DNA of 64,000 bases from positions 1,964,501-2,028,500 of the forward strand of contig JBBCGG010000001.1 of assembly GCA_037200525.1 (NCBI GenBank). Direction: 5' to 3'. The stretch comes from Methylocella sp. GTDB taxonomy: Bacteria > Pseudomonadota > Alphaproteobacteria > Rhizobiales > Beijerinckiaceae. Below are positions 1 to 64,000 of the stretch, piece by piece. The number at the start of each line of letters is the position of its first letter. Within the stretch, counting starts at the first letter, position 1. Under the pieces are notes generated by a model. The model made no database searches and was not told the origin of the DNA. It saw only the letters and a list, made by a program, of their open reading frames with translations. A program made the position numbers and the translations under genes.

Positions 1-115
1 CGGCAGCGCAGGAGCCCCGGATGATGATCCAGGCCCGCTGGGAAGGCCCTACCCCAATTGATGTGACGGGCTTGCCGCCAGCGTGGCGGCCGAGATGAGC
101 GGCGGATCCGCGAAG
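1..115. other. Window-edge segment, no supported gene
   Basis: One forward frame is open from the window edge to a TGA at 96-98 and could be the last ~31 codons of a gene that starts outside the window. No family is recognisable in so short a tail, so no CDS is called. Confidence 0.25.
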
Positions 116-1510
116 TTATAGCAGCGGATCTAGAATGCGCGCGACGCCCTCGAGCGTGTCGCGCAAGGCGGAGACAGGCGGGACGCCTTCTTCCGACTTG
201 TCCTTTATCCCCTCGATCCAGCCGACCACTGCGCCAACGCTTTCCGCGCCATAGACGATGGCGTTCGCCTCGAAATTGAGGAACAGGCTGCGCGGGTCGA
301 TATTGACCGAGCCGACCATTGCAAGCTCATCGTCGATCACCACGATTTTAGCATGCACCATGCCGCCGACGAAGCGCACAACCCTCACGCCAGCCGCCGC
401 GGCATCGCGCAGCGGCTGGCCGCGGGCGAGATCGGCGAGCCTGTGGTTTGAGGGATCTGGCACATAGATCCGAACGTCGACGCCGCGATGGGCGGCGAGG
501 ATGAGCGCCTCCGCGAGAGCGCTAGGAGGAATGAAGTAGGGCGTCACGATCCATAGCCGCCGCCGGGCCGCGAACACGCTCGAGACAATCGCCGCATAGA
601 CCGGATCGCCGGATACGTCGGGTCCAGAAGGGGCGATCTGCACGACGGTCTCGCCTGCAGGATGCGCCTTCTCGGTGAGCAGGCTGACTGACTTGCCGGT
701 GACGAATTCCCAGTCGGCGGCGAACAGCGCGGCGTATTGGCGTGCGGCTGGCCCCTCGAGCAAAAACGAGAGATCGCGCCAGCGCGCAGGGTCGGGCATT
801 GGGCCCATATATTCGCATGCGACATTGGCCCCGCCCGCGACTGCTCTTTTGTCGTCGGCGATGAGCATTTTACGATGATTGCGCAAATTGGTGCGGGTGA
901 AATGCGCCAAGCGGACGGGAAGAAAAAAAGCGGTCTCGCCCCCAGCCCGGATCAGCGGATCCAGCGCCCGCGGGGACGTATGATACGACCCAACTCCATC
1001 GAGCAGGAGGCGCACCTCGAGCCCCTCGCGGGCGCGGCGCGCCAACGCCTCCACAATGGCGAGGCCGACGGCGTCCGGATGCAGAATAAAACTCGCCATG
1101 TGGATGCGCGTCTGCGCGCCGTCGATCACATCCATAAAGCTGCGGTAAATTTCGACGCCGTCGGCGCAGAGGCGAAAGCGATTGCCAGGCAGAGCCGGGG
1201 GCAGACCGTAGCTCTGCAGCAGCTGGTCGGCGCCCGCCGGGCCAGCCGGTAAATCACTCGCCGCGCCAAGGTCCGAGCCGATCGGACGCTTGAGCATAAG
1301 GGCGCTTCCCAGCTTGCGGTTGCCGAATACGAGATAGGCCGGGATGCCGAGCCAAGGGACCAGCGCGATGGCCATCAGCCACGCCGTCGTGCTGGGCGCG
1401 GAGCGGCGCTGACGCAGCAATCGCGGCGCGATGAGCAGGCTCATCAACACGCCCGCGATCATCGCGAAATGCGGGAATATGACTGAACCGAACATTCCGA
1501 AGAGCGTCAT
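116..1510 (-). CDS. cls: Cardiolipin synthase (phospholipase D family)
   Basis: Membrane enzyme that joins phosphatidylglycerol units into cardiolipin. The 464 residues fit the family length. Two hydrophobic segments at about residues 12-30 and 42-62 form the N-terminal membrane anchor. Two HKD (HxKxxxxD) catalytic motifs follow: H212/K214 in 'NHRKMLIADD' and H386/K388/D393 in 'VHAKIVVIDD', each followed by the expected Gly-rich 'GGANV' or 'GSVNID' segment. The ATG at 1510 gives an anchor of normal length. It is transcribed away from the kdp operon and appears monocistronic. Both active sites are intact. The bacterial two-HKD form is certain, but whether it uses PG+PG (ClsA type) or PG+PE (ClsC type) is not shown. 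Confidence 0.93.
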   Translation of the reverse strand: MTLFGMFGSVIFPHFAMIAGVLMSLLIAPRLLRQRRSAPSTTAWLMAIALVPWLGIPAYLVFGNRKLGSALMLKRPIGSDLGAASDLPAGPAGADQLLQSYGLPPALPGNRFRLCADGVEIYRSFMDVIDGAQTRIHMASFILHPDAVGLAIVEALARRAREGLEVRLLLDGVGSYHTSPRALDPLIRAGGETAFFLPVRLAHFTRTNLRNHRKMLIADDKRAVAGGANVACEYMGPMPDPARWRDLSFLLEGPAARQYAALFAADWEFVTGKSVSLLTEKAHPAGETVVQIAPSGPDVSGDPVYAAIVSSVFAARRRLWIVTPYFIPPSALAEALILAAHRGVDVRIYVPDPSNHRLADLARGQPLRDAAAAGVRVVRFVGGMVHAKIVVIDDELAMVGSVNIDPRSLFLNFEANAIVYGAESVGAVVGWIEGIKDKSEEGVPPVSALRDTLEGVARILDPLL

Positions 1511-1671
1511 CGAGGGAACCGGACATCAGTTGATCATGCGCCGGCCTCTCCCGCAAGCGCGCCGGCGACGCTCATCGAACCGTCGAGCCATCGCTCTTAA
1601 GCGAAGAGGTTAAGGTCGCCGCGCCGGCCGCGGCGTGGCGAGATCCCGATCATTAGGCCAAGGCCTTTGCG

Positions 1672-1880
1672 ACATGCTTATGTCGGCTGCTCTTGCTTTT
1701 GAATCGAACCAACGGGTTTTTGCGCAGACCGACAGGCCTCCTTCTGTCGGCGGGTTCCTCAACGCGATACTGATCATTGGCGGTTTGCAATTGCTCATCA
1801 CCGCTTTGGCGCTTGGGCCAATCGTCGAGCATACGCTGACGCTTGCAGGAAGCATTTTTTGGAGTCGACTCCCTATCCTG
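1672..1880 (+). pseudogene. Decayed copy of the kdpA 3' end running into a kdpB leader
   Basis: In forward frame 3 this stretch encodes 'TDRP', 'ILIIGGLQ', '[10 protein letters not shown]' and 'LAG' in the same order and spacing as the last ~70 residues of the intact KdpA (nucleotides about 3800-3999). A 32-base perfect match links 1801-1832 to 3938-3969. The kdpA stop TAG has become TGG, and the following leader-like bases resemble the kdpB Shine-Dalgarno region, but the ATG is lost. It is therefore a relic of an additional kdpA-kdpB junction. The open frame runs on to 2045 only because the stop has mutated. No function is claimed. Confidence 0.8.
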
Positions 1881-2038
1881 AGACGCTTAAATGCCCAGGC
1901 AGACGGGAAGAAAAAAAACAATGTCTCCGCTGGCCGCAATCTTTATGGAGCCTTTACAGCGGCCGCCTCTCTTACGGATCGAACCCTGACGCGTTTAGGC
2001 GCAATGATGCGGCCAAATTCAAACATATGGAGAGTTCC

Positions 2039-2122
2039 GTGTTAGATGTTCTATTTCTTGCGCTTGGCCTCGGCCTTATCGCCGTGTTGGGCTACTACGC
2101 CCGCGCGCTAAACCGCATCTGA
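2039..2122 (+). CDS. Small membrane protein preceding kdpF
   Basis: A 27-residue protein made almost wholly of one hydrophobic helix ('LFLALGLGLIAVLGYYAR'), ending in a basic/polar tail. I chose the GTG at 2039 because a GGAGAG Shine-Dalgarno (2029-2034) sits correctly ahead of it. The in-frame ATG at 2027 has no ribosome site. Its stop overlaps the ribosome site of kdpF, so the two are translationally linked. Short one-helix ORFs of this look precede kdpF in other proteobacterial operons, as far as I recall. It may be an additional Kdp accessory subunit; its function is unknown. Confidence 0.6.
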   Translation: MLDVLFLALGLGLIAVLGYYARALNRI

Positions 2123-2133
2123 GGAGAGCCGCC

Positions 2134-2220
2134 ATGATTGAGCCGATCATCGGCCTCGTCGTCGCTCTCGCGCTCGGCGTCTATCTCGTTTTCACGCTTC
2201 TGCATCCGGAACGCTTCTGA
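2134..2220 (+). CDS. kdpF: Potassium-transporting ATPase small subunit KdpF
   Basis: A 28-residue single-helix peptide with the typical KdpF pattern of short acidic start, hydrophobic core and 'LHPERF' end. KdpF packs against KdpA and stabilises the KdpFABC complex in the inner membrane. The ATG at 2134 is preceded by GAGGAGAG at 2121-2128. It is the first recognised kdp gene, followed after 69 bases by kdpA. It is too short for ordinary gene callers, but context and sequence make it secure. Confidence 0.88.
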   Translation: MIEPIIGLVVALALGVYLVFTLLHPERF

Positions 2221-2289
2221 GTTTGTCCATGTTCCGGCCTTTCGACGCAAAGCGTCGCAAGGGACCGCCGTGTTTACTGGAGATTTCGC

Positions 2290-3999
2290 ATGTCCCTCAA
2301 CGGCTGGCTTCAAATAGCCCTCCTCGCCGCAGTCTTGATTCTGACGATAAAGCCGCTTGGCTCATACATGGCCAGGGTTTTTTCGGGTGAGAAAACCTTC
2401 CTGACGCCTGTTCTTGGTCCTGTCGAGCGCGGCTTTTACGCAGCCGCCGGCGTCGATCCATCCAAGGAGCAAGGTTGGCTCAGCTATACCCTGGCGATGC
2501 TGGTCTTCAGCGCTTTCGGGTTCGTTTCGCTCTATGCGATTCTGCGGCTGCAGGCTTGGCTGCCCTTTAATCCGCAAGGCTTCTCGAACGTCGCCCCGGA
2601 TCTCGCCTTCAATACGGCGGTGAGCTTCGTGTCCAACACCAACTGGCAGTCCTATGGCGGCGAGACGACCATGAGCAACTTCAGCCAGATGGTTGGGCTC
2701 GCGGTGCATAATTTCCTCTCCGCCGCGACAGGCATCGCGATGGCGCTGGCGATCACCCGCGCTTTTGCTCGTTCAGGGGTCGCGACCTTAGGCAATTTCT
2801 GGGTCGATCTGAGCCGCACGACGCTTTATGTGTTGCTGCCTCTCTCGATCATCGTCGCCATCGCCTTCATCGCGCTTGGCGTGCCGCAGACCTTGACCGG
2901 AACGGTCGACGCCACGACGCTCGAAGGAGCCAAGCAGACCCTATCGATGGGGCCGATGGCCGGCCAGGAAGCGATCAAGCAGCTCGGCACCAACGGCGGC
3001 GGCTTCCTCAACGTCAACTCCGCCCATCCTTATGAGAACCCCAACGCGCTCGCCAATTTCCTGCAGATCCTCAGCATGCTCGCGATCGCGTCGGCGCTGG
3101 TCTACGCCTTCGGCCAAATGGTGGGTCAGATCCGTCAAGGCAAAGCATTGCTCGCCGCCATGGGCATCCTGCTCGTCGTTGGCGTCGCGGCCGTCTATTT
3201 CGCCGAAACGAGCGGCAATCCGATCCTGACGGCGCTCGGAGTCGATCCCTCGGCCGGCAATCTCGAAGGCAAGGAAATGCGCTTCGGGCAGGCCATGACG
3301 GCGCTGTTTGTCGCCGTGACGACGGGCCTTTCCTGCGGCGCGGTCAATGCGATGCATGCTTCCCTGACGCCGCTCGGCGGGATGGTTCCCCTGTTTCTGA
3401 TTCAGCTCGGCGAAGTTCTGCCGGGCGGCGTCGGCTCGGGGCTTTATGGCATGTTGGTTTTCGCCATATTGGCGGTCTTCGTGGCCGGCCTCATGGTTGG
3501 CCGCACCCCTGAGTTCTTGGGCAAGAAGATCGAGACGCGCGAGATGAAATTCGCGATGCTCGCGGTCTTGATCCTACCGCTTGCGATTCTGGGGTTCACC
3601 GCCGTGGCGGCGATGCTGCCGGTCGCGCTCGCCAGCCTCGCCAATGCCGGCCCGCACGGCCTGACCGAAATCCTCTACGCCTATTCGTCGGGAACCGGCA
3701 ATAATGGATCGGCCTTCGCTGGCCTCAGCGCTAACACGCCCTGGTTCAACACAACCCTTGGCATTGCAATGATGGCCGGCCGGTTCGGCTATGTCGTGCC
3801 AGTGATGGCGATCGCCGGGTCGCTGGCGCTGAAGACGAAGGTTCCAGTCTCGGCGGGCACTTTCCCGACTGACAAGCCTCTTTTCGTCGGCCTGCTCATT
3901 GGCGTGATCCTAATCATCGGCGGTCTGCAATTCTTCCCCGCTTTGGCGCTTGGGCCAATCGTCGAGCATTTCTTGATGCTCGCAGGCAAAACCTTTTAG
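2290..3999 (+). CDS. kdpA: Potassium-transporting ATPase subunit KdpA
   Basis: The potassium-binding and translocating subunit of the KdpFABC pump, 569 residues, the normal size. It shows the four selectivity-filter-like loops of the family, including 'TNWQSYGGE', 'GTNGGGF', '[12 protein letters not shown]' and '[13 protein letters not shown]', among about ten membrane helices. The start ATG has GGAGA at 2279-2283. The C terminus ('[10 protein letters not shown]') is the segment duplicated as a relic at 1672-1880. kdpB follows with a 12-base gap. It is probably induced at low potassium through KdpDE, encoded downstream. Confidence 0.97.
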
Positions 4000-4011
4000 G
4001 AGTTGACTTCA

Positions 4012-6066
4012 ATGTCCTCGCACGCTCAAGCGACGTCCTTGTTCAATCCCGCGATCATCCTCGCGGCGATCGGGGACGCATTTCTCAAGCTCAATCCGCG
4101 TCATCTTCTCCGCAATCCGGTAATCTTCGTCACCGAAGTCGTGGCCGCGCTGGTCACAGTGCTTTGGCTGAGGGATCTCGTCACGCACGCCGAAGGTCAG
4201 GCTTTTTCCGGCCAGATCGCCGCTTGGCTGTGGTTCACTGTCTTGTTCTCGACCTTCGCTGAAGCCTTGGCCGAAGGCCGCGGCAAGGCTCAGGCCGAGA
4301 GCCTTAAGCGGGCCAAAACCGATCTCGTCGCCAAGCGACTGCCGGCGGCGAATGCGCCAAACCATCCCTTCGTCACAATTCCGGCGACGGGCCTCAAGGT
4401 CGGCGACATCGTCATCGTCGAGGCGGGCGATCTGATCCCCGGCGATGGCGAAATCATTGAAGGCGTCGCCTCGGTCAACGAGAGCGCGATCACCGGCGAG
4501 TCAGCGCCCGTCATCCGCGAGTCGGGCGGCGACCGCTCGGCCGTGACCGGCGGTACGATGGTGCTCTCGGACTGGATCAAGGTGAGGATTACGACCGAAC
4601 CCGGCTCGAGCTTCATCGACAGGATGATCGCGCTGGTTGAAGGCGCCGAACGGCAGAAGACCCCGAATGAATTGGCTCTTTCGATTCTGTTGTCGGGCTT
4701 GACGCTGATCTTCCTGATCGCGGTCGTCACGCTCTGGGGACTCGCCAATTACTCGAACACCGCGCTCTCGATCGTTGTGTTGGTGGCGCTGCTCGTAACC
4801 TTGATCCCGACCACGATCGGCGGCCTGCTCTCGGCGATCGGCATCGCCGGAATGGACCGACTGATTCGCTTCAACGTCATCGCCACCTCCGGCCGCGCCG
4901 TTGAGGCGGCCGGCGACGTCGATACGCTGCTGCTCGACAAGACCGGCACGATCACGTTCGGCAACCGCATGGCGACGGAGTTTCTCGCCATCCCCGGAAT
5001 CGGCGAGGGTCGTCTGGCCAAAGCCGTCCTGCTCGCCAGCCTCGCCGATGAGACGCCGGAAGGTCGCTCGATCGTGGCGCTCGCCAAGTCGGAATTCGGC
5101 GCCGTTGAGCCAAGTCTTGCCGGTCAATCCGTGAAGACCATCCCGTTCTCGGCGGAATCCCGGCTATCCGGCATTGATTTCGACGGCAGCTCAATTCGCA
5201 AAGGCGCCGTCGATGCGATTTTGAGGTTTGCGGGAACCACCGCCGAAGCGGCGCCGTCTTTCTTCCGGCAGGCCGTCGACAAGATCGCGCGGTCCGGCGG
5301 AACTCCGCTCGGCGTTGCTGAAAATGGCGTGTTGCTCGGCGTCGTCCATCTCAAGGACGTGGTGAAGCCGGGCATCAAGGAGCGCTTCGCCGAGATGCGC
5401 GCCATGGGCATCAAGACAGTGATGGTGACCGGCGACAATCCCGTCACCGCCGCAGCCATCGCTTCGGAAGCTGGGGTCGATGATTTCATCGCGGAGGCGA
5501 CGCCGGAAGACAAGCTCTCCTATATCCGCAAGGAGCAGAAGGGCGGCCGCTTGATCGCCATGTGCGGCGACGGAACCAATGACGCCCCCGCGTTGGCTCA
5601 AGCCGATGTCGGCGTCACCATGCAGTCCGGCACCCAAGCCGCCCGCGAGGCCGGCAACATGGTTGATCTCGATTCGAACCCGACCAAGCTCATCGAGATT
5701 GTCGGCATTGGCAAACAATTGCTGATGACTCGCGGATCCTTGACGACCTTCTCGATCGCCAATGACGTCGCGAAATACTTCGCCATCATCCCGGCTTTGT
5801 TTATCGCGACCTATCCGGAACTCGGCGCGCTGAACATCATGCATCTCGCCTCGCCGCAATCGGCGATTCTTTCGGCGGTGATCTTTAATGCTCTGATCAT
5901 CGTCGCATTGATACCGCTGGCTTTGAAGGGCGTCGCCTATCGGCCGGTCGGGGCCGCCGCGCTGCTGCAGCGGAACCTTCTGGTCTATGGGCTCGGCGGC
6001 CTCATTGTGCCCTTCATCGGGATCAAGGCCATCGATCTGGTCGTCGCGGCGCTGCATCTGGCTTAG
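4012..6066 (+). CDS. kdpB: Potassium-transporting P-type ATPase subunit KdpB
   Basis: The ATP-hydrolysing P-type ATPase subunit of KdpFABC. D309 in 'DKTGTITFG' is the phosphorylated aspartate. 'TGES' (about 161-164) is the actuator dephosphorylation motif, whose serine is the inhibitory phosphosite in E. coli, and '[10 protein letters not shown]' is the hinge motif. I start at ATG 4012, which has AGGAG (3998-4002) nine bases upstream, rather than at the in-frame TTG 4003 that touches that site; this gives 684 residues. It follows kdpA closely, but a 112-base gap filled by a repeat element separates it from kdpC. Confidence 0.97.
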
Positions 6067-6163
6067 AGCATGATCCCGAGAAGTTGCAGACTTTTCGGAG
6101 AGGATCATGCATTGAAACAAATTGATGGGGAGCACGATCGCCTCAACTTCAGGCGTTCATGCT
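6066..6163 (+). repeat. Palindromic 'gcatgatcc' repeat element inside the kdp operon
   Basis: The sequence opens with 'gagcatgatcc', passes through 'aagttgcagacttttcg' (6081-6097), closes with 'ggatcatgc', then has 'ttgaaacaa' and a second half-element beginning 'gagcacgatcg'. The first half is an imperfect palindrome. Related copies lie at 13829-13934 and, reversed, at 56486-56520 (17 identical bases in the core), with a cut-off copy at 63959-64000. It fills the kdpB-kdpC gap, and its RNA could fold within the kdp transcript. Confidence 0.75.
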
Positions 6164-6178
6164 TCAAGGAGAAACAAG

Positions 6179-6787
6179 ATGTTGACTCATATACGCCCGG
6201 CCCTGGTTCTCTTGATCCTGTTCACGGTTCTGACCGGGCTCGCCTATCCTTTGGCCCTCACTGAATTCGCGGCGGTCGCCCTTCCCGGGACCGCCAATGG
6301 CAGCCTTGTCATGAGAGGCGGCGTCGTCGTCGGCTCCCGCTTGATCGGGCAGAATTTCACCTCCGATCACTATTTCCACGGGCGTCTGTCGGCGACGAGC
6401 GCGCCGGATCCAGCTGACGATTCGAAGACGATCGACTCTCCCTACAACGCCGCCAATTCGTCGGGATCAAACCTCGGACCGACCTCCGCCAAGCTGCTCG
6501 AACGCGTCAAGGGCGACGTCGAGGCGATGCGCAAGGACCGCTTTGAAGGACCTATTCCCGCTGATGCGGTCACCACATCGGGTTCTGGGCTTGATCCCGA
6601 TATTTCGCCGACTTTCGCACAGGAGCAGGTTGCGCGCGTCGCCAAGGCGCGTAACGTGCCGGAAGAGCAAATCAGCTCGCTGGTCGCCAAGGAAACCGAG
6701 GGACGCTTGTTCGGCATCCTGGGCGAGCCGCGAGTCAATGTGCTTGCGCTTAATCTGGCCCTCGATGAGGTTGCTCCCCTAAAATAA
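6179..6787 (+). CDS. kdpC: Potassium-transporting ATPase subunit KdpC
   Basis: A 202-residue KdpC with one N-terminal membrane helix (about residues 7-30, 'ALVLLILFTVLTGLAYP') and a periplasmic domain with the family motif 'GQNFTSDHYFHGR'. It couples KdpB to KdpA and supports nucleotide binding. The longer reading frame starts at 6122 inside the repeat element. I place the start at ATG 6179, which has AAGGAGA (6166-6172) and brings the membrane helix to the N terminus as in the family. kdpD begins 15 bases after the stop. Confidence 0.95.
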   Translation: MLTHIRPALVLLILFTVLTGLAYPLALTEFAAVALPGTANGSLVMRGGVVVGSRLIGQNFTSDHYFHGRLSATSAPDPADDSKTIDSPYNAANSSGSNLGPTSAKLLERVKGDVEAMRKDRFEGPIPADAVTTSGSGLDPDISPTFAQEQVARVAKARNVPEEQISSLVAKETEGRLFGILGEPRVNVLALNLALDEVAPLK

Positions 6788-6802
6788 GGTCTTGGATCTG
6801 GC

Positions 6803-9526
6803 ATGGCGGGCTCCGATCGCAAAGTTGACAAGCAACGTTCGGATCCCGACAAGCGCCCCGATCCAGACGCGCTGCTAGCGCTCGCGAGCAAGGAGGAGCG
6901 GGGCAAACTGACGGTCTTCCTCGGGGCTGCTCCCGGGGTCGGCAAGAGCTATACAATGTTGTCGCGCGCGCGCGGTCTCAAGGCGGATGGGGTCGATATC
7001 GTCATCGGCCTTGTCGAAACCCATGACCGCGCCGAGACCGCCGCTTTGCTGGATGGTCTTGAGGTTTTGCCTCGCCGCGTCGTCAACTATCGCGGGCGCG
7101 ATCTCGAGGAATTCGATATTGACGCCGCGCTGCAACGCAAGCCGCAGATCATCGTCGTCGATGAACTCGCGCATACGAACGCGCCTGAGAGTCGGCACCC
7201 CAAGCGATATCAGGACGTCGAGGAGCTGATCGGCGCTGGAATCGATGTCTGGACGGCGATGAACGTCCAGCATCTCGAAGGCCTGTCCGACGTCGTCTCC
7301 CAGATCACCGGCGTCTCCGTCCGCGAGAACGTGCCGGATAGCGTCCTGAAGAACGCCGACGAAGTCATCGTCGTCGACATTACCCCCGCCGATCTGATCC
7401 AGCGATTGAAGGAAGGCAAAGTCTATTTGCCCGGAAACGCGCGGCGGGCGATGGACGGCTTCTTCAAACCGGCGACGCTCACGGCGCTGCGCGAGCTGGC
7501 GTTGCGCCGGACGGCGGACCGCGTCGATGACCAGATGGTCGACTATCTGCGCCAGAACGTCATTGAAGGACCATGGGCGACGGCGGAGCGTCTTCTTGTC
7601 TGCGTCGGTCCTAATACGTCGTCAGAAAAACTCGTGCGGACCGCGAGCCGGCTCGCCACGGGGTTGAACGCGCCCTGGACGGTGCTGCATGTCGAGCGCG
7701 CGGGCGACGAGCCTAAACAAAGCGACAGACCGGCTTGCGTCGATGAAACCTTGCGTTTGGCGGAGCGGCTTGGGGCCGAGACCTTGCGCGTAACGGCTTC
7801 AGACTTCGCCGCCGAAATTCTTCGCCTCGCCCGGCGGGAGAACGTGACGCAGATCGTGCTCGGCCGATCGCACGCGGGCTGGTGGTCGCGGTTGCGCGGC
7901 AATTCGCTCAGCGAAGCGATCATGCGGCAATCGGACGACATCGGCGTCCATATTCTCAGCGATCGGGACTCATCGGCGAGCGGGGCCTCGCACTGGCATC
8001 CGCCGAAGATACGGATTTCGGTCGCCCCCGCGTTCGCCGCGGTTGGCGCGGTCGGATGCTCGGTTCTTATCGGCCTCGCGCTGCAGTCGGTAATCAAATT
8101 ACCCAATCTCTCGATGCTGTTCATAATGGCGGTGCTGTTTTGCGCTGTGAATTTCGGCCGCTGGTTCGGCATTGGCGCAGCGGTCATTTCCTTCTTTGCC
8201 TATAATTTTTTCTTCATCGAGCCGATCTACTCCTTCACGGTGGCGGAGCCGCATGAATTATTTGCGCTATTGGTCTTTTTGATTGTGGCGGTCCTTGCCG
8301 GCGGCCTCGCCGGACGCGTGCGCGATCAGGCCGAAACCGCCAAGAAGCGCGCCGCCAGCACGCAAGCTCTGTATGAATTCTCTCGAAAACTTTCCGGGGC
8401 CGCGAAGCTGGACGATGTTTTATGGGCCGCCACCTATCATCTGCGCGCGGCCTTGAACGCCGCCGTGGTCCTCCTCTTGCCCGAAGACGGCGAGCTGCAG
8501 ACCAAGGTGAGCTGGCCGCCGGACACAATCCTCGAAACCAGCAGCATGACAGCGGCGCGCTGGGCGTTCGAGAAAGGCGAAATCGCTGGACATGGCAGCG
8601 GGACCTTGCCGAAGCTCAAGTTTCAGTTTCGCCCCCTCGTGACGCCGCGCGGCGTGATCGGCGTCTGCGGTTTTGAGCAACGGGACGCGGCCCCGCCGCT
8701 CGATTCGGGCGAGGAGAGGGTGCTGGCGGCGCTGCTCGATCAGACGGCGATCGCCGTCGATCGGGCGTTGCTGACCCGCGAGAGCGCGAAAACGGCGGCG
8801 CTCGAGCAAAGCGAAAAGCTCAGTTCGGCGCTGTTGTCCTCGCTTTCGCATGACCTTCGCACGCCGCTCGCCTCGATTACCGGCGCAGTCACCAGCCTGC
8901 GCCAGCTTGGCGACCGCATGAGTTCCGCGAGTCGCGACGATCTTCTGATCTCGATCGAAGAGGAAGCGGCGCGATTGTCGCGCTTCGTCTCCAATCTGCT
9001 CGATATGACGCGGCTGGAGGCTGGCGCTTTGAACGCCCGGCGTGACTGGGTCGATGTCTCGGATGTGATCCGGGCGGCTGTCGAGCGAGGTCGAAAAACC
9101 TTTCCTGATCGAGTGATCGAGATTAGCCTCTCGCCGTCGCTGCCGTTGGTGCGCGCCGACGGCGCGCTGCTCGGACAGGTTTTGTTCAATCTGATCGACA
9201 ACGCCAGCAAATATGGCGGCGTCGACACGCCGACCAATATTTTCGCCCGCCGCGAAGGAGACGAAGTTGTGATCAGCGTCACCGATCAGGGGAAGGGTAT
9301 CCCGCCCGGCGACCTGGAGCGCATCTTCGACAAATTCTATCGCCGTGGCAGAGTCGATGGGCGGTCGGCTGGGACCGGGCTTGGACTGTCGATATGCCGG
9401 GGTTTCATCGAAGCGATGGGAGGGACGATCAAAGCCGAGAGCCCCGCTTTGCGTAAACGCGGAACGCGGATGGTGATCCGTTTGCCGGCGGCTGACGCCA
9501 ATGTTGGCGAGAGGAGGCCTTCGTGA
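6803..9526 (+). CDS. kdpD: Sensor histidine kinase KdpD
   Basis: A 907-residue sensor kinase controlling kdp expression in response to potassium limitation or turgor. In order: the KdpD nucleotide-binding domain with Walker A 'GAAPGVGKS' (41-49) and 'VVDELAHTNAPES' (about 118-130), a USP-like domain (about 260-390), four close membrane helices (about 405-505), a GAF-like domain, and a transmitter with H683 in 'SLSHDLRTPLAS' and an ATPase domain ('NLIDNASKYG', 'GKGIP', 'GTGLGLS'). All key residues are present. It overlaps kdpE by four bases (GTGA), so the two are translationally coupled. Confidence 0.96.
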   Translation: MAGSDRKVDKQRSDPDKRPDPDALLALASKEERGKLTVFLGAAPGVGKSYTMLSRARGLKADGVDIVIGLVETHDRAETAALLDGLEVLPRRVVNYRGRDLEEFDIDAALQRKPQIIVVDELAHTNAPESRHPKRYQDVEELIGAGIDVWTAMNVQHLEGLSDVVSQITGVSVRENVPDSVLKNADEVIVVDITPADLIQRLKEGKVYLPGNARRAMDGFFKPATLTALRELALRRTADRVDDQMVDYLRQNVIEGPWATAERLLVCVGPNTSSEKLVRTASRLATGLNAPWTVLHVERAGDEPKQSDRPACVDETLRLAERLGAETLRVTASDFAAEILRLARRENVTQIVLGRSHAGWWSRLRGNSLSEAIMRQSDDIGVHILSDRDSSASGASHWHPPKIRISVAPAFAAVGAVGCSVLIGLALQSVIKLPNLSMLFIMAVLFCAVNFGRWFGIGAAVISFFAYNFFFIEPIYSFTVAEPHELFALLVFLIVAVLAGGLAGRVRDQAETAKKRAASTQALYEFSRKLSGAAKLDDVLWAATYHLRAALNAAVVLLLPEDGELQTKVSWPPDTILETSSMTAARWAFEKGEIAGHGSGTLPKLKFQFRPLVTPRGVIGVCGFEQRDAAPPLDSGEERVLAALLDQTAIAVDRALLTRESAKTAALEQSEKLSSALLSSLSHDLRTPLASITGAVTSLRQLGDRMSSASRDDLLISIEEEAARLSRFVSNLLDMTRLEAGALNARRDWVDVSDVIRAAVERGRKTFPDRVIEISLSPSLPLVRADGALLGQVLFNLIDNASKYGGVDTPTNIFARREGDEVVISVTDQGKGIPPGDLERIFDKFYRRGRVDGRSAGTGLGLSICRGFIEAMGGTIKAESPALRKRGTRMVIRLPAADANVGERRPS

Positions 9527-10206
9527 GCGATGACCGCATTCTGATCGTCGACGACGAACCGCAGATTCAAAGATTTCTAAAACCCGCGCTGAAAGCCGCA
9601 GGTTACGAGGTTCTGACCGCCGCCACCGGCGCCGAGGCGCTTAAGCAAATTTCCATCTCGGCTCCCGATGTGGTGATTCTCGATCTGGGTCTGCCGGATA
9701 TGGAGGGGAAGGACATTATCAGAGAGGTGCGGGCGTGGTCGACCGTTCCGATCATTGTATTGTCGGCGCGTGATCGCGAGACCGAAAAGATTGCGGCGCT
9801 GGATCTTGGAGCCGATGACTATGTCGAGAAACCCTTCGGCATCGGCGAACTGATCGCCCGCATACGCGCTGCGCTTCGTCATAAGGCGGATGGCGCGGGC
9901 GAAACCTTAAGGGTCGAGACCGATGGCCTCATTGTCGACACCGCCAAGCGGATCGTCACCAAAAACGGCGAGCCGGTGCGTCTGACGCCAACTGAATATG
10001 ATCTTCTCTCCATCCTGGTCCGGCACGCGGGGCGGGTGGTGACGCATCGTCAATTGCTCGGCTCCGTCTGGGGTCCGGCGCATGTGGAGGACACCCAATA
10101 TTTGCGCGTTTTCATCGGGCAGTTGCGCGCCAAGATCGAGCCCGACGCCGCCAACCCGCGCATCATCCAAACCGAGCCGGCGATCGGCTATAGGTTCGCC
10201 GGTTAG
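9523..10206 (+). CDS. kdpE: Response regulator KdpE (OmpR family)
   Basis: A 227-residue two-domain regulator and partner of KdpD. The receiver has acidic residues near 'VDDEP', the phospho-acceptor D54 in 'VILDLGLPD' and the conserved lysine in 'VEKPF'. The C-terminal winged helix carries the OmpR pattern 'LTPTEYDLLSILVRHAGRVV'. It starts at a GTG overlapping the kdpD stop, with a strong GAGGAGG at 9511-9517. It is the last gene of the operon, and a long hairpin follows at 10309. It is expected to activate the kdp promoter; I could not identify its binding site by eye. Confidence 0.96.
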   Translation: MSDDRILIVDDEPQIQRFLKPALKAAGYEVLTAATGAEALKQISISAPDVVILDLGLPDMEGKDIIREVRAWSTVPIIVLSARDRETEKIAALDLGADDYVEKPFGIGELIARIRAALRHKADGAGETLRVETDGLIVDTAKRIVTKNGEPVRLTPTEYDLLSILVRHAGRVVTHRQLLGSVWGPAHVEDTQYLRVFIGQLRAKIEPDAANPRIIQTEPAIGYRFAG

Positions 10207-10308
10207 CGCATGCCCCCGGCCGTTTCGCGAGAATCGCCGGTTAAACAAGCAGATAGAAAGAATGGTCGGTTCAGCTTGAAGCGCCGGCGCTCTAAAGCCA
10301 TCGCGGCT

Positions 10309-10339
10309 GCGTTGGCGCGGGAAACTCCCGCGCCAACGC
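10309..10339. terminator. Strong hairpin between convergent kdpE and the His-rich gene
   Basis: A perfect 13-base-pair GC-rich inverted repeat (10309-10321 with 10327-10339) around a five-base loop 'aaact'. It lies between two converging genes and is placed to stop transcription from both sides. There is no clear T-run, so it may act with Rho or as a 3'-end stabiliser. Confidence 0.65.
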
Positions 10340-10352
10340 ACGCCCTTGCCCG

Positions 10353-10619
10353 TCAGTAGGCGTGATGATGATGGTGGTGGTGGCGATGCCACCTTCTGTT
10401 ATGCGACTGCGGAATGCCGAGCACGCCTTTGACGCCGCCGGCGACGCCGCCCACGACTCCGCCGACTGCTCCCCCCACGACGCCGCCAACCGGGCCCGCC
10501 GCCCGGTGTCCGGTTGCCGCGCCCTGTTCCGCGCCGTTTACAACACCCTGAGCTTGCGCCGCGAGCGGCATGGAGAGGACGGCGAAGAAGCCTACGACAA
10601 GCGCCATATCGGTTTTCAA
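10353..10619 (-). CDS. Small exported Gly-rich protein with poly-His tail
   Basis: I read 88 residues from a TTG start at 10619, which has CAGGAG eight bases upstream. The longer frame to 10679 lacks a ribosome site. A signal peptide ('MALVVGFFAVLSMPLAAQA') is followed by a Gly/Val repeat of the glycine-zipper kind ('GGVVGGAVGGVVGGVAGG') and a C terminus with seven consecutive histidines. It is expected in the periplasm or membrane. The His tail suggests metal (nickel, cobalt, zinc) binding, which is inference. I know no named family. Confidence 0.6.
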   Translation of the reverse strand: MKTDMALVVGFFAVLSMPLAAQAQGVVNGAEQGAATGHRAAGPVGGVVGGAVGGVVGGVAGGVKGVLGIPQSHNRRWHRHHHHHHHAY

Positions 10620-10857
10620 ATGCAGATCTCCTGAAAAGTTGACGACAGCTACTGGGCTCGCTTCGCGTTCCGGCGTCAAGTGCGGTTAGGACAATCGCCG
10701 CGCTAGCAAATGCAATTGCAGCAATGAAATAAGGACGTCACATTCTGCGAGCTACACTGCCAGCTTAATCCGTTGCGGTTTTTTGGCTGCCGAGTTTCGC
10801 CGGGGTCTGGAGTGGAGCGCAACGGCCGGCTTTTCCTTTTGAACCAAAGGACAAAAG

Positions 10858-11532
10858 ATGAACGCCCGCGATGTAATGGTCCGCGACATCGTCACGATTG
10901 GTCCGGACGACGAAATCTCGACTGCGGTTCGGCTACTCGTCGATCATGACGTCAGCGCCTTGCCGGTGGTTGACGTCGACCGGCGCGTCATTGGCATTCT
11001 CAGCGAAGCCGATTTGCTGCATCGCGAAGAAGACGGCACGGTGAAACGCATCTCGTGGTGGACGGAGGCGGTGACGCCGGCCAGCGCGCTCGCCCTCGAT
11101 TACGCTAAATCGCATGGCCGTCGGGTGGCTGAAGTCATGTCCGATCGGGTCATTTCCGCTGGCGAGGACACGCCTTTGTCTGAAATCGCCAATATTTTGG
11201 AGAAAAACCGCATTAAGCGGGTCCCGATTTTGAAAGACGGCAAACTGGTCGGAATCGTTAGCCGCGCCAATCTCATTCAGGCTCTGGCCTCGACGCCCTC
11301 CGTGGCCGCCAAAGATCCCGCCACCGATCGCGGCATCCGAGCGACGATCCTCGCTCGGCTCGCCGATCAGTCCTGGACCGATTTTGGCGAGCGCAATATC
11401 GTCGTCTCGGACGGCGTCGTGCATCTTTGGGGCCTCATCGGGTCGCCGCAAGAACATAAGGCGCTGCTGGCGCTCGCCGAGGATATCCCCGGCGTCCGCG
11501 CGATCTCCGATGAGATGATTCCGTCTTATTGA
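10858..11532 (+). CDS. CBS-pair and BON domain protein
   Basis: A 224-residue cytoplasmic protein. Two CBS domains occupy about residues 1-60 and 90-145 ('VMVRDIVTIGPDDEISTAV' and 'VMSDRVISAGEDTPLSEIA'). A BON domain covers about 160-224 ('NIVVSDGVVHLWGLIGS'). CBS pairs bind adenine nucleotides, and BON domains bind lipid or membrane surfaces. Proteins of this plan are common in rhizobia and poorly characterised. The start ATG has AAAGGA just upstream. It stands alone, divergent from the His-rich gene across a 238-base promoter region. Confidence 0.85.
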   Translation: MNARDVMVRDIVTIGPDDEISTAVRLLVDHDVSALPVVDVDRRVIGILSEADLLHREEDGTVKRISWWTEAVTPASALALDYAKSHGRRVAEVMSDRVISAGEDTPLSEIANILEKNRIKRVPILKDGKLVGIVSRANLIQALASTPSVAAKDPATDRGIRATILARLADQSWTDFGERNIVVSDGVVHLWGLIGSPQEHKALLALAEDIPGVRAISDEMIPSY

Positions 11533-11766
11533 TTTGATCTGCTTGCAGTCCGCCGTCCCGCCCCAGAAAAGGGGCATGATCGACTCGAACTGGAAGGATC
11601 AGGCTTCCCCGCGGCTGAAACTTGGGAAAAAAGGCAGCGCCTTCGCTCGTTCTTCGCGATTCCACCCAGAGCTGTTGCATAATATCCACAGCGCTAGAAC
11701 ATTTTGGGCGTTAAGGTAGCGATCCGAGCGGAGTCATTCTGCGTCTTTTTTGATCAAGCGGTCGCC

Positions 11767-13038
11767 ATGTTCGTCGCCTCTCGACCTACCGACACGCCCG
11801 CGGCCGACGCCGCGAAACTGCTGATTCGGCTCGGCTTGGCGATTCTGATGATCGCGTTGCCTTGCGCCGGAGTGATATTGCGCGGGGCGATCTATGTGCT
11901 GATGCCCATTGGCGCAATTTTGATCCTTATTGGCGCTGTGGTCGGCGCGCCGGAGCATGGTTCGCGCCATTTGCGCGCGGCTCTTTCCTCGCCCGCCGGG
12001 GCGACGGCGCTGTTTTTAACCTTCTGGGCCGGTCTTTCTCTGCTTTGGACGCCGTTCTTGCCGGAGGCGTCGCAACGGTTCGCGCAAATTGTCGGAACGA
12101 CCTTTCTCGTCGCGCTCGTCGCCGCCTACTTGCCGGACAAAACCAAAACGATCGACCTTTACCTGCTGCCCGTGGGCCTCGCCCTATGCGCCATTGCGAC
12201 GCTCGTTCTGGCGCTCAAAGGCCCGGCGTGGTTTTGGGGGGCCTCCGAGTTCGATGAAACGCTGTTCGAGCGCACGGTGATTACGTTAATCGTCCTCGTT
12301 TGGCCAGCGCTCGGGGCCCTCGCCTTGCGCGAACACTGGATGCTGGCCGCTGGCCTCGCCGTGCTCGCCGCCGCCGTGGCGTTGGTCGGTTTCGCCCAAA
12401 TCGGCCTCGCCGCGATGGGGGCGGGCGCCTTCACCTTTGCGATTGCGATGTCGGAACCAGGCAGGCCGGCGCGCCTTTTGGGGCTGATTTTCGCGGCTTT
12501 AATCCTGCTCGCGCCTGCGCTTCCGCTGGTCTATGGGGCCATCTTTAGCTTAACCGGGCTTCAGCCGGGACCGGCGTCGGAGTCGATGCTGATCTGGAAG
12601 GATCTCATCACCTCGCAATGGCCGCGTCTTGTTACGGGGCATGGTTTTGACATGGCCAATCGCGGCCTCAGTCTTGGCTATCTCCCGGACTTGACGCCGC
12701 GAAGCCTGTTGTTCGTGCTTTGGTATGATCTCGGTCTTGTTGGAGCCATCGCCTTTTCGGTCCTGACGGCGCGCGTTTTTATGCTCGTCGGCCGGATACC
12801 CGATATTGCGGCGCCTTCCGTGCTCGCGGGACTGGTCGCGATTCTGACGCTTTCTTTTCTTGGCGTTGCGACAGTCCAGATCTGGTGGGTGACGCTAGTC
12901 GGTTGCGCCATCATCGCTTTCGTCGTTCTGGTTAAGGGCATATACCGGACGCAGCGGCCCGCCGCGCCGACAATGGACGCGCCGCCGCGCCAGCCTGAAA
13001 CAGAAGGCGATGCGATGGCCGCCGCGCGCAGCGGCTGA
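11767..13038 (+). CDS. O-antigen ligase/polymerase-like membrane protein
   Basis: About 423 residues with ten or more hydrophobic helices. The motif 'VTGHGFDMANRG' in the large loop (about residues 300-311), followed by 'LLFVLWYDLGLVGAI', is typical of the O-antigen ligase (Wzy_C/WaaL) superfamily, which moves lipid-linked glycans on the periplasmic face of the inner membrane. I start at ATG 11767; the open frame reaches back to a TTG at 11704 without a ribosome site. No glycan genes are adjacent, so its substrate is unknown. The call rests on membrane topology and the loop motif. Confidence 0.65.
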   Translation: MFVASRPTDTPAADAAKLLIRLGLAILMIALPCAGVILRGAIYVLMPIGAILILIGAVVGAPEHGSRHLRAALSSPAGATALFLTFWAGLSLLWTPFLPEASQRFAQIVGTTFLVALVAAYLPDKTKTIDLYLLPVGLALCAIATLVLALKGPAWFWGASEFDETLFERTVITLIVLVWPALGALALREHWMLAAGLAVLAAAVALVGFAQIGLAAMGAGAFTFAIAMSEPGRPARLLGLIFAALILLAPALPLVYGAIFSLTGLQPGPASESMLIWKDLITSQWPRLVTGHGFDMANRGLSLGYLPDLTPRSLLFVLWYDLGLVGAIAFSVLTARVFMLVGRIPDIAAPSVLAGLVAILTLSFLGVATVQIWWVTLVGCAIIAFVVLVKGIYRTQRPAAPTMDAPPRQPETEGDAMAAARSG

Positions 13039-13152
13039 GATCGCGCTTTGCCGGCGCGGCGAGATTTATTCGGGACGTCCCGCCGCAACAATTGCGAAAG
13101 CGCCCCAAGAAGTTTCTTGCGGGATCAGGGCAAGCGGTTTTAACATTGGTGC

Positions 13153-13659
13153 ATGATCGAGGCAGTCATCACCATTCGAAATGCGCGCGAAGGAGACGCC
13201 CAGGGCATCGCCGATGTGCACGACGCCGCTTGGCGGGATGCCTATCGCGGCATTATTCCCGGCCGAGAGCTGGAACGAATGATTGCGCGGCGCGGGCCGC
13301 GTTGGTGGCATTCGGCGATCATGCGAGGGTCGCGCCTCCTCGTTCTCGATTTCGATGAAACGATCGGCGGCTATGCGAGCTATGGGCGCAACCGCGTCCC
13401 ATCGCTGCGCTATGGCGGAGAGATTTTCGAACTTTACGTGGCGCCGGAATTTCAAGGCCTTGGATTCGGCAAGCGTCTGTTCGAACTGGCGCAAAAGGAC
13501 CTTGCCGAGCACGGTTATCCGTCGTTTCTAGTTTGGGCCTTGGCTGATAATGAACGCGCCGTGCAATTCTATACGCGGCTTGGCGGGTTGAACGTGCGCC
13601 AAGCCAATGAGCGCTTCGGCTCAGAAACGCGGGCGCGCCACGCCTTCGCCTTTGGCTAG
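13153..13659 (+). CDS. GNAT family N-acetyltransferase
   Basis: 168 residues with the complete GNAT fold: 'ITIRNAREGDAQGIADVH' at the N terminus, 'GYASYGRNR' in the central strand, the acetyl-CoA-binding loop 'APEFQGLGFGKRLFE' (Q-x-x-G-x-G pattern) and 'DNERAVQFYTRLGG' near the C terminus. It transfers an acetyl group from acetyl-CoA to an amine, but the substrate cannot be told from sequence. It looks monocistronic. Confidence 0.88.
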   Translation: MIEAVITIRNAREGDAQGIADVHDAAWRDAYRGIIPGRELERMIARRGPRWWHSAIMRGSRLLVLDFDETIGGYASYGRNRVPSLRYGGEIFELYVAPEFQGLGFGKRLFELAQKDLAEHGYPSFLVWALADNERAVQFYTRLGGLNVRQANERFGSETRARHAFAFG

Positions 13660-14075
13660 CGGGTTGGCTTCAGTGGTGGACGCCCCCGGTCAATATGGCG
13701 CAGCTTTAGTTGCCCTGTCAGACTTGAAGGCGGCTTGCTCTTGGAGCATGATCACCGCGTCGTGAAATGACTTGGTTGGCGTTTGTTTTTACCGACCGCT
13801 CACAGAAATGGGCGGAGGGAAGCGGCGTTAGAGCATGATCCCAAGAAGGTGCAGGGCTTTTTGGAGACGATCGTGCGTTGAAACAAGGAGATAAAGAGCA
13901 GATTCAGGTTCCGTTTGGAACGATCGTGCTCTATGACCAAGCGCCTCGCCCCGAAATCGCTAAAAGACGAAACCGCGGCAAAGACCTTCTCCGCCACCAA
14001 GCCAAAACCCAATCCGGACCCGCTCAGCGCCATCAGCGCCCGCGTTGGACCATTCAGAAAATTCGGGAGTTTACT
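13660..14075. other. Gene-free stretch before ppa, holding repeat elements
   Basis: No coding region is supported here. The frame that opens at 13878 is only an upstream extension of ppa through the repeat at 13829-13934. A partial 'ggagcatgatc' lies at about 13745. The ppa promoter must be within or after the repeat, but I could not single it out. Confidence 0.6.
13829..13934 (+). repeat. Composite palindromic 'gcatgatcc' repeat, two half-elements
   Basis: The first half runs from 'gagcatgatccc' to 'gatcgtgc', then 'ttgaaacaa'. The second runs from 'gagcagattcagg' to 'cgatcgtgctc'. The order and the 'ttgaaacaa' linker match the copy at 6066-6163. The whole unit is bounded by 'agagca' and its near complement 'tgctct', as expected of a mobile or REP-like palindrome. 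Confidence 0.75.
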
Positions 14076-14615
14076 ATGCGTCTTGACGCAATTTCGATCG
14101 GCGCTAATCCGCCCTGGGACGTTAACGTCGTGATCGAGGTGCCGATTGGCGGCGAGCCCATCAAATATGAGTTGAACAAGGAAGCGGGCGCCCTGTTTGT
14201 CGATCGCTTTCTTTACACATCGATGCGCTATCCGGGTAATTACGGCTTTATCCCGCATACTTTGTCCGAGGACGGCGATCCCTGCGACGTTATTATCGCT
14301 AATACGCGCGCGATCATTCCTGGCGCGGTGATGAGCTGTAAGGTCGTCGGCGTACTGATAATGAAGGACGAAGCCGGTCAGGATGAGAAGATCTTGGCGG
14401 TCCCTTCGATGAAACTGACCAAACGCTACGCGAAGGTTGAGAATTACACTGATCTGCCGGAGATCACGCTGCAGCAGATCGAGCACTTCTTTGCCCATTA
14501 CAAAGATCTCGAACCGAATAAATGGGTCAAGATCGAGCGCTGGGACGATGCCGAAGCGGCGCGGAAGATCGTCGTAGAGTCGATCGAGCGGGCAAAGGCC
14601 GCGCATAAAGTTTAG
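14076..14615 (+). CDS. ppa: Inorganic pyrophosphatase
   Basis: 179 residues, the size of bacterial family I pyrophosphatase. It hydrolyses pyrophosphate released by biosynthesis, in the cytoplasm, with magnesium. The signature 'EDGDPCDV' carries the metal-binding aspartates; a cysteine stands where a hydrophobic residue is usual. '[12 protein letters not shown]' and 'KWVKIERW' are also present. I start at ATG 14076, preceded by CGGGAG; the longer frame from 13878 runs through repeat DNA. It converges on metW. Confidence 0.95.
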
Positions 14616-14629
14616 CGCTTATCGGGCCC

Positions 14630-15280
14630 CTAGAGCTTCCGCGTCAGGCGGAAGACGCCCTGTTCGCCGAATAGATTCCAGATCCAGGGAGCGCTGTAGG
14701 CGAGGGGCTTGCCGAAACGATCGAGCGCGACGCCGCGCTCGATGCGGGCGTCGATCGCCTTCACGAGGTCGGTGAAATCCTGAATCGTGCAAAAATGAAT
14801 GTTAGGCGTCTCGTACCAGACCGAGGATAGATTCTCCGTCAGGGGCATATGGCCGCCGATGGCGATCTGCGCCCTGATCCGCCAATGGCCGAAATTCGGA
14901 AAAGAGACGATCGCGCGATGGCCGATCCGCAGCATATGTTCGAGCACTTGGCGCGGCTGCCGGGTCGCCTGCAGCGTTTGCGACAATATGACATAGTCGA
15001 AAGAGTTGTCGGGATAGGCCGCGAGGTCGGTGTCTGCGTCGCCCTGAATGACCGAAAGGCCTTTGGCGACGCAATCATTGACGCCGCGCTGCGACAGTTC
15101 GATGCCGCGCGCGTCAACTCCCTTTTCTTCGGCCAGCAGCCGCAGCAGCGCCCCATCGCCGCAGCCGACGTCGAGAACGCGGCTGTTGGGCTCGACCATC
15201 GCGGCGACGAGAACAAGGTCTACGCGCGCCGTCGATTTCCCTGCGGCCGACCTCTGGCCGAGAAGAGGCGCCTCGTTCAA
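14630..15280 (-). CDS. metW: Methionine biosynthesis protein MetW
   Basis: 216 residues with a class I SAM-methyltransferase-like fold ('[15 protein letters not shown]' at about 35-49) and the MetW-specific region '[13 protein letters not shown]'. MetW is required with MetX for homoserine acylation in many proteobacteria; its exact chemistry is not settled. Its start overlaps the metX stop by four bases (ATGA), which couples the two. It converges with ppa 14 bases away. Confidence 0.95.
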
Positions 15281-16473
15281 GGCTTCGCCTGCGGTTTGGC
15301 GGGAGGCAAGCCCCTTGCGCGCGCGGCGGAATCGAGAAAGCCGCGCGAGGTCGCGATGAAGTCGGGGATGTTGAGCAAGAACGCGTCATGGCCGCGATCC
15401 GTCTCGATATCGACGAATGAAACCGAGGCGCCGCCAGCGTTGAGCGCATGGACGATCGCGCGCGAGGCGGCTGTTGGATAGAGCCAATCCGAGTTGAACG
15501 ATACGACGCAAAACCGCGTCTTCACGCCTTGGAAGGCGTGCGCCAGCGAACCGTTGTAATCGGCGGCGAGATCGAAATAATCGCAGGCTCGCGTCACGTA
15601 GAGGTAGGAGTTGGCGTCAAACCGATCGACGAAACTCGAGCCCTGATAACGCAGATAATTCTCGATCTGGAACTCGGCATCGAACGAAAATGCGGGCGCC
15701 GCGCGATCTTGCAATTTGCGGCCAAACTTGCTCTGCAAGGCTTCGTCCGACAAATAGGTGATGTGAGCCGCCATGCGGGCGACGGCGAGCCCTTTGGTCG
15801 GGATGATGCCAGCCTCAAGATAACGCCCCATGCGCCAATCCGGGTCGGCCATCACAGCCTGCCGGCCGACCTCGTGGAAGGCGATATTTTGCGAGGAATG
15901 CTTCGCCGCGGTGGCGATCGGCATGGCGGAGAAGATGCGGTCGGGAAAGCTCGCCACCCATTGCAGAACTTGCATGCCGCCCATCGAGCCGCCGACGACG
16001 CAAAACAGCATATCGATGCCGAGATGATCGATGAGCATGGTTTGCGCCCGCACCATGTCGCGGATCGTGACGATCGGCAGATCGAGCCCAAAGGGGCGCC
16101 CCGTCGCCGGGTTAAGCGAAGCCGGCCCGGTCGTGCCCATGCAGCCGCCGACGACATTGGAGGAGATGACGAAATAGCGATCCGTGTCGATCGGCCGGCC
16201 AGGTCCAACCATGGTTTCCCACCAGCCGGGCTTGCCGGTGACTGGATGTTCATTGGCGACGTGCTGATCGCCGGTCAGGGCATGGCAGACTAGAATCGCG
16301 TTGGACTTGTCGGCGTTGAGGACGCCATAGGTCTGGTAGGCGATCGTCAAAGGGCTTAGGAAAACGCCCGCGTCCATCTGCAGCGGACGATCGGCGCCGA
16401 AATGCGCGACGAGACTATGTGGCGCGTCGACTTCGCGAAGGCCTGCCGTCTTAATTGCCAAGACACTGGTCAA
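15277..16473 (-). CDS. metX: Homoserine O-acyltransferase MetX
   Basis: 398 residues, alpha/beta-hydrolase fold. The nucleophile elbow 'GGSMGGMQ', an aspartate in 'FNSDWLYP' and a histidine in 'DRGHDAFL' form the triad. It acylates homoserine as the first committed step to methionine. MetX proteins use either acetyl- or succinyl-CoA. The MetZ-type sulfhydrylase at 27806 argues for succinyl here, by inference. The first available start is TTG 16473; an in-frame stop lies two codons upstream and no strong ribosome site precedes it. A good sigma-70-like promoter lies just upstream. Confidence 0.93.
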
Positions 16474-16513
16474 AATCTAGCCGATCGTTCGGTATGGCGA
16501 ACACAGTGTCCGA

Positions 16514-16543
16514 TATATAGGAGAGCAGCTCAAGGAGTGTCAA
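16514..16543 (-). promoter_or_regulatory. Sigma-70-like promoter of metX
   Basis: On the minus strand a perfect TTGACA (-35, 16538-16543) is followed after 18 bases by TATATA (-10, 16514-16519). The expected start of transcription is near 16507, which gives a leader of only ~34 bases before the TTG start. An inverted repeat GACACTG/CAGTGTC (16504-16510 and 16462-16468) brackets the leader and start codon and could be an operator or a hairpin. Confidence 0.65.
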
Positions 16544-16641
16544 GTTTGAGATCGTTTTTCTTACTGCAAACCGGGCGAAATCCCGACGATTTATCTAACC
16601 CGCGCTGAAAATGGGGGAGATTTTTGCGAAGGCCCCTAGCC

Positions 16642-17109
16642 TCAGCTCGCCCGCTTCCGGCGCGAGCTGGATTTCAGCGGCGTCGGAAGCTTTGAACCGG
16701 ACTCGTCCAGAATGGCGAATTGGTAGCCCCCGCTTTCATCCTTCGTCACTGAATAACGCAAGCGCTCGATGACGTTATTTGCCTCGTCAAAGGTCAGCAC
16801 AACGGGACTGAGATCAGTGACGGCGGCGACCTCCAGGTAGACGGAGCTGCAAATGATCAGTTCGTCGCCGGGCTGACAGGTGCGCGCCGCCGCGCCGTTG
16901 AGGATGCAGCAGCGGGAGCCGCGCTCGCCCAAAATAACGTAGGTCGAAATCCGCGCGCCGGAATTCTTGTTCCAGACTTCGACGAATTCGAGGGGAAATA
17001 TTCCCGCAGCCTCGCAATGCGCCGGATCAAGCGTGATCGAGCCGTGATAATCGAGGTTCGATTCCGTAACGCGGATGCCGTGAAGTTTTCCGCCTATAAG
17101 TTTTCGCAT
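16642..17109 (-). CDS. panD: Aspartate 1-decarboxylase (pantothenate pathway)
   Basis: 155 residues. PanD decarboxylates aspartate to beta-alanine for pantothenate and CoA. The self-cleavage site is 'YHGSI' (G23-S24), where the serine becomes the pyruvoyl cofactor. '[18 protein letters not shown]' matches the core. I start at ATG 17109 ('[11 protein letters not shown]'), which aligns with the family N terminus; ATGs nine and 36 bases upstream are possible. It is about 30 residues longer than E. coli PanD, with a basic C-terminal tail. It lies 53 bases after mccA on the same strand, so it may be cotranscribed. Confidence 0.9.
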
Positions 17110-17162
17110 CGATTCCATTCCGTCGAAGCTCCGGCCCCGAAGCATCCGCTAATATTACGTCG

Positions 17163-19187
17163 CTACCCCGCATCGGCCTCGAAACTGACCAGCTTGGCTC
17201 CCTCCGCGACTTGATCGCCGAGCGCAAATTTAAAGGCTCGGACAATCCCCGAGCTCGGGGCCCGCAGCAGATGCTCCATTTTCATTGCTTCGACAACCAG
17301 AACCGGTTGGTTCGCTTCGACTATGGTGCCGGGCTCCACCAGAAATGCGACGATCCGTCCCGGCATGGGAGAGGTCAAATCCCTCCGCGGCTCCTCGCTC
17401 GTCGCCGCGTCGTCGCCGCGATCAGCCAGAGCGAAGCAATGGCAAGGCTGCCCCTTCATGCATATGACGATCTTCCCATCAGCGCGAATCCAACGCGCCG
17501 ACGATTTCCAGCCGTCGAGATCGAACGATAGAACTCCATCTTCCGCGAGAGCGCCGGTTGCGCGGAGAAAAACGCTGTCCAGCGTCGTAAGTCGCCAGCC
17601 CTCGCCCAGGTAAGTAATCTGGATCACGCGATTTTCAGCACCCCGCGCTGTAGTTTCTCGCAAAACACACGTTTCCTCAGCGGCCTCGTTCAGCCGCCAG
17701 GCGTCTTGCCGGTTCCAAGGGCTCCAAGGATCACCCGAGCGCGCCGCCGCTTTTTCCACGGCGCGGGCGCACTCGCGCAGAAGGCCGATCACGGCAAGGG
17801 CGAGAATCTGGGCTGAGGCGGCCGGCGCTGGGGCCAGAAGCGCCGCGCGATGCCGCTCTATAAAACCGGCATCCGGGGCGGCCTGCGCAAACGACTCGCT
17901 GCTCGCGATGGCTGTCAGAAAGCCAAGGTTGGTCGCAAGGCCGGCGACGCGCATATCGCTGAGCGCATGGCGTAGGCGCAAAATGGTTTTGGAGCGATCC
18001 TCGTCCCAGACGATCAGTTTGGCGATCATCGGATCATAATGGACCAAGATCTCATCTCCGGCCTTGCAACCGGAATCAATGCGCACATGCCGTCCCGCCT
18101 TGGGAAAATCGAGGCATTCGAGGCGCCCGCTTTGGGGGACAAAATCCCTGGCCGGATCCTCGGCGTATAGCCGCGCCTCGATGGCATGGCCTCTGGCGAC
18201 GATTTGCTCCTGCGCCAGCGGCAATCCTTCGCCAGCCGCAGCCCGCAATTGCCATTCGACGAGATCAAGGCCGGTGATCATTTCGGTGACCGGATGCTCG
18301 ACTTGCAGGCGCGCGTTCATCTCCAGTAAATAAAAAGCCCCATCCTTGGGCGACACGAGAAATTCGATGGTGCCCGCGCCGACGTAGGATGCCGCGCGAG
18401 TCCCGCGCAGCGCCGCCTCGCGCATGGCCTGGCGAAGCTCCCCGGAAAGCTCCGGGGCGGGAGCCTCTTCGATGATTTTCTGATGCCGGCGCTGAATTGA
18501 GCAATCGCGATCGAAGAGATGAACGCAGGCGCCTCGAGCGTCGGCGAAGATCTGAACCTCGACATGCCGCGCGGGGCGCAAATATCTCTCGAGCAGCATG
18601 CGGTCGTCGCCAAAAGCAGCCATCGCCTCCCGCTTGGCGCTGGCGAGTTGAGCGACGAAATCGGCGCCGCTCGCGACGATTTTCATGCCTTTGCCGCCCC
18701 CGCCCCCCGAAGGTTTCAGCAATACCGGATAGCCGATTGCGTCGGCCTCGGCGGTAAGCCGCGAAAGCGTCTGGTCCTCGCCGTGATAGCCGGGAATCAG
18801 CGGAACCCCGGCCTCGCCCATCAGCGCCTTGGCGCGGGATTTGTCGCCCATCGCACGGATCGCCGCGGCCGGCGGCCCAATAAAGACCAAACCAGCCGCA
18901 GCGCAGGCCTCGGCGAAGCCCGCGTTCTCGGACAGAAACCCGTAACCCGGATGCACCGCCTCGGCCCCGGCGTGCAACGCCGCCGCGATGATCCTATCCC
19001 CGGCGAGGTAGCTTTCGCGGGCGGCGGCGGGGCCAATCAAAATCGCCTCATCGGCGAGCGCGACATGCAGCGAGGCGCGGTCGGCCTCGGAATAGACCGC
19101 AGTGGTCGCAACGCCAAGCCGCTGCGCGGTCCGAATGATGCGGCAGGCGATTTCGCCGCGATTGGCGATCAGGATTTTGGCGAACAT
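17163..19187 (-). CDS. mccA: 3-methylcrotonyl-CoA carboxylase biotin-carrying alpha subunit
   Basis: About 674 residues: biotin carboxylase domain (about 1-450, 'ILIANRGEIA', ATP-grasp 'PSGGGGGKGMK'), a middle domain, and a C-terminal biotinyl domain with the attachment lysine in 'EAMKMEH'. It carboxylates biotin and hands the carboxyl to MccB for leucine breakdown. Acetyl- or propionyl-CoA carboxylases look alike, but ivd and mccB next door favour methylcrotonyl-CoA. The start ATG 19187 has CGGAGG at 19193-19198; the TTG one codon earlier is too close to it. Confidence 0.9.
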   Translation of the reverse strand: MFAKILIANRGEIACRIIRTAQRLGVATTAVYSEADRASLHVALADEAILIGPAAARESYLAGDRIIAAALHAGAEAVHPGYGFLSENAGFAEACAAAGLVFIGPPAAAIRAMGDKSRAKALMGEAGVPLIPGYHGEDQTLSRLTAEADAIGYPVLLKPSGGGGGKGMKIVASGADFVAQLASAKREAMAAFGDDRMLLERYLRPARHVEVQIFADARGACVHLFDRDCSIQRRHQKIIEEAPAPELSGELRQAMREAALRGTRAASYVGAGTIEFLVSPKDGAFYLLEMNARLQVEHPVTEMITGLDLVEWQLRAAAGEGLPLAQEQIVARGHAIEARLYAEDPARDFVPQSGRLECLDFPKAGRHVRIDSGCKAGDEILVHYDPMIAKLIVWDEDRSKTILRLRHALSDMRVAGLATNLGFLTAIASSESFAQAAPDAGFIERHRAALLAPAPAASAQILALAVIGLLRECARAVEKAAARSGDPWSPWNRQDAWRLNEAAEETCVLRETTARGAENRVIQITYLGEGWRLTTLDSVFLRATGALAEDGVLSFDLDGWKSSARWIRADGKIVICMKGQPCHCFALADRGDDAATSEEPRRDLTSPMPGRIVAFLVEPGTIVEANQPVLVVEAMKMEHLLRAPSSGIVRAFKFALGDQVAEGAKLVSFEADAG

Positions 19188-19203
19188 CAATGCCTCCGGC
19201 GCC

Positions 19204-20808
19204 TTACATGCGGAAGACGCCGAACCGCGTCTCTTCGATCGGAGCGTTGAGCGCGGCCGAGATCGAAAGGCCTAACACCATGCGGGTCTCGGCCGGATCG
19301 ATGACGCCATCATCCCAAAGCCGGGCGCTGGCGTAATAGGGATGCGCCTCGCGTTCGAATTTTTCGCGGATCGGCGCTTTGAAGGCTTCCTCTTCTTCGG
19401 AGGTCCAGACGTCTCCCGCGCCAAGATTATCGCGCCTGACATTGGCCAGGACGTTGGCGGCTTGTTCGCCGCCCATCACTCCAATGCGCGCGTTCGGCCA
19501 CATCCAGAGGAACCGCGGTCCGAAGGCGCGCCCGCACATGCCGTAATTGCCGGCGCCGAAACTGCCGCCGACGACGATCGTAAATTTAGGCACATTGGCG
19601 CAGGCGACGGCGGTGACGAGCTTGGCGCCGTCCTTGGCGATGCCTTGCGCCTCATATTTCTGGCCGACCATGAAGCCGGCGACATTTTGCAGGAAGACCA
19701 ACGGAATTTTCCGCTGCGCGCAAAGCTCGACGAAGTGAGCGCCCTTCAGAGCCGACTCCGAAAACAAGATCCCGTTGTTGGCGAGAATGCCGACGGGATA
19801 GCCGAAAATATGCGCAAAGCCGCAGACCAAAGTCGTTCCGTAAAGCGCCTTGAACGAGTCGAAGACGCTGCCATCGACGATGCGCGCGATGATCTCATGC
19901 ACATCATAGGATTTGCGCGGATCGGCTTCGACGATGCCGTAAATGTCTTTTGGATCGTAGAGCGGCTCGGCTGGCGTCTCCAAGGCGATATCGGGCAGTT
20001 TGCGCCTGTTGAGATTGCCGACGATCGTTCGCGCGATTTCGAGCGCCTCGGCGTCGCTCGAGGCGTAATGGTCCGTGACGCCTGACTTGCGGGAGTGAAC
20101 CTCTGCGCCGCCAAGATCTTCCGCGGAAACGATCTCGCCGGTGGCCGCTTTGACGAGCGGGGGGCCGGCCAGAAAAATAGTCCCTTGCCCGCGCACGATG
20201 ATCGCCTCATCGCTCATCGCCGGGACATAGGCGCCGCCGGCGGTGCAGCTTCCCATCACGACGGCGATCTGCGGAATGCCGGCGGCGGACATCCGCGCCT
20301 GATTGAAAAAGATCCGACCGAAATGATCGCGATCGGGAAACACCTCGTCCTGGTTTGGCAGATTGGCGCCGCCGCTATCAACGAGGTAAAGGCATGGAAG
20401 ATTGTTTTCGCGTGCGATCTCCTGCGCGCGCAGATGCTTTTTTACGCTCAAAGGGTAGTAGGTCCCGCCCTTGACGGTTGCGTCATTGGCGATGACGACG
20501 CATTCCTGACCGCGGATGCGCCCGATGCCGGCGACGACTCCCGCGGCGGCGATGGTTTCCGCATAGACTTCGTAAGCAGCAAATTGCGAGAACTCCAGAA
20601 ATGGCGCCCCCTTATCGAGCAGGACGCCGATCCGATCGCGCGGCAACAGCTTGCCGCGCAGGATGTGTCTTTCCCGCGCTTTTGGGCCGCCGCCCTGACG
20701 TATGATCTCAACCTTCGCCCGCAGATCGTCGACGAGGCCTTGCATCGCCTTTGCGTTGGCCGCAAAACGCGCGCTGCGCGGTTCAGCCTGGGATTTGAGG
20801 GCGCTCAT
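19204..20808 (-). CDS. mccB: 3-methylcrotonyl-CoA carboxylase carboxyltransferase beta subunit
   Basis: 534 residues, crotonase-type carboxyltransferase with N- and C-terminal halves. Typical motifs are '[16 protein letters not shown]' for acyl-CoA binding, '[16 protein letters not shown]', '[10 protein letters not shown]' and '[15 protein letters not shown]'. It transfers carboxyl from MccA biotin to 3-methylcrotonyl-CoA. It lies between ivd and mccA with gaps of 6 and 16 bases, forming one leucine-degradation operon. The later pathway steps (methylglutaconyl-CoA hydratase, HMG-CoA lyase) are not in the window. Confidence 0.93.
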
Positions 20809-20814
20809 ATGGGC

Positions 20815-21978
20815 TCAATTCCCGTCAAATAATTCACGGCCGATCAGCATTCGCCGGATTTCGCTCGTGCCCGCGCCGATTTCATAGAGCTTTGCGTCGC
20901 GGAGCAGACGCCCGGTCGGATAGTCGTTGATATAGCCATTGCCGCCGAGCAGTTGGATCGCGTCGAGCGCCGATTGCGTCGCGGCCTCCGCCGCAAACAA
21001 CAGGGCTCCGGCCGCGTCCTTGCGCGCGGGCCGGCCCCCGTCGCACGCGCGGGCCACTGCATAGACATAGGCGCGGCAGGCGCTGAGGCGGGCATACATA
21101 TCGGCGAGCTTGCCCTGAACCAGTTCGAACTCGCCGATCGCCCGGCCGAATTGTTTGCGCTCACGCGCATATGGTAGGCAAATGTCGAGACAGGCTTGCA
21201 TAATCCCGATTGGCCCTCCGGCCAGCACCGCGCGTTCATAGTCAAGGCCGGACATCAGCACGCCGACGCCCTGATTGACCCCTCCCAGCGCATTCTCCTG
21301 CGGAACTTCGCAATCTTCGAAAACGAGTTCGGAGGTTGGGGATCCGCGCATGCCGAGCTTGTCGAGTTTTTGCGCGGCGTGAAACCCTTTGAACTCCTTC
21401 TCGATCAGAAAGGCCGTGATCCCGCGTCCGCCGGAGGCCGGATCGGTCTTGGCGTAGACCACTAGCGTCGAGGCGTAATGACCATTGGTGATCCACAATT
21501 TGGCGCCGTTGAGAATGAAGCGATCGCCCTTTTTGTCGGCGCGCAGGCGCATCGACAAGACGTCCGAGCCAGAATTGGCCTCGGACATGGCGAGCGCCCC
21601 GACATGTTCGCCGGAGATCAATTTTGGCAGGTAGCGGCGTTTTTGCGCTTCGCTTCCATGGCGACGGATCTGATTGACGCAGAGATTGGAATGCGCGCCA
21701 TAGGACAGCCCGACTGAAGCTGAAGCCCGGCTGATCTCCTCCATGACGACGCAATGCGCGAGATAGCCAAGGCCAGCGCCGCCATGTTCCTCCTCGACGG
21801 TGATCCCGAGCAGCCCGAGCGCGCCCATATGCGGCCATAGGTCTTGCGGAAACGCATCGCTGCGGTCGATCTCCGCCGCGCGCGGGGCAATTTTCGCATC
21901 GGCGAAGGCGCGGACCGCATCGCGCAGCATATCGATCTCGGATCCAAGCGCGAAGTCGAGGGTTGGATTTTGCGCCAT
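20815..21978 (-). CDS. ivd: Isovaleryl-CoA dehydrogenase
   Basis: About 387 residues, acyl-CoA dehydrogenase fold. '[16 protein letters not shown]' and '[11 protein letters not shown]' bind FAD and substrate, '[16 protein letters not shown]' fits the isovaleryl branch with its catalytic glutamate, and the C terminus has '[15 protein letters not shown]'. It oxidises isovaleryl-CoA and passes electrons to ETF, encoded at 32868-34564. It is first in the ivd-mccB-mccA operon. I prefer the ATG at 21978 over 21990 because GGGA lies ahead of it and the N terminus then fits the family; both are possible. Confidence 0.92.
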
Positions 21979-22112
21979 AGAGAATCCCATGCGAGAACGT
22001 TCACGAAGCTAACCTTTTCGCGCTGATTTGGCGATGGCGTCGCTGATCGCCGGAATTTCCCGCAAACCCTGTGGCTGGCGGCCGCAAAATCGCAAAAGCA
22101 AAATCGCACAAG

Positions 22113-23285
22113 ATGGATCGTCAAATTTTGCCGAATATGTCAGCCGCAGCGATCGATCTGTGTCGGGCCTTGGTGCAATGCCCGTCCGTGACGCCGCAGG
22201 AGGGCGGCGCGCTCGGCGTGCTGGAAGCGGCGCTGCGCCGGGCCGGCTTTGCGACGCACCGGGTGGTTTTCTCGGAGCCCGGAACGCCCGACATCGATAA
22301 TCTCTATGCCCGCGTCGGGACCGGCGCGCCCTATCTTCTTTTCGCCGGCCACACGGATGTCGTGCCGGTTGGGGACGCCGCCAACTGGCGTTTCGATCCG
22401 TTCAGCGCCGAGATCGCCGATGCGGCGATCTTTGGCCGCGGCGTCGTCGATATGAAAGGCGGCGTTGCGGCTTTCGCCGCCGCCGCCTGCGCCTTCATCG
22501 CGCGCCACGGGACGGAAAAAGGCTCGATCGGCTTTCTCATCACGGGCGATGAGGAAGGCCCGGCCGTCAACGGCACGGCGAAGCTGCTGCGCTGGGCGCA
22601 TGAGCGCGGCGAGCGTTTCGATCACTGCATTCTTGGCGAGCCGACCAATCCCGAGGCGCTCGGCGATATGATCAAGATCGGCCGGCGAGGCTCCTTGAAC
22701 GGAACATTGATCGCGCAGGGCCGTCAGGGCCATGTCGCCTACCCGCAGCGGGCGATAAATCCGATCCCGCAGTTAATGCGGCTTCTTGAGGTTTTTCGCG
22801 CGCCGCTCGATTCTGGAACCGCCCATTTCGACGCTTCGAACCTCGAGGTTGTGAGCGTCGATGTCGGCAACCCGGCATTCAACGTCATTCCGGCGCAAGC
22901 GCGCGCAAAATTCAACATCAGGTTCAATGATCTCTGGACGCCCGACGCGCTTGCGGCCGAGTTGCGCGCGCGGTTGGATGCGGCCGGGCAGGGCGTCGAT
23001 TATAAGCTCAGCTTCGAGCCCTGCAACGCGCTGGCTTTCCTGACGCCGCCCAACCGCTTTACGGATCTCGTTGCGGGCGCAGTGCGGAAACGGCTTGGGC
23101 GCACGCCGGTCCTTTCGACAAGCGGCGGGACCTCGGATGCGCGATTCATTCGAGCCTATTGCCCGGTGGTCGAATTCGGCCTTGTCGGCGCAACCATGCA
23201 TATGGTCGATGAACATGCCTCGATCAAAGACATCGAAGCTTTGACCGAGATTTACGCGACGCTGCTTGAGGATTATTTCGGCTGA
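22113..23285 (+). CDS. dapE: Succinyl-diaminopimelate desuccinylase
   Basis: About 390 residues, M20 zinc peptidase fold. Metal-site motifs are 'LLFAGHTDVVP', 'GRGVVDMKGG' and 'ITGDEEGPAVNGT'. The dimerisation lid contains 'GRQGHVAYPQRAINPI', and 'STSGGTSDARF' is the DapE-specific C-terminal signature. It removes succinate from N-succinyl-LL-diaminopimelate for lysine and peptidoglycan. Start codons at 22071 (GTG), 22113 and 22137 are all possible; I take 22113. It is convergent with the cytochrome gene, 13 bases apart. Confidence 0.94.
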   Translation: MDRQILPNMSAAAIDLCRALVQCPSVTPQEGGALGVLEAALRRAGFATHRVVFSEPGTPDIDNLYARVGTGAPYLLFAGHTDVVPVGDAANWRFDPFSAEIADAAIFGRGVVDMKGGVAAFAAAACAFIARHGTEKGSIGFLITGDEEGPAVNGTAKLLRWAHERGERFDHCILGEPTNPEALGDMIKIGRRGSLNGTLIAQGRQGHVAYPQRAINPIPQLMRLLEVFRAPLDSGTAHFDASNLEVVSVDVGNPAFNVIPAQARAKFNIRFNDLWTPDALAAELRARLDAAGQGVDYKLSFEPCNALAFLTPPNRFTDLVAGAVRKRLGRTPVLSTSGGTSDARFIRAYCPVVEFGLVGATMHMVDEHASIKDIEALTEIYATLLEDYFG

Positions 23286-23298
23286 TCAGTCGAGGCGG

Positions 23299-23874
23299 TC
23301 ATTCCGCGTTGATTTGCTTTGGCAGCATCCGGTTCAGCACGCCGTCCCGCCGCACGAAAATGTGCCAGCTGGTTGCAAGGATATGCAAGCCGACGAGCGC
23401 ATAGACCGCCCATTGCAAGGCCAGATGGACGTTTTGAGCAACCTTCGCCAATGGCTTGTCTTCGGGAAGAAGCGGAAGCTTGAACAGGTTGAAGAAATTC
23501 ACCGGATGGTCGCTGGCGGAGGACAGAATATAGCCGCTGATCGGCATGGCCAAAAGAATCAAATAGAGCAGAACGTGGCTGACCTTGGCCAGGATCGACT
23601 CCCAAGGCTCAAGGCTCCAGGGCAAGGGCGGCGGGGGATTCAAGGCGCGCCAGAAGATGCGGAAAGCCACCAATACGAAAATCGTCACGCCGAGCGATTT
23701 GTGGATCATGAATAGAGTGCGGACCCAAGGGTTGTCATCCGCCATCGACGTCATGACCCAGGCGATGGGCAGGATTGCGAAGACCAGAAGCGCAGTGAGC
23801 CAATGCAGCCACTGCGATACGTGGTGATACTCTTCGGTCGGGACGCTTACAGAAAATCTCGGCTGTTTCACCAT
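23299..23874 (-). CDS. Cytochrome b561 family protein
   Basis: About 191 residues with four membrane helices and histidines placed as haem ligands: 'HHVSQWLHWLTA' in helix 1, 'MIHKSLGV' in helix 2, 'VSHVLLYLILL' in helix 3 and 'LHILATSWHIF' in helix 4. It is a dihaem inner-membrane electron carrier of the bacterial (YodB/CybB-like) type that may oxidise quinol or respond to superoxide. The start ATG 23874 begins ahead of helix 1; the open frame extends 49 codons further without support. Confidence 0.87.
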   Translation of the reverse strand: MVKQPRFSVSVPTEEYHHVSQWLHWLTALLVFAILPIAWVMTSMADDNPWVRTLFMIHKSLGVTIFVLVAFRIFWRALNPPPPLPWSLEPWESILAKVSHVLLYLILLAMPISGYILSSASDHPVNFFNLFKLPLLPEDKPLAKVAQNVHLALQWAVYALVGLHILATSWHIFVRRDGVLNRMLPKQINAE

Positions 23875-24044
23875 GCGCGAAGGCCCCCTGATGTTCTTGG
23901 ATTTGGGTCTGGAGGCGGATGCTTTTTGACTTGAGCCAAGCTTCCGACAGACGCAATTCATAGAATATCGTCCAAACGCGAGTTGGACAAATGAGGATCG
24001 AACGCGTTCTCCGGGATTCATTCATCGGCGACGGCGTCGATAGA

Positions 24045-26363
24045 TCAGCTTGGGGCCCGATCATTCGACGCTTCGATTTGCCGCGGGACATCGAACGCGG
24101 CGGCGGATTCTCCGGCGCATTTGCGGCGCCACATCTCGCGATAGGCGGCCTCGAGCGCGCCGGTGAAAACCGCTCCGTCGCATAAGGGAAAAGCGGCCAT
24201 CCGGGTGCGAAGCGAGGCGCGCAGATTTGTCAGGCGCTCGGGATCGGCGGCGAGGGCCGCAGCGATGGCTATATATTCGGCGCTCGAAGAAGCCGCCAAC
24301 TCGCTGAGCCCAAGCACATCGAGGAACGAGAGCGTTTGGCGCGAAGCCGGCCGCTCTTGCGGCAAGGTCACGACCGGAACCCCCATCCAAAGCGCCTCGC
24401 AGGTGGTCAGCGCGCCGCAGAAGGGAAACGGATCCAGCGCGACATCGATCTCGCCATACTCGGCCAGCATTTCTTTGTGCGGCGAAAACCCGCGAAGCTC
24501 CACCCGCTCAAGGTCGATGCCTTCTGCCAGGAAAGCGTCGCTAAGCCTTCGCCGCGCGGTTTCATCGGCAAGCGACGCCCATTTGAGGAGCAGACGCGAT
24601 TGCGGCGCGGCCCGGAGCACCGCTGACCACAGCGTGACGACCTCGGGACCGATCTTGGCGATATTGTTGAAGCTGCCGAATGTAAACGGCTCGCCCTTCA
24701 GCGATGGTGGCGGGACTGGGGTCGGCGCGTAGTCGGGCGCCGCGTAGCAGAGCCGTCCGTGCGGCAATCTCACCAACGCCTCGCTGCACCAGCGCTCCGC
24801 GCCGGCAGGGGCGGTGCTGGGGTCCATCAACAAATAGTCGATCGAGGCGAGGCCGGTGGTGGCGACATAGCCCAACCAGGAAACCTGCAGCGGCGCGACG
24901 CGCCCCGCGAACATGGCGAGCCGGTTTGCTCCCGTGTGTCCCGAGAGGTCAACCAGAATGTCGACGCCATCCCGGCTGATCAGGGTCGCCGCATCCGCGT
25001 CGGACAGCCTTGCAATGCTGCGCCAATGGTCGGCGGCGGCGCGCAACCGGGCGGTCGCGTCATCATTGGCGTCGCCATTGGAGTAGCAGAACGTCTCAAA
25101 GGCGGACTTGTTGTGCGACTCCAACACTTTGGTCAGGAAATAGCCGACCGGGTGGGTATGGAAGTCGCCCGAAACGTAACCGATCCGCAAGCGCCGATCG
25201 GGATCGGGGTCGCGCACGGGGAAAGATGCGGCTTGCCCCGCTTGGCGGCCGTGGAATTCGTCCCAGCGGCGATGTTCGCTGAACAATGCCTCCATCGACA
25301 GGTCCGAACGATAATTGAGATAGAGCAAAAGCTTGCTTCGCGCGTCGGCAAGGTCGGGTCTCAGAGAGAGGGCTCGCTCCAGATGCGCAATTGCTTCATC
25401 GAGGCGGCCCTGAATCTGAAGAACGATGGCGAGGTTCGTATGCGCCTCGGCGAAATCCGGCCTTAGTGCGAGCGCCTTCTCGTGGTGCGCCGCCGCCTCG
25501 CCGAGGGGGCCCTGATCCTTGCGGACGTTGCCGAGGTTCATATGCGCTTCGGCATAGTCCGGCCTGAGCGCGATCGCTTGCTCGAAAGACGCCGCCGCCG
25601 CGTCAAGCTGGCCTTGAAGGTGTCGGACGTTGCCCAAGCTTACATGAGCTTGCGCCAAATCCGATTGGACGGCGAGCACGCCTTCGAAGGCGGTCGCCGC
25701 ATCGTTGAGCTTGCGTTGGGATTGCAGGATAAAGCCAAGGTTATAGCGCGCGGCCGAGAAATCCGGCTGGGCCGCCAAGGCTTGGCGATAAGATGACGCC
25801 GCATTGTCGAGGCGCCCCCGAGCCTGAAGCGCCAGTGCGAGGCTGTAGTGCGCCCCGGCGTGGTTTGGCTCCAAAATCAGCACCCGGCGGTAACAGGCCG
25901 CGGCCTCTTCCGCCTTGCCGTTTTCCATCAGCGCGTTGCCAAGGGCACCATGAGATGCGGCGGACATCGGCTCGAGCTCGAGCGCGCGCTGATGGCTGGC
26001 GACGGCTTCCTCCAGCCTTCCAAGACGCCCGAGGGCGAGGCCCAATTGGCTATGGATGCTCGCAATCCCTTCATTCAGCGCGGCGGCCTTGGCGAGCAAA
26101 TTGACCGCGATCTCGTTCTCGCCGGACTGGCAGGCGAGCGCGCCGAGATGATAGAGGCTGTCGAGGTGGTTCGGCTCGACTTCCAGAATCTGCCTGTAAA
26201 GCTTTACGGCCTCGGGGATCCGCCCAGCGCGCTGGCGTTCAAAGGCGGTGCGAAACAATTGGGCCGCGCGCGGCGAAGGACCAGGATTTGCGTCAGGAGG
26301 CGTAGAATTTTGCGCGGCCGCGCCCTGTTTAGCCGCCGCGCGCCGTTCTTTCCGATTGGCCAT
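24045..26363 (-). CDS. TPR protein with O-GlcNAc-transferase-like catalytic domain
   Basis: 772 residues. About nine tetratricopeptide repeats (35-345, each with the W/Y-LG-A-Y pattern such as 'AEAHMNLGNVRKDQG') precede an OGT/SPINDLY (GT41) domain (about 393-750). Catalytic-region motifs are 'YVSGDFHTHPVGYF' (H402/H404), 'VDLSGHTGANRL', 'FGSFNNIAKIGPEV' and 'DPFPFCGALTTCEALWMGVPVV'. It is likely a cytoplasmic transferase that adds a sugar to Ser/Thr of proteins held by the repeats. In bacteria such enzymes often modify surface or flagellar proteins. It stands alone with no obvious substrate gene nearby. Confidence 0.9.
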   Translation of the reverse strand: MANRKERRAAAKQGAAAQNSTPPDANPGPSPRAAQLFRTAFERQRAGRIPEAVKLYRQILEVEPNHLDSLYHLGALACQSGENEIAVNLLAKAAALNEGIASIHSQLGLALGRLGRLEEAVASHQRALELEPMSAASHGALGNALMENGKAEEAAACYRRVLILEPNHAGAHYSLALALQARGRLDNAASSYRQALAAQPDFSAARYNLGFILQSQRKLNDAATAFEGVLAVQSDLAQAHVSLGNVRHLQGQLDAAAASFEQAIALRPDYAEAHMNLGNVRKDQGPLGEAAAHHEKALALRPDFAEAHTNLAIVLQIQGRLDEAIAHLERALSLRPDLADARSKLLLYLNYRSDLSMEALFSEHRRWDEFHGRQAGQAASFPVRDPDPDRRLRIGYVSGDFHTHPVGYFLTKVLESHNKSAFETFCYSNGDANDDATARLRAAADHWRSIARLSDADAATLISRDGVDILVDLSGHTGANRLAMFAGRVAPLQVSWLGYVATTGLASIDYLLMDPSTAPAGAERWCSEALVRLPHGRLCYAAPDYAPTPVPPPSLKGEPFTFGSFNNIAKIGPEVVTLWSAVLRAAPQSRLLLKWASLADETARRRLSDAFLAEGIDLERVELRGFSPHKEMLAEYGEIDVALDPFPFCGALTTCEALWMGVPVVTLPQERPASRQTLSFLDVLGLSELAASSSAEYIAIAAALAADPERLTNLRASLRTRMAAFPLCDGAVFTGALEAAYREMWRRKCAGESAAAFDVPRQIEASNDRAPS

Positions 26364-26527
26364 GCTGGTCTTCCCCCATGCAAGCCTTGCTCGCCCAGGC
26401 CATGACGACGAGGCGCTCTGCGATATCCGGCAAATGCTGACGCGAGCCGGCTTCTTCGCAGCCGCTCTCTAGCGCAACTGCCGCATCAGCTCAACTGGGG
26501 CCGCCTCACAGCGCGACGAGGCGCCCA

Positions 26528-27700
26528 TTAGCCCACCACGAAATGCTTCGACAGCTTCAGTCCTTGGCCTTGATAATTCGAAGCATCGCCTTCGCCGTAG
26601 AGCACCTGGGGCGGCTCGGCCATTTTCTCGTAGACGAGGCGGCCGATGATTTGCCCATCCTCCAGAATAAACGGCACTTCGTGGCTGCGCACCTCGAGCA
26701 CGGCGCGGGCGCCTGGGCGATTGTCCGGCGCCGCGCCAAAGCCCGGATCGAAAAAGCCGGCGTAATGGACGCGAAACTCACCCATCGCCGGGTCGATCGG
26801 CACCATTTCGGCTGCGAGATCACGCGGGATGTGCAAGCGTTCCTGTGAGGCCAGAATATAAAATTCGCCCGGATCGAGAATCAGCCTGTTGTCTTTGCGA
26901 GCGAAAACCTTGTCCCAATAATCATCCATGCGATAAGCGCCGACGCGGTCGATATCCAGAATGTCGGCATGCTTTTGCGCCCGGTAGCCGATCACCTGCC
27001 CGAGCGCCTCTGCATTGAGGGCGACGCGCAGAACCAGCCCGTTGCGCAAATTCAACTCGCCATCGACGAGCGGGCTTTCCGCGTGATGCTCGCGCATTTC
27101 GTTGTCGTCGATGCCGAAATCCGTTTGCTCCAACTGCTGCGCGTTCAGCAGCCGGAAGCGGATCTGGTTGAGCTTGGCGCCTTTGCGCACTCTTACGCTG
27201 AAGCTGCGCGGCGAGACTTCGGCGTAGAGCGGTCCCTCATAGCCGCGGGAAACCCGGTCAAACACTTCGGAATGATCGGTGATCAGGCGGGTGAAAATAT
27301 CGAGGCGGCCGGTCGAGCTCTTGGGGTTCGCCAAAGCTGAGATGCCGTCGGGCAGCCGCAGATGCTCGAGCAGCGGGATCACGTAGACGCAGCCGCGCTC
27401 GAGCACGGCGCCGGCTTCCTCAAGGCTGATTCCCGCGTCGTTCTCGATCAGTGTCCGCAGCTGATCTTTGACGCTGCGGTCCTTGCCGGGAAGAAAGCTC
27501 GCCCGGACGCGGTAGGCGCGCGGCCCAAGACGCAAATCGAGGCTAGCCGGCTGAAACTGGCTGCCTTCCAGCTCTTCCTGATGCAAAATCATGCCCCGGC
27601 GCACCATCAGCTCGATTTTCTGGCGCGACAGCAGGCCGGACTTCGGGCCGAAGTCGTCTTGGTCCAATTTGGGAGAACGCGATTGCATGGAAAAACGCAT
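26528..27700 (-). CDS. dcd: 2'-deoxycytidine 5'-triphosphate deaminase (long, two-domain form)
   Basis: About 390 residues, twice the usual Dcd length, carrying two dUTPase-fold halves. The first has 'LEGSQFQPASLDLRLG' and 'ALANPKSSTGRLDIFTRL', the active-site segment. The second has 'RVHYAGFFDPGFG' and 'RAVLEVRSHEVPF'. It makes dUTP from dCTP for thymidylate supply. The duplicated form is common in alphaproteobacteria. The start is uncertain (TTG 27736, ATG 27700 or 27688); none has a strong ribosome site. It is divergent from metZ. Confidence 0.88.
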   Translation of the reverse strand: MRFSMQSRSPKLDQDDFGPKSGLLSRQKIELMVRRGMILHQEELEGSQFQPASLDLRLGPRAYRVRASFLPGKDRSVKDQLRTLIENDAGISLEEAGAVLERGCVYVIPLLEHLRLPDGISALANPKSSTGRLDIFTRLITDHSEVFDRVSRGYEGPLYAEVSPRSFSVRVRKGAKLNQIRFRLLNAQQLEQTDFGIDDNEMREHHAESPLVDGELNLRNGLVLRVALNAEALGQVIGYRAQKHADILDIDRVGAYRMDDYWDKVFARKDNRLILDPGEFYILASQERLHIPRDLAAEMVPIDPAMGEFRVHYAGFFDPGFGAAPDNRPGARAVLEVRSHEVPFILEDGQIIGRLVYEKMAEPPQVLYGEGDASNYQGQGLKLSKHFVVG

Positions 27701-27805
27701 CGAGGTGAGAGGGCGCCTCGGACGGACCGGCGGCAATGAGCTTAAGTTGCTTGAGATATAAGAAATAGGGGGTTAATCAACCAAGGATCGGTACAAGGAG
27801 GCAAG

Positions 27806-29035
27806 ATGAGCAATCCGAGGCAAAAGCGCGATCCTAAAACCTTGCGCGCGGCGACGCAGCTCGTCCACGGCGGCACCACCCGCTCGCAGTTTGGCGAGAC
27901 CTCCGAGGCTCTCTACCTCACCCAGGGCTACGTCTACGACACGATGGAGGCCTGCGAAGCGCGTTTCAAGGGCGAGGACCCCGGCGGTTTCATCTATTCG
28001 CGTTACGGCAACCCGACCGTGGCCATGTTCGAGGAGCGGATGGCGCTGCTCGAGGGGGCTGAGGCGGCGCGCGGGACGGCGAGCGGCATGGCCGCGGTGA
28101 CCGCCGCGCTGATGTCGCAGGTCAAGGCCGGCGATCATGTCGTCGCCGCGCGGGCGCTGTTTGGCGCATGCCGCTATGTTGCGGAAGAGTTGCTGCCGCG
28201 GTTCGGAGTCGCCTCAACTCTCGTCGATGGAGCCAATCTCGATGAATGGCGGGCGGCGATGCGGCCCGAGACCAAAATCCTGTTCCTCGAAAGTCCGACC
28301 AACCCCTGCCTCGATGTTTATGATATTGAGGCGATCGCCGCGATCGGTCACGAATACGGCGCGCTGCTCATCGTCGACAATGTGTTCGCGACGCCGATTT
28401 TGCAAAAGCCCCTGGCGCTGGGAGCTGATTGCGTCGTCTATTCGGCGACCAAGCATATCGATGGGGGCGGCCGCTGTCTTGGCGGCGTCATTCTCGGCAG
28501 CCGCGAGTTCGTCGAGAAGGATCTTCAGACATTTCTGCGCCAGACCGGACCGGCGCTGTCGCCCTTCAACGCATGGGTGCTGTTGAAATCGCTCGAAACC
28601 TTGCCTTTGCGAGTGAGGCAACAGATGGAGAGCGCGGCGCGGATCGCCGACTTTCTCAGTGATCAGCCGCAGGTCAGCCGGGTGATTTATCCTGGCCGCG
28701 CCGACCATCCCCAAGCCGAGATCGTCAAGCGCCAGATGTCCGGCGGCGGCACGTTGGTCAGTTTCGACATCACCGGGGGCAAGGCCGCCGCGTTTGCTTT
28801 CGCCAACCGGCTGGAGCTGATCAAAATCTCCAGCAATCTCGGCGACGCCAAAAGCCTGATCACCCATCCGGCGACGACGACGCATCAACGGCTGGCGCCG
28901 CAGGCCCGCGCCGCCTTGGGCGTCAACGAGGGGCTTCTGCGGCTTTCGGTTGGCCTCGAAGACGTCGAGGACCTTTTGGACGATCTTTCAACGGCGCTCG
29001 CTGTGCTCGACCGGCAAGGGCTGGCGGCGGAGTGA
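27806..29035 (+). CDS. metZ: O-succinylhomoserine sulfhydrylase
   Basis: 409 residues, Cys/Met-metabolism PLP enzyme. 'SRYGNPT' and 'SGMAAV' bind the cofactor phosphate, 'DNVFATP' holds the ring, and the Schiff-base lysine is in 'YSATKHIDG'. It condenses O-succinylhomoserine with sulfide to homocysteine. With metX-metW at 14630-16473 it gives the window a direct-sulfhydrylation route to methionine. The start has a clear AAGGAGG ahead. It is separated from apaG by 94 bases with no evident terminator. Confidence 0.95.
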   Translation: MSNPRQKRDPKTLRAATQLVHGGTTRSQFGETSEALYLTQGYVYDTMEACEARFKGEDPGGFIYSRYGNPTVAMFEERMALLEGAEAARGTASGMAAVTAALMSQVKAGDHVVAARALFGACRYVAEELLPRFGVASTLVDGANLDEWRAAMRPETKILFLESPTNPCLDVYDIEAIAAIGHEYGALLIVDNVFATPILQKPLALGADCVVYSATKHIDGGGRCLGGVILGSREFVEKDLQTFLRQTGPALSPFNAWVLLKSLETLPLRVRQQMESAARIADFLSDQPQVSRVIYPGRADHPQAEIVKRQMSGGGTLVSFDITGGKAAAFAFANRLELIKISSNLGDAKSLITHPATTTHQRLAPQARAALGVNEGLLRLSVGLEDVEDLLDDLSTALAVLDRQGLAAE

Positions 29036-29129
29036 CCTGGCTCCGTCTCGCGCCCGCGTTTTCCTGCGGACGAGGTTGTGTTAAACTTAGGGTAAGCCCG
29101 CGCCCGGCCCGTTATGTCAGATCGCGATC

Positions 29130-29522
29130 ATGTACAGCGCCGTAACCCACGATATTCAAATTACCGTTCTGCCCGAATTCGTTCCCGAACGATCCGACGC
29201 CGAAGAAGCGACGTTTTTCTGGGCCTATACGGTGGAGATCGCCAACCAGGGCGATCTGACCGTGCAGCTCACCGCGCGGCATTGGAAAATCACCGACGGC
29301 AATGGCAAGCTCAAAGAAGTGCAGGGCGCTGGCGTCGTCGGCGAACAGCCGATTTTGAAGCCGGGCGAGACGTTCCGTTATACGTCAGGCTCGGATTTGA
29401 CGACGCCGTCCGGAATTATGAGCGGAGCTTATCGCATGGTGAATGAGCGGGGCGAGGTCTTTGAGGTGGAGATTCCGGCGTTTTCGCTGGATTCGCCATT
29501 CTCGCATCGCTTTGTCAATTGA
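29130..29522 (+). CDS. apaG: ApaG domain protein
   Basis: 130 residues, the whole ApaG immunoglobulin-like beta domain. 'FWAYTVEIANQGDLTVQLTA' and 'GVVGEQPILKPGETFRYTSG' are the conserved strands, with the GxGxxG-like turn 'GAGVVG'. ApaG has been linked to cobalt resistance and magnesium efflux in Salmonella, and its biochemical role is still unclear. It lies between metZ and argE on the same strand, with a weak ribosome site. Confidence 0.92.
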   Translation: MYSAVTHDIQITVLPEFVPERSDAEEATFFWAYTVEIANQGDLTVQLTARHWKITDGNGKLKEVQGAGVVGEQPILKPGETFRYTSGSDLTTPSGIMSGAYRMVNERGEVFEVEIPAFSLDSPFSHRFVN

Positions 29523-29583
29523 GCGGCTGGCGGCGGGGCAGCCTCGCCGGCGCCAGATTCGTTAAGTGGGGAGCGGTCTTCTG

Positions 29584-30774
29584 ATGTCCTCGATCGGCAA
29601 TGGCTTCGACGCGAGGCTCGACGCAACGCTCGATATGCTTGAGCGCCTCGTCGCTTTCGACACGGAAAGCTCGAAATCCAATCTCGCCCTGGTCGGGGCG
29701 GTCGAGAGCTATTTTGAGGATTGCGGCGTCGATTACGTCAAAATCCCCAATGAAGCCGGCGACAAGGCGGCGCTTTTCGCCAGCATTGGCCCGAAAATCG
29801 ATGGCGGCGTGGTTCTCTCGGGCCACACCGATGTCGTCCCCGTCGAAGGGCAGTCCTGGACCAGCAATCCTTTTCGATTGCGCCGGGAGAGCGGACGCCT
29901 GTTTGGGCGCGGCGCTTGCGACATGAAGGGCTTCGACGCCATCTGCCTCGCGATGATTCCGGAATTTCAGAAAGCGCGCCTGTCCCGCCCGATCCACATT
30001 CTTTTGAGCTACGACGAGGAAACAACTTGCCGCGGGCCGCTTGACGCCATCGCGCGCTTTGGCGTCAATTTGCCGCGCCCTGGAGCGGTGCTTGTCGGCG
30101 AGCCGACCCTGATGCAGGTTGCGGACGCGCATAAGGCGATCGTCACCTATCGCACCGTCGTGCATGGCCATGAGGCGCATTCGTCAAAAGCCTCGCTGGG
30201 GGCCAGCGCGATTGAGAGCGCCTGCGACCTCGTCACCGAATTATATCGTTTCGGCGACCAACTCGCGGCGCAGGGCGACCCATCGGGCCGGTTTGATCCG
30301 CCGGCTTCGACGATCCACGTTGGCGTCATCCGCGGCGGCACGGCGCGTAATATTCTGGCCAAGCAATGCGCTTTTCATTGGGAGTTCCGAAGCCTGCCGG
30401 GCGTCGCGCAAAATCTGGCGCTGACGCATCTTGAGGATTATATCGCGCGCGTCGCCGGCCCGAAGCTTACCCGCTACGCCAAGGACGCATTCATCGAGAC
30501 ATTTTCCGAAATCGAAGTGCCGGGCCTTCGGCCCGAGCCTGGCTCTTCCGCCGAGACATTGGCGCTGAAACTCGCCCATTCCAATCGCACGATCAGCGTG
30601 CCTTTTGCGACCGAAGCCGGCCAGTTCCAAGCCGCCGACGTTCCGACGATTGTCTGCGGTCCCGGCTCGATCGATCAGGCGCATCAGCCCGACGAATTCA
30701 TCGAAATCTCTCAGATCGAGGCGGGCATCGCCTTTATGCGCAGATTGGCGGAGGAATTGTCGAACGGCGCGTGA
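29584..30774 (+). CDS. argE: Acetylornithine deacetylase
   Basis: 396 residues, M20 family. Metal-site motifs are 'VLSGHTDVVPVEGQ', 'GRGACDMKGF' and 'LSYDEETTCRGPL'. The lid segment 'VVHGHEAHSSKASLG' and C-terminal 'PFATEAGQFQAADVPTIVCGPG' fit ArgE rather than DapE. It makes ornithine from N-acetylornithine in the arginine pathway. The start ATG 29584 has GGAG nine bases upstream; a GTG at 29566 is in frame but too early. It is convergent with the HNH gene. Confidence 0.92.
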   Translation: MSSIGNGFDARLDATLDMLERLVAFDTESSKSNLALVGAVESYFEDCGVDYVKIPNEAGDKAALFASIGPKIDGGVVLSGHTDVVPVEGQSWTSNPFRLRRESGRLFGRGACDMKGFDAICLAMIPEFQKARLSRPIHILLSYDEETTCRGPLDAIARFGVNLPRPGAVLVGEPTLMQVADAHKAIVTYRTVVHGHEAHSSKASLGASAIESACDLVTELYRFGDQLAAQGDPSGRFDPPASTIHVGVIRGGTARNILAKQCAFHWEFRSLPGVAQNLALTHLEDYIARVAGPKLTRYAKDAFIETFSEIEVPGLRPEPGSSAETLALKLAHSNRTISVPFATEAGQFQAADVPTIVCGPGSIDQAHQPDEFIEISQIEAGIAFMRRLAEELSNGA

Positions 30775-30879
30775 AACCGTCTAGCGCCCTTTGGCCATAG
30801 AAGCGCGGGCTGCGCAGCTTCGCCGCCCCGTAATCGAAACAATAGCTCGATCGATCGCCCAGAAAAGCTTGCAGGATTC

Positions 30880-31446
30880 TTACGGCTCCAACACGGAATC
30901 CCAATAGAGATAGTCCATCCAGCTTTCGTGCAAATAGTTGGGCGGAAACATCCGACCATTCTGGTGCAGATCGTTGACTGTTGGCTGGTAAGGCTTGTGT
31001 GCAGGCCACATGCGCGCTTCGCCCGGAAGCCGGTCGCTCTTGCGTAGATTGCAGGTGGAGCAGGCCGCGACGACATTTTCCCAAGTCGTCATCCCGCCCT
31101 TGGAGCGGGGAGTCACATGATCGAAGGTCAAATCATGGCGAGAGCTGCAGTATTGGCAGCTGAAACGATCCCGAAGGAAGACATTGAACCGTGTAAATGC
31201 GGGATGTCGGGAGGGTTTTATGTAAGTTTTTAGCGAAACTACTGAGGGAAGCTGCATTTCGAAACTTGGGCTTCGAACTGCTTTGTCATAATTGGAGACG
31301 ATATTTACGCGGTCCAGAAATACTGCTTTGATTGCGTCCTGCCATGACCAAAGCGAAAGCGGATAGTAGCTCAATGGCCTGAAGTCGGCGTTGAGCACAA
31401 GTGCCGGACAAGCTTCCGGCGAAGTGGTTTGGAAATGGACCGTCAA
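30880..31446 (-). CDS. HNH endonuclease
   Basis: 188 residues. The zinc-binding HNH core is complete: 'CQYCSSRHDLTFDHVTPRSK', then 'WENVVAACSTCNLRKSDR', with paired CxxC motifs and the His-Asn-His positions. N-terminal 'LVLNADFRPLSYYPLSLWSW' is typical of the housekeeping bacterial HNH protein found widely in alphaproteobacteria and cyanobacteria. It is probably a DNA nuclease of unknown role rather than a restriction enzyme, since no methylase is near. It lies 173 bases downstream of the dehydrogenase gene, same strand. Confidence 0.88.
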   Translation of the reverse strand: MTVHFQTTSPEACPALVLNADFRPLSYYPLSLWSWQDAIKAVFLDRVNIVSNYDKAVRSPSFEMQLPSVVSLKTYIKPSRHPAFTRFNVFLRDRFSCQYCSSRHDLTFDHVTPRSKGGMTTWENVVAACSTCNLRKSDRLPGEARMWPAHKPYQPTVNDLHQNGRMFPPNYLHESWMDYLYWDSVLEP

Positions 31447-31619
31447 CTCCGGCGCCTCTCCTCAACAGCATCTCCGCATCAGCGGTTCTATGCTAACACG
31501 ACAAATCCGATTCGGCTCTCTAGCAAGGCAACTATCCGGGAAATATCCACGCTTGATGACGGCGATATGAATGCAAAGCAACAGCGAGTCTAGGGGCGAT
31601 CCTTCAATTCATTGTGCGA

Positions 31620-32495
31620 TCATCTGGTCGGAATCGGCGTTCCGCTGCGATAATCGTAAAATCCGCGCTGCGTCTTGCGCCCCAGCCAGCCCGCTTCAAC
31701 ATATTTTACGAGCAGGGGACAGGGGCGATATTTCGAATCGGCTAAGCCCTCGTGCAGGACCTGCATGACCGATAATACAATGTCGAGGCCAATAAAATCG
31801 GCGAGTTGCAGCGGTCCCATCGGATGGTTGGCGCCAAGCCGCATTGCCGTATCGATGGCCTCGACTGAACCCACCCCCTCGTACAGCGTATATATCGCCT
31901 CGTTGATCATTGGCAGCAGGATGCGATTGACGATGAAGGCGGGAAAATCCTCCGAGACCGTGAAAGTCTTGCCCAAACGCAGAATTAGCTCTTTGGCGGC
32001 CTCGAACGTCGCATTCTCAGTCACGATGCCGCGGATAACCTCGACGAGCTGCATGCGCGGCACCGGATTCATGAAATGAATTCCGATAAACCGCTCGGGC
32101 CGGTCGGTCACCGAGGCGAGTCGCGTGATTGAAATCGAGGACGTGTTGGTCGCGAGCATCGTCTCGGGCCCGAGCGAAGGGCAAAGCTTGCTGAAGATTT
32201 TGCGCTTGACGTCCTCGTTTTCGGAGGCTGCTTCGATAATCAAGTCGCAATCGGCCAAGGCTTCATAGCTGGACGCCGATTTGATCCGGGTAAGGGCCGC
32301 CTCGCGCGCCGATGGCTCGATTTGCTGGCGCTCGACCTGGCGCGCGAGGTTCGACGCGACAATGGCAAGACCTGCAGCGATGCGGTCGTCCGAAAGATCG
32401 TTGAGCGCGATGTCTATGCCGGCGAGTGCGCAGACCTGGGCGATCCCCGTACCCATTTGTCCGGCCCCGATCACCCCGATTTTGTTAATGCTCAT
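31620..32495 (-). CDS. hbd: 3-hydroxybutyryl-CoA dehydrogenase
   Basis: 291 residues. The N-terminal Rossmann domain has 'IGVIGAGQMGTGIAQV' for NAD binding. The catalytic histidine is in 'GIHFMNPVPRMQLVEVI', and the helical C domain has 'NRILLPMINEAIYTLYEGV' and 'GANHPMGPLQLADFIGLD'. It interconverts acetoacetyl-CoA or 3-oxoacyl-CoA and the 3-hydroxy form. It is a monofunctional enzyme, not fused to a hydratase. It lies downstream of etfBA on the same strand across a 372-base gap, a common pairing in rhizobia. Confidence 0.93.
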   Translation of the reverse strand: MSINKIGVIGAGQMGTGIAQVCALAGIDIALNDLSDDRIAAGLAIVASNLARQVERQQIEPSAREAALTRIKSASSYEALADCDLIIEAASENEDVKRKIFSKLCPSLGPETMLATNTSSISITRLASVTDRPERFIGIHFMNPVPRMQLVEVIRGIVTENATFEAAKELILRLGKTFTVSEDFPAFIVNRILLPMINEAIYTLYEGVGSVEAIDTAMRLGANHPMGPLQLADFIGLDIVLSVMQVLHEGLADSKYRPCPLLVKYVEAGWLGRKTQRGFYDYRSGTPIPTR

Positions 32496-32867
32496 TTCAT
32501 CTGTCCATAACCGAAATCATGCACGATCTCCGCCCGAGTCCGAAAGACGCGAAAGCGGACGCGGCATTAGATATTTACCGGCTCGGCTCCCCGCGCGCCA
32601 CCTTGAGCTGATGCGGGCGCGCCGACAGGCGCCGATCTGACTTTTAAAGCATGAGCAGTTCAAATTGAACCAATCACGCCTTTTTATCTGGTCTTGGTCG
32701 CGAAGTCTCATCCGTGGACTTTGCGACCCCTTTCGCAAATTACGCTTTAGACCGAATTAGACTTCTAGACCAAGGCTCAAATGATATCCACTCGGGCGGC
32801 GGGGCCTTCGCCCTTGTTTGGCTACGCCCGTATGCCGATTCATTGCGCCGGAGAACCGGATCTCGAT
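32496..32867. other. Gap between etfA and hbd with a stem-loop
   Basis: No gene is supported; the short frames of 60-90 codons lack ribosome sites and resemble nothing known. A 12-base-pair stem with one G-U pair (32696-32707 with 32717-32728, nine-base loop) lies mid-gap, and a small 'gttcaaattgaac' near-palindrome at about 32658. The hbd promoter should be close to 32500-32560, but no clear -35/-10 stands out. Confidence 0.55.
32696..32728 (-). terminator. Stem-loop downstream of etfA
   Basis: GGTCGC.AAGTC pairs with GACTT.GCGACC around nine unpaired bases. On the etfA strand it comes 140 bases after the stop and before hbd. No U-run follows, so it is a candidate Rho-dependent or processing site rather than a sure intrinsic terminator. 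Confidence 0.4.
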
Positions 32868-33815
32868 CTAACGTCCGAGCTTGGCGAGCGCCTCATTCAG
32901 CGCCGGCAAAACCGCAAAGAGATCGCCGACGAGACCATAATCGGCTATTTCGAAAATTGGCGCTTCCTCATCCTTATTGATTGCGACGATGACTTTCGAG
33001 TCCTTCATGCCTGCGAGATGCTGGATCGCGCCGGAAATGCCGACCGCGATATAGAGATCGGGCGCGACGATCTTGCCGGTCTGGCCGACCTGCCAATCAT
33101 TTGGCGCGTAGCCGGCGTCGACCGCTGCGCGCGAAGCCCCCATCGCCGCGCCGAGCTTATCGGCCACCGGTTGGATCAACAGGCTAAAATTGTCCGCGCT
33201 CTGCATGCCGCGTCCGCCGGAAATAATGATTTTGGCGGAGGACAGCTCGGGCCGGTCGGATTTGACGACGGACTCATCTTTGAAACGGGAAACCTCTGGG
33301 ACGGCGACGGCTGCGATCGTCTCTATGGGCGCCGATGCACCGCCCTCTCCCGTCGCCCCGAAAGCGGCTGTCCGCACGGTGATGATTTTCTTGGCGTCGC
33401 TCGACTGGACGGTCTGGATTGCATTGCCAGCGTAGATCGGCCGCTCGAACACATCGGGGGCCACGACCTTGGTGATTTCGGAAATCTGCATCACGTCGAG
33501 CAGAGCGGCTACCCGCGGCATCGCATTCTTGGCCGTTGAAGTTGAAGCCGAGAGGATCGCCGAATAACCGCCCGCCAGCGCCGCGATAAGCGCGGCCAGG
33601 GGCTCGGCCAATTGATGCGCGTAGATCGCATCGTCGGCGGCCAGCACCTTTTCAACGCCGTCGAGCCTTGCGGCGGCCGCCGCAGCGTCGCCGATATTTT
33701 GGCCAGCAACAAGAATATGCGTCGGTTCGCCGAGAAACTTGGCCGCCGTTAGCGTCTTGGCGGTCGCCTCACTGAGTTTGCCGTTCTGAATGTCGGCGAG
33801 AATCAGGACGCTCAC
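32868..33815 (-). CDS. etfA: Electron transfer flavoprotein alpha subunit
   Basis: 315 residues. The C-terminal FAD domain carries '[15 protein letters not shown]', '[34 protein letters not shown]' in part, and '[22 protein letters not shown]'. Together with EtfB it collects electrons from acyl-CoA dehydrogenases such as Ivd and passes them to ETF-quinone oxidoreductase. Its start overlaps the etfB stop by four bases (ATGA), ensuring equal synthesis. Confidence 0.96.
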
Positions 33816-34564
33816 CGTAGCACTCCCGCTTCGTCTTTGAGTTTTGCGACGAGTTCAGCGGCCGAGCCGACCTTGACGCCGGCCTTGCGGACTGGCGGTT
33901 CGACGGTCCTCAAGATTTTCAAACGGGGCGCGATATCGACGCCAAAATCGCCTGGCGTTTTTTCCTCGATCGTCTTCTTTTTGGCTTTCATGATATTCGG
34001 AAGCGAGGCATAGCGCGGTTCATTCAGCCGCAGGTCAGTGGTGACGATTGCCGGCAGCCTGAGCGCGACCGTTTGGGCGCCGGCGTCAACTTCGCGCGTC
34101 ACCTCGACGCCGCCGTCGCCGAGGACGACCTTTGAGGCGCAGGTTCCCTGGCCCCAGCCGAGCAGAGCGGCGAGCATCTGGCCGGTCTGATTGCAATCAT
34201 CGTCGATCGCCTGCTTGCCGAGGATGACGAGCCCTGGCTGTTCGGCGTCGGCGACGCCTTTCAGCAGCTTGGCGACAGCAAGGGGTTCGACCGGCTGCTC
34301 GGCCTTAATGAGAATGCCGCGGTCGGCGCCCATGGCCAGGGCCGATCTGATGGTTTCGACAGCCTGCGCCGGGCCGATCGAGACGACGATGACTTCGCTC
34401 GCTTTGCCGGCCTCACGGAGGCGAAGAGCTTCCTCAACGGCGATTTCATCAAAAGGGTTCATCGCCATTTTAACATTGGCGAGATCGATGCCGGAGCCAT
34501 CGGGTTTTACGCGAATCTTGACATTATAGTCGACCACCCGTTTCACGGGGACGAGAATTTTCAT
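33812..34564 (-). CDS. etfB: Electron transfer flavoprotein beta subunit
   Basis: 250 residues, normal length for EtfB. It begins '[19 protein letters not shown]'. '[16 protein letters not shown]' and the AMP-binding signature region '[20 protein letters not shown]' are conserved. The open frame extends 12 codons upstream, but the ATG at 34564 gives the family N terminus. It is the first gene of the etfBA pair. Confidence 0.96.
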
Positions 34565-34629
34565 GCAGAAACTCTTGCTGCTCGACGGGCCGGCGCGCAA
34601 GAATTAGCTAATCGCGCTGGGGAGCCAAG

Positions 34630-35427
34630 TCAACAAAACGCCTCGCTCGGCGTTCGCGCGGGGCTTGATGCGGTCAGATAGCGCTGTTGAGGGTCGCCCT
34701 GAAAATTATAGGCGCCGGTGTGGGTGAGCCTGCCCGCCGTATCGAGCCAGATTTTGCCGCCAATGTCCCGCCATCTCTGGCAGAAGCCGAAATCCTCGCT
34801 GACATAGGCGTTGGTTTGCCTGTCGATCATGCAATCGAACAAAGCGTAATTGTCGGCTCCTTGCGCGGCGTTGGAATAGGCGTGCACATTATTGTACCGG
34901 GTTTCCGGATAGGCCGCGGTCATGCGCTCGATGACCCGGCGTTTCAGCAACATGAAGCCGCCGCCGCAATAAACCCCGGTAGCGAACCGCCCGTCGCGCT
35001 CCAACTGCTCGCCCGCACAAAGGGTGCCGACATAGAGCAACGGCGCGCTTTGAAAGCTCTCGTCCGTCATGGCGGCGCGCTTGATCGCCGCGCTGCTCCA
35101 GTCGATCACTTTTAGAGGATAGACGCCGGCGACGAAATCCTGGTTGAAGGCGAGCATGTGAAAAACCTGCTCCGCCTCGAAACTGATGTCGGCGTCGATG
35201 AACAGAAGATGGGTCGCCGCCGGCGTGTGCAAAAACTGCGTCACCAGCGTATTGCGGCTGCGCGTGATGAGGGAGTCATGCCCGAGAAGGGCGAGCGCCG
35301 CGTCAAATCCGGCTGGTCCGGCAAACTGCATCAGGCCGAGGATCGATTGCATGTAATGCTGGGAAACGAGACCGCCAAAACAGGGAGTGGCGATGAAAAC
35401 CATCGGTCGCGATGTAGTTGGCGTCAT
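34630..35427 (-). CDS. Glycosyltransferase-like protein (Anp1/GT2-like)
   Basis: 265 residues from ATG 35427, which has AAGGA six bases ahead; the frame extends to 35502 without support. A nucleotide-sugar-type fold is suggested by 'VFIATPCFGGLV' at the N terminus, a DxD motif in 'LLFIDADISFEAEQV' (about 70-84), 'GVYCGGGFMLLKRRVIERM' and 'EDFGFCQRWRDIGGKIW'. It lacks a signal peptide or membrane helix. It is probably a cytoplasmic glycosyltransferase or a related hypothetical protein; the sugar and acceptor are unknown. It is monocistronic, just upstream of etfB on the same strand. Confidence 0.65.
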   Translation of the reverse strand: MTPTTSRPMVFIATPCFGGLVSQHYMQSILGLMQFAGPAGFDAALALLGHDSLITRSRNTLVTQFLHTPAATHLLFIDADISFEAEQVFHMLAFNQDFVAGVYPLKVIDWSSAAIKRAAMTDESFQSAPLLYVGTLCAGEQLERDGRFATGVYCGGGFMLLKRRVIERMTAAYPETRYNNVHAYSNAAQGADNYALFDCMIDRQTNAYVSEDFGFCQRWRDIGGKIWLDTAGRLTHTGAYNFQGDPQQRYLTASSPARTPSEAFC

Positions 35428-35667
35428 GATCGTCCTTGGCTGCCCACCCTGCTGAGGAGACAGGGCGCGTTGTTCGGGTCTGCTTGGAAACCCGATGCTC
35501 ATTCTGACGTCAATTTAGCGGACCAAACCTACGCGAAGCTGCGCCCTGCTCAGGCGAACGCTGCTTCCGCAAGCCCGCGTTAAGCCTAATGAAAGGTGAA
35601 ACCCCACGGCGGCGCGAATGGCGCTATATCTCAAAAGTTGAAGCGAACGGATCTGGATAAAGGCGCG

Positions 35668-36210
35668 ATGTTGCAAACGTCAATTTTCAAGGCTGATGGG
35701 GCGGTGTCGTTCGGCGAGAAGCTGGCCGCGTCCGAGCAGTTCCTGGCTTTGTTCAAGGAAGGCATGGACCTTGTGGGGGCCGCAGCCGCCTATCTTGATG
35801 GCGCTGGCCGTCAGGAGGCGAGCGTTCTGGCGCGTCCGGCGGCGCTTGGCTATGCCGTCGAAAGCATGCGTTTGACGACGCGGCTGATGCAAATTGCGTC
35901 CTGGCTTTTGCTTCAGCGCGCCGTCAACGAAGGCGAATTGACCCGCGCGGAAGCCTCGAGCGAAAAACGACGGATTCATCTGTCGCGGCAGGACGCCGTC
36001 TCCGCCGACGATTTGCTTTCGGAATTGCCGCCGCGTCTCTGTGAACTCGTTGAGATGTCGCTTCGCGTTCAGGCGCGCATTCGCCATTTCGACGCGCTGA
36101 TCTACCGTCCGGCAGCGCGGGAAAACGCGGCTTCGAAGCCGAGCCCTGTGGAAAATCAGATCGCGTTGTTGCGGGCTGCTTTCGGCGAGGCGAATTCGGT
36201 TTCGACGTGA
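35668..36210 (+). CDS. DUF1465 family protein
   Basis: 180 residues from ATG 35668 (AAAGG ahead; the open frame from 35596 includes non-coding leader). It is mostly helical and Ala/Leu-rich, with 'MRLTTRLMQIASWLLLQRAV' and 'LPPRLCELVEMSLRVQARI'. This matches the alphaproteobacterial family of unknown function DUF1465 as I recall it. No catalytic motif, signal or membrane segment is seen. A decayed transposase fragment starts immediately downstream. Confidence 0.7.
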   Translation: MLQTSIFKADGAVSFGEKLAASEQFLALFKEGMDLVGAAAAYLDGAGRQEASVLARPAALGYAVESMRLTTRLMQIASWLLLQRAVNEGELTRAEASSEKRRIHLSRQDAVSADDLLSELPPRLCELVEMSLRVQARIRHFDALIYRPAARENAASKPSPVENQIALLRAAFGEANSVST

Positions 36211-36221
36211 CATCCGGCATG

Positions 36222-36437
36222 CCGACAATGGCGGTGACAGCGACGCCATTCGCCGACAGGTCGAGGCGTTAGGCGCTATGCCGAACATCCTACCGCCAAT
36301 CGGCGCTGGAAAAACTGCTTCTCGGCCCTCCTCTACCGCGACAGGAACGCCATCGAGCCTCCGACCGCTACGACCGCCTCGCCACAAATTTCCTCAGAGC
36401 CGTCTGCGTCGCCGCACCATCAGCTATTGGTTATGAG
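36222..36437 (+). pseudogene. Decayed IS5-type transposase C-terminal fragment (copy 1)
   Basis: Pieces of a DDE transposase can be read in shifting frames: 'DSDAIRRQVEALGAMPNI', then 'NRRWKNCFSALLYRDRNAIE', then after an internal deletion 'SDRYDRLATNFLRAVCVAA'. This is the order of an IS5/IS427-group C terminus (D-x-x-AIR ... RDRN-x-IER ... RYDRLA), as in the intact element at 61133-61998. A frameshift, a deletion and the lack of ends make it a relic. It shares 18 identical bases (36337-36354) with copy 2 (37110-37127). Confidence 0.75.
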
Positions 36438-36448
36438 TCTTCGTCCGG

Positions 36449-36988
36449 CTACTTCAAATAGCCGGCATAGTAAATGCCGATGACGTTACCCGATGCGTCC
36501 TTGATCGGTTCGCAGCCCGTGACGTAAGGCTTGCCCAGGATGGGCGCCTCTCCGTAGTAGGCTTCGCCCTTCTTGATCATCGCGATCGCCGGGCCATTCG
36601 GGTCCAGGATCGTTCCGACCGCGCGCGAACCGTCGTCCTTCTTCACGTTCGTCGCGACGCGCACGTATTCGTCGCCGGCTTTCACAAAGAGCGTGGCCGT
36701 TCCGCCGTTTTCCTTAACGACCGCATCGACCACATCGAAGGAGTTGTTCATCCTGGTCGCGCCGAAATACAGGGCAGGGACATCCTTGCCCGCAACAGGA
36801 TCTTTCCCTTCAATCTTGGGCGCCCCCAATTTTGCGGTCTTGGCTTTCAAAGCGCCAATCGAGGCCTTAACGTTGTCCGCCTGAGCGTTGCCGACGCTGG
36901 GCGTCAGCGTCGCAGTTGTGATGAAGCATCCGGCGGTCAGGATGCCGACGATGAAGTGCTTCCGATTGATTAAGTTCTCCCGTTTCAT
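36449..36988 (-). CDS. Free-standing periplasmic Cache-domain protein
   Basis: 179 residues from ATG 36988, which has GGGGAG eight bases ahead. A signal peptide (about 1-36) is followed by a single Cache domain (Cache_3-Cache_2 type): 'DVVDAVVKENGGTATLFVK', 'GDEYVRVATNVKK', 'AIAMIKKGEAYYGEAPILG' and 'YVTGCEPIKDASGNVIGIYY'. Such domains normally form the ligand-binding part of chemoreceptors and kinases. Here no membrane helix or signalling domain follows, so it is a secreted binding protein. Transposase relics lie on both sides, which suggests an acquired gene. Confidence 0.8.
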   Translation of the reverse strand: MKRENLINRKHFIVGILTAGCFITTATLTPSVGNAQADNVKASIGALKAKTAKLGAPKIEGKDPVAGKDVPALYFGATRMNNSFDVVDAVVKENGGTATLFVKAGDEYVRVATNVKKDDGSRAVGTILDPNGPAIAMIKKGEAYYGEAPILGKPYVTGCEPIKDASGNVIGIYYAGYLK

Positions 36989-37097
36989 GTGACTAATCTC
37001 CCCAAAAGAGAGCGTCGGGCCTCGCGTCGGACCGTTTTGGCGTTTCCGACGGGGCAGTATATCCCCGCGGAGGCGGTGAGCGTAGCGGATTCTCGCC

Positions 37098-37240
37098 AAG
37101 CCTCTACCCCGCGACAGGAACGCCATCAAGCGCATGTTCCGCGGCCTCAAAGACTTGCGACGCGTCGCTGCCCTTACGACCGCCTCGCCACCAATCTTCC
37201 GCAGCCGTCTGCATCGCCGCAACCTTCTGCTAGCGGCTTA
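37098..37240 (+). pseudogene. Decayed IS5-type transposase C-terminal fragment (copy 2)
   Basis: It reads 'RDRNAIKRMFRGLKDLRRVA', then after a frameshift 'YDRLATN', then in another frame the remnants of the usual ending. It is the same transposase family and orientation as copy 1 but not an identical copy; bases lost in copy 1 are kept here. No start, ends or stop-free frame remain. Confidence 0.72.
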
Positions 37241-37418
37241 TCAGTCTTGGCTTTAATCCCAATGTTGCAGTATTCGACCGGCATTGATTGACGGTCGGTC
37301 GCGACGGGCATAGGCTTGGTTTTAGACGGGGCGTATTCGTCACATTCAGGCATCGCCATCACTGGCCGATCGCCCCAAGCCAATCCACTAGCAGGGTGGC
37401 GCGCAGGGGAGGATTGCA

Positions 37419-38561
37419 ATGGCGGCTTTTCGACCCAATGGTGCGTTCGACCGGCGCGACGTGATCTGCGGCGGCGGCGCGGCCGCATTTGCGACGCTCG
37501 TCGCCTCATTGCTAGCCGGGGGTCGACCGGCTCGGGCGGTCGGCCTCGAATCTCCCGCGCCCACAGTCGACAAAGTCTCGGTCACGGTAGTGACCGACAG
37601 TTACATGCTCGCAGTCGCTCCCAATTTGACGATCGGCGACGTCGAGATCCAGCGCTCCGGCTTTATGCTCTCGGATCTGCCGCCGGCGCGGGCGCTTGTG
37701 AGCGAATTTGGATTGTCGCTCCACGTCGAATCTCTCCGCGGACCCGAGGCGCGGCGCGTCCTCATCGATTTCGGCTATACGCCGGAAGCGCTCAACAACA
37801 ATCTGGAGCTGTTGCGGCTCGATCCGGCCGCCCTTGACGCGCTGATTCTGAGCCACGGCCATTACGATCACTTCGGAGGGCTCGTCGGGTTCCTCAAGGC
37901 GCACGGGGCCAAGCTCAGGGCGAATCTGCCGCTCTATCTTGGCGGCGAGGAATGCTTCTGCTCGCGAGAATGGAAAGCGCCGCCGACCAAGGGCAATTTT
38001 GGAGCGCTCGATAGAAGGGCGTTGGAGCAGGCCAAACTCGCCGTCACCTATGCAGAAGGCGCCAGCCTTGTCGCGGGTCACGGCTTCACCACCGGTCAAG
38101 TCGAGCTTGGCAGCTTCGAGAAGGTGCTGGCCCCGACCGCAATGACAATCGGGGTCACGGACGGCGTCGGTTGCTATGCCGACAAACTCCCGCAGGACGA
38201 GCGGACCCTGACCGTGATTTCCGATCAGTTCCGCCACGAGATCGCGACTGCGTATAATCTAAGGGGGCGCGGGCTGATCATCCTCACCTCATGCAGCCAT
38301 CGCGGCGTAGTGAATGTCGTGAAACAGGCCCAGACGGTCTCAGGCGAAAACAAGGTCCATGCGATCATCGGCGGCTTCCACCTGGCGCCGCAAAAAGAGG
38401 ACTATGTGCGCGAGACGGTCGCTGCCCTGAAGGCGATCGACCCGGATTACATCATCCCGATGCATTGCACAGGCGACGCATTCTTCGACATCGCCAAAGT
38501 CGAGATGCCGGGCAAGGTGCTGCGCTCCTACACCGGAACGCGCTTCGTCTTCAGCGCCTGA
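37419..38561 (+). CDS. Exported metallo-beta-lactamase-fold hydrolase
   Basis: 380 residues. The N terminus 'DRRDVICGGGAAAFATLVAS' looks like a twin-arginine signal cut near 'GRPARA'. The metal site is complete: 'LSHGHYDHFGG' (HxHxDH), 'SCSHRGVVNVV', 'IIGGFHLA' and 'PMHCTGDA'. The last three motifs are those of the COG1237 branch, whose archaeal member is RFA-P synthase (a methanopterin-pathway enzyme). Substrate and function here are unknown. The start has GGGAGG ahead. The gap upstream (36989-37418) holds transposase relic 2 and little else. Another exported protein follows after 159 bases. Confidence 0.8.
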   Translation: MAAFRPNGAFDRRDVICGGGAAAFATLVASLLAGGRPARAVGLESPAPTVDKVSVTVVTDSYMLAVAPNLTIGDVEIQRSGFMLSDLPPARALVSEFGLSLHVESLRGPEARRVLIDFGYTPEALNNNLELLRLDPAALDALILSHGHYDHFGGLVGFLKAHGAKLRANLPLYLGGEECFCSREWKAPPTKGNFGALDRRALEQAKLAVTYAEGASLVAGHGFTTGQVELGSFEKVLAPTAMTIGVTDGVGCYADKLPQDERTLTVISDQFRHEIATAYNLRGRGLIILTSCSHRGVVNVVKQAQTVSGENKVHAIIGGFHLAPQKEDYVRETVAALKAIDPDYIIPMHCTGDAFFDIAKVEMPGKVLRSYTGTRFVFSA

Positions 38562-38720
38562 GCGCGACGCAAAGGTTGATCCTCGAGCGTCGAGCAGCGA
38601 GCCGAAGTAAGCAAGAAAATGCCGGCGCATATCGCATCTCAAGCGCGAGCCGGTCGTCGTCAGGTCCGCGGCGGGTCAGAGCATAGGCGCAACGCCGCGG
38701 CTCGATCCAAGGAGGAACCG

Positions 38721-39287
38721 ATGAAACCCATGAATCCAAGCAGAATCGCGGCTCCCGCCGCAGCGATAACTCTCGTTAAGACAGCGCTTGTCTCGGGGGC
38801 GCTCATAGCCTTCGCCCCGGGCGTCGCCGCAGCGGCCCCGATGGAAAAGAAGGGGACTACCCCCTACGTGACGCACTTCATTTTTCGACCGGTGATGAGC
38901 ATCGACGTCCCCGACCTCGGGACGGCCACACAGCTGGAGGCGGTTGGAACCACCGAAAACTTGAAGGGAGAGAAGATGCTCGACAAAATGTCGGCGCATT
39001 GCACTGCGCTGAACGTTGCTTCTGGGGACAAGAAATACATCGACGGCGCATGCGTGCTGGCCGATAGCGACGGCGACAAGATTTTCTCGACCTTTGATAC
39101 GCGCGATGTCGATAAGTCCGACCCAAAAATGGATTGCGGCACCCATATCATCACGGGGGGCACCGGCAAGTACAAGGGAATCACCGGCCGGGAGCCGTTT
39201 GCCTGTATTGTAATGCCTGCCTTGGCCGGAGCGGGCGGCTACACCGCGATGGACATTCCGCATAACACGACGTGGGAGATCAAATAA
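38721..39287 (+). CDS. Secreted protein of unknown function (allene-oxide-cyclase-barrel-like)
   Basis: 188 residues from ATG 38721 with AAGGAGG ahead. The signal peptide is long (cleavage near 'GVAAAAP', about residue 40). The mature part is all-beta in look and contains 'GTHIITGGTGKYKGITGREP', a motif seen in allene-oxide-cyclase-barrel-like and related bacterial proteins. Two cysteines ('SAHCTALN', 'DGACVLAD') could form a disulfide. It lies downstream of the metallo-hydrolase and ends at a good intrinsic terminator. Confidence 0.65.
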   Translation: MKPMNPSRIAAPAAAITLVKTALVSGALIAFAPGVAAAAPMEKKGTTPYVTHFIFRPVMSIDVPDLGTATQLEAVGTTENLKGEKMLDKMSAHCTALNVASGDKKYIDGACVLADSDGDKIFSTFDTRDVDKSDPKMDCGTHIITGGTGKYKGITGREPFACIVMPALAGAGGYTAMDIPHNTTWEIK

Positions 39288-39343
39288 TAAGAACGTTGGC
39301 GTCGGCGCAAACCCGAGCGGCGACGCCAGCCATGCATCGAAGC

Positions 39344-39369
39344 AAGCCCGACGCAGAGCCGGGCTTTTT
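39344..39369 (+). terminator. Intrinsic terminator after the secreted protein gene
   Basis: A seven-base-pair GC-rich stem (AAGCCCG, 39344-39350, with CGGGCTT, 39360-39366) and a nine-base loop are followed at once by a run of T's to 39369. It lies 57 bases after the stop at 39287. Confidence 0.8.
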
Positions 39370-39431
39370 CGCATTCAGTGGTTCCGCCGCCAATGGAAGA
39401 TTTTTGGGCCGGCCTCTCGATCATGCCGCCC

Positions 39432-39455
39432 GATCAATCTCTGCGGATTGATCGC
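39432..39455. repeat. Perfect 9-bp inverted repeat between the secreted protein gene and rpmE
   Basis: CGATCAATC (39432-39440) pairs with GATTGATCG (39447-39455) around six bases. It lies in the 287-base gap between a plus-strand gene and rpmE on the minus strand and may end the rpmE transcript. No gene is supported in the rest of the gap. Confidence 0.5.
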
Positions 39456-39574
39456 ATGCGACGAACAACGTCGGCCATTCGGCGCGGGCGTCAATCAGCC
39501 GCGCCAAATGCATCGTCGGGAATGAGACACGCGGCGGCGCCCGGCGGCCATCGCTGCGAACGCGCCTGACCCGC

Positions 39575-39805
39575 TTATTTTTTGCCGAAAGACAGTCCGG
39601 CGAAACGCGAATTGAAGCGCGAAAGCCGTCCGCCGCGGTCGAGCAATTGCTGCGAACCGCCGGTCCATGCCGGATGAGTTTTGGGATCGATGTCGAGGTG
39701 CATCGTGTCTCCCTCGGCGCCATAGGTGGAGCGGGTCAAAAACTCCGTCCCGTCAGTCATGACGATCTTAATCAGATGATATTGGGGATGAATATCGGCT
39801 TTCAT
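39575..39805 (-). CDS. rpmE: 50S ribosomal protein L31
   Basis: 76 residues beginning '[19 protein letters not shown]' and holding '[17 protein letters not shown]', a typical alphaproteobacterial L31 of the large ribosomal subunit. There is no CxxC zinc motif, so it is the zinc-independent form. The start ATG at 39805 has AAGGA eight bases ahead; a TTG two codons earlier is in frame but too close to it. It is monocistronic and divergent from purA. Confidence 0.94.
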
Positions 39806-40087
39806 CGGCAAATTCCTTCAAAACACCTTCGGCCAGGGAGGCTCAACCAAGGCCGGTCAAAAACGTCGCCGAGAGCGCAATCGAGGCTCATAACTCGTCG
39901 GTCATGACTGGAGAACCCGCCCTATACTCCACTCGCCTCGTTGTTACAAGACCGGGCGGCGGAAGCTTTACTCATGCGGCGCGATTGTGTACCGCTGAAT
40001 GCGCCCCGGCGCATGCGCCGGGCTTATTTTTTGCAATGCGCGCTCGGGTCAAATTCGATCCGGCGAAGCTTGGAGCGAAACAGATCC

Positions 40088-41383
40088 ATGGCGAATGTGG
40101 TGGTGGTCGGCGCTCAGTGGGGCGACGAGGGCAAAGGCAAGATCGTCGACTGGCTGTCGCTCGAGGCCGACATCGTGGTGCGCTTCCAGGGCGGCCATAA
40201 TGCAGGTCATACGCTGGTCATCGGCAATCAGGTCTATAAATTGGCGCTGCTTCCCTCCGGCATCGTCCGCCCCGGCAAGCTTTCGATCATCGGCAATGGC
40301 GTCGTGCTCGATCCGCACCATCTCGTCGAGGAAATCGCCAAGCTTGCGGCGCAGGGCGTGACGGTTTCTCCGGACAATTTGAAGATCGCCGACAATGTCA
40401 CGCTGATTCTGGCGCTCCACCGCGAACTCGACGCCCATCGTGAATCCTCCAGCAACGAAGGCCTCAAGATAGGCACCACCAAGCGCGGCATTGGTCCAGC
40501 CTATGAGGATAAAGTCGGCCGCCGCGCAATTCGGCTGATGGACCTCGCCGAACCGCAGTCGCTGGACGAAAAGATCGGCCGCCTCCTCGCCCATCACGAT
40601 CCGCTCCGGCGCGGCCTTGGGCTTGAGCCGATCACCGCCGCCTCGATCCGCGCCGAACTCGCCGCGGTCGCGCCCAAGGTTCTGCCCTTCATGGATGCGA
40701 CATGGGATCTGCTTGAGCGCGCTCGGCGCGAGGGCAAGCGCATTTTATTTGAGGGCGCGCAGGGCGCTCTCCTTGATATCGATCACGGCACCTATCCTTT
40801 CGTCACCTCTTCCAACACGGTCGCCGCCAACGCCGCGACCGGATCGGGCCTTGGCCCAAAGGCGATCGGCTATGTGCTCGGCATCGCCAAAGCCTATACG
40901 ACGCGCGTAGGCGGTGGACCCTTTCCGACTGAGCTCAACGATGAGACAGGCCAGCGAATGGGCGACAGGGGCCATGAATTTGGAACCAATACCGGGAGGC
41001 GCAGGCGTTGCGGCTGGTTTGATGCGGTTCTCGTGCGGCAAGCCGTAAAGACCTCGGGAATCGACGGGATCGCGCTGACGAAGCTCGACATTCTCGACGG
41101 CTTTGCGGAAATCAAGGTTTGCGTTGGCTATCATCTTGATGGTCAGCGCATTAACCGGTTTCCGGCGAGTCAGGCGGCGCAGGCGCGAGTCGAGCCGATC
41201 TACGAGACGATCGAGGGCTGGGAGGGCACAACCGCCGGAGCGCGCTCCTGGGCGCAGCTTCCGGCGCAGGCGATCAAATATGTGCGCCGAATCGAGGAGC
41301 TGATCGAGGCGCCGGTGGCGCTGCTCTCGACGAGTCCAGAGCGCGCCGATACTATCCTCGTGCACAATCCTTTCCGGGACTGA
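40088..41383 (+). CDS. purA: Adenylosuccinate synthetase
   Basis: 431 residues. '[16 protein letters not shown]' (P-loop and catalytic Asp), 'GGHNAGHT' (catalytic His), '[14 protein letters not shown]', '[22 protein letters not shown]' in part, and '[11 protein letters not shown]' are all present. '[14 protein letters not shown]' keeps the GTP/IMP loop. It joins aspartate to IMP in AMP synthesis. The true start is ATG 40088; the open frame runs 49 codons further upstream. A tandem 20-base duplication spans its stop codon. Confidence 0.96.
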
Positions 41384-41405
41384 GGTCGCCTTTCCGGGAC
41401 TGAGG
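41369..41405 (+). repeat. Tandem duplication across the purA stop codon
   Basis: The 17 bases 'cctttccgggactgagg' occur at 41369-41385 and again at 41389-41405, a period of 20. The first copy contains the last purA codons and its TGA. The second is non-coding. It looks like a recent slip-strand duplication. Confidence 0.85.
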
Positions 41406-41506
41406 CCGGGGCGCCGTGGCGGCGAAGCCGCGGACGGGTAGACACCCTAATGATATAAGCATGTTGCGGGATTGACGGATGATCCCTGGAATGGTCTGAA
41501 CGCGGA

Positions 41507-43201
41507 ATGGCTGACTATTATCCGCTGCTCGCCAAGGCTGTCGCGGGCCTGCCGAACTCAACGCCGGACACGCGTCGGGCGATCTATGATCGCGCTCGCA
41601 ATGCGCTGCTCGGGCAGCTGCGTCGTCTCGAGCCGCCCGTCCCGGAAGCGGATGTCGAGCGTGAAAGCGGGGCTTTAGAGGTTGCGGTCGCGCGCCTTGA
41701 AGCCGAATTGGCGCCCCCGCCCGAAGCCCAAACCGAACAAGTCGTCGCGCCTGAGCCGCCCCCGGGGCCTGCCAGCAAGGTTGAGCCAACTCGGAAGGCC
41801 GCCGACGCTCCCGAGCCTCCGCCTGAAATTCGTTCGGTCGCGCCCGTTGCGAGCGATGAGCCGCCGGCGCAGACGCCGCAGGGAGCGCCCGCGGCCGGGA
41901 CTCCCGTCGCCGAATCAGCCGTCCCCAATCCCGCCGCCGCCAACATACGCAGACGAGTTGGCGCAGCAGCCTCGCCGCCGGCGCGTCCGCCTCAGTTCTT
42001 CAAGGTGCAGCGCGAGAGGACGCCGGGGATTCCGCCGTCTCCGACCCTTCGCGTGTCGCCGTCGTCGCGTCCCTATGAAGCGCCGGCGCCAGAGAAACCT
42101 GCGGAGAGTCCAGTCGCGCCGGCATCAAGCGGCGAAATACCCGTTTCTCCAGAATTGCGCTTCCGAGAGCGCAGCTCGGGTGACTCTGATTCAAATGTTC
42201 GCGAGCCTGTCGCCGAAGAGCGCCCCCCGACGCTTCTGACAACAACAACGGACGCTGACGAAGCGGCCACTGAAATGGCGAATGCGGCGAGCCGGCAAAA
42301 TTTTGGTCAGGCAGCCGGGACGCGCCTCGATGCGCAACGTCCTTTCGCCCCGCGCCCGGCGCGAGATCGCGCGGCGCCTAAACGGCTCTGGATCGTCGGC
42401 TTCGTCGTCGGCCTCCTCGTCCTTTTCGTCGCGGTTGCGGCCTTTGAGTTGCGGGATCGGCCCGAGGATCTGCGCCAGAAAGCCGCCACGCCGATCATAG
42501 CTCCCGACGCCGCCGTGAACGGAAAGATTGTGGATCGCATCGGCGGCGTTGGAGCGGAGCCAGAGGGGACGGCGGCTTCGGCGACCTCTGAAAGCGCAGG
42601 CGTCTCCGACGATCAAGCAGCGAAGAGCGCGGCGCCCCCGGCTGAGCCGCCGGCCGCCGTCTCGCGCCGCGCGGCACTCCTCGTCGAAGCGCCGGAAGAG
42701 CAATCCAAGGTGAAGACTTATCTTGGGGCAGTCGTCTGGAAGGTCGATAATGTTAGCAATGGGCCGGGCGAGCCGCTGAGCACTGCGGTTCACGCCGAGA
42801 TCGACATTCCCGAGGAACAATTGCGGGCGGAGATGACGTTCCAAAAGAACTTCGACAGCACTTTGCCGGCCTCGCATACGATGAAACTGCAATTCACTGA
42901 GCCCCAAGGCGGCCCCTTGGGCAATGTCCAGCAGATCAGCGTGCCGCAGATGCGGCGCGAAGACAGCGCCACAGGAGACGGCCTCGTCGGCGTTCCGGTT
43001 CCGATAACGGAGAATTCCTTTCTTGTCGGCTTGAGCCGGGGAACCGCCGAGGCGGCCAATCTCGATCTTATAAAGTCGCGGGAATGGATCGATGTGCCGA
43101 TGCTTCTGAGCAATGGCAAAATCGCGAAGCTGACCTTTGAGAAAGGCCCGCCCGGGCAGCGCGCGTTGAATGACGCATTGGCGGCCTGGCAGAATCAATA
43201 G
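41507..43201 (+). CDS. Pro/Ala-rich single-pass membrane protein of unknown function
   Basis: 564 residues. A short helical N domain (1-60, 'YYPLLAKAVAGLPNSTPDTR') is followed by a ~230-residue disordered stretch rich in Pro, Ala and Glu. One membrane helix lies at about 295-315 ('LWIVGFVVGLLVLFVAVAAFEL') and a compact C-terminal domain at about 395-564 ('TYLGAVVWKVDNVSNG', 'EWIDVPMLLSNGKIAKLTFEKG'). The topology suggests a cytoplasmic N side and periplasmic C domain. I know similar proteins next to purA in rhizobia but no function. The start ATG 41507 has a weak CGCGGA. Confidence 0.7.
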   Translation: MADYYPLLAKAVAGLPNSTPDTRRAIYDRARNALLGQLRRLEPPVPEADVERESGALEVAVARLEAELAPPPEAQTEQVVAPEPPPGPASKVEPTRKAADAPEPPPEIRSVAPVASDEPPAQTPQGAPAAGTPVAESAVPNPAAANIRRRVGAAASPPARPPQFFKVQRERTPGIPPSPTLRVSPSSRPYEAPAPEKPAESPVAPASSGEIPVSPELRFRERSSGDSDSNVREPVAEERPPTLLTTTTDADEAATEMANAASRQNFGQAAGTRLDAQRPFAPRPARDRAAPKRLWIVGFVVGLLVLFVAVAAFELRDRPEDLRQKAATPIIAPDAAVNGKIVDRIGGVGAEPEGTAASATSESAGVSDDQAAKSAAPPAEPPAAVSRRAALLVEAPEEQSKVKTYLGAVVWKVDNVSNGPGEPLSTAVHAEIDIPEEQLRAEMTFQKNFDSTLPASHTMKLQFTEPQGGPLGNVQQISVPQMRREDSATGDGLVGVPVPITENSFLVGLSRGTAEAANLDLIKSREWIDVPMLLSNGKIAKLTFEKGPPGQRALNDALAAWQNQ

Positions 43202-43248
43202 CCTCACCTGATTTTCAGCGATCGGGCTCTATCCGACTGTTTCAGGCT

Positions 43249-44154
43249 CTATCGCTTGTCGAAAGCTTCGACTTCGGCATTGATCCGCGCGGCCAAATTG
43301 CGCAGTTCCGCCTCGGGGAGCGCGCCGGCGAGGGCATATTTGGCGTTGTTTTGCCGCCAAACGATCGCAGCGGAGCTGGCGGGGGAGCTGGACGAAGCGC
43401 GCCCGGCCGCGTGGAAGCCGGGTGCGCCACTCCCTTCATCGCGCTCGGCGCAGAGGCCGACCGGGGAATCATCGTTCTTGGCGTAGAAAAAACAGAACAT
43501 GCCGCCGGCGGGACCGGGCGCGACGCGGACGCCGACCAGCGTCAGGCCGGCCGCTGAAAGATTTGGCACGACCAGCGCGGCCTGACTTGGCTGGCGGCTT
43601 AGCGGCGCGATCCCCGCCGCATTCGCAGGCTTTTGCGGCGCGAATGCTAGAAGAGCCGATTGCGTGCGCTGGACGAAAATATCGTCGGCGGCAGGGGCAG
43701 CCGTGTCCAGAGCGCCAGCGGTCGGCAGGTGGGAGCGATCGAAAAAAATCCATGCGCCGAGAGTCGCGGCGATCATTCCGCCGGCGAAAGCGCCGATGAG
43801 CCAGCGCGCCTGCCGACGATCGCGCCAGAATTTAACGACAGCGGAGGCCCAAATCTTGGTTCGGGCAGCATCGTTTTGACTCTGTTCCTCGCCGCCCGAC
43901 AAAAGCCGGCTCGCCAAGATGTTTTTCGCCGCGGGCGGAGGGAGCGAGGCGAAGGACAGGGCGGGTTCGCCTTCGACCCGCGCGAAAGCGGCGCGGATGA
44001 TTTCGTTTTGGCGCCGCCAACTCTCGACCCGCGCGGCGTCAACTGGCGAGGAGGCGAGAAAGTCGGCGATGGCCGCGCGGCGCTCTCCCTCGATTTCGCC
44101 ATCGACGAAGCCGTGCAGCTCTTCATCGCTAACGGGGGGCACGGTGCCGCTCAC
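43249..44154 (-). CDS. Anti-sigma factor, membrane-anchored
   Basis: 301 residues. The N-terminal 'SDEELHGFVDGEIEGERRAAIADFLAS' resembles the zinc-less anti-sigma domain that holds an ECF sigma. One membrane helix lies at about 116-137 ('RWLIGAFAGGMIAATLGAWIFF'), and a ~150-residue extracytoplasmic part follows. It lies 13 bases after the sigma gene on the same strand, the usual pairing. It probably holds the sigma inactive at the membrane until an envelope signal arrives. The signal is unknown. Confidence 0.78.
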   Translation of the reverse strand: MSGTVPPVSDEELHGFVDGEIEGERRAAIADFLASSPVDAARVESWRRQNEIIRAAFARVEGEPALSFASLPPPAAKNILASRLLSGGEEQSQNDAARTKIWASAVVKFWRDRRQARWLIGAFAGGMIAATLGAWIFFDRSHLPTAGALDTAAPAADDIFVQRTQSALLAFAPQKPANAAGIAPLSRQPSQAALVVPNLSAAGLTLVGVRVAPGPAGGMFCFFYAKNDDSPVGLCAERDEGSGAPGFHAAGRASSSSPASSAAIVWRQNNAKYALAGALPEAELRNLAARINAEVEAFDKR

Positions 44155-44167
44155 GCCGACGGACTTT

Positions 44168-44728
44168 CTATTTGACCAGCCGCAAATGGGGGGGACGCGC
44201 TTTGGCTTTACGCCCTGGGGCTGATTCTTGCAGAGCCTGACTCATGCGCTCCCGCGCGCGGGACAGGCGCGCGATCAGGATAGGACGCGAAACTTTAAGG
44301 ATTCGTGCCGCCTGCGCATAAGTAAATCCTTCCAAAGCGATCAGCAAAAAGGCCTCTTTCTCCTCAAGCTTAAGTCCGCAGAGCGCGCAGGAAAGCTTAT
44401 CGCGGGGCGAAAGAAGGTTCGGGATTTTCTCGGGGGAGTGCAAGGTCCGCGCGCGCAGGCTCCCATCCGCCAAAGCGCTCGAGCCCCGGCTCGGCGCGCG
44501 GAAACTTGGTCCCCGCAGCAAATCGCGATGCATCTCGATCAGCAGAGAATAAACATCCGCGTCGGGGTCTGAAGTCGTGCCGACAGGCTCAAGCTCCGGC
44601 GCGCGGAGTAGGGCCGCGCGGACGAGATCGTCAGCGGCGTCGCTGGCGCCGGGGTGGGAAGCGACAAGCGCGCGGGCGTAACGGCGAAGCCGCGATCCAC
44701 GCAAATCCAAATCCTCTCGCAAACTCAC
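44168..44728 (-). CDS. ECF-type RNA polymerase sigma factor
   Basis: 186 residues from a GTG start with GGAG seven bases ahead. A poorly conserved sigma-2-like region (about 1-75) is followed by a clear sigma-4 helix-turn-helix (about 105-165: 'LEEKEAFLLIALEGFTYAQAARILKVSRPILIARLSRARERM'-type pattern, quoted here in part). It is likely released by the downstream anti-sigma. It is divergent from fabI across 241 bases. I could not recognise an autoregulated promoter by eye. The weak sigma-2 part makes the promoter class uncertain. Confidence 0.75.
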   Translation of the reverse strand: MSLREDLDLRGSRLRRYARALVASHPGASDAADDLVRAALLRAPELEPVGTTSDPDADVYSLLIEMHRDLLRGPSFRAPSRGSSALADGSLRARTLHSPEKIPNLLSPRDKLSCALCGLKLEEKEAFLLIALEGFTYAQAARILKVSRPILIARLSRARERMSQALQESAPGRKAKARPPHLRLVK

Positions 44729-44969
44729 TTTCGCGCTCCGTCGTCAGCGCTTCCCGGCCGATCGTGCGGCCACCTCCCCAAAAAAATATATTAGTGCGCG
44801 CCGGGCTTCCTGCCTACGGGAGAAGCAAAATTTTACCGCCTGCAGAGTCCCCTTTTTGCGCCTTCCTTGTCCGCATAACTTGCGTTAAGTCCGCAGAGTC
44901 CTTAAACGCGGCTGATGCAGCGGCCGTTCCAATCGATCGCATCCCTCTTTTTTCTGATCCGGATCGAGA

Positions 44970-45818
44970 ATGACGCAACCGGAAACCATGACGCCTCGCC
45001 TGAAGACTTCTGGAATCCTCGCTGGTAAACGCGGCCTTGTCATGGGGCTCGCGAATAATCGGTCAATCGCCTGGGGCATCGCCAAAGCGGCCCATGAAGC
45101 GGGCGCCGAACTTGCCTTTACTTTTCAGGGCGAATCGCTGGAAAAGAGAGTGCGACCCCTGGCGCTGGAGGTCGACGGCAAGGTTCTTGGCCATTGCGAC
45201 GTGACCGAATCCGCAAGTCTCGACGCGGTGTTCGCCGAGGTGGAGCGCATTTGGGGCTCCCTCGATTTCGTCGTCCATTGCGTGGCTTTCTCCGACAAGG
45301 ATCAATTGACGGGCCGCTATGTCGATACCACGGCGGAAAATTTCAGCAATTCGCTGTTGATTTCCTGTTATTCGTTCACGGCGGTGGCGCAACGCGCCGA
45401 AAAACTGATGCGCAAGGGCGGCTCGATGCTAACCCTGACCTATTACGGCGCAGAAAAATGGATGCCGCATTATAATGTGATGGGCGTCGCCAAGGCCGCG
45501 CTTGAGGCCAGCGTGCGCTACCTCGCCGCCGATCTCGGCGCGCAGAATATCAGGATCAATGCGATTTCGGCGGGTCCGATCAAGACGCTCGCGGCTTCGG
45601 GGATCGGCGATTTCCGCTACATCCTGAAATGGAACGAATATAACGCGCCGCTGCGCCGCTCGGTGACAATCCAGGAAGTCGGCGAAAGCGCCGTCTTTCT
45701 ATTGTCGCCAATGGCGCGCGGCATCACTGGCGAAATCCTCCATGTCGATGCCGGCTATCATGTCGTCGGCATGAAAAATCCGGCGGCGCCCGACATAGCG
45801 GCGCTTGGGAAAGACTAG
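44970..45818 (+). CDS. fabI: Enoyl-[acyl-carrier-protein] reductase (NADH)
   Basis: 282 residues, short-chain dehydrogenase fold of the FabI type. 'RGLVMGLANNRSIAWGIA' binds NADH. The catalytic pattern is Tyr-(six)-Lys in 'HYNVMGVAKAALE'. 'NAISAGPIKTLAASGI' and 'GEILHVDAGYH' complete the signature. It performs the last step of each fatty-acid elongation cycle and is the target of triclosan-like inhibitors in this family. It appears monocistronic. Confidence 0.95.
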   Translation: MTQPETMTPRLKTSGILAGKRGLVMGLANNRSIAWGIAKAAHEAGAELAFTFQGESLEKRVRPLALEVDGKVLGHCDVTESASLDAVFAEVERIWGSLDFVVHCVAFSDKDQLTGRYVDTTAENFSNSLLISCYSFTAVAQRAEKLMRKGGSMLTLTYYGAEKWMPHYNVMGVAKAALEASVRYLAADLGAQNIRINAISAGPIKTLAASGIGDFRYILKWNEYNAPLRRSVTIQEVGESAVFLLSPMARGITGEILHVDAGYHVVGMKNPAAPDIAALGKD

Positions 45819-46125
45819 CCGGTCCTATGAAAAGCCGGCGGGGCATGTCTCTTCACGCTTGGCGTTCATCCTCCATTCAAGCTAGGTTCATAGGCTAGAC
45901 GATGGAAAAGCCGAAACTCGAGCCAGCGCTTCGTCCGGTTGATCGGCTTGCAATCGAACAGGCCCTCTCGGGCGGCTCCCGACCGTTTTCATTGGACTTG
46001 GGGGCCTTCGGGGCCGAACGAAACGCTTCGCATGAAACAATGCGTACAATCCAAAGCCAGGAAATTTTATAGATTTCCATGCCATATGAGCGAGTCCGAG
46101 CGCGATAACTCAAACGGGATTAGAC
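45819..46125. other. Gap before the Pls-like synthetase gene
   Basis: No gene is supported; short minus-strand frames of about 65-70 codons lack ribosome sites. A 6-base-pair hairpin (GGAAAT/ATTTCC) sits at about 46060-46078. The promoter of the large downstream gene should lie here, but no clear consensus was found. Confidence 0.5.
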
Positions 46126-49100
46126 ATGTCGCGTGATTTGGCGACCGCAGCGGCTTTTCAGACGGAAGGCCCGAGTTCCGATTCGGGGCGCGGTCCAAGC
46201 GCCATTTTGCGCGGTCTTCGCCAGCCGGAGCTGATTCGCGACGAATTGCTCTGCGAAATTTTTGCCGCCGCCGTCGCAGCGAATCCAGACGCCGTCGCGA
46301 TGGTGACGCGCGAGGGCAGCTTTACCTACGCAGATGTCGACGCCAAGGCGGAGGCGATTGCGCGGGGTCTCATTCGCAAAGGTCTGCGCCCCGGCGATGT
46401 CGCGGGCCTCTGGATGGCGCGGGGCCATGACCTCCTGATCGCCCAGATCGCCATCGCCAAAACGGGAGCCGCCTGGCTGCCTTTCGATGGCGATGCCCCG
46501 GTTGAGCGCATCGCAGTGTGTCTCAGCGACGCCGAAGCCAAAGGCATCGTGGTTTCGGATGATTTCGCCCGAAAGCTCGAAGGCGCCGCCCCCTGTTCGA
46601 TCTGGGCTGCTCACGATCTCATCGATGCGTCGGACACAACCAAAATCGACGTCCGCGCGCTCGGCGCGACGCCGCAAAGCGCGGCCTATCTCATCTACAC
46701 CTCGGGCTCGACCGGAACGCCCAAAGGCATCGTAATTTCCGGGCGCAATATTTGCCATTATCTGCGCTCCGCCAATGAAGTGTACGGCCTCTGCGCCAGC
46801 GACGTCGTTTTCCAGGGCGCGTCGGTCGCCTTCGACCTCTCGATGGAGGAAATCTGGCTCCCCTATCTGGTCGGCGCGACGCTTTTCGTCGCGACCGCGG
46901 ATATCTTGGGGGAGGCCGAGAAACTGCCCGAAATCATGGAGGCCAATCGCGTCAGCGTGCTCGACACGGTGCCGACTTTGCTCGCGCTGCTGCCGCGCGA
47001 TGTCGCCACTCTGCGCGTGATCATTCTTGGCGGCGAGGCCTGCCCGCCGGCGATCGCCAACCGCTGGTGCAAGCCCTCGCGCAAGATCTTCAATTCCTAT
47101 GGTCCGACGGAGGCGACAGTCGTCGCGACAGTCGCGGAAGTAACGCCCGGAGCCCCGGTCACCATCGGGCGGCCGATTCCGAATTACTCCTGTTATGTCG
47201 CCGATGATCGGCTCAATCTCGTTGAGTCAGGCGTCGAAGGCGAACTGCTCATCGGCGGTCCCGGCGTCACCGCAGGCTATTTGCGCCGTGAGGAACTGAG
47301 CGCCGAGAAATTTATCGCCAATCCGTTCCTCTCCGCCGGCGTTGCGGGCCAAGCGAGTGACCCGACGCTCTACCGTTCCGGCGACGCGGTGGCGATCGAC
47401 GCTAACGGCGACCTGCTGTTTCGCGGCCGGATCGATGATCAGGTCAAGGTGCGCGGCTTTCGCGTTGAACTCGGCGAGATCGAATCAAAGCTTGGCGATC
47501 TGCCGGGCGTCGCCAACGCCGCCGTCATATTGCGCACGGACGACGGGATCGAGCAGCTCGTCGCCTTCATCGTTCCAACGGCGGGAGCGGCGATCGAGAC
47601 CCGCGCAATGCGCAATGGCCTTCGCGCGCATTTGCCGGCCTATATGCTTCCATCGCGTTTCGAGACGATCGAAAGCTTGCCCAAATTGTCGTCCGGCAAA
47701 GTCGATCGCAAGAGCTTGAAACTCCTCGCTCTCTCCGCCAGCGATCCCGTCGAAGAACAAGAAGACCCCCGCACGCCGACCGAAGCGAGCTTGCTCGCCG
47801 CGGCCAAGGCTGTTTTGCCGCCGCAGCCGATTCCTTTCGACGCGGATTTTTTTACCGATCTTGGCGGACACTCCCTGTTGGCGGCGCGGTTTATCTCGCT
47901 CGTCCGGCAGACGCCGGCGCTGGCGCGCATCACCTTGCAGGATGTCTACGGCGCGCGCTCGCTGCGGGCCATTGGCGAACTCCTTGACCGGAAATGGGCC
48001 CACATGGCGGAGGTCGAGGATCTGTCCTTTACGCCGCCGCCCCTGTTGCGACGCTTCTTTTGCGGGCTTGCCCAGGCGGCGGCCCTGCCGATCATCCTCG
48101 GGCTCGTGACCGCCCAATGGCTCGGCGTTTTCGTCAGCTACATGCTGCTGACCGGCGCGGACGCGAGCATCGGCGAGGAAATCATCTCGCTCATCGGCGT
48201 CTATATGTTCATCAACATCGCGACGGTCGCCATCGTCATCGGCGCGAAATGGCTGATCATCGGACGCACCAAACCTGGCCGCTATCCCTTATGGGGCGTC
48301 TATTATTTTCGCTGGTGGCTGGTTAGGCGCTTCATCGGCTTGGTCCATATCAAATGGTTCCAGGGTTCGCCCTTCATGCGGTTTTATCTCGCCGCGCTGG
48401 GAGCGAAAATCGGCAAAGACGCGATCATCGGCGAGGTCGATGCAGGCGCAATCGATCTGATTTCGATTGGCGCTGGGGCCAGCATTGGTTCGATCGCCAA
48501 TCTGGCCAACGCTCGCGTCGAAGGCAATGAACTCGTCATCGGCTCGATCGACATCGGCGCCGAGGCCTATATCGGCTCCTCTTGCGTCATCGAGGAAGAT
48601 GTCGTCATCGGGCGCGGAGCCGAAATGGGCGACCTTACGGCGATTGGGGCGGGAAGCCGCCTCGGGGCGTGGGAAGTCTGGGACGGCTCGCCGGCGCGCA
48701 AGGTCGGCATGGTCGATCGCGCCGAGCTTGACGCTCCCTCGGTTGCGTCCGGAGCCCGCAAATTCGGCATGGGAATTGTTTATCTGGCGCTGCTTCTGGC
48801 CATACCGCCGCTTGGCCTGCTGCCGATTTTTCCGGCCTTTTGGGTATTCGACAAGATCGACGACGTGATCGGCGTCGCCGATGTCGATCGCACGCTGTAC
48901 ATGGCCTCGATACCGGTCATGGCCTGGCCGACTGCGTTCGTAATGGTTCTCGTCACCGTAGGCTTCATCGCCGTCTGCAGATGGGTGATCTTGCCGCGCG
49001 TGCGCGAGGGGGTCTATTCGGTTCATTCCTGGTTCTATTTGCGCAAATGGGCGGTGACGCTCGCCACCGAGATCACGCTCGAGACGCTGTCATCGCTTTA

Positions 49101-50205
49101 CGCGACCGTTTATATGCGCACCTGGTATCGGCTGATGGGCGCCAAGATCGGCAAGGACGCCGAGATTTCGACGAATCTGTCCGGACGTTACGATCTGGTC
49201 GAGATCGGCGAGAAGAATTTCATCGCCGATGAAGTCGTTCTAGGCGATGAAGAAGTTCGCAACGGCTGGATGACGCTCAAGCGAGTTAAGACGGGCCCGC
49301 GCGTCTTCGTCGGCAATAGCGCCGTCGTTCCGACCGGCGCCGATATCCCCGCCAACGCCCTGATCGGCATCAAGTCAAAGCCGCCGGCGAATCATCTGAT
49401 GCATGAGGGCGACACCTGGTTTGGCTCGCCCCCGATCAAATTGCCGGTGCGGCAGAAATTCGACGCGGGCGGCGCCAATTGGACCTATGAAGCGCCGGCT
49501 TGGAAGAAATTCGCGCGCGCCTGCTTTGAGGCCGTGACGATTTCGATGCCGACCATGCTGTTCATCACCTTCGGCACTTGGGCGGTGGAATGGTTCAGCA
49601 AAAGCGTCCTTGACGGCGAATATTTCGATGTCGCCGTGCTGTTCATATTGTCCTCGGTCATGATCTGCGTCGCCCTGACGGTCGTTGTTATCGTCCTGAA
49701 ATGGCTTACGATGGGGCGTTATGAGCCGATGGTTAAACCGATGTGGTCATGGTGGGCGATGCGCACTGAGGCGGTCGCCGTGATCTACTGGGGCATGGCG
49801 GGGAAGGTCCTGCTCGATCATCTGCGCGGCACGCCCTTTCTTCCCTGGCTGATGCGCCTGTTCGGCACTAGGTTCGGCAAGGGCGTCTATATGGACATGA
49901 CCGACATCACCGAGTTCGACTGCGTGACGGTCGGGGATTTTGCCTCTCTCAACGCGCTTTGCGCTTTGCAGACGCATCTTTATGAGGATCGCGTGATGAA
50001 GGTCGGCAAGGTTTTTGTCGGCAAGGGCGTCACCATCGGCGCGGGTTCGACGGTTCTTTATGATACTGAGGTGTCCGATTACGCCCGGCTTGGGCCGCTA
50101 ACCCTGGTCATGAAGGGCGAACAGATTCCGGCTCATTCGGAATGGGCCGGAGCGCCGGCGGAGCCGAAGGCCGCGTCGGAGCGGATTGTCGAGAAGGCCG
50201 CCTGA
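46126..50205 (+). CDS. Pls/PosA-type amino-acid homopolymer synthetase (NRPS-like)
   Basis: 1359 residues. Adenylation domain at about 45-535 ('YTSGSTGTPKG' 191-201, 'NSYGPTEAT' 323-331, 'YRSGD' 416-420, K525 in 'SSGKVDRK'). Carrier domain at about 550-622 with phosphopantetheine serine S583 ('GGHSLL'). Then three membrane-helix pairs (about 645-708, 880-957, 1135-1192), each followed by a tandem soluble domain with hexapeptide-repeat (left-handed beta-helix) stretches (about 755-850, 1005-1085, 1250-1335). This is the plan of epsilon-poly-lysine synthetase (Pls) and PosA: no ordinary condensation or thioesterase domain. It activates one amino acid and links it repeatedly at the membrane. Binding-pocket residues are D237 L238 E241 D280 I300 G302 S324 V332 V333 K525; the acidic pair suggests a basic amino acid (inference). 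It needs a phosphopantetheinyl transferase; AcpS at 55960 is a candidate. Confidence 0.88.
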   Translation: MSRDLATAAAFQTEGPSSDSGRGPSAILRGLRQPELIRDELLCEIFAAAVAANPDAVAMVTREGSFTYADVDAKAEAIARGLIRKGLRPGDVAGLWMARGHDLLIAQIAIAKTGAAWLPFDGDAPVERIAVCLSDAEAKGIVVSDDFARKLEGAAPCSIWAAHDLIDASDTTKIDVRALGATPQSAAYLIYTSGSTGTPKGIVISGRNICHYLRSANEVYGLCASDVVFQGASVAFDLSMEEIWLPYLVGATLFVATADILGEAEKLPEIMEANRVSVLDTVPTLLALLPRDVATLRVIILGGEACPPAIANRWCKPSRKIFNSYGPTEATVVATVAEVTPGAPVTIGRPIPNYSCYVADDRLNLVESGVEGELLIGGPGVTAGYLRREELSAEKFIANPFLSAGVAGQASDPTLYRSGDAVAIDANGDLLFRGRIDDQVKVRGFRVELGEIESKLGDLPGVANAAVILRTDDGIEQLVAFIVPTAGAAIETRAMRNGLRAHLPAYMLPSRFETIESLPKLSSGKVDRKSLKLLALSASDPVEEQEDPRTPTEASLLAAAKAVLPPQPIPFDADFFTDLGGHSLLAARFISLVRQTPALARITLQDVYGARSLRAIGELLDRKWAHMAEVEDLSFTPPPLLRRFFCGLAQAAALPIILGLVTAQWLGVFVSYMLLTGADASIGEEIISLIGVYMFINIATVAIVIGAKWLIIGRTKPGRYPLWGVYYFRWWLVRRFIGLVHIKWFQGSPFMRFYLAALGAKIGKDAIIGEVDAGAIDLISIGAGASIGSIANLANARVEGNELVIGSIDIGAEAYIGSSCVIEEDVVIGRGAEMGDLTAIGAGSRLGAWEVWDGSPARKVGMVDRAELDAPSVASGARKFGMGIVYLALLLAIPPLGLLPIFPAFWVFDKIDDVIGVADVDRTLYMASIPVMAWPTAFVMVLVTVGFIAVCRWVILPRVREGVYSVHSWFYLRKWAVTLATEITLETLSSLYATVYMRTWYRLMGAKIGKDAEISTNLSGRYDLVEIGEKNFIADEVVLGDEEVRNGWMTLKRVKTGPRVFVGNSAVVPTGADIPANALIGIKSKPPANHLMHEGDTWFGSPPIKLPVRQKFDAGGANWTYEAPAWKKFARACFEAVTISMPTMLFITFGTWAVEWFSKSVLDGEYFDVAVLFILSSVMICVALTVVVIVLKWLTMGRYEPMVKPMWSWWAMRTEAVAVIYWGMAGKVLLDHLRGTPFLPWLMRLFGTRFGKGVYMDMTDITEFDCVTVGDFASLNALCALQTHLYEDRVMKVGKVFVGKGVTIGAGSTVLYDTEVSDYARLGPLTLVMKGEQIPAHSEWAGAPAEPKAASERIVEKAA

Positions 50206-50224
50206 TCCATCGCCGCGTTTGCGA

Positions 50225-50938
50225 TCAGGCCGACTGGTCAAGCCGCCGCCGCAATGCGGCGAAGACATCGCGAAACATCTGCGGCGTCAAAACGCCAGTG
50301 TTCGTGTTGTAGCGAGAGCAATGATAGCTGTCGAAAAGATTGATCGGCTTTCCATCCCTTCGCGGCCGATTCCCTCGCGGAGGCAAGGCGTGTTCGGCCC
50401 CATGGGCGAACGGAAATGCCGATAGTTTGCCGCCAAAGGCGCGGACAACGGAATCATGCGCTATCCGGCCCAATGCGACGATGGCGGAAAGCTGTCCTGC
50501 GGTTTCGATCGTCGCGCCGAGAAATGTGCGACAGGTGGTTATTTCCTGCGGCGTCGGCTTGTTCTGCGGCGGGACGCAGCGGACCGCATTGGTGATGGCG
50601 CAGCCTTTGAGGCACAGGCCATCGTCCGCGCGGGCCTGATAAATTCCTTCGGCGAAGCCGAATTCGATCAGCGTCGTATAAAGCAGATCACCGGCATAAT
50701 CGCCCGTAAAGGGGCGGCCGGTTCTGTTAGCGCCGCGGAGGCCAGGCGCTAGCCCGACGATGAGGACAGCGGCTTGGTCTGATCCGAAGGTCGGGACCGG
50801 CGCATTGCGCCATGCAGGCTCGGCGATTCGGTTAGCCTCGCGAAAGGCAGCAAGACGCGGGCAGAGCTGACACGCGAAATCAGGATCGCGCCGGCTCTCC
50901 CGAGCTTCCTCGCCCGCCGCAATCGCTGTTTGGCTCAA
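50225..50938 (-). CDS. Uracil-DNA glycosylase, family 5-like (UDGb)
   Basis: 237 residues of the iron-sulfur uracil-glycosylase superfamily. Cysteines of 'CQLCPRL' (about 23-29) begin the cluster site. 'LIVGLAPGLRGANRTGRPFTG' is motif 1 in its family-5 form (no Asp), and 'SYHCSRYNTNTG' is the motif 2 region with its His. It removes uracil, and possibly other deaminated bases, from DNA. Its start overlaps the stop of the NYN gene by four bases (ATGA), so the pair is coupled. Confidence 0.85.
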   Translation of the reverse strand: MSQTAIAAGEEARESRRDPDFACQLCPRLAAFREANRIAEPAWRNAPVPTFGSDQAAVLIVGLAPGLRGANRTGRPFTGDYAGDLLYTTLIEFGFAEGIYQARADDGLCLKGCAITNAVRCVPPQNKPTPQEITTCRTFLGATIETAGQLSAIVALGRIAHDSVVRAFGGKLSAFPFAHGAEHALPPRGNRPRRDGKPINLFDSYHCSRYNTNTGVLTPQMFRDVFAALRRRLDQSA

Positions 50939-51552
50939 TCCAGGTGGTCGTCAGTCAATTCAGGATCGAAATGGCCGGCCGGCGCGGGCCGCCGGTCTTG
51001 GATCTTTTGCGGGCGCTCCGTGCGTTCGCCAGAATCGCGGCCGATTTTTGCAGCGAGGTGAATAATGTCGATAAATTCATCGGCTTGACGGCGGAGCTCA
51101 TCCGCGACCATCGCTGGCTGCGTCGTGTTTGTGGACACGACCGAAACCCGAACGCCTTTGCGTTGCACCGCTTCGACCAGCGACCGAAAGTCGCCATCGC
51201 CGGAAAAGAGAACCATATGGTCGAGATGTTCCGCCATTTCCATCGCGTCAACCGCAAGCTCGATATCCATGTTTCCCTTGACCTTGCGCCGGCCGAGCGA
51301 ATCCACGAATTCTTTTGTTGGCTTGGTGACAACCGCATAGCCATTATAGTCGAGCCAATCGACGAGCGGTCGAATTGACGAATACTCCTGATCCTCGACA
51401 AGCGCAGTATAATAATACGCCCTTATCAGCTTGCCGCGGCTTTGGAATTCCTTCAGAAGACGCTTGTAATCAATATCAAAACCTAAAGACTTTGCAGTCG
51501 CGTACAGGTTCGCGCCGTCAATGAAGAGGCCAATTCGCTCTTGGTCAGCCAT
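50935..51552 (-). CDS. NYN-domain (LabA/DUF88) protein
   Basis: 205 residues. The PIN-like NYN fold shows its acidic metal residues in 'GLFIDGANLYATAK' (D13), 'KVKGNMDIELAVDAM' and 'LFSGDGDFRSLVE'. NYN proteins are predicted RNases. The cyanobacterial LabA acts in clock output, but the role in alphaproteobacteria is unknown. A C-terminal polar tail of about 40 residues follows the domain. The start ATG at 51552 has AAAGAG ahead within an 'atatatat' run. It is first in a two-gene unit with the uracil glycosylase. Confidence 0.87.
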   Translation of the reverse strand: MADQERIGLFIDGANLYATAKSLGFDIDYKRLLKEFQSRGKLIRAYYYTALVEDQEYSSIRPLVDWLDYNGYAVVTKPTKEFVDSLGRRKVKGNMDIELAVDAMEMAEHLDHMVLFSGDGDFRSLVEAVQRKGVRVSVVSTNTTQPAMVADELRRQADEFIDIIHLAAKIGRDSGERTERPQKIQDRRPAPAGHFDPELTDDHLD

Positions 51553-52111
51553 ATATATATCTCTTTAGAAACATTGTTTCTGCTCTTTCGACATATGATT
51601 TCCGCTAGGATAGGAGCAAGAACATAGAACTCCTGAGCAGATAAAACCCAATTAAACGCCGTACGCGTCCGGCGCCACCTAATTTGGCCTGATGTAAACA
51701 ACCCGCCGCCGCGTGAAGAGTTCCAACAAAGTGTAATAAAAAGTGACAATTAAGGTCATCACTAACAGCCAACCTTAATTACAGGCTCGTCTGTTAAATC
51801 ATCTTGCTAACAGTCACTTGTTGAAACTCCGTTTTCCTCATAGCCGGCAATAGTTGCCCGTCGCCGGCTAACCCCTATCAATATTTTGTCGAGGCTTGCA
51901 GTTGGAATCTAATTCCATGTCACAGTCTCGAATTCAAGAATTCAGGTAAATGTCGCTTATGAAAACGACAAAATCGCGTCAAAAGTGAGCGAAGTATCGT
52001 TACAAACGTAAAATGGCGCTAAGCCCGCCTTTGAGCTTGCCAGCGAGGCTAATTAAAGGATAAGTCAGCATAATCCGAGATTAGATCTTTTGAACAAGGA
52101 ACGAGCGCTCT
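51553..52111. other. AT-rich, inverted-repeat-rich intergenic region upstream of rpoZ
   Basis: This 559-base stretch between divergent genes is visibly poorer in G+C than its neighbours and has no supported gene. It holds perfect inverted repeats at 51748-51756/51772-51780 (9 bp), 51841-51848/51863-51870 (8 bp, with a nested GGCAA-TTGCC hairpin), 51904-51908/51912-51916 (5 bp) and 51930-51935/51938-51943 (6 bp). Promoters for the NYN gene and rpoZ must be here. A small RNA is possible. Confidence 0.55.
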
Positions 52112-52507
52112 ATGGCCCGCGTCACCGTTGAAGATTGCGTCGATAAAGTTGAAAATCGTTTTGAACTGGTTCTCATCGCCAGTCATCGGGCGCGCTTGAT
52201 CGCGTCCGGCGGCCAAATCACTGTCGAACGCGATAATGACAAGAACCCGGTTATCGCTCTGCGCGAGATCGCCGACGCCACTCAGGCGCCGGAAGATCTA
52301 AAGGAAGACTTCATCCAGTCTTTGCAGAAGCACGTCGAAGTGGACGAGCCCGAAGCCGAAGCCGTTCCGGCGCTGGCTTCAGGGCCCGAAGAGTCCCTTT
52401 CCGGCGGCGGCATGGACATCCAATTCGATCGCATGACCGAAGAGGATCTCCTGCGCGGCCTCGAGGGGCTGGTGCCTCCGGCTGAAACCGAAGACGAGGG
52501 CGATTAA
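52112..52507 (+). CDS. rpoZ: RNA polymerase omega subunit
   Basis: 131 residues. '[20 protein letters not shown]' and '[11 protein letters not shown]' are the conserved omega core. The acidic C-terminal extension is usual for alphaproteobacteria. Omega helps assemble RNA polymerase and, in E. coli, takes part in one ppGpp site; the (p)ppGpp enzyme gene follows next. The start has AAGGAACG ahead. A 9-base-pair hairpin begins right after the stop. Confidence 0.96.
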
Positions 52508-52952
52508 GCGCAATCGTTTCTATTTGACGCGATTGCGCCTTGCAACCCGTTGTTTTTGCGCCTGATCCCGCGCTAAAGTTGGCGAACGCGCCGGGATCAT
52601 CGCCATGCGGCGCGGCGCTTCAGCCGCGGTCGGGGTAAGGGATAAGCGCCGGGCGATGGTCCGGCGACTCTATTGGTTCGCCTTGCCGCCGGTGGCGGGC
52701 GGCCATCGCGCCTCGGGCGGACATGGCGTCAAAACAAAAACTTGACGCCGCAGTTTGATGTTTCCGTCGAAGCCAAGAAATGCTCTAAGAAAAACTGTGC
52801 TTTGACGTCGCATTCCGCGGATTTGCCCATTTGGAAAGCGGAGCCGCTGCGGACCTTGATTGATCCGGGACCCCATTAGGGCAGGCGGCGCCGATTTTGC
52901 GGGGCGGCGCATGCTCCTAGAGGTGGCTTCAGGCGGCGGATCGATCTAAACC
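52508..52952. other. Gap between rpoZ and rsh with two stem-loops
   Basis: No gene is supported. A 68-codon frame (52673-52879) and an 80-codon frame opposite it resemble nothing and lack ribosome sites. A 9-base-pair stem (GCGCAATCG, 52508-52516, with CGATTGCGC, 52530-52538) directly follows rpoZ and may end its transcript. A second 8-base-pair stem (52725-52732 with 52742-52749, nine-base A-rich loop) lies 200 bases before rsh. Confidence 0.55.
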
Positions 52953-55166
52953 ATGATGCGGCAATATGAACTCGTCGACCGTGTGCGGCGCTATAATCCG
53001 CAAGCCGACGAAGTGCTGCTCAATCGGGCGTATGTCTATGCGATGAAGGCGCACGGCGCGCAGAAGCGCGCCTCTGGCGACCCCTATTTTTCGCATCCTC
53101 TCGAAGTCGCCGCGATCCTCACAGACATGAAGCTCGACGACGCGACCATAGTCGCCGCCGTCCTGCACGACACGATTGAGGACACTGATTCGACGCGGGA
53201 GGAAATCGACCGGATTTTCGGTTCCGATATCGGTCGTTTGGTCGATGGGCTGACCAAACTCAAGAGGCTGGACCTCGTCTCCAAACGCGCGGCGCATGCC
53301 GAGAACTTCCGCAAACTGCTGCTGGCGATCGCCGAGGACGTCCGCGTGCTTCTGGTCAAGCTCGCCGATCGGCTGCACAACATGCGCACGCTGCATTTCG
53401 TCGCCCCGGACAAACGGGCGAGAATCGCCGAGGAGACGTTGGACATTTACGCACCCCTGGCCGGCCGTATGGGCATGCAGAGGATGCGCGACGAATTGGA
53501 GGATCTGGCCTTCCGGCATCTGATGCCGGACGCCTATGCGATGATCGAGACGCGGCTTGAGGGCCTGCGTCAGAAGAATGGCAAGATCATCGCGACGATT
53601 GAGAAAGAGCTGGCGGATGAATTCGCCGAGCGCGGCATCGAGGCCAATGTCGAGGGGCGCCAAAAGCGGCCTTACTCGGTTTGGCGCAAGATGGAGCGCA
53701 AATCGATCGCTTTTGAGCAGCTATCCGACATCTTCGGTTTTAGGGTGGTGGTTCCAAGCGTCGAGGATTGCTATCGCGTGGTTGGGGTCGTGCATACCAA
53801 ATGGGCGGTCGTGCCGGGCCGCTTTAAGGATTATATCTCGACGCCAAAGCAGAACGACTATCAATCGATCCATACGACTGTGGTGGGTCCGGGGCGCCAG
53901 CGGGCCGAGCTCCAGGTGCGAACGGCGGCGATGCAGGACATCGCCAGCAACGGCATCGCCGCCCATGCGCTTTATAAAGATGGGCGCGTCGCCAATCGTG
54001 AAACCTTGACCAATGAGAGCCGCGCCTATCAATGGCTGCGCCGGACGATTGCGCTTCTCGCCGAGGGCGATACCCCCGAGGAGTTTCTGGAGCACACTAA
54101 GCTTGAGCTGTTTCATGATCAGGTTTTTTGCTTTACCCCCAAGGGTCGGTTGATCGCTTTGCCTCGCGGCGCGACGCCGATCGATTTCGCCTATGCGGTG
54201 CACACGGATGTCGGCAATTCCGCCGTCGGGGCCAAAATCAATGGCCTGCACGCGCCCTTGCTGTCGGAATTGCAGAATGGCGATGAAGTCGAGATCGCTC
54301 GGGCCGAGGGGCAGACGCCGCCAGCCGTTTGGGAGACCCTGGTAATTACTGGCAAGGCGCGTTCGGCGATCCGGCGGGCGACCCGCGACGCCGTGCGGGC
54401 GCAATATGCCGGTCTAGGGCGGCAGATTGTGACGCGCGCCTTCGAGCGGGCCGGGAAACCCTACGCGGAAGAGAAGCTTAAAGCCGTACTGCCCCGTCTT
54501 GCTCGCGCCAATGTCGAGGATGTTCTCGCCGCCGTCGGCCGCGGCGAAATGTTCTCCGGCGATGTGGTGAAGGCGGTCTATCCGGAGTTCATGGAGGAGC
54601 GTAAGACGACGGTCCCGGCCCGTCCGAGGGGCGAGGCGGGCTGGTTCGGCATGAAAAAGGGGGCGAGCCTCGTATTCAAGATTCCCGGCGAAGGGAGCGA
54701 GGAGCAAAAGCGCAATTCAATTCCGATCCGCGGCCTGCAGGGAGATCTGCCAGTGCGGTTCGCGCCCAACGGCGGCGCCGTGCCGGGCGACCGCATCGTC
54801 GGCATTCTGACTCCGGGGGAGGGCATTACGATCTATCCGATCCAGTCCCCAGATCTCACCGCCTTCGACGAACAGCCCGAACGTTGGCTTGACGTCCGCT
54901 GGGACATCGAAGAGGGAAGGCATAATTTTTTTCCGGCGCGGATCGTCATAACGGCGATCAACGAACCGGGGGCCTTGGGGATGATCTCGACAGTGATCGG
55001 CGATCATGCCGCCAACATCGACAACATCGTCTTCAGACCCCTTTCCGCCGACTTTCGCGAAATGACCATCGACATTGAGGTCAATGATTTGAAGCATCTG
55101 AACGCCATCATTTCAAATTTACGGTCCCGGCCTGTGGTCAGCAAGGTCGAACGGGTGAACGGATAA
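52953..55166 (+). CDS. rsh: Bifunctional (p)ppGpp synthetase/hydrolase (Rsh)
   Basis: 737 residues with the full long-RSH plan: HD hydrolase (about 45-150, 'HPLEVAAIL', '[11 protein letters not shown]', '[12 protein letters not shown]'), synthetase (about 235-350, '[19 protein letters not shown]'), TGS (about 390-450) and a C-terminal ACT domain (about 665-735). The intact HD motif indicates that it both makes and degrades (p)ppGpp, the single enzyme of this kind in most alphaproteobacteria. Its TAA overlaps the pdxJ ATG by one base. Confidence 0.95.
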
Positions 55167-55921
55167 TGGCCGCGCGTCGCCTGCGCCTTGGCGTTAATGT
55201 CGATCACGTCGCAACCCTGCGCAACGCGCGGGGCGGCGGCTTTCCCGATCCCGTCCGCGCCGCGCTGCTGGCGATTGAGGCTGGGGCCGACGGCATCACG
55301 GCGCATCTCCGCGAGGATCGCCGGCATATTCGCGATGATGATATGGCCCGGCTGAAGCAAAAGATCTCAAAGCCGCTCAACTTCGAGATGGCGGCGACCG
55401 ATGAAATGGTCGCTATTGCGATCGATACGCGGCCGCACGCCTGCTGCCTCGTGCCGGAAAAACGCAGCGAGCGCACCACCGAAGGCGGCCTCGACGTCAT
55501 GGGCGGCCATGATCATTTGAAAATCGTCGCGGCGGAGTTGGCCAAGGCCGGGGTGCGGGTCTCGCTGTTCATCGAGCCCGGACCCGATGCCGTAAAGGCG
55601 GCGCGCTCCATCGGTGCGCCCGTGGTTGAATTGCATACCGGCTCCTGGTGCGACGCGCTTGCGCATGGCGAGGCGGCGAACGCAGAGCGCGAGTTTGGGC
55701 GGATCAGAGCTGCGGCTGCGCTGGCCAAGGATCTCGGGATCGAATGCCACGCCGGCCACGGCCTTGATTTTTCAAGCGCGGAAACGATCTCGGCCGTGCC
55801 GGAAATTGTCGAATTGAACATCGGCCATTATCTCATCGCCGAAGCGATCTTTGTTGGTCTTGGACCGGCGATTGCAAAAATGCGGGCGGCGATGGACGCG
55901 GGCCGGGCGCTCGCGGTTTGA
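55166..55921 (+). CDS. pdxJ: Pyridoxine 5'-phosphate synthase
   Basis: 251 residues, TIM barrel. '[18 protein letters not shown]' at the N terminus, '[16 protein letters not shown]' and '[18 protein letters not shown]' contain the phosphate- and substrate-binding residues of PdxJ. It condenses 1-deoxyxylulose 5-phosphate with 3-amino-2-oxopropyl phosphate to vitamin B6. It starts inside the rsh stop (TAATG), so it is coupled to it. acpS follows after 38 bases. Confidence 0.96.
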
Positions 55922-55959
55922 ATTGCGGCCTCCCTTTCAGATCGGGCGGATGTCTCTGA

Positions 55960-56403
55960 ATGATCATCGGTTTTGGCAACGATCTTTGCGATATCCGCCG
56001 CATTGAAGATTCCCTGGCGCGCTTTGGCGAGCGCTTCACGCGGCGCGTTTTCACCGAGGTCGAGCGCCAGAAATCGGATGGCCAGGCGTCGCGCGCCGCA
56101 TCCTACGCCAAGCGCTTCGCGGCGAAGGAGGCTTGCGCCAAGGCGCTGGGCACTGGGCTGCGCTTCGGCGTCGCCTGGCGCGAGATGGGGGTCGTCAATT
56201 TGGCGTCCGGCCAACCGACCTTGGTCTTGACCGGCGGCGCTGCGGCGCGGCTTGCAATCCTGACCCCGCGGGCCTGTCGAGCGGTCATCCATCTGACGCT
56301 GACCGACGAATATCCTTTAGCGCAAGCGCAAGTAATCATTGAGGCGCTCGAAGATCCGGATGCCGTCCTGCTAGGGACGGATTCGGGGATTTTCGAGGCG
56401 TGA
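55960..56403 (+). CDS. acpS: Holo-[acyl-carrier-protein] synthase
   Basis: 147 residues. '[15 protein letters not shown]' holds the magnesium-binding Asp, and '[15 protein letters not shown]' the Glu and CoA-binding Lys. It moves phosphopantetheine from CoA to acyl carrier protein. The order pdxJ-acpS-lepB-rnc-era is conserved in rhizobia. It might also charge the carrier domain of the Pls-like synthetase (inference), although such domains often need an Sfp-type enzyme that is not in the window. Confidence 0.95.
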
Positions 56404-56428
56404 GCGTGCGACGTTCGGTTAATCGAGA

Positions 56429-56454
56429 ATAATCGCTTTATTCTAAGCGATTAT
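56429..56454. terminator. Ten-base-pair AT-rich hairpin after acpS
   Basis: ATAATCGCTT (56429-56438) and AAGCGATTAT (56445-56454) pair perfectly around 'tattct'. It starts 26 bases past the acpS stop and splits the otherwise continuous rsh-to-era gene run. No T-run follows, so it may be a weak terminator or processing site. Confidence 0.45.
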
Positions 56455-56485
56455 GCTCCCTGTCTGCTTATTTCACAGGGCGGCG

Positions 56486-56520
56486 CGGCTCGAAAAGTCT
56501 GCAACTTTCCGAGATCATGC
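56486..56520 (-). repeat. Palindromic 'gcatgatcc' repeat, reversed partial copy
   Basis: Read on the minus strand it goes from 'gcatgatc' through 'aagttgcagacttttcg', which is identical over 17 bases to 6081-6097 in the kdp copy. Only the first half-element is kept. Confidence 0.7.
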
Positions 56521-56709
56521 CTTAGGCGCCCTATACCGCAGTTTCGCCGCATGGTAATGAGCGAAACTTCCGGCTCAAGCGGCTGCAGTCCCGGACCCTT
56601 TTTTGCGATCAATCGCATCGTCGAAAACGCATTACCCGTTCATTTTGCCGCAGTTGCAGGCGAACCGGCGTCGCATGCGCATGAAATTGCTCTAGAGAGA
56701 AGATACGAG

Positions 56710-57504
56710 ATGACAGAACCAGTGCGGTTAGACAGGAAAGGCGTTGATGCTAAGCAGCGCGCCAAGGAAGGCGGCCTCGGCGAGACTGTGAAAGTCATCG
56801 TCCAGGCCCTGCTGATCGCGCTCGTTATTCGCACCTTCCTGTTTCAGCCGTTCAACATTCCATCCGGATCGATGATTCCGACGCTTCTGATCGGCGATTA
56901 TCTGTTCGTCTCGAAATACGCCTATGGCTATTCGAAGCATTCGTTTCCCTTCAGCCCGGACCTTTTTAACGGCCGCATTCTGTCCTCGCCGCCAAAGCGC
57001 GGCGACGTCGTGGTGTTCAAACTGCCGCGCGACGGTCAGACGGATTACATCAAGCGCGTGATCGGCCTTCCCGGCGACAAGGTGCAGATGAAGGAAGGCC
57101 GCCTATACATCAACGGCGAAATCGTCGAGCGCGAGCCGATTGCGAAGGCTCATACCGAGGATTTCTATGGTCGCGAAACGGATGTTCCGACCTATGAAGA
57201 AACCTTGCCCGGCGGGGTCAAGCATACGATCATAGAAATCCAGGGCGACAGCGGCTTCAACGACAATACGCAAGTCTACGAGGTGCCCCCTGGAAATTAT
57301 TTCATGATGGGCGATAATCGCGACAATTCCACTGACAGCCGGGTTTCGCCCGATCAGGGCGGCGTCGGCTTCGTGCCGATCGCGAATCTGGTCGGCCGGG
57401 CGGAATTGATCTTCTTCTCAGTCGGCAAGGGCGAGCCGGCCTGGGCGTTCTGGGAGTGGCCCTGGACGGTGCGTTGGGACCGGATGCTGAAACCCGTAAA
57501 ATAG
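56710..57504 (+). CDS. lepB: Signal peptidase I
   Basis: 264 residues from ATG 56710. One N-terminal membrane helix lies at about 27-47 ('VKVIVQALLIALVIRTFLF'). The catalytic serine is S54 in 'PSGSMIPTL', and the general-base lysine is K115 in 'YIKRVIGLPGD'. 'GDNRDNSTDSR' is the family C-box. It cleaves signal peptides on the periplasmic face. Its stop directly abuts the rnc start. The open frame extends 53 codons upstream through repeat-flanking DNA and is not used. Confidence 0.96.
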   Translation: MTEPVRLDRKGVDAKQRAKEGGLGETVKVIVQALLIALVIRTFLFQPFNIPSGSMIPTLLIGDYLFVSKYAYGYSKHSFPFSPDLFNGRILSSPPKRGDVVVFKLPRDGQTDYIKRVIGLPGDKVQMKEGRLYINGEIVEREPIAKAHTEDFYGRETDVPTYEETLPGGVKHTIIEIQGDSGFNDNTQVYEVPPGNYFMMGDNRDNSTDSRVSPDQGGVGFVPIANLVGRAELIFFSVGKGEPAWAFWEWPWTVRWDRMLKPVK

Positions 57505-58218
57505 ATGACTCGGCTAAAGCCAGACTTAAGCGCGCTCGAAGCCCGCATTGGGCATGTCTTTGCGGACGGCAGCCTTGTCGCCGCGGCGCTGACTCATGTG
57601 AGCGCCGCAACAGTCGGCAAACATGAGACCTATCAAAGGCTGGAATTTCTCGGCGACCGCGTGCTCGGCCTCGTCATCGCCGAAATGCTGTATGAGGCCT
57701 TTCCGAAGGCCGACGAGGGGGAGCTTTCGCGCCGCCTCGCCGATCTTGTGCGCAAAGAGAGTTGCGCGGAAGTTGCGTTCGAATGGGGCGCGCAGGCTTT
57801 CGCCCGGCTCGGCGAAAGCGAAAAGCAGACGCAGGCCGTGAAGACGGCGATCCTTGGCGATCTTTGCGAGTCGATCATCGGCGCGGTTTTCCTCGACGCC
57901 GGCTATGAGGCCGCAAGAAGCGTCGTCAAGGCTGCGTTCGAGCCGCGCATGCGCTCGCCGCGCCGGCCGTTGCGCGATCCGAAGACCGCTTTGCAGGAAT
58001 GGGCGCAGGCGCGGGGGCTGGCGCCGCCGCTCTACCGCGAGATCGGGCGCTCAGGTCCAGATCACGCGCCGGAATTCACCATTTGCGTTGAAGTGCCGGG
58101 CTATCCCCGGGCCGAAGCTAAAGGGTTCGCCAAGCGGCTCGCCGAACAGGCCGCCGCAGCCGGTTTTATGGCGCGCGAGAAAATCATCGATCAAGGCGAC
58201 CAAAAGGGCGTAGCGTGA
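57505..58218 (+). CDS. rnc: Ribonuclease III
   Basis: 237 residues. The signature 'YQRLEFLGDRVLGLVIAEML' and 'ESIIGAVFLDAGYEAAR' carry the catalytic acidic residues. A C-terminal double-stranded-RNA-binding domain occupies about 160-230 ('DPKTALQEWAQARG'). It processes rRNA precursors and structured RNAs. Its ATG follows the lepB stop with no gap, and its TGA overlaps the era GTG by four bases. Confidence 0.96.
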   Translation: MTRLKPDLSALEARIGHVFADGSLVAAALTHVSAATVGKHETYQRLEFLGDRVLGLVIAEMLYEAFPKADEGELSRRLADLVRKESCAEVAFEWGAQAFARLGESEKQTQAVKTAILGDLCESIIGAVFLDAGYEAARSVVKAAFEPRMRSPRRPLRDPKTALQEWAQARGLAPPLYREIGRSGPDHAPEFTICVEVPGYPRAEAKGFAKRLAEQAAAAGFMAREKIIDQGDQKGVA

Positions 58219-59141
58219 ACGTAGATAATGATGCTGGCGAGCCGGTTGAAACAAGCTGCGGCTTTGTCGCCCTGATCGGCGCGCCCAATGCCGGAAAATC
58301 GACGCTCATCAATCAACTCGTCGGGGCCAAAGTCTCGATCGTTTCGCGCAAGGTGCAGACCACCCGCACCCTGGTGCGCGGCATCGCGATTGAGGGCGCG
58401 GCCCAAATCATTTTCGTCGATACGCCGGGGATTTTTGCGCCGAAGCGCAGGCTCGACCGCGCCATGGTGACCTCAGCATGGGGCGGGGCGGGGGATGCCG
58501 ATGCCGTCGCCTTGCTGGTTGATGCGCGCAGAGGCGTCGATGATGAGGTGGAGGCGATTCTGGCGCGACTGCCGCAAGTCGGCGGCGTCAAGATTCTCGT
58601 CCTCAACAAGATCGATACGGTGGAGCCGCCAAAACTTCTCGAGCTCGCCGCCAAGCTCAACGCCGAATTGTCTTTCGCGGACACGTTCATGATCTCGGCT
58701 CTGCGCGGCCATGGCGTGCCGAAACTCCGGCAGCAGCTTGGCGCCCTGATGCGGCCAGGACCCTGGCTCTATCCGGAGGATCAGATTTCCGACGCGCCGT
58801 TGCGCTCGCTCGCCGCGGAAATTACGCGCGAAAAGATCTTTGAGCGCCTGCACGATGAATTGCCTTACCAATCCACTGTCGAGACGGAACAGTGGAAAGA
58901 CATGCCCGATGGATCGGCGCGGATCGAGCAGACCATTTACGTCATGCGCGAGGGTCACAAGAAAATTGTCATCGGCGAAGGCGGCCGCACGATCAAGGCG
59001 ATCGGCATGGAGGCGCGCAAGGACATCATGGAGGCGACCGAACAGAAAGTGCATCTGTTTCTCTTCGTCAAAGTGCGCGAGAATTGGGCCGACGATCCCG
59101 AACGCTACCGCGAGATGGGGCTCGATTTCCCGAAACAGTGA
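58215..59141 (+). CDS. era: GTPase Era
   Basis: 308 residues from a GTG overlapping rnc. GTPase motifs: 'GAPNAGKSTL' (22-31), 'VDTPGIF', 'NKIDTV' and 'SALRG'. The C-terminal KH domain has 'IVIGEGGRTIKAIGMEAR'. Era binds 16S rRNA during 30S assembly. It is the last gene of the lepB-rnc-era unit. In many relatives recO follows era; here yicC follows after 116 bases. Confidence 0.96.
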   Translation: MNVDNDAGEPVETSCGFVALIGAPNAGKSTLINQLVGAKVSIVSRKVQTTRTLVRGIAIEGAAQIIFVDTPGIFAPKRRLDRAMVTSAWGGAGDADAVALLVDARRGVDDEVEAILARLPQVGGVKILVLNKIDTVEPPKLLELAAKLNAELSFADTFMISALRGHGVPKLRQQLGALMRPGPWLYPEDQISDAPLRSLAAEITREKIFERLHDELPYQSTVETEQWKDMPDGSARIEQTIYVMREGHKKIVIGEGGRTIKAIGMEARKDIMEATEQKVHLFLFVKVRENWADDPERYREMGLDFPKQ

Positions 59142-59257
59142 GTTTTCCTCAGCCGCTATCGGCGCCAACTCAACTTGAGCGCGATCCTGAGCGGATTTAT
59201 GCTACGCAATCGATCGCTTCAGATTCCAAGTTCCTCCAGCTTCCAAAAGTCCATTTG

Positions 59258-60142
59258 ATGACAATCGCCAGCATGACCGGCTTCGCCCGGGTCGCGGGAG
59301 GCGCCGGCGTCTATAGCTGGGCCTGGGAGCTCAAATCCGTCAACGCCAAAGGCCTTGATGCGCGGCTTCGGCTGCCGGCCGCCTTCGATGCGATAGAACC
59401 GGAGGCGCGGCGGCGGGTCATCGAAAAGCTGGCGCGTGGAACGGTTTATGCCACTCTATCCGCGCAGAGAGCGGCCATGAGCCCGGAAATCCGCATCAAT
59501 CAGGAGCTATTGAGCAAGCTCGTCGCGGCGGTAGGGGCGATCGATCTCCCTGACGGGCTCAAGCCCGCGAGTCTTGACGGTCTTCTTTCTATTCGGGGGG
59601 TGATCGAGGTCGCCGATGCAACCGAAGGCGAAGCCGAGGCGGCGGAGGCGCATGTCGGTGCCCTCCGGGATCTCGACGCGGCGCTCGAGGCGTTGCTCGC
59701 GATGCGGCGGAGCGAGGGCGAGGCGCTGGCTTTCGTGCTGCGCGCCCGGCTGCACAATATCGCGGCGCTGACCGAGGCGGCCGAGGCTTGCCCGGCGCGC
59801 AAGCCTGAGGCGATCAAGGCGCGCCTCGCGCAATCAATCGCGGCGCTTGCCGATAATGCGCATTTCGATCCAAACCGGCTGCATCAGGAAGCCTTGATGC
59901 TGGCCGCCAAGGCCGACGTCCGGGAGGAGCTGGATCGGTTGGCGGCGCACGTCAAAGCTGCGCGGGACTTGCTGGCGTCCGGCGGGGCGATCGGCCGCAG
60001 GCTGGACTTTCTGGCGCAAGAACTTGGGCGGGAGGCCAATACGCTCTGCGCCAAATCGAATGACGCGAGTTTGACCGCCATTGGCCTCGAATTGCGCGCG
60101 GAAATAGAGCAGTTTCGCGAGCAGATTCAGAATATCGAGTAG
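59258..60142 (+). CDS. YicC family endoribonuclease
   Basis: 294 residues from ATG 59258, the only point that gives the family start 'MTIASMTGFAR'. 'WELKSVNAKGLDARLRLP' and the C-terminal 'RRLDFLAQELGREANTLCAKSND' are YicC signatures. YicC proteins were recently shown to be RNases that help degrade small RNAs in E. coli. It lies upstream of gmk, the usual neighbour. The much longer open frame from 58892 overlaps era and is not used. Confidence 0.92.
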   Translation: MTIASMTGFARVAGGAGVYSWAWELKSVNAKGLDARLRLPAAFDAIEPEARRRVIEKLARGTVYATLSAQRAAMSPEIRINQELLSKLVAAVGAIDLPDGLKPASLDGLLSIRGVIEVADATEGEAEAAEAHVGALRDLDAALEALLAMRRSEGEALAFVLRARLHNIAALTEAAEACPARKPEAIKARLAQSIAALADNAHFDPNRLHQEALMLAAKADVREELDRLAAHVKAARDLLASGGAIGRRLDFLAQELGREANTLCAKSNDASLTAIGLELRAEIEQFREQIQNIE

Positions 60143-60193
60143 CGCCATGCAGCCAGATCATGATCTCACGGAGCGCCGTTTTTGGAACGAGAC

Positions 60194-60862
60194 GTGACCC
60201 GGCGGGGATTACCGCCCCACAACGAGCCAGGCCTTGGCAGGAGGGGCCTGATGCTGATCCTGTCGTCGCCTTCCGGCGCCGGCAAGACAACGCTGACCCG
60301 CATGCTGCTGCAGACCAAGGAACTCGATCTCACATTGTCGATTTCGGTGACGACGCGGCCGCGTCGGTCGAGCGAGGTCGACGGCATCCATTATACGTTC
60401 ATCGAAAAGAAACAGTTCGAGGCGCTGCGCGACGCTGGCGATCTGCTGGAATGGGCGGAGGTGCATGGCAATTGGTACGGCACCCCGCGCGAGCCGGTTG
60501 AAAAAGTCCTGGCGCAGGGCCGCGATGTGCTGTTCGACATTGATTACCAGGGCACGCAACAGGTCAAGCAGAAGACCGCCGACGACGTTGTGACGATTTT
60601 CATCCTTCCGCCGTCGATGAAGGAATTGCGCGCGCGCCTTGAGCGTCGCGCCGAAGATCCGCCGGATGTCATCGCCAAGAGACTGGACAATGCGCGGAAC
60701 GAAATTCGCCGCTGGACTCAATATGATTATGTCTTGGTGAATGGCGACCTGCAGAGCACCTTCAACGACCTTTACGCGATTCTGACAGCTGAGCGCCGCC
60801 GCGCTGCGCGCCAGAAAGAGGGGATCGGCGCTTTCGTCGAAAAGCTGCTGGCCGAGGCGTGA
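60194..60862 (+). CDS. gmk: Guanylate kinase
   Basis: 222 residues from GTG 60194 (GGAACGA ahead; a TTG at 60182 is also in frame). P-loop 'SSPSGAGKTTL', GMP-binding 'SVTTRPRRSSEVDG' and 'YGTPREPVEKVLAQGRDVLFDID' in part, and lid 'RRAEDPPDVIAKRL'. It converts GMP to GDP. It is downstream of yicC by 51 bases and followed by the hldD pseudogene. Confidence 0.95.
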   Translation: MTRRGLPPHNEPGLGRRGLMLILSSPSGAGKTTLTRMLLQTKELDLTLSISVTTRPRRSSEVDGIHYTFIEKKQFEALRDAGDLLEWAEVHGNWYGTPREPVEKVLAQGRDVLFDIDYQGTQQVKQKTADDVVTIFILPPSMKELRARLERRAEDPPDVIAKRLDNARNEIRRWTQYDYVLVNGDLQSTFNDLYAILTAERRRAARQKEGIGAFVEKLLAEA

Positions 60863-61216
60863 CCAATCGGCGCGTTCAGCCGCCGGTTTGAAATAGGGCC
60901 GATTGCGGGAAAGGTCAGGCTGGCGGGAGCTCGGCCTTGTAGGATGTAACTGCGACGATCGCGGCGGGCGAACGGATTTCATTATTCAGATCGCATCACG
61001 ACGACTATCGCGACGGTGAACAAATGCGCGACTTCGCGCATGTCGCTGATTGCGTCGCCGATGTGACTTTTTGCACATCCAGGCGTTTCCGGCCTATTCA
61101 ATCTCGGAACGGGCAAGGCTCGTCCGCTCCTAGGCCGTTGTGACGAATTCGGCGTTTGGGGGATTCTCGCGAGGATCTTTCCATGATTCAAGGCTGATTT
61201 TTGGAGATCAGCCTTG

Positions 61217-61600
61217 ATGATTCGGGATGTCGATGCGCTGCGAGACGATCAATGGGAGCGGCTTTGTGATCTTGTGCCAGGCGGAAGAGCCGGCCAGCGC
61301 GGGCCGCGCTGCGACAATCGACGCTTCGTCGACGCGCTGTTATGGATGGCCCGCTCGGGCGGCCGCTGGCGCGATCTGCCCGAACGCTTCGGCGACCATC
61401 AGGCGGTGAAACGCCGCTACTATCGCTGGATCGAGCGCGGCGCCTTGGACGGATTTCTTGAGGCATTCACCGCCGAGGCCGATCTCGAATGGCTGATGAT
61501 CGACTCAACAATCGTGCGCGCCCATCAGCACGCGGCCGGCGCAAGGATCGCCAAAGGGGGGCGGATGCCCAAGGCCTGGGCCGCTCTCGCGGTGGTTTGA
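61217..61600 (+). CDS. IS5-family transposase, first frame (OrfA)
   Basis: 127 residues from ATG 61217 (GGAGA nine bases ahead). N-terminal 'LRDDQWERLCDLVPGG', 'DNRRFVDALLWMARSGGRWRD' in part, and 'RYYRWIERGALDGF' are the DUF4096-like start of the family. 'LMIDSTIVRAHQHA' carries the first catalytic aspartate. The frame then leaves the family sequence at a run AAAGGGGGG (61553-61561). A -1 shift there joins OrfB, as in related elements with programmed frameshifting. Confidence 0.85.
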   Translation: MIRDVDALRDDQWERLCDLVPGGRAGQRGPRCDNRRFVDALLWMARSGGRWRDLPERFGDHQAVKRRYYRWIERGALDGFLEAFTAEADLEWLMIDSTIVRAHQHAAGARIAKGGRMPKAWAALAVV

Positions 61601-61983
61601 GCACCAAAATCCACGCCGCGACAGACGCACTCGGCAACCCCGTTCGGCTCCTTCTCGGACCTGGGCAGCGCAACGACATCACAAAAGCGCACGCCCTGAT
61701 CGAAGGCTTTGCGGCCGATGCGATCATCGCCGATAAAGGTTATGACGCCAATCACTTGCGCAAGGCTGTTCTTATGCGTGAGGCTGAGCCGGTGATCCCA
61801 TCAAAATCCAATCGCCGCGCGCCGCTCCCCTACGACAAGGCGCTCTACAAGGAGCGCAATCTCGTCGAGCGTTTCTTCAATAAACTGAAGCAGTTCCGGC
61901 GCGTCGCAACCCGATACGACAAGCTCCTCGCAAACTACCGAGGCTTCGTATTGCTCGCCGCTATTGCTATCATGCTCAGGTAA
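61489..61983 (+). CDS. IS5-family transposase, second frame (OrfB, via -1 shift)
   Basis: The useful part begins near 61560 ('GLGRSRGGLSTKIHAATD') and continues with 'IIADKGYDANHLR' (second catalytic Asp) and 'ERNLVERFFNKLKQFRRVAT' (catalytic Glu). It is in the -1 frame relative to OrfA, and the joined product would be about 255 residues, the family norm. The 61489 boundary is only where the frame opens; no ribosome site is seen, so it is probably made by frameshift. Confidence 0.82.
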   Translation: MADDRLNNRARPSARGRRKDRQRGADAQGLGRSRGGLSTKIHAATDALGNPVRLLLGPGQRNDITKAHALIEGFAADAIIADKGYDANHLRKAVLMREAEPVIPSKSNRRAPLPYDKALYKERNLVERFFNKLKQFRRVATRYDKLLANYRGFVLLAAIAIMLR

Positions 61984-62213
61984 TTCGTCACTACTGCCTA
62001 GACCTTGTCTTCGCGATCGGAGCCGCCGTGGGAAAGAAAGTGAATATAGGATATATTGATGTTCCGGTCAATATTAGTGATTGATATCAGTATTTCACTC
62101 AAGCGGACATGAACAAGCTCTGGAGCGCGGGTTACGATTTAACTTTTCATTCATTAGAATCCGGGGTAGCGGACTATGTCTCGCATCTTATGCTGACGGG
62201 TTCCTACCGCTGA

Positions 62214-62633
62214 AGAATTAATGACGAATTTCGAGCCAAATAGAGAAAAATTCGTTTAAAGAAAATATGACGACGCGAGATCAAGATCGAAAATGTCGTG
62301 GTTAGAGTCTAAGAGCTGCGCTTTCCTTCCAGGGCCTTCAATGTTATAAGCAAGTCACGTCGCCACATAGAGTTGAGAACCAAATGGCGGAACTTTGTAA
62401 GCCTGATGGAAACAACCTGTGTTTGGCGATGTCAAAAAGAGGAGGCTTGGTGGACGCTCCCTCAAGACGCCAAATAGTCGATCTAAAAGCGGCGCAACGA
62501 TCATCAACGAAATCAATTGTTTATGACGGGCAAAGTCTGCAACTGCGTCCCGTCGCTTCGCCTTAGTTGGGCTTTTAGCGGGTGAACGCCCAATTCAGCC
62601 GGGCGGTCTTTGCCGGAGTTTAGCGCAAGCAAC
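62214..62633. other. AT-richer gap before the family-9 glycosyltransferase
   Basis: There is no firm gene. The base composition is lower in GC than elsewhere, like the hldD remnant just before it. It holds only the weak 60-codon frame at 62384-62566. A short inverted repeat GACGGG/CCCGTC (about 62525-62554) encloses 'aaagtctgcaact', which resembles the core of the palindromic repeat family. Confidence 0.5.
62384..62566 (+). CDS. Possible small ORF, unrecognised
   Basis: A 60-residue frame, polar, with no signal peptide, helix or known motif. The ribosome site is weak. It lies in a decayed region between the hldD remnant and a glycosyltransferase and overlaps a repeat-like core near its end, so it may be chance. 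Listed only for completeness. Confidence 0.15.
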   Translation: MAELCKPDGNNLCLAMSKRGGLVDAPSRRQIVDLKAAQRSSTKSIVYDGQSLQLRPVASP

Positions 62634-63854
62634 ATGACCGACTTTGATTTATCTGCTCATTGGAGTCGGCTTCAGAAGTCGCTTTCCAGGTTGACCGATC
62701 AATTGGGAGCCGTCTGGCAGCGCCGGACCTTCAAAACCGCCAATGACGCCGAGGAGGCTTCAGCCAGCGGCAAAGGCCATGAAGCGACGCAATTTACTCG
62801 CCCGATGCCGATGCGCTCCGGAAAAGAGCCCTCGGAACGCATCGTGATCTATCGGCTCGGAAGCCTTGGCGACACGGTCGTCGCTCTGCCTTGTTTCCAT
62901 AAAGTGGCGGAAGTTTTCCCGAATGCCGAGCGATATGTGCTGACGAACAGTCCTGTTTCGTCAAAGGCGGCCCCACTTGAGACCATCTTGCGCGGGTCGG
63001 GCCTTATTGAAGGCATCATTGATTACCCTGTCCAACTGCGATCAGTCAGGCATTTGTGGGATTTGGCGAGGCGTCTGAAGAGGCTGAAGGCGTCGACCCT
63101 CGTTTACCTTGCGCCGCCTCGAAAGCGCCTCAAAACTTATCGCGACCTTGTGTTTTTGCGTCTCTGCGGCTTCAAACAAATCATCGGCGCTCCAACGTGG
63201 AAAGATGAACAGGACGACCTGATCGACCCCGCGACGGGACTTTTCGAATATGAATGCCAGCGTTTGGTCCGTGGCCTCGCAGCATTGGGACCCATTGATC
63301 TCGAGCGCCGCTCTAATTGGGATTTGCGGCTGACCGGTCAAGAACGGGAAGCCGGCGGTAAGGCCATCGCTCCCTTCAATGCACGGCCTTTCATTGCGAT
63401 CAATATGGGCGGCAAAGTCGTCGAGAACCATTGGGGTCAGGACAATTGGCGACGTCTCTTCGTCGAACTCGCCAGCACCCATGGCGCATATGGGCTTTTT
63501 GTCGTCGGCGCAGCCGAGGAGAGCTCCTGCGTGTCGGAAATCACGAAAGGCTGGCCTAGCGCGGTGGTCAACGCTTGTGGACGCCTTATGCCTCGCGAAA
63601 GCGCGGCCGCGCTCGCAGAAGCCAGCCTTTTTATCGGCCATAATTCGGGTCCGATGCACCTTGCCGCCGCTTGCGGAATTGTCTGCGTGGCGCCGTTTGG
63701 CGACCAGAATCCGCCGCGCACTTGGCACCCCTACGGTTCCGGGCACAGAATTATCCATCATATGGAAGGGATAGCGACTATAGGCGTCGATGACATGGCC
63801 GCGGCCGTCCGCGAGGCTTTGCCAGCGTTGGCCGACGTGAACAGCAAACTTTAG
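62634..63854 (+). CDS. Glycosyltransferase family 9 (heptosyltransferase-like) protein
   Basis: 406 residues from ATG 62634 (a TTG at 62610 is also in frame; neither has a good ribosome site). The first GT-B Rossmann segment starts only at about 65 ('IVIYRLGSLGDTVVALP'), so there is a ~60-residue N-terminal extension. The donor domain has 'FIAINMGGKVVENHWGQDNW' and the family motif 'LFIGHNSGPMHLAAACG'. It is likely to add a sugar (heptose in the classic cases) to a surface glycan from the cytoplasmic side. The neighbouring ADP-heptose gene hldD is dead, so the donor is unclear. Confidence 0.85.
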   Translation: MTDFDLSAHWSRLQKSLSRLTDQLGAVWQRRTFKTANDAEEASASGKGHEATQFTRPMPMRSGKEPSERIVIYRLGSLGDTVVALPCFHKVAEVFPNAERYVLTNSPVSSKAAPLETILRGSGLIEGIIDYPVQLRSVRHLWDLARRLKRLKASTLVYLAPPRKRLKTYRDLVFLRLCGFKQIIGAPTWKDEQDDLIDPATGLFEYECQRLVRGLAALGPIDLERRSNWDLRLTGQEREAGGKAIAPFNARPFIAINMGGKVVENHWGQDNWRRLFVELASTHGAYGLFVVGAAEESSCVSEITKGWPSAVVNACGRLMPRESAAALAEASLFIGHNSGPMHLAAACGIVCVAPFGDQNPPRTWHPYGSGHRIIHHMEGIATIGVDDMAAAVREALPALADVNSKL

Positions 63855-63958
63855 AATGCGAATGTTTCTTTCTTAAATAGATTTGTTGTTTATTCGCTTT
63901 GAAGGCCTTTCTGAAAAGGTCATAGTTTTTCAAATATGACGCTGGCTTGATCTCAACG

Positions 63959-64000
63959 CATGATCTCATCCAAAAAGCGGCGCTTTCTTTTGGGCGGCGC
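63959..64000 (+). repeat. Palindromic repeat, copy cut by the window end
   Basis: 'gcatgatctcatccaaaaag' begins an element of the same type as those at 6066, 13829 and 56486. Only the first arm and part of the loop are inside the window. Between the glycosyltransferase stop (63854) and here nothing else is recognised. Confidence 0.5.

Follow-up and report, generated by a model that had tools for sequence, protein, structure and literature searches.

In the window (the whole 64,000-nucleotide stretch of Methylocella sp. DNA that was analysed), a single open reading frame begins with the ATG at 46126, ends with the stop codon that closes at 50205 and codes for a protein of 1359 aa; the coordinates, strand and reading frame given for it in the earlier note proved correct. 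The features of the locus are collected in Table 1. Pfam matches were obtained for AMP-binding (residues 46-386), AMP-binding_C (451-525), PP-binding (564-620) and a single hexapeptide stretch (814-847), and NCBIfam TIGR02353, the model of the Pls/PosA terminal domain, matches residues 649-1345 with a score of 618 bits (cut-off 423). The adenylation (A) domain, the carrier domain and the TIGR02353 terminal domain are therefore found on one chain, and no condensation or thioesterase family was listed for the 1359-aa protein by Pfam at E up to 0.001. This agrees with the earlier description of an A and a carrier domain without a classical condensation or thioesterase domain, and the TIGR02353 score upholds the proposed membership in the Pls/PosA family with its homopolymer-synthetase plan. 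The Pfam and TIGR02353 scores, along with the alignment to PosA, rule out chance as the source of the domain matches. Two candidates for a phosphopantetheinyl transferase are present in the genome.

Table 1. Features of the synthetase locus (window positions; for the pocket, residues of the protein).
Feature	Position	Strand	Basis or remark
fabI, upstream gene retained from the shared order	44970..45818	+	site marker; functional link to the synthetase only putative
Whole gene, 1359 aa	46126..50205	+	Pls/PosA-family single-module synthetase (A - carrier - terminal membrane domain)
Adenylation domain and C-terminal lid, as modelled, residues 26-540	46201..47745	+	Pfam, PosA alignment, model
Pocket residues	D237 L238 E241 D280 I300 G302 S324 V332 V333 K525	+	motif reading
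Carrier domain, residues 564-620	47815..47985	+	Pfam match; S583 (in LGGHSL) is the serine expected to carry phosphopantetheine
Terminal domain, as modelled, residues 625-1350	47998..50175	+	TIGR02353, model, row alignment

The terminal membrane domain was modelled from residues 625-1350 on the basis of 40 sequences (pLDDT 91.3, pTM 0.91). The model predicts six helices in three pairs and three hexapeptide-type domains. The long-helix pairs lie at model residues 16-51/58-87, 252-291/298-331 and 501-538/542-571, with short strands of the beta-helix type after each, and the first helix of the second pair (252-291) is broken near 275. The threefold repeat of two membrane helices and a hexapeptide domain, recognised at the first reading of the sequence, is thus backed by the model and, for five of the six helices, by hydropathy, since five membrane-like stretches of the terminal part rise above the threshold of 1.5 and the sixth stays under it. 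Two short stretches of the A domain likewise exceed this threshold. The best 50 of 450 Foldseek matches of the model (E up to 10) are all partial, with a query TM of at most 0.15, so no solved whole terminal domain is among them; most belong to the left-handed beta-helix acyltransferases or the gamma carbonic anhydrases. The matches of the acyltransferase type include galactoside acetyltransferase, AntD, CysE and LpxD. In the 125 rows of homologues described below, 37 positions within residues 541-1359 are conserved at 95% or more, and all 37 are unchanged in the window protein. H1284, located in the third repeat, is the sole histidine kept in 125/125 rows and may be catalytic.

The A-domain model (pLDDT 92.1) has PosA, the delta-poly-L-ornithine synthetase of Acinetobacter baumannii, as its top fold match (8g95, target TM 0.96, 46% identity). 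The PosA A domain was also the top PDB sequence match of residues 1-437 (391 bits), followed by LgrA with 344 bits summed over two domains; PDB 8G95-8G98 are entries of PosA (PMC10522769, partial text). The structure prediction and alignment proposed earlier as a check thus set the A domain nearest to PosA, in keeping with the family, with Pls (epsilon-poly-L-lysine synthetase of Streptomyces, A domain 7WEW) only at rank 30. PosA and Pls have the same domain plan as the window protein, and the equivalents of Asp235 and Glu239 are shared with PosA. The pocket code read from motifs is DLEDIGSVVK, identical in all ten residues to the code read by eye in the earlier note, and nine of the ten positions are in register with PosA in the HMMER alignment, the tenth lying past the end of the solved PosA chain. 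The pocket acids Asp235 and Glu239 are present in 125/125 rows, window included, and the second acid, Asp278, occurs among these rows only in those with a DLED pocket. In PosA, Glu221 binds the side-chain amine of the substrate, and the D217A and E221A variants have undetectable activity (PMC10522769, partial text); the corresponding amine-binding glutamate of Pls is Glu217.

The window code shares seven of ten letters with Pls-A (DAESIGTVVK; PMC12195549, partial text), seven with the consensus at which arginine domains group, D[AV]ED[IVL]GA[VI][TD]K, seven with DMEDVGSVDK, given for Orn and Lys (both PMC12283262, partial text), and five with PosA (DMEHNGTVSK; PMC10522769). The basic substrate is likely because of this overlap with the Pls-A, arginine, Orn/Lys and PosA codes. 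The pair of Glu239 and Asp278 is also compatible with the published arginine consensus (PMC12283262). The window pocket is neither of the PosA subtype, from which it differs by M to L, H to D, N to I, T to S and S to V, nor of the Pls subtype, from which it differs by Ala236 to Leu, Ser278 to Asp and Thr322 to Ser and whose terminal domain belongs to another clade. The identity of the window terminal domain is 37-41% to the DMEH-pocket (PosA-type) rows and about 24-28% to actinobacterial rows with the Pls pocket. Since Ser313 of PosA, the replacement of which by alanine lowers the efficiency 183-fold (PMC10522769), is a valine here, the specificity has probably shifted relative to PosA. The earlier comparison of the code with a lysine-type domain of bacitracin synthetase is supported as to the basic pocket, the glutamate of which is kept in 125/125 rows, but the nearest characterised enzyme is PosA, which uses ornithine. 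The bacitracin-type lysine domain was therefore dropped as the nearest model, PosA being the best match by both sequence and fold.

Leucine at position 236 is similar in bulk to Met218 of PosA, which it replaces. This methionine has been proposed to limit substrate length (PMC10522769), PosA is the nearest characterised relative in sequence and fold, and the code DMEDVGSVDK is reported for ornithine as well as lysine (PMC12283262); all this would fit an enzyme that makes delta-poly-L-ornithine like its nearest relative, with neutral pocket changes and no new chemistry. However, five of the ten code positions are unlike those of PosA, including position 331, where the hydroxyl important for ornithine is lost (S to V), and we regard this explanation as possible but somewhat doubtful. 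Activation of L-arginine, leading to an arginine polymer or oligomer, is improbable, and it would require a bond of another kind than the simple isopeptide through a side-chain amine. The fit of seven positions to the arginine consensus (PMC12283262) and the modest arginine activity of a Bdellovibrionales homologue (PMC10522769) speak for such a substrate, but the consensus is mismatched at positions 236, 322 and 331, the terminal domain retains every position conserved at 95% or more, and the family products named in the available text of PMC10522769 are built from diamino acids.

The first set of homologues comprised 78 rows, window included, 46 of which carried the pocket DLED[ILV]G[ST]VVK. 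The terminal domain was present in 54 of 80 additional loci, and the addition of 54 sequences gave 132 rows. Seven rows were removed, as broken, partial or misread (L045, L046, L047, L086), masked (L068), cut off (L073) or 99.5% identical to another row (L016, to L018). The DLED pocket is found in 50 of the resulting 125 rows, which contain two identical pairs, both within the DLED group. L018 and L143 (Methylocella tundrae, NZ_CABFMQ020000098.1) are identical over 1212 positions. Thinning at 80% identity left 89 rows for the trees, 27 of them with the DLED pocket; A. baumannii PosA is absent from the tree rows. The DLED group had been chosen by its pocket, and therefore the trees are the real test of the clade. 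The 27 rows are monophyletic in the tree of the terminal domain as well as in that of the A domain, which was calculated without the pocket columns, with an SH-aLRT of 100 in each; no other pocket falls within them in either tree, and the clade joins PosA-type rows at 99 in both; these values come from quick searches, and long branches meet elsewhere in the terminal-domain tree. In the drawn, midpoint-rooted terminal-domain tree, the DLED rows sit within a grade of PosA-type rows. Because the root is a midpoint, the descent of the DLED clade from a PosA-type enzyme is a step that we infer from this position. One row of the grade, L079, has the pocket DVEANGTGSK.

The DLED pocket type is already in print, since it is listed in two publications. 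The string 'D L E D I G T V T/V/I K' was described as a unique signature of sequences from Archaea, Rhizobia, Methylobacterium and others (PMC10522769), and a NAPAA region with DLedLgTVvK was reported in a Bosea isolate and seven other complete Bosea genomes (PMC10508160). The pocket of this Bosea gene is of the window's type, and a row with it (L161, DLEDLGTVVK) lies inside the DLED clade. The suggestion of the earlier note that such a polymer is not described for this group was therefore too strong. Both publications give the code only: neither the available text of PMC10522769 nor PMC10508160 reports a substrate or product for a DLED-type pocket, and these texts contain none of the three points added here, namely the test of the clade, the distribution of the gene across the family and its recurrent chromosomal site. 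PMC10508160 was the sole literature match to the exact pocket strings, and no other literature on the DLED-type pocket was among the matches listed, Methylocella polymers being covered by broad search terms.

The sample of the window's family comprised 149 genomes, of which 99 have a TIGR02353 match above the cut-off; the corresponding figures for the order, class and phylum samples, each of which includes genomes of the same family, are 37/249, 9/289 and 26/398. In the window's genus, the gene is present in five of six genomes, window included. The pocket was read for 58 of the 99 positive family genomes, and it is DLED in 56 and of a DFEA type in two (L009, L022).

Upstream of the synthetase gene, the window contains fabI and genes for a weakly sigma-factor-like protein and for a 301-aa protein that matches no family, while a uracil-DNA glycosylase family protein and an NYN-domain protein are encoded downstream on the other strand. 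The common gene order in relatives is fabI-gpm-[gene]-aroC, where gpm is the label used for a histidine-phosphatase family gene; the window's genus has retained the fabI-gene part and has different genes downstream. The site was studied in 37 regions from the family, each about 20 kb long and containing a DLED gene, which were picked for long contigs and genus spread and include four from the window's genus. In 30 of them, fabI, gpm or aroC lies near the synthetase gene in the same orientation, and in seven none of these does; fabI or gpm upstream is combined with aroC downstream in 17/37 (in L098 with a 6.2-kb gap). The full order also occurs outside the family, in L125. Of 13 gene-lacking genomes examined among the 50 family genomes without a TIGR02353 match above the cut-off, six (L223, L225, L231, L233, L235, L237) have an empty site, with fabI or gpm less than 1 kb from aroC and thus too little space between them for the gene; in the remaining seven aroC is present, but neither fabI nor gpm lies within about 5 kb of it. 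Two of three genomes outside the family (L226, L238) have the order without the synthetase gene.

The recurrent neighbours in relatives are fabI, gpm, aroC, ribBA, dnaJ and genes of the histone-deacetylase family, the sigma-like type, an outer-membrane antigen family and the L,D-transpeptidase family, the last recurring some kilobases from the synthetase gene in some of the regions. The idea that the synthetase gene belongs to a biosynthetic gene cluster was rejected, as no biosynthetic partner was recognised among the window or recurrent neighbours; PosA, too, is described as a single-gene operon. Conservation next to primary-metabolism genes would fit envelope modification, and the beta-helix repeats resemble acyltransferases, enzymes that act on small acceptors. 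The DLED-clade enzyme might then be a transferase of one or a few basic residues to a lipid or cell-wall acceptor instead of a polymerase. This is improbable, however, as no obvious gene of acceptor biosynthesis was recognised among the recurrent neighbours, the L,D-transpeptidase family gene aside, and the enzyme is built like PosA, which forms 7-12-mers in vitro (PMC10522769).

The gene distances between loci track those of fabI (28 loci, Pearson 0.66, Spearman 0.51) and, more weakly by rank, those of aroC (22 loci, Pearson 0.54, Spearman only 0.22). Both Pearson values were reached by 0 of 999 permutations; the distances come from the best-scoring tblastn segment alone, and the loci include several near relatives. 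A recent mobile acquisition in the window's genus is accordingly not favoured, and the gene seems to be an ancient trait passed on largely by vertical descent.

With the family, the domain plan (from the predicted structure), the pocket, the clade and the recurrent site established, the protein is read as a membrane-anchored single-module Pls/PosA-family synthetase that makes a short polycation from one basic amino acid, with a probability of about 0.75. The A domain would activate the amino acid with ATP, the activated residue would be loaded onto the phosphopantetheine of the carrier domain, and the terminal domain, with its six helices and three beta-helices, would join residues repeatedly, probably via their side-chain amines, to give a short polycation. 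The substrate, linkage, polymer and role of the window enzyme are inferred. As the substrate, ornithine would be the foremost, if tentative, candidate, lysine is possible but less likely, and arginine or any other amino acid would each be quite unlikely. The retention of the gene in a large number of family genomes, frequently at a single chromosomal position, suggests a polymer with a standing cell-surface or stress role, and not an occasional antibiotic. A more far-reaching reading, which is unlikely, is that enzymes of the DLED clade produce a polymer not yet described, made for example from arginine or, through a new linkage, from ornithine or lysine. In Beijerinckiaceae, this polymer would be a constitutive part of the envelope, fixed since an early ancestor of the family, and not a secondary metabolite. 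Any substrate other than ornithine or lysine would mean a new polymer. According to PMC9606270 (partial text), the biological significance of such polycations is unclear, and a natural test of their role is offered by a clade that recurs across many genomes of a single family, frequently at the same site, where the gene stands without recognised biosynthetic neighbours and several empty sites serve for comparison.

A single histidine, H1284 of the window synthetase, was retained in all 125 compared proteins carrying the TIGR02353 terminal domain (window protein included, two rows being duplicate copies). In the alignment this residue, part of a Q-x-H motif, occurred in the third repeat alone, which suggests that the pseudo-threefold terminal domain possesses a single active site.

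A DFEA-type pocket, which is Dap/Dab-like, was observed in the TIGR02353 synthetases of two genomes of the window's taxonomic family (L009 on G005:C3 and L022 on G095:C14). In both genomes this synthetase was the sole TIGR02353 match above the cut-off among the matches listed, and its pocket is of this type rather than the DLED type found in the window. Another family genome, G148, was characterized by two full matches above the cut-off, located at G148:C44 and G148:C34.

Relatives of the sigma-like protein, of the adjoining 301-aa protein, or of both (see table) were also found near fabI in several other regions. The 301-aa protein had no match in the family profile search, and the label "anti-sigma" was given to it from its position alone.

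Gene pair upstream of fabI
Feature	Window position	Strand	Basis
Sigma-factor-like protein (weak; under curated cut-offs) and adjoining 301-aa protein	43249-44728	-	Family profile search

Outside the window, the same genome contains a large NRPS region (G000:C1:5075245-5118951), in which 12 of the 17 AMP-binding profile matches of the whole genome fall. DNA identity was 100% among four of them (L005-L008) across 1059 bases, and between another two (L003 and L004) across 1050 bases. Unless they are an assembly artefact, these identical stretches reflect recent module duplication or gene conversion.
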